DNA of 27,278 nt from a virus, in IMG/VR virus record IMGVR_UViG_3300025646_000271, positions 1-27,278 of that record. One strand, written 5' to 3'. Shown here in pieces: positions 1 to 27,278 of the stretch. The position numbers and the translations under genes are program-made. The notes under the pieces are model-generated. The model saw nothing but the letters and a program-made list of their open reading frames with translations. It was not told where the DNA came from and made no database searches. How positions within the stretch are numbered: position 1 is the first letter of the stretch; each line of letters starts with the position of its first letter.

Positions 1-3000
1 ATTTTGAACATCTACTAAAGCAGAAGAAAGTCTGCTTACTTCATCGAAATTGGTTGGCGCTGCTCCAGATATGTCTGCGTTTCCATCAGCATTTGTTATC
101 TCTACACTTGGAAGATCTCCCCCCGCTTCAAAAACATAAAACTTTGGAGAAATGGTTCTAACAAAGTCGCCAACAGTTTCTTTTACTGAAATATTATTAA
201 TTGCAGCATTATCTTTTAATTTTGCAACAAGGTAGAGGGGATATGGATTATAGTTATAAAGTTTTACTCTTAATGGAGATCCATTTGCGGTTAATTTTAC
301 TGGACGAATCAATATCGTAAAAGGTGTTCCCGACGACCCTCCAAGAGTATCACTAATCTGAATATAAGAATAAAATGTATTACCACTTGTATATGTAAAC
401 ACCTTTCCTATAAATGTAACGCCAGTTATTTGTGCTGTTTCACCAGAAAGAATAGCGATTTGTCCACCATCATAATCAACAGTTGGTAATGAACCCTCTA
501 CTTGAATGAATGTTCTTCCTTCTGGATCTTGAACTGCTGGATCTCCATCTTCTGGATGATAATTTAACTCAAAAACCTCTGTGATTTGAGAGGGATCTGA
601 AATTTCAATAGTTACTTTTGAGCAGATTCCTGGGGAAGGAGATGGAAGTGATGGAATTCTATAGTCAATACCCATTCTTAACGGTGGATTATTTGGTGCC
701 CAACTTTCACTAGTTTCAACACCTTCTTCATTTAATGCAGCATATGAATGTGTATGTTCTGCAAATAAAATACTTGATAGTGGTAAAGTAGTTGTAGTTC
801 CAGCACCAGTAGAGAAACCCTCCAAAATATTTGGATCACTGGTGACTGGTTCTACATCAGTTACACCGATTAAGAAATCTGACCAATGGGAATAAGAATC
901 TTTTTGATTTGGATTGACAAATTGAATCTCAATTTTAGAACCAGTAAACTTGAAATTGGAAGCAGCGCAGTGATCATAATTGCTTAATCTAACGCCATAT
1001 GGGTATGGTCCATTGCCAAAACTTGTTGTGAGTCCTGTAATTCTATCTAAAGTTTCAATTCCTGATATTGGTCTATCTCCATAATCGGGATATCCATCGA
1101 GACCAGGACCATACCCCTTAACAAGTGCAGATTCAAATGAACCTGCCGCTCCAACAGGACCATCAACACTTACAATATATGCATTGTAAATTGTAGGGGA
1201 AATAAGTTTTGCTCCAATATCAGACTCATAAAAATAAGTATCATTAATTGCAGCAATGTCATTTGGTCCAACAAATTCAAATTCAACAGTTCTACCCACC
1301 GAGGTTGATGCAAGTCCTGGTGTGTATACATGTCCAAATCCAGGGCAACCTTTGCAAGTTATAACTTTGATTTCTGTTAAGGAATCTGAAGTTACACTGA
1401 GTCTTGATGGAATAATTAGTTTTTTATTTTGTATTTCCGTTCCTACACTATTAAGTATGTAATTTTTTGGTACGATGCCAAAAATGGATCTATAATCTAC
1501 TGGATTTGTTGCTTTTAGTGGTGATGATTTGGAGTAAATCTGAGTAGTTCCTTCATCGCCACCATCAATATAGTAAGAAGCACCGTACTTATATAAGAAT
1601 TGTGGTGTTCTTACGTCAGATGTATTTTCGATATTTAATGAATACTTTAATCTAAAATAAGAATCCTGTAAACATGGACTTCCAAGTGAGTTTTCGATGA
1701 CTAAAGTGTGAATAACAACCCATCTCGCTTCTCCAGGTCCCGCTGGAATATACGCATAGAATCTGGCACCAATAGCACCATACCAACCAAACTCAATCTT
1801 ATACATGGTAACTTTTTCTGGTTGAATTAGATAACCAGAAGGTCCATTACCATTCAGTGGATCGCCATTAAATTTATCTCTGGGAATTTCAATTGTCCAA
1901 TATTCAGTATCATCAAATGGGTCACCAGATTGCTTTCTAATTTGATCTGCATTTTCCAAATTACTTCTTCTAAGTGCAGATAATTCTAATGGAATAGTAC
2001 TTCTGCGAATAATTTTAAGTTGTCCAGCATTAATTTGAAAAACATATTGATCCGTTGGGTTTGAAATGCCCCATTCCAAAGTCAAACCACTAACTGGTTC
2101 AGACGAAGATCTTAAACCAAAAGTAAATCCACTAATTCTTCCCGATTGATATCTAAAAACTCTTCTAGATTGTAAAAAAGCGTACCTTTGAAAGTTTGCG
2201 TTATAACCAGGCCTAGTATTTGTTGAGTCAAATGATCCATCTAAAATTGAATCAACTGTACTAAAATTAAACGTAAGTCCAGTTACAGGATCTGTTAAAA
2301 GACTGTCTTTTATATCTCTCCAAGTGTCAGTCCAAGTGTCAACTAATCCAAAAGATTCGGAAATTCCAACAGAGTAAACAACATCTCCAGTTTTGACATA
2401 CACTTTAGATGGATCCAAAAATCTATCTTTCCAATCTGCAGGATATCCTAGAGATGAACCGTCTCCAGTATCATAGTATTCGTACAAATCATTTCCCAAC
2501 TGAATGAATGATATGTATTGATTAAATAGTGTCTCATCATACAATCCAACATTTACGAATTTCGGACCAAATGGATAAGAATATGGTGGTGGAAATGCTT
2601 GTATTTTTATTCCAGATTCTTGTATTTCTTCTGTTCTTGTAGCAAGGTAGCGATTTCCATATAAATTATTCGCTCTATTATCCCAACTACCGAAACTAGT
2701 ACCTGCATTATAAGTATAGAACTCGAATTCATCTGGATCTAATCCATAAGATGAAACATTAGAGAATAAACTTAATTGAGTTTCTGCACGAGGAACTCCC
2801 AAAAGACTAGAACTAACTTCACTGGTCTCTTTGAATTGTTCTGCAATTTTCCATACGTTATCTGATCTTCTTAAATTACTTGTTGATCTATCTATTCCTA
2901 CCTCAGCAGTATAAGGAGACCCAGAAATAGTGGTTTCTTTTGATAAAACTAATTTTGCTGAGTTAGACTTTGATATAAATGTATCATCTGGTATTCCACC

Positions 3001-3492
3001 ACCAGAGATTTTATCGAAGACTTGAATATTATAACTTGAAATATTTTCTTCAAAATATATTTTATTATAATCTACTCCAATATCCTCAACTGTCTTGACT
3101 ATGACATATGGATAGTCATCTACTGTAACTGTACCACCAGATTGCAGAGATACTGTCTCGCCAAAACTAACAGAACCGCTTCCCACAGTTAGCACTGTAG
3201 TTGATACATATGCATCAAGATCGACTCCATATGTTCCAGTTAAAGCAGCAATTCTGGAATGATCTACTCTTGTGTAAGTGTCATAAGGTTCACTAGAAAA
3301 AGTAATAGAAGTTGATCTATCTATTGATGCATCTGGAACATAATATTCATCAACTTCTGTAATTAGAGGAGTTCCAAATTCATCGGTTAAGATTTCACCA
3401 TTAGCAATATTGTAGAGACTTTGTTCATTTGAGGGAATGATTGAAACTCTACGTTTATCATCCCCAAATTTTACGTCTTTTCCCCCATTCAT
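1..3492 (-). CDS. Large virion structural (tail fibre-like) protein, 3' end outside window
   Basis: The frame is open from ATG at 3492 to the left edge (at least 1164 aa; last codon read is 3..1), so the C-terminus is missing. The start follows a strong Shine-Dalgarno (GGAGGAG, about 8-10 bases upstream) and lies 3 bases after the previous stop. The protein is rich in Ser, Thr, Gly, Asn and Asp with beta-type sequence, as expected of an exposed fibre or baseplate-decoration protein. It is a clear paralogue of the next gene (3496-7071): shared blocks in the same order are SEVSSSLLGVPRAE (about residues 225-240), FRYQSGR, WYGAIGARFYAY, GEARWV and KYGASYYIDGGDEGT. I see no catalytic motif. Large proteins of this type are common in T4-like cyanophages and usually annotated only as structural; the fibre assignment is inference from composition and position. 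Confidence 0.85.
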   Translation of the reverse strand, partial: MNGGKDVKFGDDKRRVSIIPSNEQSLYNIANGEILTDEFGTPLITEVDEYYVPDASIDRSTSITFSSEPYDTYTRVDHSRIAALTGTYGVDLDAYVSTTVLTVGSGSVSFGETVSLQSGGTVTVDDYPYVIVKTVEDIGVDYNKIYFEENISSYNIQVFDKISGGGIPDDTFISKSNSAKLVLSKETTISGSPYTAEVGIDRSTSNLRRSDNVWKIAEQFKETSEVSSSLLGVPRAETQLSLFSNVSSYGLDPDEFEFYTYNAGTSFGSWDNRANNLYGNRYLATRTEEIQESGIKIQAFPPPYSYPFGPKFVNVGLYDETLFNQYISFIQLGNDLYEYYDTGDGSSLGYPADWKDRFLDPSKVYVKTGDVVYSVGISESFGLVDTWTDTWRDIKDSLLTDPVTGLTFNFSTVDSILDGSFDSTNTRPGYNANFQRYAFLQSRRVFRYQSGRISGFTFGLRSSSEPVSGLTLEWGISNPTDQYVFQINAGQLKIIRRSTIPLELSALRRSNLENADQIRKQSGDPFDDTEYWTIEIPRDKFNGDPLNGNGPSGYLIQPEKVTMYKIEFGWYGAIGARFYAYIPAGPGEARWVVIHTLVIENSLGSPCLQDSYFRLKYSLNIENTSDVRTPQFLYKYGASYYIDGGDEGTTQIYSKSSPLKATNPVDYRSIFGIVPKNYILNSVGTEIQNKKLIIPSRLSVTSDSLTEIKVITCKGCPGFGHVYTPGLASTSVGRTVEFEFVGPNDIAAINDTYFYESDIGAKLISPTIYNAYIVSVDGPVGAAGSFESALVKGYGPGLDGYPDYGDRPISGIETLDRITGLTTSFGNGPYPYGVRLSNYDHCAASNFKFTGSKIEIQFVNPNQKDSYSHWSDFLIGVTDVEPVTSDPNILEGFSTGAGTTTTLPLSSILFAEHTHSYAALNEEGVETSESWAPNNPPLRMGIDYRIPSLPSPSPGICSKVTIEISDPSQITEVFELNYHPEDGDPAVQDPEGRTFIQVEGSLPTVDYDGGQIAILSGETAQITGVTFIGKVFTYTSGNTFYSYIQISDTLGGSSGTPFTILIRPVKLTANGSPLRVKLYNYNPYPLYLVAKLKDNAAINNISVKETVGDFVRTISPKFYVFEAGGDLPSVEITNADGNADISGAAPTNFDEVSRLSSALVDVQN

Positions 3493-3495
3493 GAA

Positions 3496-6400
3496 TCACT
3501 GCTCCTCCCAAGTTAAACTTGCTGATATTTCTGCTGACGGACTGCTAGGGTTATAAGAAGATTGAGAAGAACCACAAAGGTATAGACTTTCAACTTTATT
3601 TGTTAATGGGAATGATAGATATTCTTTATTGTAGTCAAAGTATGGAGAAAGATCATATTCTTCACCAGAAGCAGGAACAAAAAGACTTGCCACGATTGTT
3701 CCAGTTCCTGGAATAGGACTTCTGGTTTGTGGATTCACTTTTACTGAAGACAGTTGATCTAAAGTAAATTCAGATGTGGTTGATGATGTTCCTTCTCCAA
3801 TTGGCGTTGAATTTTCTTCTCTTAAAAATGGTTCAGCAGTGGTGAGAATAATATTATCTAGTGTTGATTCTAAAGCATAGAAATAATAACCATCTGTTTC
3901 AATACCTTTAGTTCTATCTGAACCCCTGTTCTCAAGATATCCAAGAACTGAAATTGGTCTTTGTGATGCATCACTTTCAAAGTATCCTCTAAAGTAACCG
4001 TAAGTTCCTGTGCCAATATCTCTGATATATTCTGCCTGCGCCTGACCCACATTAACTGAAAATGATGTATCATCTATACGAGTTACTGTTAAATTTTGTC
4101 CAGAAGTTGGGTCAGTTGATCTTGGATATGAATGTGTGGTTGCGTAATTATCCAAAGAGCATGTAAGTGTAATTGCACCATTTGCAATAGCAACTGTATC
4201 TCCCGTTGTCATCCCATGAGTAGCGGTAGTTACAACAGTCAAAACTCCAGATGATCCATCATAATCAGTTCCAGTTGTTGCAGTTAATGTTCCACCTGCT
4301 GCAGTACCAGTTTGAATTGAGATTGCGCCAGCAGTTCCAGAACTAAAATTATGATTACCAGTATAAACTACTAGAGGTAATTCAACTCTGGTTGGTTTTC
4401 CCCTTTTTCCGATATTTACTGAAGATGTTAATGAAGGAATCCCATCATTTGGTTCAACAATAACAGCGTCTGTTTGGAAGATGGGTGTTTTTAAGAGATC
4501 TAACTTGATGACACCAGTTGAACCAGTAGAAAGTCTTGTTGGATAAACTTGTGTCCTATTTCTTACACTTCTACCAGTACTACTTTGAATGAAGTCTCTG
4601 CATTTAATACCAATTAGAGGAGTAACACGTTCTGGAATAATATCAATGGTTGATATTGAACTTGAACTTAATGGTGCATTCAGATGAAGTCGATCGTTTT
4701 GTGGATTATAGTAATTAATTTTAATATTTTGATCTAGTGGATTAGAAGTAATAACTCTTGCACCAACATAATACGAAGAGGATAATCCAGAAGTTGCGCC
4801 TGCGGTCATGTATGGATCTGAAGAATCAGTAGCACTATTAAGTGAAACTTGAGTTGACCCAGTTCCAACTCCATAAGTTCTTCTCAATCCATAAACATTG
4901 GTGCTTGTTGGAGAACCATAACTAAAGAGTTTTACTGTACCACGGTCACCACCATCAATATAGTATGAAGCACCATACTTGACAATATGTTCGGAAGAAG
5001 ATCCATATCCAAATTCAGTTTGGGTTCTAAGTGAATTTGCATAACCCTCTCTATTTGGACCACCCCCACCATAGACCATGTAGGTAATAGGAAGGGTCGC
5101 ATTGCCCAGTGAGGAGACCTTCAACTGGTTTGATGCTCTCAGGTGGTGTACTCGTACCCAACGTGCCTCACCATTGCTTACAGGGACATATGCGAGGAAC
5201 AGAGCACCAACAGCACCATACCATGAGTACTCAACCTTGTACATGGTAACCTTGGTTAGATCAAGGTCCCAAATACTTGTATCAGTCAGTTGTTCACCAG
5301 TGTCAGTATCGGTAACAACTTGACCTGCTCTCTTGTCTGATACAACATCACTGTATAAAAGTCTATCAGTATCACCATCTAATCGGTCACCACTAAATCT
5401 AGATCTTGGGATACGATACTCATAAACACCAAAATACTGGATATCAACGTTCTGATTTACCCATTTATCGTAATATGCATTCAGTTGGTCAATTTGAGTC
5501 TTGAGATCAGAAGTATTTCCAACAGGTAAAGTAGTATCAATATATCCTTCATCGTTCCCATCTGCATCAAAATACATATAGGGGAACATTCCCGTTGGTT
5601 TTACAGTTGTGTAAGCAGTTCTATCACCATTAACAAGAGTTCCAAGAACAGGTTGAATAAATGGAACAGGAGTCACCAGAACATGTGATGAAATTCCAGC
5701 GTAACCATTTACATTTGGAAGTCCAGTTACTGTGTTATTGTTAAGTGTATTCAATGTGATCGCAGTATTACTATTTGATGTATCGACTGCAACGCTAGTT
5801 ACTTTATAAATTTGATCATCAACCAAATTAGTAATAACAGTAGAACTAGTTCCCTTGCTATATGAAACATATTGGCCAGTGGATAAACCTACTGCATGAC
5901 CACCACTTTGATAGTAAGTTGGCACAGTAGAAACACCAACATTAACGGTGAATGAAGTTGGGGAATCTACTCTTACAATATTATAACCATGAGTTCTATT
6001 TGGATATATTTTTTGCTCGTTGGTAAAACTACCAACATCACATGTCATGGCGATCCCAGTTAATGTAATATATTTTCCATTTTTAAATCCATGCTCACCA
6101 GAAGTAGTAACGGTCATTAAACCGTTTTCGATATTGTAGACGGCATTGGTTATACTCTTTGCTAATCCTGTTAATGAAATGGTATTTCCATTGTAAATGG
6201 AAGAAATTCCAACTTCATATCTTGGTTGTAGCAGTGACTCATCATATACGGCAGCATGAGTCATCATAAGGTTATCCCTTACTATGACTAAATCTCCCAG
6301 TTTTGCATTACTATACCCACTAGGAACTGAAGTTGCACCAACACCAACAGATTCGGAACCTCTTGCTTCTAAAGGATCATATGGATTAGTTGTCCCATAA

Positions 6401-7071
6401 TCAGAAGTTTGTCCAGGATTTGCAGTATTACTAAACTCTACTGGGTTTTTAAAAGTAATTGATTGAGTTCTTCTAACTACACAGAAGTTATCTCCTTCAC
6501 CATTATTTCTTGATTCCCAGTAATATCCATCATAGTTGTCAAAGATTCCATATTTACGAACACATGGATTATATATTCCAGCACCATTAGAAGCGATTAG
6601 AGTTGTCTTTACACCAAAGGTAGCAGAAGAAACACGACCAGGTTGATATCTGAAGAATCTCTTTGAAGTAAGAATTGCAGTCTTATCTGCAGGAGCCTCA
6701 AGAAGAGCACCAGATTCTTCTGGGACGTGCGTAAGTCCCCACCCCATAGTCTGAGCAACACCAACATAGTTGCCATCGTTACCAACAGTAGCAAACTGTT
6801 CTGGTGTTGATGTCCACTCACTTGGGTTTACATCATAAGTATTAACGTCAGCAAAAATACCAAGAGCAACTTCTGATCTGGGAATTCCAAGAAGAGATAA
6901 AGCAACTTCAGATTGGACTTTGTTTTGTTCTTCAACTGGAATTGTTGATTGATCAACTGCAATAACAACTGGAATTGATTTATCAGAAGTCTGTTGACCA
7001 GGAGGAACAGGAGCAGTTCTACCTACAACAGTTACTGCTGAATTATTATTTACGTTAGTATTGTCTGGCAT
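3496..7071 (-). CDS. Large virion structural (tail fibre-like) protein, 1191 aa
   Basis: ATG at 7071 directly follows the stop of the upstream giant gene (TAAATG junction), with a GGAG about 10 bases upstream. The N-terminal ~50 residues are polar and Pro-rich; residues 54-86 hold the block SEVALSLLGIPRSEV shared with the downstream paralogue, followed by an FRYQPGR block, a WYGAVGALFLAY/GEARWV block and KYGASYYIDGGDRGT. Compared with the paralogue it has about 1 kb extra between the FRYQ and WYGA blocks, which includes a beta module (HGFKNGKYITLTG...FTVNVG) repeated near the C-terminus (HGMTTGDTVAIANG...FSVNVG). The stop lies 3 bases before the next ATG. The stretch around 5090-5330 looks richer in G and C than its surroundings. 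The role is inferred to be an outer tail or fibre component; no enzyme motif is visible. Confidence 0.88.
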   Translation of the reverse strand: MPDNTNVNNNSAVTVVGRTAPVPPGQQTSDKSIPVVIAVDQSTIPVEEQNKVQSEVALSLLGIPRSEVALGIFADVNTYDVNPSEWTSTPEQFATVGNDGNYVGVAQTMGWGLTHVPEESGALLEAPADKTAILTSKRFFRYQPGRVSSATFGVKTTLIASNGAGIYNPCVRKYGIFDNYDGYYWESRNNGEGDNFCVVRRTQSITFKNPVEFSNTANPGQTSDYGTTNPYDPLEARGSESVGVGATSVPSGYSNAKLGDLVIVRDNLMMTHAAVYDESLLQPRYEVGISSIYNGNTISLTGLAKSITNAVYNIENGLMTVTTSGEHGFKNGKYITLTGIAMTCDVGSFTNEQKIYPNRTHGYNIVRVDSPTSFTVNVGVSTVPTYYQSGGHAVGLSTGQYVSYSKGTSSTVITNLVDDQIYKVTSVAVDTSNSNTAITLNTLNNNTVTGLPNVNGYAGISSHVLVTPVPFIQPVLGTLVNGDRTAYTTVKPTGMFPYMYFDADGNDEGYIDTTLPVGNTSDLKTQIDQLNAYYDKWVNQNVDIQYFGVYEYRIPRSRFSGDRLDGDTDRLLYSDVVSDKRAGQVVTDTDTGEQLTDTSIWDLDLTKVTMYKVEYSWYGAVGALFLAYVPVSNGEARWVRVHHLRASNQLKVSSLGNATLPITYMVYGGGGPNREGYANSLRTQTEFGYGSSSEHIVKYGASYYIDGGDRGTVKLFSYGSPTSTNVYGLRRTYGVGTGSTQVSLNSATDSSDPYMTAGATSGLSSSYYVGARVITSNPLDQNIKINYYNPQNDRLHLNAPLSSSSISTIDIIPERVTPLIGIKCRDFIQSSTGRSVRNRTQVYPTRLSTGSTGVIKLDLLKTPIFQTDAVIVEPNDGIPSLTSSVNIGKRGKPTRVELPLVVYTGNHNFSSGTAGAISIQTGTAAGGTLTATTGTDYDGSSGVLTVVTTATHGMTTGDTVAIANGAITLTCSLDNYATTHSYPRSTDPTSGQNLTVTRIDDTSFSVNVGQAQAEYIRDIGTGTYGYFRGYFESDASQRPISVLGYLENRGSDRTKGIETDGYYFYALESTLDNIILTTAEPFLREENSTPIGEGTSSTTSEFTLDQLSSVKVNPQTRSPIPGTGTIVASLFVPASGEEYDLSPYFDYNKEYLSFPLTNKVESLYLCGSSQSSYNPSSPSAEISASLTWEEQ

Positions 7072-10000
7072 TTAGATGACTCCGACTCTTCCTTTGGCGA
7101 TTGTGAATGTTCTCCTTATAGATATATATCCACTCTCATTACCATTATTTAAAGATGTGATGTTAAATCCAGTTAATCCAAGTTCAACGCTGCTAAAACC
7201 AACAACGGTTTTAGTCTGAACAGTAAGTTCATAACTAGCAAGACTTGGAGATACTGAGTGATTAACAAGTTTCACAACATCACCAGTGGAAATTCCAGCT
7301 GCCTGGTCAAGATCTTTAAGTGTCACTGTGTAAGTGGTTGCGCCTGAACCAATTGTATTCCAGACACCTGTTCCAATTCCAATATAAGTTGAATAACCAA
7401 TTGGTTTATCCAAATATTCTTGGGCAACAATATCATAACCAAGAGCACTACTCAGACCAAGTTGACTTGTTCTCGATTGTGGCATGTACAGTTGAATGTA
7501 TCCATTCTGTCTGCCAGTTTCTGATGTGTATATATCAAAGTTCAGGAAAGGTGTTCCTAAAGTTTCATTTGTGGTTCCCTCACCAACAATATTTCCAATT
7601 CCTTGGGAAATAATTGCAACACTATCACTGCTAATGTCCTTAACATCACCATTTTCGAGATAAAGTAATTCTGGACCTAAGAAATCAGTCGATCTATCAA
7701 TTGTAACATTGATAGAATTAAAATCACTATCGTAAATATCTGGTGATGGGATATATTCATCTGATGGTCCAAGAATAATGTTATTAGTTGTTGTAATCTT
7801 ACCACTTGCATAAACTCTCAGTCCTGCTCCACAATTACGAATAATATTTCCTCCAGTAGATACTACGGAAGTAGCGGAAAGATCTACAGGTCCAGGATAA
7901 TTTTCAAACAAAGAATCATTAATTCTTAGAACTTGGGCATTTTGTGCCAAAAGTGGTTGATATGCTTCTCTATCGGTTAAGGATCCATCAACAAAAGAAC
8001 AGTTTTCTATTGAAATTCTACTAGAATCTTCAATATTAAGTCCATCTGCAGGACTATTCCTGATTTCCATAGATTTGAAGAGACTTGATCTAATCCCTCT
8101 CATATTAACCAAAAAACTGTTCTCTTCAGTTTCGAATGTGATATTATTTGAACTATTACCATCGATTGTCATATCACGAATAGTAACATCTGTAGGATTT
8201 GCAACGTCTGCTCCAATGAAATTACCATCAAATGGTAGATTATTACCACCACCATCAGTAGAATCAAGTGCAAAGTATTGTTGTTTGAGAATTGTATTCT
8301 TTCCATTTCCATTTAAAGTAAATGAGGTTGGAATAACAACTTTAGTTGCTAAGAAAGTTCCACTTGGTAAATTCAGATAAGATCCACCAGCAGTTACAGT
8401 ATCATCGATTGCTTGCGATAGTGCATAAGTATTATCATGAACAACTTTTACCTGATCGGTAGCAGAGTAAGTTCCATTTAAACTATATGCATTATTTACA
8501 GTGATACTATTAACTCCAATAGAAATAATTTCATCAATATCCCATCCCCTTCTCTTTTGAGTTGATGCTGTATTTGGGAAATGAATTTGATCAGAATCAA
8601 ATTCATTTTTGGTTCCTTTGGTTGACCAAGTAGGTTGTTCATAAACACCATAATCCTTCCAAAGAATTGAAGTGCTATTTGATAATTCTTTATCTCCAAG
8701 AATTGCAACCAGTTTAGCATCATTGATATTAGCTGTTCCAGCACCAACTGTTTCTTGTCGATAAACTAGAACACCATTACTAGTAGAACTTCTAGAGAAA
8801 GTCAAGGAAAGATGATCAATGTCATTGAAACTTTCGATTGGTACTGTATCAACTCCAGTAGTTGGAGTAATTTGAGCAGCAGCACCAACTTTCCCAGTTC
8901 TATAATCATATTCTGCAATCCAATAACGATAGTAGTTAGGACCAGAAGTCGCTCCAACTCTTGAAATTACACCTCCAGCAACTGGATCTGGAACAACATC
9001 TGAGTCTGATGTAAGCGTTACACCAAAAAGTTTTACCTTTTGTCCAACATCAAATCTTGCTGTTGATATTCCAGAAATTTGAAGTTTACCATTTACATTA
9101 GCACCAGTACCAGTATAAATTGTAGGATCATTACTGATTCCATAACTTCTTAGTGTATAAGAATCCAATGTATGAACATCAACAAGTTCATACCCAGTTC
9201 CCTGTGAATTTGTTTTTAGAACACGATCAGCTTTGAATGTTGATTCTTCTGTAGAATTATTTGGTAAATCGGAGAACTTGAAATTTTCGTATGTAGTTGC
9301 ACGAATAGTTCCGTTTACATCCAGTTCATGATTTGGTGATGCTGTTTTAATTCCTACAAATTCACTTAATTGATCAACAACCAGTGATGGGTTGGTATCT
9401 GGACCAACCTGGAAAAATGGATTAATTAAATTATTTCCTTTGATTTGAAGTTTAATAGCATTGATTCCATCTATGCTATCAGTCGATGTCAGTTTGTTCG
9501 TGAAGTTTACTGGTCCTCTAAATTCCGATGGAAGGTTTCTGTTTGGTCCACCGCCAACACGAAGAGTATTTCTAATAAAGACATCATCAAAACTTACTGT
9601 AGCGTCTGAAGAAATTTCACCAAGGAATGTTTGTCTCGGTGTAGTTCTTTCGCCAGTGAAGAAATCTCCACGATCATTCATTCCAGAGAAGAATACAATT
9701 CCTCCCTTTTCTTCTTTAGTTACAGATAATAACTCCTCTTCTAAAGTGAGAGTTCTTTGTATTCTCTGTGGAAGAGAAGTAGAATAGTTACCAGGACCAT
9801 AACCAATATATTCAAAGGTATGACCAGAAGCACGAATACTTGAAAATCTTCTGACTTCCGATGGAATAATATTAATTACTCTCACTAAAGAATAATTATC
9901 ATGTGGTTTTGATAAAGTTCCAAGAACTCCTCTATAGACATTTACTTGAGTTTGATCTACAACTGAAGATACTCTTAAAATTTCATCATCAATTTGTAAA

Positions 10001-13000
10001 AATACTCCTTGTTTAATTGGAGTTGTATTTGCCAAATAAAGATTTTGACTAGTCGTATCAATAGAAGATGACATTGTAGTGGTAATGCCAGAATTCATAC
10101 TAATAAGATTACCACCAATTTTTTCACTTTGTAATGATGTATCTTCACCAAATGCGCCTATTCCATACTTATAGACCTCTGCTGATGCTACTCCAGTTGT
10201 TGTTATTCCTATTGTTGGTTGAATTGTAAAGATAAATTGATTTACTCTTTCCTGTACAATAAAATCTGAATTATAGATGTCAGCAGATGATCCACTAACT
10301 CCAGAAATTTTTATTTTATTACCAACTTGCAATCCATGTGAAGTGGAGGTTGTAACTGTGACTATTCCTGCAATAGTTGTTGATGCCGCACCAGCAATGG
10401 AAGTAATTGACAATGAATTGTCAACAATATAGAAAATTCCATCTGATGTTGTATGAATACCAGAATAACTTCCTGTATTGTAAGTTACTGATTTCGAAGT
10501 TGGAACATCAGTAATTTTATAAAGACCATTGTAACCGCTGGTTTTTCTATTTTGGGTAGTTCCAATACCAACTACTTGAATAACTTTTCCTACACTATCA
10601 TTAATTGAACTTACGGAAAGTTGACCAGATGTTCCGTTGGGAACAGTTAACGTGTTTCCTACAGTATATGCAGATCCACCATCAACAATAGATGCATCTG
10701 TAATTGTTCCTGCTGCACTTACAGTAATATTAGCAGTTACATTGTTTCCCGATCCCCCACTGAGAGGAACATTATATAATGTGGTTACAATGCCAGATCC
10801 ATACCCAGAACCTTCGTTTGCAATTGAAACCTGCAGGACACTATTTAAGTTATGGTCAAACTCACTATAGATTGTGGTTATTCCAGTATTGTTTGATGTT
10901 GCATTTGTAACCGCAAATCCAATTCTATTATCTTTGATGTATGAAACTGTAGATTCTTTAGTAATACTATTAAGAGGATCATCAATTACAACCTTTCCAA
11001 GTAACTTGTTTGATGATGCAGAAATGGACTGCTCTGGATCATTAACTTGATTATCTTTGTCAATGGTTGGATAAAGATAGTTAATATTTTGTGGGAATTT
11101 TAAATTAGAAAACTCGGATACTGTTGGTGAAATATTTCCAATCAAACATGTCAAGTAATAAATTCCATCTTGAATTTCTGAAACATATTCTTGAACAGTC
11201 TCGACACCTTTAATTGTATATGTCGTATCATATTCATTTTTTTCAAATGCAGGAAGTAAAGAACCTCTGTCTGAAATGTTATCTATAAATGATCCACCAT
11301 TATTTGCATTTGTATATGTAAATACTTTTGTATCTTCTACAGAATCAACATAGTAATAACCATTAAATCCTGCTTCTTCATCTGCATTTATATTAGTGGA
11401 ACTCTTTACATTTTTAATGTGAACTCTATCATTAACCGACAACTTGTGGGGTTTTTCGGTCGTAACAGTGACAGTGGAACCACTTGTGGTAATTCCTGCA
11501 ATAATTCTAGGATTACGATTTGAATTTACACTAGTGATAGATGATTCTTCAATGACTGTCTTTGATTCCTGAAGAACGAAGTTTTCTGTAGGTGCCTTTG
11601 CATTTCTAAATTCTTTAGGAACAACATAACGTAATCTATAAATTCTATTATTAGAATCACGAGATTCATTTGTTCTTCTAATATAAGTTGCAGAGTTATT
11701 ATCTGAAATTTGAGTGGAAAATCCAACAAATCCCTCATAAATTTTATTAGTCGATGTTGATGATCCTGCCAGTATGTACCAGTTATTTTGATTTGAATCA
11801 TATTGAACTGGATGTCCAAATTCTCCTGGAAGCTTGTCTGTAACTCTACTTATGATGGTGATAATTCCACCACTTGTGTTTTTAATATCTACTGCTGCCC
11901 CATTGTTAGCATTATTTAATGATTTTGCTAACTTAATTTGATTTGAACTTAAAGAACCTCCAGTAATTGCGTAATAAAGTTGTCCGTTTTCCAGTCCCCC
12001 AGGAACGGTTGCATCATCACTATAAATTCGAATTGTTTCTCCAGTATATAAACCATGATCGGAATCTAAATTCAGAATGTCATTTGCTGTATCAATTGAA
12101 TTTAAACCTGCAACTCTAGTTACTGTATATGATTTTTTAGCAGAAGGTCCATCTCCAGATGGAACTTGCATTAGAATTGGTGAACTATATGTAACGTTTA
12201 ATCCACCAAGATTTAAGTCAATGTATAAAATTTCATTATCTTTGGAACCAACTCTAAAACCATTTGTAATATTAGACGGTGGGTTGTCTTGATCAGTTTC
12301 ACCGAGTAAATAAATTCTTGATGTATTTCCAACTGAAAGTGTGGTAGTTGGATCTAAAACTCTCCACAGAACGTTGAAATCTGATTCTTGGAGATCTTTT
12401 GGTGGAACAATGTGTGTAATATAACCAGTATCGTCACGATCAAATGACTGCTTTCTGAATCCTTTAGAGATCAGAGACTTTGCACCAAAGTTTGAGTTGG
12501 AGTTTGTAATTGATTGATCTGCACCATCTTCAGATAAGAAATGATTGGAAAAACCAATTGCAAAAACTGAAACTGCTTGAATTACTGCATCATTAGATGC
12601 TTTAATGTGGAAACTTTCATAATCTGTTTTATAAACAGCATCTTGATTAATGTAAAGTGGTTTTAATGTTCCAGTCGGAGCAGTTTCATTCGTATCATAA
12701 AGACCAGTTGTGTCATTATAAATCACAAATGCATTTGTATCTTTCTGGAGACCAATTCCAGTGAACTGTGCGACAACCATGGACTTAAATCCAGTCGCCT
12801 TGGCACCATCAGCATGTAATCCACACATTCCATAGGTGGATCTCAATGAGCAATTAAAGATATATGGCGAAGCACCTGTTACATTGTCTGCTTCGATAAC
12901 AACTCTTTCATTTCCGCCAATAGTGATAATACTATCAATTGGTGTATCTAAAAGAACATAATTAAATGACGTTGTGCTTGTTACTCCAGCAACTTTATAA

Positions 13001-13961
13001 CTTCCATTATAGAGATCCGATCCAACTCCAGTTATACGGAACGAATCATCAACGTTCAAATTGTGTACTATTTCAGTTTCAACAGTGGCGACAGTTCCAG
13101 AAGATGACAATGATATAATATTAAAGTCATTAGCGGAAAGATCTCCTACAATCTTAAATTCTGGACTGTTTGGTTCAAAATCACTTACGTTTGGATAGTC
13201 TAAAATTTCTCTATTTCCAGTATCATCTCCATATGCATTCATTAATTTGAAATAATACATATCAAGATCTGTAAGACCAGTCAGATCTTTTGCATTAATC
13301 CCATCTGCATATTCAAAGCAGGTGAGTTTATGGTGTGAGAAATTTGGATTTGCTTTTTGCGAAAAATTCTTATTATAGAAGACTTCTCTATCCGCATCAA
13401 ACATTGTAAATTGCCAAAAATAGCAACCACCAGTTACACGGAATAATGCAGATCTATCAATTGATGGATTTGATGGATCAGGAACATATAAAGGTCTAAC
13501 TTTTGTTTTTCTTAAGTCGAGACCAACGATTGAGGTTCCTTTTGGTACAACTACACCACCATCAACGGAATTGAGTTTGTAAAGGACATTCGATGAATTA
13601 TTTAAATCAAAAATAGTGCTACTTGATAATTCAATATCTGGTGAGGGTACATTATTACCATTAACATCCAAATATTGAGCACTACCACCATTATTTTTTA
13701 TATAATATCCAGGTCTATTATCAATTAGATGAGTTCCAGGATAAAGTAAGATTGTTGTCTTATCAAATCTATCGTTATTCGCACCACTTTGATAAGCAAA
13801 TCTTGCTGCTTCGATTAACGCTCTTGGATAGTTCTAAAGGGTCTCGTTAATGAATTTCCCTTATTATCAAAACTATCAGTAGCATCTAGATCTGATGGAT
13901 TTACATAAAGAATATTACCATCTGTGTTAATTAGAAAATTTTCTAACCTGGAAAGAGGCAT
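7072..13961 (-). CDS. Giant tail fibre/spike-like structural protein (~2296 aa), interrupted by a one-base frameshift
   Basis: ATG at 13961 opens MPLSRLENFL and continues to codon CAA at 13824-13826, then hits TAA at 13815-13817 after 48 codons. Shifting by one base at that point (RALIEAARFAYQ...) gives an open frame to the stop at 7072, so one A appears to be missing in CCAAGAG. I take this as one gene; the long downstream frame alone has no convincing start. The body is a string of beta modules of the type HGLxxGDxVxIxG...NGxYxV. A GIKTASPNHELDVNGTIRAT motif typical of phage fibres lies near 9300-9360. A right-handed parallel beta-helix, pectate-lyase-like (MTIDGNSSN, SRISIENCSFVDGS), is coded at about 7750-8450. 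This suggests a host-surface-binding or degrading tailspike, but the enzyme activity is not evident. A CTAAATA motif lies 30 bases upstream; no good Shine-Dalgarno is seen. Confidence 0.85.
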
Positions 13962-13991
13962 TGTATCAGCACACTAATTTTTCTTCTGCTT

Positions 13992-13998
13992 TATTTAG
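13992..13998 (-). promoter_or_regulatory. Putative late promoter CTAAATA before the giant fibre gene
   Basis: CTAAATA reads on the minus strand 30 bases upstream of the ATG at 13961, in a non-coding gap. The same heptamer stands 20-30 bases before three other start codons in this window. It resembles the T4 late consensus TATAAATA used by the gp55 sigma factor. Promoter activity is inference. Confidence 0.5.
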
Positions 13999-14041
13999 GA
14001 GCATCAAATCTCTTCTGTATTGAAAAAGGTTTTGGGGCAAA

Positions 14042-14071
14042 TTTTTGGCGGAATTTTTTTTCCACCAAAAA
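14042..14071 (-). terminator. Second hairpin, possible back-up terminator
   Basis: A 12-base-pair inverted repeat (14042-14053 with 14060-14071, one G-U pair) has a six-base A/T loop; the arms read TTTTTGGTGGAA and TTCCGCCAAAAA on the minus strand. The outer A-T pairs give it a symmetrical, terminator-like form that could act on either strand. It lies between the stronger terminator at 14098-14125 and the late promoter of the giant gene, so it may insulate that gene from the tRNA unit. Confidence 0.5.
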
Positions 14072-14097
14072 TGGATTTAAAGTTGCATTTTCAAATA

Positions 14098-14125
14098 CAA
14101 CAAAACCTCTCCTTTCGGAGAGGTT
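14098..14125 (-). terminator. Rho-independent terminator after tRNA-Thr
   Basis: On the minus strand AACCTCTCC-GAAA-GGAGAGGTT forms a perfect 9-base-pair stem with a GAAA tetraloop, followed by TTGTTG and more T-rich sequence. It lies about 40 bases past the 3' end of tRNA-Thr and would end the tRNA/small-ORF transcript before the giant structural gene. Confidence 0.8.
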
Positions 14126-14166
14126 CTGACGCACACGGAAGGGGATGGTTCGGCAGTATCGCCAAG

Positions 14167-14240
14167 AGCCAACTAACGGACTTGAACCGTTGACCTGAGC
14201 TTTACAAAAACCCTGCTCTATCCAGCTGAGCTAAGTTGGC
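14167..14240 (-). tRNA. tRNA-Thr (anticodon TGT)
   Basis: The minus strand folds as a full cloverleaf: acceptor GCCAACT pairs perfectly with AGTTGGC, D-stem GCTC/GAGC, anticodon loop TTTGTAA with TGT at the anticodon, and T-arm AACGG-TTCAAGT-CCGTT. The anticodon stem contains two G-U pairs. The discriminator is T and no CCA is encoded. It reads ACA codons, frequent in the AT-rich structural genes here. It lies 2 bases after the stop of the 89-aa gene, so the two probably share a transcript. Confidence 0.95.
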
Positions 14241-14242
14241 AT

Positions 14243-14512
14243 TTAATCAGCAGGTAATAGTTCTGGGTTCTCCAGATCTAATTCAAACATAAGAGGATGA
14301 CAAAGTTCATCAATCAAATAGAATGATGAATAGTATAACTCTTCTGGTTCAAATCTTTTTTCATTATCTGCGATTGCTAGAATTTCCCTATCGTAATACA
14401 AACTTTCAGGAACTTCATCAAAAGTAAATGGAACTTGGTTTATGAAATACATAAGAACCAACATTGATTCTTTATTGTACCAAACGTATCTGGTGTCAAT
14501 ACGGTATTTCAT
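14243..14512 (-). CDS. Hypothetical acidic protein, 89 aa
   Basis: An 89-aa frame fills the space between the two tRNA genes. It begins at ATG 14512, preceded by AGGA very close to the start, and by CTAAATA 20 bases upstream. The protein is rich in Glu, Asp and Tyr (FEPEELYYSSFYLIDELCHP), has no clear membrane segment or signal peptide, and ends DLENPELLPAD. I do not recognise a family. The long, well-spaced frame with its own late-type motif argues that it is real; the function is unknown. It may be transcribed both with the tRNA unit and from the CTAAATA site. Confidence 0.7.
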   Translation of the reverse strand: MKYRIDTRYVWYNKESMLVLMYFINQVPFTFDEVPESLYYDREILAIADNEKRFEPEELYYSSFYLIDELCHPLMFELDLENPELLPAD

Positions 14513-14532
14513 TCCTATTCCGTACTTTTGTT

Positions 14533-14539
14533 TATTTAG
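14533..14539 (-). promoter_or_regulatory. Putative late promoter CTAAATA before the 89-aa gene
   Basis: CTAAATA lies on the minus strand 20 bases before ATG 14512, between tRNA-Leu and the 89-aa gene. It is one of four occurrences placed just upstream of start codons; activity is inferred by analogy with T4 late promoters. Confidence 0.45.
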
Positions 14540-14557
14540 AGATTAAGAAAATCTCTA

Positions 14558-14641
14558 TAGGACGAGGGGGACTTGAACCCCCACGGGAATACTCCCAACA
14601 GATTTTAAGTCTGGTGCGTCTACCACTTCCGCCACCGTCCC
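14558..14641 (-). tRNA. tRNA-Leu (anticodon TAA)
   Basis: The minus strand forms a class II tRNA of 84 bases: acceptor GGGACGG with TCGTCCT (G-U pairs at both ends), anticodon loop CTTAAAA (anticodon TAA), a long variable arm TGGGAGTATTCCCG, and T-arm GGGGG-TTCAAGT-CCCCC. The outermost pair of the anticodon stem is mismatched. The discriminator is A and CCA is not encoded. It reads TTA, common in AT-rich phage genes. The acceptor begins 8 bases after the stop of the 51-aa gene. Confidence 0.94.
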
Positions 14642-14649
14642 ATAAAAAC

Positions 14650-14805
14650 CTATTCAGGTTTATAAGTAGATGGATTCATTCTACAATATTCATTGAAAGT
14701 AATCTTCATCTCCTTCCAAGTCAGTCCACAATTCTCCGCTGCTTTCGGAACATTCCATTTTGCTGCGAACAGCATTTGCATAGATTCCCTTGTTTCTGGG
14801 CGCAT
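14650..14805 (-). CDS. Small hypothetical protein, 51 aa (helical, HTH-like)
   Basis: The frame runs from ATG 14805 to TAG 14650-14652 and is preceded by AAGG about 11 bases upstream. The product (MRPETRESMQMLFAAKWN..., ending YCRMNPSTYKPE) is predicted helical; the segment WNVPKAAENCGLTWKEMKI resembles a small helix-turn-helix or Myb-like unit (AAxxxGLTxxEMK). A DNA-binding role is inference. An overlapping frame of 55 codons (14690-14857) starts just after the previous stop and cannot be ruled out, but its product looks less protein-like. It belongs to the sigma70-driven unit with the 56-aa gene and tRNA-Leu. Confidence 0.6.
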   Translation of the reverse strand: MRPETRESMQMLFAAKWNVPKAAENCGLTWKEMKITFNEYCRMNPSTYKPE

Positions 14806-14858
14806 GTGAATAGTACCTTAAGATTTCTTGGTAGTGTTTATGTGAGTATTGGATCATT

Positions 14859-15029
14859 TCAATCAATCAACATAACATCGCCACGCAGTTCAGCGAGTTT
14901 GATCTCTGCGAGAGTCTGAACACAAGTCCAGTATGCTTGACCACTGATGCAATTTTCATCGCAGAAGTACTCTGCCATGTCTTCTTGCAATTCACGGAGA
15001 GGAATTAAATCTTCTCGGTTGATACGCAT
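14859..15029 (-). CDS. Small hypothetical protein, 56 aa
   Basis: ATG at 15029 follows about 20-25 bases after the expected transcription start of the consensus promoter at 15056-15084 and is the first gene of that transcript. The product (MRINREDLIPLRELQED..., ending LAELRGDVMLID) is amphipathic helical, with three cysteines (FCDENC, WTCVQ). The upstream GAG is a weak ribosome site. I do not recognise a family; small proteins expressed from strong early promoters in T4-like phages often modify the host, but nothing in the sequence proves that here. Confidence 0.65.
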   Translation of the reverse strand: MRINREDLIPLRELQEDMAEYFCDENCISGQAYWTCVQTLAEIKLAELRGDVMLID

Positions 15030-15055
15030 GGTCTCGTTTGATTGATTACCTGCAT

Positions 15056-15084
15056 ATTATAACAGGTCTGAGTCCTGGTGTCAA
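15056..15084 (-). promoter_or_regulatory. Perfect-consensus sigma70 promoter
   Basis: On the minus strand TTGACA (15079-15084), a 17-base spacer and TATAAT (15056-15061) match the housekeeping sigma consensus exactly. The -35 box lies 3 bases past the stop of the upstream structural gene (15088), and the expected start is near 15049, giving a leader of about 20 bases before ATG 15029. This points to early, host-polymerase transcription of the small ORFs and tRNAs. Confidence 0.9.
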
Positions 15085-15087
15085 GCG

Positions 15088-15852
15088 TCAGTCAAAGTAG
15101 GACTTGTTGGATGGATCACTCACAAAGTTCTTGAGTTGCTCCAATGCGTCTGCTCTTTCCTGAGTTTTGATCTTTGCGTAGTTGTACGCATGTCTCCTTG
15201 TGTACTGCTCTTTGAGTTCACTTTTTAGAATCCCAACTCTGAATGTGGTCAGTCCGACTCTTTCTGCTCTCAACTCTGCCAATTGTCCTGTGAGGACATC
15301 CAACTCCGCACTTAATGCCGAACAGGTTTTACCAGGACAGGTAGCAATTCCACTGGCATCTGCATCAACAGTGAAGATTGAATTGCCAACACCACTTAAT
15401 GTTACAATTTGAGTATCAACTCCAACACCATAATACGTTGATGCAGTTGCAGTATCAGATCCAATTCCAGTTGTAAGATTTGCCGTTCCTAAGTTATCAG
15501 TTCCATATGGATTTACACCAGTAAAAGTTGGATCTTCCGAGTCTTGTCTTGGTGCCTGTACTCTTTCGTAATATGAAGTAGTACCAAGAGCAATTGCAGT
15601 TCCTCCAGCACCAGCAACAGTAGTTGCACATCCACAATAGATGATTTCGTCAGACTTTACATCAATCTCATACATCTTTTGATTGATTGCAACCGTCAAC
15701 TCAGCAATCTTTTGGTCATACTTTGCTGCAGGAACAATCAGATCATCAATCTTATCCTGAATTGGAGTAACTAATGTTGGAAGATCTCTAATTTGTTGTG
15801 CCTGTATATCGTATTCTTCGCTTGTAAACTTTATAATATTATCCTTAGACAT
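15088..15852 (-). CDS. Virion structural protein with coiled-coil ends, 254 aa
   Basis: ATG 15852 overlaps the last base of the upstream stop and has a strong Shine-Dalgarno (GGGAGGTG, 8 bases upstream). The N-terminal ~70 residues and the C-terminal ~75 residues (SALSAELDVLTGQLAELRAE) are charged, heptad-like helices, probably coiled coils. The middle (about residues 75-170) is Gly/Thr/Ala-rich with low charge (GCATTVAGAGGTAIALGTTS). This helix-beta-helix layout suits a trimeric fibre or baseplate-associated rod. It is the last gene of the tail block before the sigma70 promoter. No family was recognised; the structural role comes from context. Confidence 0.8.
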   Translation of the reverse strand: MSKDNIIKFTSEEYDIQAQQIRDLPTLVTPIQDKIDDLIVPAAKYDQKIAELTVAINQKMYEIDVKSDEIIYCGCATTVAGAGGTAIALGTTSYYERVQAPRQDSEDPTFTGVNPYGTDNLGTANLTTGIGSDTATASTYYGVGVDTQIVTLSGVGNSIFTVDADASGIATCPGKTCSALSAELDVLTGQLAELRAERVGLTTFRVGILKSELKEQYTRRHAYNYAKIKTQERADALEQLKNFVSDPSNKSYFD

Positions 15853-16661
15853 TATTTTGCACCTCCCTGATGAATAATCTCTGTTCCTTCATACTCTGAT
15901 ATTAATTTATTAACATCCTTTCTCTCTGCAAAAACAGTGTAATGGTAATTGAACTGTTTTTCTCCCTGGACTACAATCCCACCACCCACTTTGATCTGAT
16001 TATCTTTGATGCATTCCACATAAAGGTTTTGGTTTTCTCCAATAGGAGTTAAATTCACTGTGATTGTATCTTCATGAACCAAATCTTTCCAGTAGTCGGG
16101 CAGAGCAACGACATTGGTTTTAGACTTGCCACGGAAATAAACTCCAAACTCAGGGCCTTCTATGCAACCATGTGCCAATCTATAGTTTTCTTTTGATGGG
16201 TGAGGGATGTCAAACTCTTTTGTTATGCCAACGATGGATGAAGTAAATGATAAAAATCCGTTGATATGAGTTGCACCATTAACAACAAGTGCTCCATTAA
16301 TTGATACTGCTCCATTGAAAACACTTGCAGCATTAACAGTATTAATACCATTAGTTGTTTGAGTGCCATTAAATATTGACGCACCACTGCAAGTATAAAG
16401 TCCCAACTGGTTGGTATTTCCAACAAAATTAGATACACCAGTAACTTCTAATGAGAAAGGTAATGCAGCGATACCTGGAATTGCAGCAGGCGGAGCAATA
16501 GTAACTCCTGCTCTAACTGTTCCAATCTGAGTTGATGCGCCGAAAATACTAACTCCAGGGTTAGTTAGTAATCCAGCACTTGTATACCCAGCAAAGGTAA
16601 ATACCGATCCATCATAAGCACCAATAGCAAGTTTCGCTGCTTGAAGATATGATAGTCTCAT
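15852..16661 (-). CDS. Short tail fibre-like protein, 269 aa
   Basis: ATG 16661 has a strong Shine-Dalgarno (GAGGTG, about 7 bases upstream) that overlaps the end of the previous gene. Residues 90-145 are a repetitive beta stretch (SIFNGT..., SVFNGAVSINGALVVNGATHINGFL) typical of trimeric phage fibres. Residues 148-260 form a C-terminal domain starting KEFDIPHPSKENYRLAHGC followed by IEGPEFGVYFRG and LPDYWKDLVHEDTITVNLTP; a similar domain is found at the end of many phage fibre and structural proteins. It lies just after the spike gene, where T4-like phages may place baseplate pins or short fibres. Receptor binding is possible but unproven. Confidence 0.82.
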   Translation of the reverse strand: MRLSYLQAAKLAIGAYDGSVFTFAGYTSAGLLTNPGVSIFGASTQIGTVRAGVTIAPPAAIPGIAALPFSLEVTGVSNFVGNTNQLGLYTCSGASIFNGTQTTNGINTVNAASVFNGAVSINGALVVNGATHINGFLSFTSSIVGITKEFDIPHPSKENYRLAHGCIEGPEFGVYFRGKSKTNVVALPDYWKDLVHEDTITVNLTPIGENQNLYVECIKDNQIKVGGGIVVQGEKQFNYHYTVFAERKDVNKLISEYEGTEIIHQGGAK

Positions 16662-16665
16662 CTAA

Positions 16666-17265
16666 TCACCTCTTGAAAAATGTTCTTGCTTTAGTGAGAA
16701 CATTAAAAACCGTATCAAAAATGGTTGGTCCAAGAATAGAATCAACTCCAGTTGAAGATTGTACTGGTGCCGCTTCAGAATATAAAGATAAGTTACCCCC
16801 AGATAAAAGCATATCTAAAGTAGCACTGGCAGTAAACGTTGTACTATCTACAACATATTCTGGGCATCTAACATAAACAATCTTCTTAGAATTAATTGAT
16901 ACTCCACCATCAGCATCTGTAGATTCAATTAATACGTTGGCACCCTGAAGAATTAGGTCTCCAGATTCCGCAACAATTTTAATTTTTCCGTTATCTGCGT
17001 TAATTGTCATGCAAATTTCTTTATCATTGGATTTTTCACCAGAGCGAAATTCCATTGACTTATTAGAAAGTATTTTATAAACACCATCCTTATAAAAATG
17101 AAATCCTTGTAGACTATCGGTTGTTAAACAGTAATCACCTTCACCATGACCAACTGTCTTATTACCAGAAGTCACTTCAAACCCAGGATGTGTCTCCCTA
17201 TAATAATCTTTACTAAAAGATTTCAGTTCTTCTTTTATTAGTTTTTTTACTTCTTCTTCTGTCAT
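16666..17265 (-). CDS. Beta-helical tail spike/needle protein (gp5 C-terminal-like), 199 aa
   Basis: ATG at 17265 overlaps the gp5-like stop (ATGA), which favours this start over a TTG two codons upstream. Residues 1-25 are a charged helix (EEEVKKLIKEELKSFSKDYY). Then come short beta repeats such as INADNGKIKIVAESGDLILQ and NVLIESTDADGGVSIN, the pattern seen in the triple-stranded beta-helix of T4 gp5 and of VgrG spikes. In T4 this needle is the C-terminal part of gp5; here it is a separate gene translationally coupled to the OB-fold hub. It probably forms a trimer that punctures the outer membrane; the spike role is inferred from the repeat pattern and position. Confidence 0.75.
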   Translation of the reverse strand: MTEEEVKKLIKEELKSFSKDYYRETHPGFEVTSGNKTVGHGEGDYCLTTDSLQGFHFYKDGVYKILSNKSMEFRSGEKSNDKEICMTINADNGKIKIVAESGDLILQGANVLIESTDADGGVSINSKKIVYVRCPEYVVDSTTFTASATLDMLLSGGNLSLYSEAAPVQSSTGVDSILGPTIFDTVFNVLTKARTFFKR

Positions 17266-19502
17266 ATACAATCAATAACACTTGTAATACCAACCAGAGT
17301 TCTTCTTGTATCAGCAAGATTATCCGTATTGGATAGTGGCTTGTATGCCATAATTGGAATCAAGGATGCTCCTTGTCCAGTGTTTGTATTTATGGTGATC
17401 TCTGGATAGTCATCAAACTCAAAATCAAATCCATTTGGAATTTGAATATTAATGATAGATCCATTTGGAGTTGTCAGTAATGGGAACTGAACATCACCAA
17501 TAGATGCCGTATCATTAGTACTATCGTACCCGACACCTGGCGCTTCAATGAATATATCTTCTACAGTCGCCCTAACATTTTCATCAACAATACCCTGGTC
17601 GGAACCAGAACAATAACCAAGTCCTGGATTTATAACTGCTACTTTATCAATAGATCCATCCTTTAATATTAATTGAACTCTTGCCCCAGTTCCATGTCCA
17701 GTATTATCAATAACTGCAACTGATGTATCATTATCATATCCAGTTCCACCATTAAGAACTTGTACTGAAAGTATAGAACCAAATCTAGAAACAATTGGTC
17801 TCAATGATGCACCAACACCATCACCGAATACCTCCATCTCTGGTGGGATACACCTATTATATCTGTACCCAAGTGGCATTGGAATCAAATCAAGTTGACT
17901 TGTTGGGTTGTTGATCTTTTGATTACATGCATTGAAGATTGAGTTATCTCCACCAAATAGACTAGAGGTTGCAACTGCACTTTCAATAGATCCAAGTCCC
18001 CTATTAAGTGAACCAGCAGAATTCCCTCCAGTCAATCCATCAACAGTGCTTAAGATATTTCCAACTCTCATACCATTATATTCTGGTATTTTATTATCTT
18101 CATCTGTCCCAAAGAAGTTAGCAATATCTTTCTCTGCTGTTTTGCCAAATTGATCAAGGTCTTTTGCAATATTATCAAAGATATCAATCTGATCTAGTTG
18201 CTTTTGCCACTTTGTAGCAGCCTGCTTAAGTGCTGCATTTGCTGAAGAGACCCACTTGCTTGGGGTGGTACACTTCAATCCATCACATCCAATGAAACTG
18301 TAGATTGCAGATGCAACGCTGCTTACTTTTCTCAACACATCTCTCACCTTTCCGAATCCACCCATTAACCAATTCAATCCAGACATAATTGGTTCCAGTG
18401 CCTTCTCTAAAAGATCAAATATCTTTGCAAAAATTGCAGATACAAATTGTTCTGCTGCACAAACTGGTCCGTTGATAATATTACCAATCATAGTCTGGAA
18501 CAAGTTAGTCAAGAATCCAATAATATCTTGAATTAACTTTTCAAAAATACAATATATGGTTGCAAGGGTTTTCATAAAACCCTTTTGTGCTGCAGGATCA
18601 GTTAAGTAAGATGCTGGATTTTTTAAATTTATATTACCCAACCATGTACTAAAGGTAACTGTCAATTTTCCAAATAGTCCATCTCTAACATTATTCATCA
18701 CACTCTTGACCACAGATTGTGTTGTCCTTACAATCTTTTTGATCTTTGCTGGCATATCCACAATCTTATTAAGAAGTGGATCTACAAATGCACCAGCAGC
18801 AAAATCTAGCATGTTGGTGAATGCGATAAAGTCCGTAAGTATTTGTGTCAGTTTGCCAATCGCATCATCACCACAGTTACTTGGAACTATTTCAGTCTTA
18901 GTTGCTTTTATTTCAAATGCTCTTGCCGCAGCACTACAGGAACCACCAATAACAGTGTTTGATTGTTCTGTTTTAGTTGAATCAATAGAAGGTTTTGTTA
19001 TCTTTCCTTGTTGTCCTGGAGAAACTGGTTCTGTTTCTATTTTCTTTGCGTTAGTTGGTTTGTTTGCTCTATTGCCTGTGAATGGTTGGAATCTAGAACT
19101 TTTCTCTAACTTTAATTCTGCGTTTGAGAAACTATTCTCTACATTTTCATTGCGATGAAGAAGACCAAAGATAACTGGTTGTTGTGCTTCTTCCCCATCC
19201 ATGAAGAAACCAACGCAGGTTTCTCCACCTTGAAGTGAAAGTGTCTGTCCTATTCCACCTTGACCACTTCCACTTATTGGATCCATCAACACATCTGCCC
19301 AAGGAAGATCTTCCTCCTTAAGTGTGCTGTCAAATGGATGGTAACCAATGATCCTAACCTTACATCTCTGACCTTTTTCGCCAGATTGATCCATTACGGT
19401 ATTGATGGCCTTCCAATAATCTGGATGGGCAACTCTGCCAATCCACCAGACAAAACCATCTCTACCAAGAAGGTTAGATTTTAATAGAGATTCTTCAATC
19501 AT
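17262..19502 (-). CDS. gp5: Baseplate central hub protein, gp5-like (no lysozyme domain seen), 746 aa
   Basis: Residues 1-125 resemble the OB-fold of T4 gp5 (WWIGRVAHPDYW, RCKVRIIGYHPFD, LPWADVLMDP, GFFMDGEEAQQPVIFGLLHR). Residues ~200-450 are helical and hydrophobic with Gly (DIIGFLTNLFQTMIGNII), unlike the T4 lysozyme domain, whose catalytic Glu/Asp context I do not find. The C-terminal ~180 residues hold GxGY repeats (VQVLNGGTGYDNDTSVAVID, INPGLGYCSG, EAPGVGYDS). ATG 19502 shares one base with the CP12 stop (TGATG), and no clear Shine-Dalgarno is seen, suggesting coupled translation. It probably forms the trimeric spike base under the gp27-like ring. The gp5 assignment rests on the N-terminus and gene order. 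Confidence 0.85.
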   Translation of the reverse strand: MIEESLLKSNLLGRDGFVWWIGRVAHPDYWKAINTVMDQSGEKGQRCKVRIIGYHPFDSTLKEEDLPWADVLMDPISGSGQGGIGQTLSLQGGETCVGFFMDGEEAQQPVIFGLLHRNENVENSFSNAELKLEKSSRFQPFTGNRANKPTNAKKIETEPVSPGQQGKITKPSIDSTKTEQSNTVIGGSCSAAARAFEIKATKTEIVPSNCGDDAIGKLTQILTDFIAFTNMLDFAAGAFVDPLLNKIVDMPAKIKKIVRTTQSVVKSVMNNVRDGLFGKLTVTFSTWLGNINLKNPASYLTDPAAQKGFMKTLATIYCIFEKLIQDIIGFLTNLFQTMIGNIINGPVCAAEQFVSAIFAKIFDLLEKALEPIMSGLNWLMGGFGKVRDVLRKVSSVASAIYSFIGCDGLKCTTPSKWVSSANAALKQAATKWQKQLDQIDIFDNIAKDLDQFGKTAEKDIANFFGTDEDNKIPEYNGMRVGNILSTVDGLTGGNSAGSLNRGLGSIESAVATSSLFGGDNSIFNACNQKINNPTSQLDLIPMPLGYRYNRCIPPEMEVFGDGVGASLRPIVSRFGSILSVQVLNGGTGYDNDTSVAVIDNTGHGTGARVQLILKDGSIDKVAVINPGLGYCSGSDQGIVDENVRATVEDIFIEAPGVGYDSTNDTASIGDVQFPLLTTPNGSIINIQIPNGFDFEFDDYPEITINTNTGQGASLIPIMAYKPLSNTDNLADTRRTLVGITSVIDCI

Positions 19503-19714
19503 CAGTCGTCGTAAACTCTACATTCGGACGCATCAGGATGTGTATCACAATAGAGTTCTAATGGTGTGGGGTCATGAGTTTCCCCTGGATGGTTCTCTTT
19601 ATATGCTTTCAGTGCTTCTAATTCTTCTTCCGTATGTCTTCTTGACTGTGCAGAAATAGTGGGATCACTCAGAAGATCCTCATCCTTTCTAATGTGCTGA
19701 TCAATGTTTTCCAT
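19502..19714 (-). CDS. cp12: CP12-like Calvin-cycle regulator, 70 aa
   Basis: The C-terminus, TPLELYCDTHPDASECRVYDD less its first residue, matches the hallmark end of cyanobacterial CP12, with the redox Cys pair spaced as C-x7-C and the terminal VYDD that inserts into GAPDH. CP12 joins GAPDH and phosphoribulokinase into an inactive complex, stopping the Calvin cycle; phage versions are thought to steer host carbon and NADPH toward the pentose phosphate path and nucleotide synthesis. The N-terminal Cys pair and classical AWD_VEEL core of full CP12 are missing; the N-terminal 45 residues are charged helix (RRHTEEELEALKAYKENHPG). A Shine-Dalgarno GGGAGG lies 3-4 bases before ATG 19714. It sits between two hub genes and shares a base with the gp5-like start, so it is presumably expressed with the late tail genes. 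Confidence 0.85.
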   Translation of the reverse strand: MENIDQHIRKDEDLLSDPTISAQSRRHTEEELEALKAYKENHPGETHDPTPLELYCDTHPDASECRVYDD

Positions 19715-19722
19715 GTTCCTCC

Positions 19723-21012
19723 CTATTGATTTGGTCCATAAACTCCATAAGAATCTCTCATTAGTTTGAGAGATGTTGTGTTTTGTTGAGCAGAAAAATG
19801 ATGTCTCAACTCCCGTATAACATAATTGCCGCTTGTTTCTGAATCAATTTCTCTTGTTTTTCCAGAATTCATTTCGGGGAATTCACAATAAATTATGTCT
19901 CCTACTTTTAGATTTATGTTACATGGTATAAGAATATTTAGTGCCTGTGTGAACAGCAAATTGTATCTAGAATATGCTTTTGCTTGATCTGAAATATCTC
20001 TTCCCGATTGTGCAGTACCACCAGCAGGTGATAGTACACCATGATCAGAAGTCCTAACCATGATTCTAGAGAATGATTTTCCTAATGCTTCAGACACAAC
20101 AATACTTTCTTGATTACCAAGTTGAGAAGCATTTTTAATTTCATCCTGGAGATAGTAATCATAGATTGAGAATGTATGATTCTCTCTATTATAAAAGTAT
20201 GTTTTGTTGGCGTACATTCCAACACGCAATGCTTTTCTTAAATCAATATTCTTTTCAAAGAAGTAATTCAAAATTGAGAAATTATTTTCAATGTTTCCTG
20301 CTTCAATTACTTTTCCATTATACTTGTAACTGTACTTACTTTCTGTTTTTGTTACAATTTTGTCAATACTTCTAAAGTTGAATCCATCTTTATTTTCATA
20401 GAATAAAAATCCCGCAGTTCCCTTTGCAAGTCCTTGTTCTGTTTTATCTTTTCCGTCAGTTCCAGTTTTCTTTGTGACAGCAGATACAGACTTTGGACCC
20501 AACCATTGCAAAACATGCAAAGGTTTCTTCATGTTTCCAATGAAACTAAAAGTATTTGAGGTCTCTTCTATATTCTCAGACTTAAAGTTAGTTGTCTTTA
20601 AATCTTCTCTAAGAATTTTTATTACAGATTGATTGACTTTTCCCGAATACTTGGTAGCACATCTTGCAGTTTCATTTGTAAGAAACTCTCTAGAGACTAA
20701 ATGTAAAGTAAAGTTCTCGGATGTCTTTTCTGCTTCAAGTCCGCTCACTTTGTAGACATACATCTGGTCAACAGCGAACTCTCCCGATGCCGTCTCTGCT
20801 TCTAGGAACAATCTCTCTCCGCCACGAATAGGAAGTCCATTGAACAATCCATATGCATTAGTGATTTGCATTGTCATTGTTACACATGGTTCAAGAATAT
20901 CTTCAAAATAATCTACTGACAATACAGCATTAGAAATATCAAATGCATTATCTCCATCAAGAGATTGCAAGACGACTGATCTATATTGTAAACCCGATAC
21001 TGCTTCTGCCAT
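19723..21012 (-). CDS. Baseplate hub protein, gp27-like, 429 aa
   Basis: The length is close to T4 gp27 (391 aa). The sequence has the beta-rich N-terminal layout of gp27/gpD-type hub rings: VLSVDYFEDILEPCVTMTMQ (about residues 27-46), RGGERLFLEAE, then LEAEKTSENFTLHLVSREFL and a helical KYSGKVNQSVIKILREDL segment. The C-terminus has a typical hub ending: LFTQALNILIPCNINLKVGD followed by IIYCEFPEMN and YVIRELRHHFS. ATG 21012 overlaps the upstream stop by one base; no Shine-Dalgarno is seen. The position between tape-region proteins and gp5-like fits gp27, which forms the hub ring around the spike. The assignment is from layout and context. Confidence 0.72.
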   Translation of the reverse strand: MAEAVSGLQYRSVVLQSLDGDNAFDISNAVLSVDYFEDILEPCVTMTMQITNAYGLFNGLPIRGGERLFLEAETASGEFAVDQMYVYKVSGLEAEKTSENFTLHLVSREFLTNETARCATKYSGKVNQSVIKILREDLKTTNFKSENIEETSNTFSFIGNMKKPLHVLQWLGPKSVSAVTKKTGTDGKDKTEQGLAKGTAGFLFYENKDGFNFRSIDKIVTKTESKYSYKYNGKVIEAGNIENNFSILNYFFEKNIDLRKALRVGMYANKTYFYNRENHTFSIYDYYLQDEIKNASQLGNQESIVVSEALGKSFSRIMVRTSDHGVLSPAGGTAQSGRDISDQAKAYSRYNLLFTQALNILIPCNINLKVGDIIYCEFPEMNSGKTREIDSETSGNYVIRELRHHFSAQQNTTSLKLMRDSYGVYGPNQ

Positions 21013-22868
21013 TACGTTGAGGAAAGTTTAGTTAAGAGTAGAGTATTCCACAAACTATTTAATAGGACAACTTCAGGTATTGATGCTACTGCGACACCAC
21101 CACCTCCACCACCCATTGGAATTGGGATTGGAATTTGTTGTGGTATTACTTGTGGTCCTCCACCTTGTCCCTGCGTGATAATTACAGTTTGCCCTCCACC
21201 TGATCTAGTCATTGGAACTTCCACCCGAGATCTTGCTTCTGGTGTTGGTTGTACTCTTGGGACTGATGGTGCAGATAATGGTCTGCTTGGTTCTTCTCCA
21301 GGTTTAGATTTAGAAGTAAAGAATGGATCTGATATTTTATATGCACTCATAGGATCAAAACGACCCGTTATCTGTCCCCCATTCCACCCAGTTCCAGTTT
21401 CCCAATGTAGGTGAGGTCCATCTGTTCTTCCAGTAAGTCCGACTTTTCCAATAATATCTCCTTTCTTAACTGGTCCACCTCTTTTGTAACCCTCTTGCAT
21501 GTGACCATAAAGGTGGTGAGTTCCTCTATCATCTCTAAAAACTAAGAAGTTACCCCATCCTTTTTCATAGTCAGAATCAACAATTTCACCATCACTAATT
21601 GCTCTCAATGGAGTCCCAACCGTTGTTGCAATGTCCTCTCCTTTGTGGATACGATCTCCACGAAGTTGTCCATAAGAACCTGATGGTGTTAGAGTTATGT
21701 TAGTATCTGGATCTGTATATTCATAACCACCACCTTCTTTTGGTGTTCCGTATAATCTTTGATTCAACGGAATATTATCATCAGTATCTCCATCTACAAC
21801 TTTTTTTCCACTTTGTGCGAATGTCAGAAGACCATCAACTGCTTCATTAAATGTTTTAAGTACAGAAGAAAATTGATTTTCACTTTTTTGCTTTTCTTCT
21901 GTTATTTTTTTGTTAGCATCTATTGTTTTATTTGCCCCAGTTATTTTATCTGATAGACTTCCTGCTGCCTTACCACCAAAATATGATGCAGCAAGTGAAC
22001 CGAGCATAATCAAACCTGCCACCGTAGTAGATGGTTCTGGTATTACTGTTAATGCAATCGCAGTCGCAAGAGATCCAGCAACTGCTCCACCAACTGCACT
22101 TGACGTTGCACCACTAATTGCTTGTGTCTCGGTTTGTCCTTCTGTTTTTCTATCTTGATAATCTAGTCCAGCAAACAAAAGACTTGCTGGTCCAGATGCT
22201 CTCCTAGCAAAACCTCCTGCATTTTTAAGAGCGCCGCCCATTTTAGTGCTTCCACCACCAAGTTTGGGTGCTCCTCCAGTAGCAGTCTGTCCACCTCCAA
22301 ATCCTGGAAGTTTGAATCCTTGACCCTTTAATGCTCCCTGTGCGTTGAATCCACCCTTAGTGAACAATCCAGGCAGACCAATTCTTCCTCCTTTAAAAAG
22401 TCTAAAACGATCACCAAGATTTGATTTGCCAGCAATATATCTGGAGAATGAATCGTTCATTCTACCCAGTTGCTTAGGATTCAACCTTGGTATTTTTGGT
22501 CCTCCACCTTTGGATGAATTTGGTTTGGGTTTACCTCTTGGTGGTTTTGGTCTTCTAATGAATGGGATATCAGGACCACCAAGACCAGGAAGAAACATAC
22601 CTGGAATCCCACCAAGTAACCCAAGTAATCCACCAAGGCCACCGCCTCCTCTGTCCATCTCAAGAACTAGTTTTTCTAGTTTCTTGATTTCTTTCTTTGA
22701 TGGAATTTTTATCTTCTCTAGATCTTTAGTACTAGAGTCTATCCATTTGATAAATTTTTTATACTCAGACTTCTTGTCAAAGTCTAGTGCCTTGACCATT
22801 CTAGTCTGGGGCGAGGCAACAATATTATTTGCTGAATTTTTGAGTGGAGACTTTATGAGAGTGATCAT
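21012..22868 (-). CDS. Tail hub/tape-region protein with M23 endopeptidase domain, 618 aa
   Basis: Residues ~400-500 are an M23 (LytM-type) zinc peptidase with its full ligand set: H408-x3-D412 (HKGED), HHLYGHM (about 451-457) and H486-L-H488 (GPHLHWE). Such domains cut peptide cross-links in peptidoglycan. Residues 30-72 are charged helix, 73-230 Gly/Pro/Lys-rich and basic, and 255-300 hydrophobic (VGGAVAGSLATAIALTVIPE), possibly a membrane-inserting segment. The C-terminal ~90 residues are Gly/Pro-rich and end in a hydrophobic tail. ATG 22868 follows AAGGGAC and lies 5 bases after the previous stop. It probably rides in the tail tip or tube and opens the host wall during DNA entry. Confidence 0.85.
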   Translation of the reverse strand: MITLIKSPLKNSANNIVASPQTRMVKALDFDKKSEYKKFIKWIDSSTKDLEKIKIPSKKEIKKLEKLVLEMDRGGGGLGGLLGLLGGIPGMFLPGLGGPDIPFIRRPKPPRGKPKPNSSKGGGPKIPRLNPKQLGRMNDSFSRYIAGKSNLGDRFRLFKGGRIGLPGLFTKGGFNAQGALKGQGFKLPGFGGGQTATGGAPKLGGGSTKMGGALKNAGGFARRASGPASLLFAGLDYQDRKTEGQTETQAISGATSSAVGGAVAGSLATAIALTVIPEPSTTVAGLIMLGSLAASYFGGKAAGSLSDKITGANKTIDANKKITEEKQKSENQFSSVLKTFNEAVDGLLTFAQSGKKVVDGDTDDNIPLNQRLYGTPKEGGGYEYTDPDTNITLTPSGSYGQLRGDRIHKGEDIATTVGTPLRAISDGEIVDSDYEKGWGNFLVFRDDRGTHHLYGHMQEGYKRGGPVKKGDIIGKVGLTGRTDGPHLHWETGTGWNGGQITGRFDPMSAYKISDPFFTSKSKPGEEPSRPLSAPSVPRVQPTPEARSRVEVPMTRSGGGQTVIITQGQGGGPQVIPQQIPIPIPMGGGGGGVAVASIPEVVLLNSLWNTLLLTKLSST

Positions 22869-22873
22869 GTCCC

Positions 22874-24445
22874 TTATGCCTCAACAATGTTGTATATCAT
22901 CTTTGCACTCAACCCAGCATAACTATCAAAATTATTAGAAGGTAAGAATGCAATTGATGGACCCTTAACTTGAGAAGGTATTAATGGTGCTCCTCCAGAT
23001 GAAGATGCCGCCTGAACTCCGCCAGAATCACCAGGTACTTGTATTACTGATACTTCTGGATTTGATGGTATTCTTCCTGGTTGTCGTACTTGAGTTGAAC
23101 TCGGATTTACACCATACATTCCCTGGATTGTATCAAACCAGTTTCTTGATCTTTGTAATGGTATACTTTGATTATAAACAAAATACTTATCTTTGAATAA
23201 TTGACGAACTTTGTCCCTTTCTGCATCATTAAGTGTTTGTTTCTGAAGGAGACTCAAGAGTTCAGTATGACCTCTTGATTGAATCTCCTTAATCATTGCA
23301 GCGGCATTTGCTTTAATTCCTTCATCACCACTTTCTTTTAGTCCCGCTTCACTTGGATCAATACCTCTTGCTCTCAATTCATCCATAAGGACTTTTTCTC
23401 TGCCACCTTGCCAACTCACTGCACCATAAGCCTTAACACCATTGTCCATGTGAGTGCCAAGTATTAAATCTTTGCGTAAACTATTCTCTCTACCTATTTC
23501 TGCAGTAGCAAGTCTCGCCCCTTCCTCTGACAATCCCTGACGTTTAAATTCACCAGTAAGAACGTCTGCAACTTGTTTTTGTGATGCACTAGTGGATGCT
23601 GCATTTGATTGAGTGGTTCTCTCTTCTCCCATCAATCCACCGCTTGGACTCACACCTTCATCACCATTCCTCTTTGCTTTTCCACCAGACAATAATAAAT
23701 CTACTGCTTGTTTGAACTTATTAATAATTTTTTCAAATGTGTCTGCAGATTTAGTTTGCTTTTCTACTGTATTTTTTTCTGTATTTCTTTGAATGTCAAG
23801 TTCATTTTCTTGTGCTTGAACTTTATTCATAAATGTATCGCCAAGTCCAAGAACACCAAGCACTCCCATACCACCAAGAGCAATCTTTGGTAAAAGACTT
23901 TTTGCTACTCCACCTAATCCTATTCTAGCAAATAATGAAATGACCCAACCAGCAAGTTGTCCGATTACAGATCCTATTAATTTTACAACTCCACCAATAA
24001 GACCCATTATTAAACCTAAGGCACCACCCCCACCACCTCCACCAGAGATGGATGGGATATCTTTTAACTGCTTGGCAATTCTATTGATTGTGATTCTCAA
24101 AAACTTAGCAATCTCAAAAGTCTCTGCCAGAGAATTCCTAAGTCTTTGTACACTCTTTCGTAGTCTTCTTTCTGTTTTCTTAGACCCAAAGAAATCTAAA
24201 ATATCATAACCAGTTGCTCTACCATAAGTCTGAGTATTTGAAATATTATTAATTACAGAACCAAGATTATTCTGACTAGGTGGAGATATATTATTCCTTT
24301 GAAAACTGACAATATTATTTTTTGCACCAGACACTATGGATGCACCTGGTGCTTGTCCACCAGTGACAAAATCCATCGCTTTCTTTTTCTTTAGCGATTT
24401 AATTTTGCTACCAAGTTTTTTAAAAGGAAAGATGGATTCAAACAT
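22874..24445 (-). CDS. Tail hub/tape-region protein with lysozyme-like domain, 523 aa
   Basis: Residues ~290-425 resemble phage tail lysozyme domains: ARLATAEIGRENS (candidate catalytic Glu at 316 or 320), then KAYGAVSWQGGREKVLMDEL, the GxxQW/GGR-type block, then helical NAAAMIKEIQSRG. The N-terminus is basic (FPFKKLGSKIKSLKKKKA), residues 85-130 are helical, and 134-210 hold a Gly run and long hydrophobic stretches (ALGLIMGLIGGVVKLIGSV) that could cross a membrane. ATG 24445 immediately follows the 61-codon frame's stop. Directly behind the chaperone pair is the usual place of the tape measure gene, but long uninterrupted coiled coil is lacking. The lysozyme call is moderate; a link to T4 gp29 or gp28 is speculative. 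Confidence 0.75.
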   Translation of the reverse strand: MFESIFPFKKLGSKIKSLKKKKAMDFVTGGQAPGASIVSGAKNNIVSFQRNNISPPSQNNLGSVINNISNTQTYGRATGYDILDFFGSKKTERRLRKSVQRLRNSLAETFEIAKFLRITINRIAKQLKDIPSISGGGGGGGALGLIMGLIGGVVKLIGSVIGQLAGWVISLFARIGLGGVAKSLLPKIALGGMGVLGVLGLGDTFMNKVQAQENELDIQRNTEKNTVEKQTKSADTFEKIINKFKQAVDLLLSGGKAKRNGDEGVSPSGGLMGEERTTQSNAASTSASQKQVADVLTGEFKRQGLSEEGARLATAEIGRENSLRKDLILGTHMDNGVKAYGAVSWQGGREKVLMDELRARGIDPSEAGLKESGDEGIKANAAAMIKEIQSRGHTELLSLLQKQTLNDAERDKVRQLFKDKYFVYNQSIPLQRSRNWFDTIQGMYGVNPSSTQVRQPGRIPSNPEVSVIQVPGDSGGVQAASSSGGAPLIPSQVKGPSIAFLPSNNFDSYAGLSAKMIYNIVEA

Positions 24446-24625
24446 TTATAAGTTTGCCTGCTGCTGTGCTTTTAGATTTTCCTCTTCAATGTGTTGATTC
24501 AGAAGTGCAAGATAGATATCTCGCTCCCATGGCATCATATTTTCAATCTCTGTTAAGCTGTATTTATGATGCTGCATCAAGGCAAAATTCAATTTATAAT
24601 ATGACTCAAGGTCAATATGAGCCAT
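24446..24625 (-). CDS. gp51: gp51-like tail assembly protein (59 aa alone, or C-terminal part of a frameshift fusion)
   Basis: The frame reads MAHIDLESYYKLNFALMQHH followed by YSLTEIENMMPWERDIYLALL and a charged end. The PWERDIYLALL block resembles the short second frame of phage tail assembly chaperones and the small gp51 proteins of T4-like cyanophages. The open frame reaches back to TTG 24631 and overlaps the gp26-like stop. No Shine-Dalgarno stands at a usable distance from ATG 24625; the nearest GGAGG lies about 25 bases upstream, just before a slippery heptamer. The frame is in the -1 phase relative to gp26-like. It may therefore be made mainly as a 302-aa fusion, with independent start as the alternative. 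Confidence 0.8.
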   Translation of the reverse strand: MAHIDLESYYKLNFALMQHHKYSLTEIENMMPWERDIYLALLNQHIEEENLKAQQQANL

Positions 24626-24627
24626 AA

Positions 24628-25353
24628 TCAACCGAAAAAACTTGACAGTCCCTCCAGAGTTACTTCACTTTCAACCTCAGTATTTGGATTGGTAACCTTA
24701 AACGTATGAGAAAGTTTTGGCATAGTGGCAAAGAAGTCTTCAATCTGCTTGAACTGACTTGAGTTCAGTCCATCTAACCAGGACATCAATTCTTTCTTGG
24801 TACTATCTGCAGCAGACCAGCACTCATCTGCATCAAAGATCATATCAATACAGGATGCAATGATTTCAAATGACTTCTCAAGTGAAGACTCATCATCAGT
24901 ATTAAAATCAAAGTTGTTCTGAATAAATTGATTCAGAGATGGATACTTCATACGCAGTGTAAGTTTTCCATCAAGATTAATATCTGTGGTGTGCTTTGGA
25001 TCTTTCTGTACAGAAATTTCGTCAATATAAATCTTGACTGGAACCGTAGTCTCTCCATCATCAGGACAGGTTACAACCAGATCAATTGATTCTCCAACTG
25101 ACTTACCACGTACATTCAAGAAAACATATTCAATATCAAACGTAGGAAGTTCTTCTACTTTAATTCCTCTAGTTTGAATGCAATCTTTCAGCGTTGTCTT
25201 GATTGCATTTGTAATCTGATCCACATTCTCACTCTCTAATGCAAGAATCAGAATCTTTTCTTCTCTAACTAAAAATGGTCTGTATTTAATCTTCTTTCCA
25301 GATGAAGGCAATTCCAACTCATATGTTGGTGTGGAGATCTTTGGTAAAGGCAT
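24628..25353 (-). CDS. gp26: gp26-like tail assembly chaperone / baseplate hub assembly protein, 241 aa
   Basis: The protein resembles the T4 gp26 family: MPLPKISTPTYELELPSSGK then KIKYRPFLVREEKILILALE, a helical ITNAIKTTLKDCIQ, and the beta block LPTFDIEYVFLNVRGKSVGE. The second half has CPDDGETTVPVKIYIDEI, then helical segments and the end LEGLSSFFG. In T4, gp26 and gp51 help assemble the baseplate hub but are not in the virion; genes at this position before the tape measure are chaperones in other tailed phages. ATG 25353 follows TAGGATATT; a CTAAATA motif lies 28 bases upstream. The stop is 3 codons past a T TTT TTC heptamer, so a longer -1 product is likely. Confidence 0.85.
   Translation of the reverse strand: MPLPKISTPTYELELPSSGKKIKYRPFLVREEKILILALESENVDQITNAIKTTLKDCIQTRGIKVEELPTFDIEYVFLNVRGKSVGESIDLVVTCPDDGETTVPVKIYIDEISVQKDPKHTTDINLDGKLTLRMKYPSLNQFIQNNFDFNTDDESSLEKSFEIIASCIDMIFDADECWSAADSTKKELMSWLDGLNSSQFKQIEDFFATMPKLSHTFKVTNPNTEVESEVTLEGLSSFFG
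24634..24640 (-). other. Putative programmed -1 ribosomal frameshift site (T TTT TTC)
   Basis: The heptamer T TTT TTC stands in the zero frame of the gp26-like gene (AGT TTT TTC GGT TGA), three codons before its stop. Both tRNA-Phe contacts can re-pair after a -1 slip (X XXY YYZ rule). GGAGG at 24651-24655 ends 10 bases upstream, like the internal Shine-Dalgarno of E. coli dnaX. A weak 6-base-pair stem (24618-24623 with 24603-24608) begins 10 bases downstream. After the slip, CGG TTG ATT ATG continues straight into the gp51-like frame. Confidence 0.75.
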
Positions 25354-25381
25354 AATATCCTATAGAGTTTTCAGGTATGAT

Positions 25382-25388
25382 TATTTAG
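25382..25388 (-). promoter_or_regulatory. Putative late promoter CTAAATA before the gp26-like gene
   Basis: CTAAATA overlaps the stop codon of the preceding gene (the TAA is part of the motif) and lies 28 bases before ATG 25353. Its spacing matches the other three start-proximal copies. Promoter function is inferred from similarity to the T4 late consensus. Confidence 0.5.
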
Positions 25389-26275
25389 TTCATTGGTGAA
25401 GGTGGTCCTGCTATTTCTGCAGTAGCAGGAGTTCCACCCTGTTCTCTAATTCTATTTTGGGATCTGATTATCATTTCTCTAATTTCACTAACAGAATCAG
25501 TAATAGATTGTGGACTAGTTTGTCCCCTAACTGGTTGATCTGGATTTGCTGGATTCGTTGTGGGTGCTCCGCTAGGAGTTGTGGTTGGCGTATCAAATCT
25601 AGTCTTCTCTACAATGTACCTAGTATAATTAAATGAGGCAGTAACCTTTGTGATAGTACTAGACTCATAAGAAAATGGAATGGCAACAATATTCATTGGG
25701 AATGCATCAATGAATGTATACTTTACTAATGATTGTGGTCTAAAACCAGAATCACTAATACTTGGATTTGCCAGGAAGTTTCTTTCAAACTTAACTACTG
25801 ATATATCTTTTTTATATTCATTTGGATACTTCATTCTGTAAAAATTATTACTACCATTAAATCCAGTTTGTCCATTACCAGATCCTTGATATGCACCAGC
25901 AGATGAATGGATTGGATCAATATAATTCATCCACTCTTCCAAAAGACGAAGTGAGTTGTAATTATCATCAACATAGAAAGTCAAATCAAAATCTGTATAT
26001 ATTCTTCTCGTCGCAAATCTTTCAATCATACCTTGGCGACTACCACTCTCTTCACTCATATCAAATGATGAACCAGGAAGAGTCACGTCAGAACAAAGAA
26101 AGTCATAAGACTTTGGGTTAGTAAGTAATCCAGAATTTGTTAAATGTTGATTAACACCTTGACCATTTGCTGCCAAGTTTAGATTTACCATGAACTGAGA
26201 TGTTTGAGACAGTTTCCCAATGATAGCGGAAACTTGAGACATCTTTGCATAATAGAGTTCGGCGGACTCTGCCAT
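25385..26275 (-). CDS. Baseplate tail-tube initiator/cap-like protein (gp54/gp48/gp19 fold), 296 aa
   Basis: Residues ~55-125 follow the tail-tube fold pattern: SYDFLCSDVTLPGSSFDMSE, then a basic FATRRIYTDFDLTFYVDDNY and LRLLEEWMNYI, the loop-strand-helix order of T4 gp19 and its baseplate relatives gp48 and gp54. Later blocks YRMKYPNEYKKDISVVKFER and YTFIDAFPMNIVAIPFSYES also fit. The C-terminal ~60 residues are Pro/Gly-rich and loosely structured. It probably caps the hub and starts tube polymerisation; the exact T4 equivalent cannot be told from sequence. ATG 26275 lacks a clear Shine-Dalgarno; Met12 (26242) is an alternative start. It is divergent from gp4. Confidence 0.78.
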   Translation of the reverse strand: MAESAELYYAKMSQVSAIIGKLSQTSQFMVNLNLAANGQGVNQHLTNSGLLTNPKSYDFLCSDVTLPGSSFDMSEESGSRQGMIERFATRRIYTDFDLTFYVDDNYNSLRLLEEWMNYIDPIHSSAGAYQGSGNGQTGFNGSNNFYRMKYPNEYKKDISVVKFERNFLANPSISDSGFRPQSLVKYTFIDAFPMNIVAIPFSYESSTITKVTASFNYTRYIVEKTRFDTPTTTPSGAPTTNPANPDQPVRGQTSPQSITDSVSEIREMIIRSQNRIREQGGTPATAEIAGPPSPMN

Positions 26276-26282
26276 CTAAATA
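26276..26282 (+). promoter_or_regulatory. Putative late promoter CTAAATA before gp4
   Basis: CTAAATA on the plus strand begins one base past the start codon of the divergent gene and lies 25 bases before ATG 26308. In the same 32-base gap the minus strand has TATAAT (26299-26304), 24 bases before the divergent ATG 26275, without an obvious -35 box. The gap thus probably holds back-to-back promoters. Confidence 0.5.
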
Positions 26283-26307
26283 CTTGGAAACTACTTATAT
26301 TATATGT

Positions 26308-26745
26308 ATGTCATATCATGGACGCTATCTTCCAGAGAACCCAATAAAGTATAAAGGCGATCCCACAAACATCGTTTATCGTTCTTTGTGGGAAAGAAAG
26401 TTCATGAGGTATTGTGATCTAACGGAAGAAGTTGATCAATGGCAATCAGAAGAATTTTGGATTCCTTATGTCTCACCAGTTGACAATAGAGTTCACCGTT
26501 ACTTCCCAGACTTTTTTATCAAGTACAAAGATAAAACTGGAAAGTACAGAACAGTAGTTGTTGAAATCAAACCCAAAAGACAAGTAGAAATGCCACCGCA
26601 AAACCCCAAGAGAAGAACAAAGGCATGGGCCAATTCTGTAAAGACTTGGGTAGTTAATCAAGCAAAGTGGAAAGCAGCAAGAGAGTTCTGTGCTGATCGT
26701 AATTATGAATTCAAGATCATGACAGAAGACGACTTAGGAGTATAA
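26308..26745 (+). CDS. gp4: Head completion nuclease, gp4-like, 145 aa
   Basis: The protein matches the T4 gp4 head-completion family, which has a TnsA/PD-(D/E)xK nuclease fold. The expected acidic cluster is visible: E29 in SLWERKF, D68 in YFPDFF, and E86-I-K88 in VVVEIKPKRQ. In T4, gp4 is needed for filled heads to mature and join tails, perhaps by trimming packaged DNA ends. The start at 26308 (MSYHGRYLPENP) is chosen because 21 further upstream codons would overlap the divergent gene and its promoter. It is the first gene of a plus-strand unit, and its stop overlaps the next ATG by one base (TAATG). Confidence 0.93.
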   Translation: MSYHGRYLPENPIKYKGDPTNIVYRSLWERKFMRYCDLTEEVDQWQSEEFWIPYVSPVDNRVHRYFPDFFIKYKDKTGKYRTVVVEIKPKRQVEMPPQNPKRRTKAWANSVKTWVVNQAKWKAAREFCADRNYEFKIMTEDDLGV

Positions 26746-27278
26746 TGGCAAAGTCACAATCATTCATAGATAAACTTGCTGTTACGATTAAGTATGGAAA
26801 AAATCGTATTCCATTAGAGCGTCATGACACGGATGAGTTAAAAGCAATAGCAAAGTATATTGGTCTTCGGGGATACAGCAAATTAAACAAAGAAGACTTA
26901 CTTTTAATCATCAAGTTAAATCCTAAGTATGAAAAGAGTTATCATCCAAAATCAGTAATAAGAGTAAAACCACCAAGAGTCAAATCTCCAGATAGTTATC
27001 TGGAAGATTATGTTTCTGGGTATGAAGATGAAGAAGATGAACTAGAAGATCTTCTTGATTATACAACCATTGAAGAAAGAATCAAAGAAAAAGCAATTGG
27101 TCAACCAAATACAGATGCAGATTGGTATGCAAATCAATTGTACTTAGAATTAGAACGTGTGGCAGAACAAAGATTTCCATCAATAGGTGAGTTTTGTTTC
27201 TTTGGATATAGTGCTGCTTATCCTCAAGACTATCGTTTTTATGATCAAAGACCACTATCATACATATTAGAATATCAA
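26745..27278 (+). CDS. Rho_N/SAP-like domain protein, 3' end outside window
   Basis: The frame opens at ATG 26745 within TAATG, behind AGGAG about 5 bases upstream, and stays open to the right edge (178 codons visible). Residues 25-55 (RHDTDELKAIAKYIGLRGYS then KLNKEDLLLIIK) match the pattern of Rho N-terminal or SAP domains (LKxxAKxxGLxGYSKLxKxxL), which bind nucleic acid. An acidic linker follows (GYEDEEDELEDLLDY), then a probable folded part (DWYANQLYLELERVAEQRFP). The pairing with gp4 suggests a role in DNA handling or head completion, but this is inference. Confidence 0.82.
   Translation, partial: MAKSQSFIDKLAVTIKYGKNRIPLERHDTDELKAIAKYIGLRGYSKLNKEDLLLIIKLNPKYEKSYHPKSVIRVKPPRVKSPDSYLEDYVSGYEDEEDELEDLLDYTTIEERIKEKAIGQPNTDADWYANQLYLELERVAEQRFPSIGEFCFFGYSAAYPQDYRFYDQRPLSYILEYQ

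Follow-up and report, generated by a model that had tools for sequence, protein, structure and literature searches.

A conserved -1 frameshift signal at the end of a gp26-like gene in T4-like phages, and its relation to T4 gp26 and gp51

Features of the locus

The window studied here is the whole of a 27,278-nt stretch of DNA from a marine cyanobacterial virus (IMG/VR record IMGVR_UViG_3300025646_000271), a genome fragment in which all features of the frameshift locus lie on the minus strand. These features and the neighbouring genes are listed below, with the evidence for each.

25385..26275, minus strand: upstream gene, tail tube or tube-initiator-like (a gp54-type neighbour); PF23849 at 4e-18, phrog_45 tail tube at 1.5e-34
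24628..25353, minus strand: putative short chaperone form, gp26-like, 241 aa (equivalent of 'G' or TAC-N), TGA stop included; PF12322, phrog_150, hhalign
24651..24655, minus strand: Shine-Dalgarno-like (SD-like) GGAGG, putative stimulator, 10-nt gap to the heptamer; direct sequence reading and anti-SD pairing
24634..24640, minus strand: slippery heptamer T TTT TTC, zero frame AGT TTT TTC; conservation and codon bias
24446..24633, minus strand: -1 frame extension (putative T or TAC-C domain), 62 codons after the shift plus a stop; phrog_634, phrog_150, hhalign
24628..24630, minus strand: zero-frame stop TGA; translation
24623..24625, minus strand: ATG in the -1 frame, 2 nt past the zero-frame stop, a possible site of reinitiation with no Shine-Dalgarno of its own; sequence
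24600..24626, minus strand: downstream hairpin, 9 bp (24626-24618 with 24608-24600), 7 nt 3' of the heptamer; folding and covariation
22874..24445, minus strand: downstream gene, 523 aa, candidate tape-measure part; position, hydrophobic segment, weak phrog_19273 match only
21012..22868, minus strand: next gene, 618 aa, M23 peptidase domain, candidate second tape-measure part; PF01551 at 1.8e-22, PHROG

The gp26-like gene (25353-24628) matches the Pfam family PF12322 T4_baseplate (6.4e-72) and phrog_150 (2.5e-78), and its 3' end reads CTG GAG GGA CTG TCA AGT TTT TTC GGT TGA. Read in the -1 frame (TTT TTT CGG TTG ATT ATG GCT ...), the same region stays open for 64 codons, up to a stop at 24448-24446, and a shift would join 240 and 62 residues into a predicted fusion of 302 aa. 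The extension matches phrog_634 (1e-28) as well as the C-terminal part of phrog_150, while a Pfam search with the short downstream ORF gave no real family. The original prediction, made from the sequence alone, had named an in-frame T TTT TTC at 24640-24634, a GGAGG 10 nt upstream, a 302-aa fusion through a second frame in the exact -1 phase, and no usable ribosome site for that frame. All of these are borne out: the GGAGG is read at 24655-24651, translation gives the fusion, and the ATG at 24625-24623 lacks a Shine-Dalgarno-like sequence.

Of the 7,013 codon positions in the minus-strand genes of the window, 34 carry an in-frame heptamer of the type X XXY YYZ. The one at 24640-24634, which is located at the end of a gene, has by far the longest trailing -1 frame of them all, at 64 codons against 28 for the next best.

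Conservation of the heptamer and the -1 frame

Loci for comparison were taken from IMG/VR, using several gp26-like queries, and from annotated phages; 281 junctions were usable, and in each the heptamer was sought in frame within 20 codons of the stop. An in-frame TTTTTT[C/T] was found at that distance in 257 of the 281 junctions. At loci L188 and L190 it is present farther upstream of the stop, and the remaining 22 junctions are Ackermannviridae-like. Every one of the 259 non-Ackermannviridae junctions therefore carries the heptamer, down to a gp26-like identity of about 24%. The phages that bear it include Kyanoviridae, Pelagibacter phage Mosig, pf16, Astolliot, BUCT608, Schizotequatrovirus R11Z, CZ01, Chrysonvirus avDM12, Cronobacter phage S13 and Agrobacterium phage Atu_ph04.

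Clustering of the heptamer-bearing loci at 85% identity gave 159 representatives, from which only the Ackermannviridae-like group and the L188/L190 case are absent. In all 159 the -1 frame runs on for 30 codons or more without a stop, and in their alignment its product opens with a conserved block, FFR[LI].... Loss of the heptamer or of the -1 phase in relatives had been named beforehand as the observation that would speak against a frameshift; both are kept in every non-Ackermannviridae relative examined. This conservation across relatives marks the frameshift site as a real feature. An assembly error or a pseudogene was also considered, and is ruled out by the conservation.

In codon counts that are descriptive, as related sequences are treated as independent, the codon before the first Phe ends in T in 159/159 representatives, whichever of Ser, Asp, Asn, Ala or Thr it specifies. 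The heptamer's first Phe is encoded by TTT in 159/159, against a background of 75% elsewhere. Only 8 of the 168 other FF dipeptides in the genes lie on T TTT TT. To judge from these sequences, the constraint acts on the nucleotides, beyond a mere FF dipeptide.

Putative stimulators on either side of the heptamer

In 127 of the 159 relatives the internal SD pairs better with the anti-SD than synonymously recoded versions of its peptide do, with a mean of -6.39 against -4.65 for the synonymous null (-1.90 against -2.01 in a control region). The Glu codon in the SD region is GAG in 71/93 cases against a background of 26%, again as a descriptive count.

The stem downstream had been described as weak, with 6 bp and a distance of 10 bases. 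This needs correcting: it has 9 bp, a folding energy of -10.2 kcal/mol and a start 7 nt after the heptamer. In the window, its z-score against dinucleotide shuffles is -2.15 for a 44-nt stretch and drops to -0.59 for a 64-nt stretch. When the 42 nt after the heptamer are compared with synonymous recodings of the -1 peptide, the mean z is -2.19 over all relatives and -2.99 for the cyanophage type (n=63), against -0.20 and -0.38 for the controls, and by this comparison folding of the hairpin region is under selection. Pairing in the stem reaches 87%, with covariation: the covariation score is 0.093, against 0.047 when shuffled, and is also above that of slid registers, though kinship alone may lift such a score over shuffles without any structure. 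Our main support is the synonymous null. RNAalifold returned zero consensus pairs for 53 cyanophage sequences. In P-HM1 a clean hairpin of 6 bp begins 5 nt past the heptamer, at -12 kcal/mol. The SD-like site and the hairpin both exceed their synonymous-recoding nulls, which is what the stimulators of a programmed -1 frameshift would be expected to do.

A well-known relative of this arrangement is E. coli dnaX, where an SD about 10 nt upstream, a slippery heptamer and a downstream stem-loop make up the signal, and a shift on A AAA AAG leads to a shorter product. The three-part layout is alike in the two systems, but the shift proposed for the window would extend the protein.

The same fusion could in principle arise from slippage of RNA polymerase on the T6 run, with a base inserted in some of the mRNAs: the homopolymer exists, and an extra U would yield the -1 frame. 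A run of six is, however, short for transcriptional slippage, and an SD at ribosomal spacing together with excess folding of the hairpin a few bases downstream points to the ribosome. We regard polymerase slippage as extremely improbable.

Start codons in the -1 frame

Database annotation lists two genes at this locus, which would fit a model with two separate proteins only, in which termination at the gp26 stop is followed by reinitiation at the ATG two bases beyond it (24625-24623 in the window) to make a gp51-like protein. An ATG lies within nine codons in 73 of the 159 relatives, and in cyanophages the ATG two bases past the stop is often kept. Against this, the first nine -1 codons hold no ATG in the other 86 representatives, examples among cultured phages being S13, Mosig and the cyanophages ACG-2014d/b/i; in 82 of these 86, GTG and TTG are absent from codons 3-9 as well, and in 5 representatives ATG, GTG and TTG are all absent over 30 codons. 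With no near ATG in 86/159, the conserved start of the -1 frame would there be reachable by a shift only. Where a near ATG does exist it comes without an SD, with a mean anti-SD pairing of -1.0 kcal/mol against -4.1 for the gp26 ATG. Homology to gp51 begins at the slip site, ahead of the ATG, and reinitiation leaves the heptamer, the SD spacing and the hairpin unexplained. As the sole route to a second product it is very unlikely. It could nevertheless operate alongside frameshifting, and separate synthesis of the C-terminal domain from the near ATG is possible in cyanophages.

Relation to T4 gp26 and gp51

T4 gp51 (249 aa) matches PF12322 over residues 1-201 (3.9e-52) and covers nearly the full phrog_150 profile, and is therefore a gp26 paralogue plus an extra C-terminal domain. 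In hhalign comparisons the short form scores 99.3% to the T4 gp26 set and 97.9% to the N-terminal part of gp51, and the -1 frame domain matches residues 200-252 of the T4 gp51 set (97.3%, E 2e-11); profile comparison of the -1 frame domain with gp26 gave no homology. The original prediction of a fusion between gp26-like and gp51-like proteins holds as far as homology to both is concerned, but the second frame corresponds to the C-terminal domain of gp51, about 50 residues, and not to the whole protein. Going by these matches, the counterpart of T4 gp51 is the complete fusion, gp26-like domain and tail together.

Copy number follows a simple pattern. Two PF12322 genes are found in 5/5 T4-type genomes (T4, Aeromonas phage 31, RB43, PhT2-v2 and phiP4-3), one in 14/14 frameshift-type genomes, and one in the window, itself a fragment. 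In the 5 T4-type and 14 frameshift-type genomes checked, the long form would come from a second gene or from a shift, and never from both. On this evidence, T4 gp26 and gp51 would be the short and long forms of a chaperone, which T4 owes to a duplication and the phage of the window to a -1 shift. Homology and copy pattern thus favour the suggestion that the two proteins are a G/GT-type pair.

The Ackermannviridae-like phages

In the Ackermannviridae-like phages a single gp26-like gene is followed by a homologous -1 frame, e.g. at 3729-3899 in locus L091 and 3732-3932 in L090, with further extensions in L089 (3711-3902), L093 (3573-3758) and L274-L291. This frame is homologous to the domain found in the window (93.7%, E 1.8e-7), and each of the 4 such genomes checked (Vi01, Kuja, K476 and K493) has one PF12322 gene. 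The T6 heptamer was not found at the Ackermannviridae-like junctions (n=22), which read [A/G]ATTTTC or NCTTTT[T/C]. An ATG overlaps the stop in K476 and K493, and Vi01 has no near ATG or other start codon.

A tentative reading is that the mechanism for the long form has turned over at one homologous locus. The dnaX-like, three-part TTTTTT[C/T] signal would serve in Kyanoviridae, Pelagibacter phages and several outlying T4-like phages; a non-tandem site, [A/G]ATTTTC or NCTTTT[T/C], would serve as the shift site into the homologous -1 frame of the Ackermannviridae-like phages; and duplication would serve in T4.

Neighbouring genes, fold and function

The tail-tube-like gene lies directly upstream of the chaperone locus, and genes of tape-measure size with weak or mixed profile matches lie downstream. 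In most of the relatives checked, the gene in the position of the 523-aa gene encodes 583-705 aa, and one of these matches a tape-measure profile (1.1e-8); the 618-aa gene matches several lysin and tape-measure PHROG profiles. The 523- and 618-aa genes adjoin (21012-24445, minus strand) and have glycine-rich hydrophobic stretches, with the M23 domain in the second. Together they appear to divide a tape-measure function between two proteins, and a tape-measure identity is suggested for the genes downstream of the chaperone locus.

An AlphaFold model of the gp26-like protein (pLDDT 86.6) matches models of other gp26-like proteins. HK97 gp13 (2ob9) is the second match in a Foldseek search of the PDB, and a weak one (E 0.67, prob 0.25); the gp26-like profile found no match among the sequences of solved structures. 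The position of the locus and the analogy with lambda G/GT (PMC5009743) lead us to infer that it encodes a tail-assembly chaperone.

Discussion

The signal, its conservation, the homologies and the contrast between one-copy and two-copy genomes are all backed by sequence. The gp26-like gene and the frame that follows it are very probably one tail-assembly chaperone gene that is decoded in two ways through a -1 shift. Most ribosomes would terminate at the TGA, with the 241-aa short form as their product. Some of them would slip back by one base on T TTT TTC, with tRNA-Phe re-pairing on TTT TTT, aided by the internal Shine-Dalgarno upstream and the hairpin downstream, and would go on to make the 302-aa long form with its added C-terminal domain. 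If lambda G/GT is a guide, the short form would be plentiful and the long form scarce, and the two would cover the tape-measure protein and bring in subunits of the tail tube. T4 and its close relatives would produce these two forms from separate genes, the short one from gp26 and the long one from gp51. That the shift takes place in infected cells, at whatever rate, and that its products act as chaperones is what we infer.

The likeness to lambda gpG/gpGT is in a -1 shift near the 3' end of a chaperone gene that gives short and long forms, and is not based on sequence: the lambda heptamer is G GGA AAG, whereas the window has a poly-T heptamer with an SD and a hairpin. The frameshift in the tail-assembly chaperones of Vandenendeviridae and Andersonviridae (PMC12846349) differs as well, with GTTTTT in place of TTTTTT[C/T] and in other phage families.

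An earlier view was that the tail-chaperone frameshift is conserved in long-tailed phages 'except T4' (PMC5009743). According to two later papers (PMC10885494, PMC12846349), the tail-assembly chaperones TAC-N and TAC-NC of T4-like phages were identified by Vladimirov, Gautam and Davidson in 2022. The same papers report that some T4-like phages have, in place of frameshifting, one short gene and another that encodes the long fusion (PMC10885494), and credit Vladimirov et al. with poly-T slippery sequences in T4-like TAC-N genes (PMC12846349). As far as these accounts go, the proteins are homologous to those described here, with the same short and long forms and poly-T slippery sites; T4 itself is unlike the window in taking its long form from a second gene rather than, as proposed for the window, from one gene and a -1 shift. 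Our evidence agrees with the 2022 identification. The idea that gp26 and gp51 are chaperones, put forward in the original prediction, is right but mostly known already, and the window appears to be a well-supported further case of known tail-chaperone frameshifting. What we add, and did not find in the literature examined, is the comparison of the three-part cyanophage signal with synonymous nulls and the one-copy and two-copy pattern.

T4 gp51 has been described as a protein of unknown function that assembly needs and the particle lacks (PMC3004832). Our results suggest that this 'assembly catalyst' of the T4 hub is the long form of the tail-assembly chaperone, and that cyanophages and Pelagibacter phages make the long form by frameshifting. 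There is also a consequence for curators: public cyanophage genomes omit the C-terminal domain (ACG-2014d, b and i) or call it as a separate gene, and this annotation needs correcting. In the three ACG-2014 genomes (L297, L298 and L299, at about 1001-1190) the conserved C-terminal frame is unannotated and has no near ATG.

Further observations in the window

A CP12-domain protein (PF02672, 7.7e-14), a homologue of a Calvin-cycle regulator, is encoded at 19502-19714 on the minus strand. Its gene sits in the tail operon, with a gp27-like gene on one side and a gp5-like gene on the other. At 13672-15087, about 1.4 kb between the tail-fibre gene and the genes upstream is without a long minus-strand ORF; the only recognisable ORF within it is one of 89 aa at 14243-14512, which matches phrog_4134 (2.7e-31).
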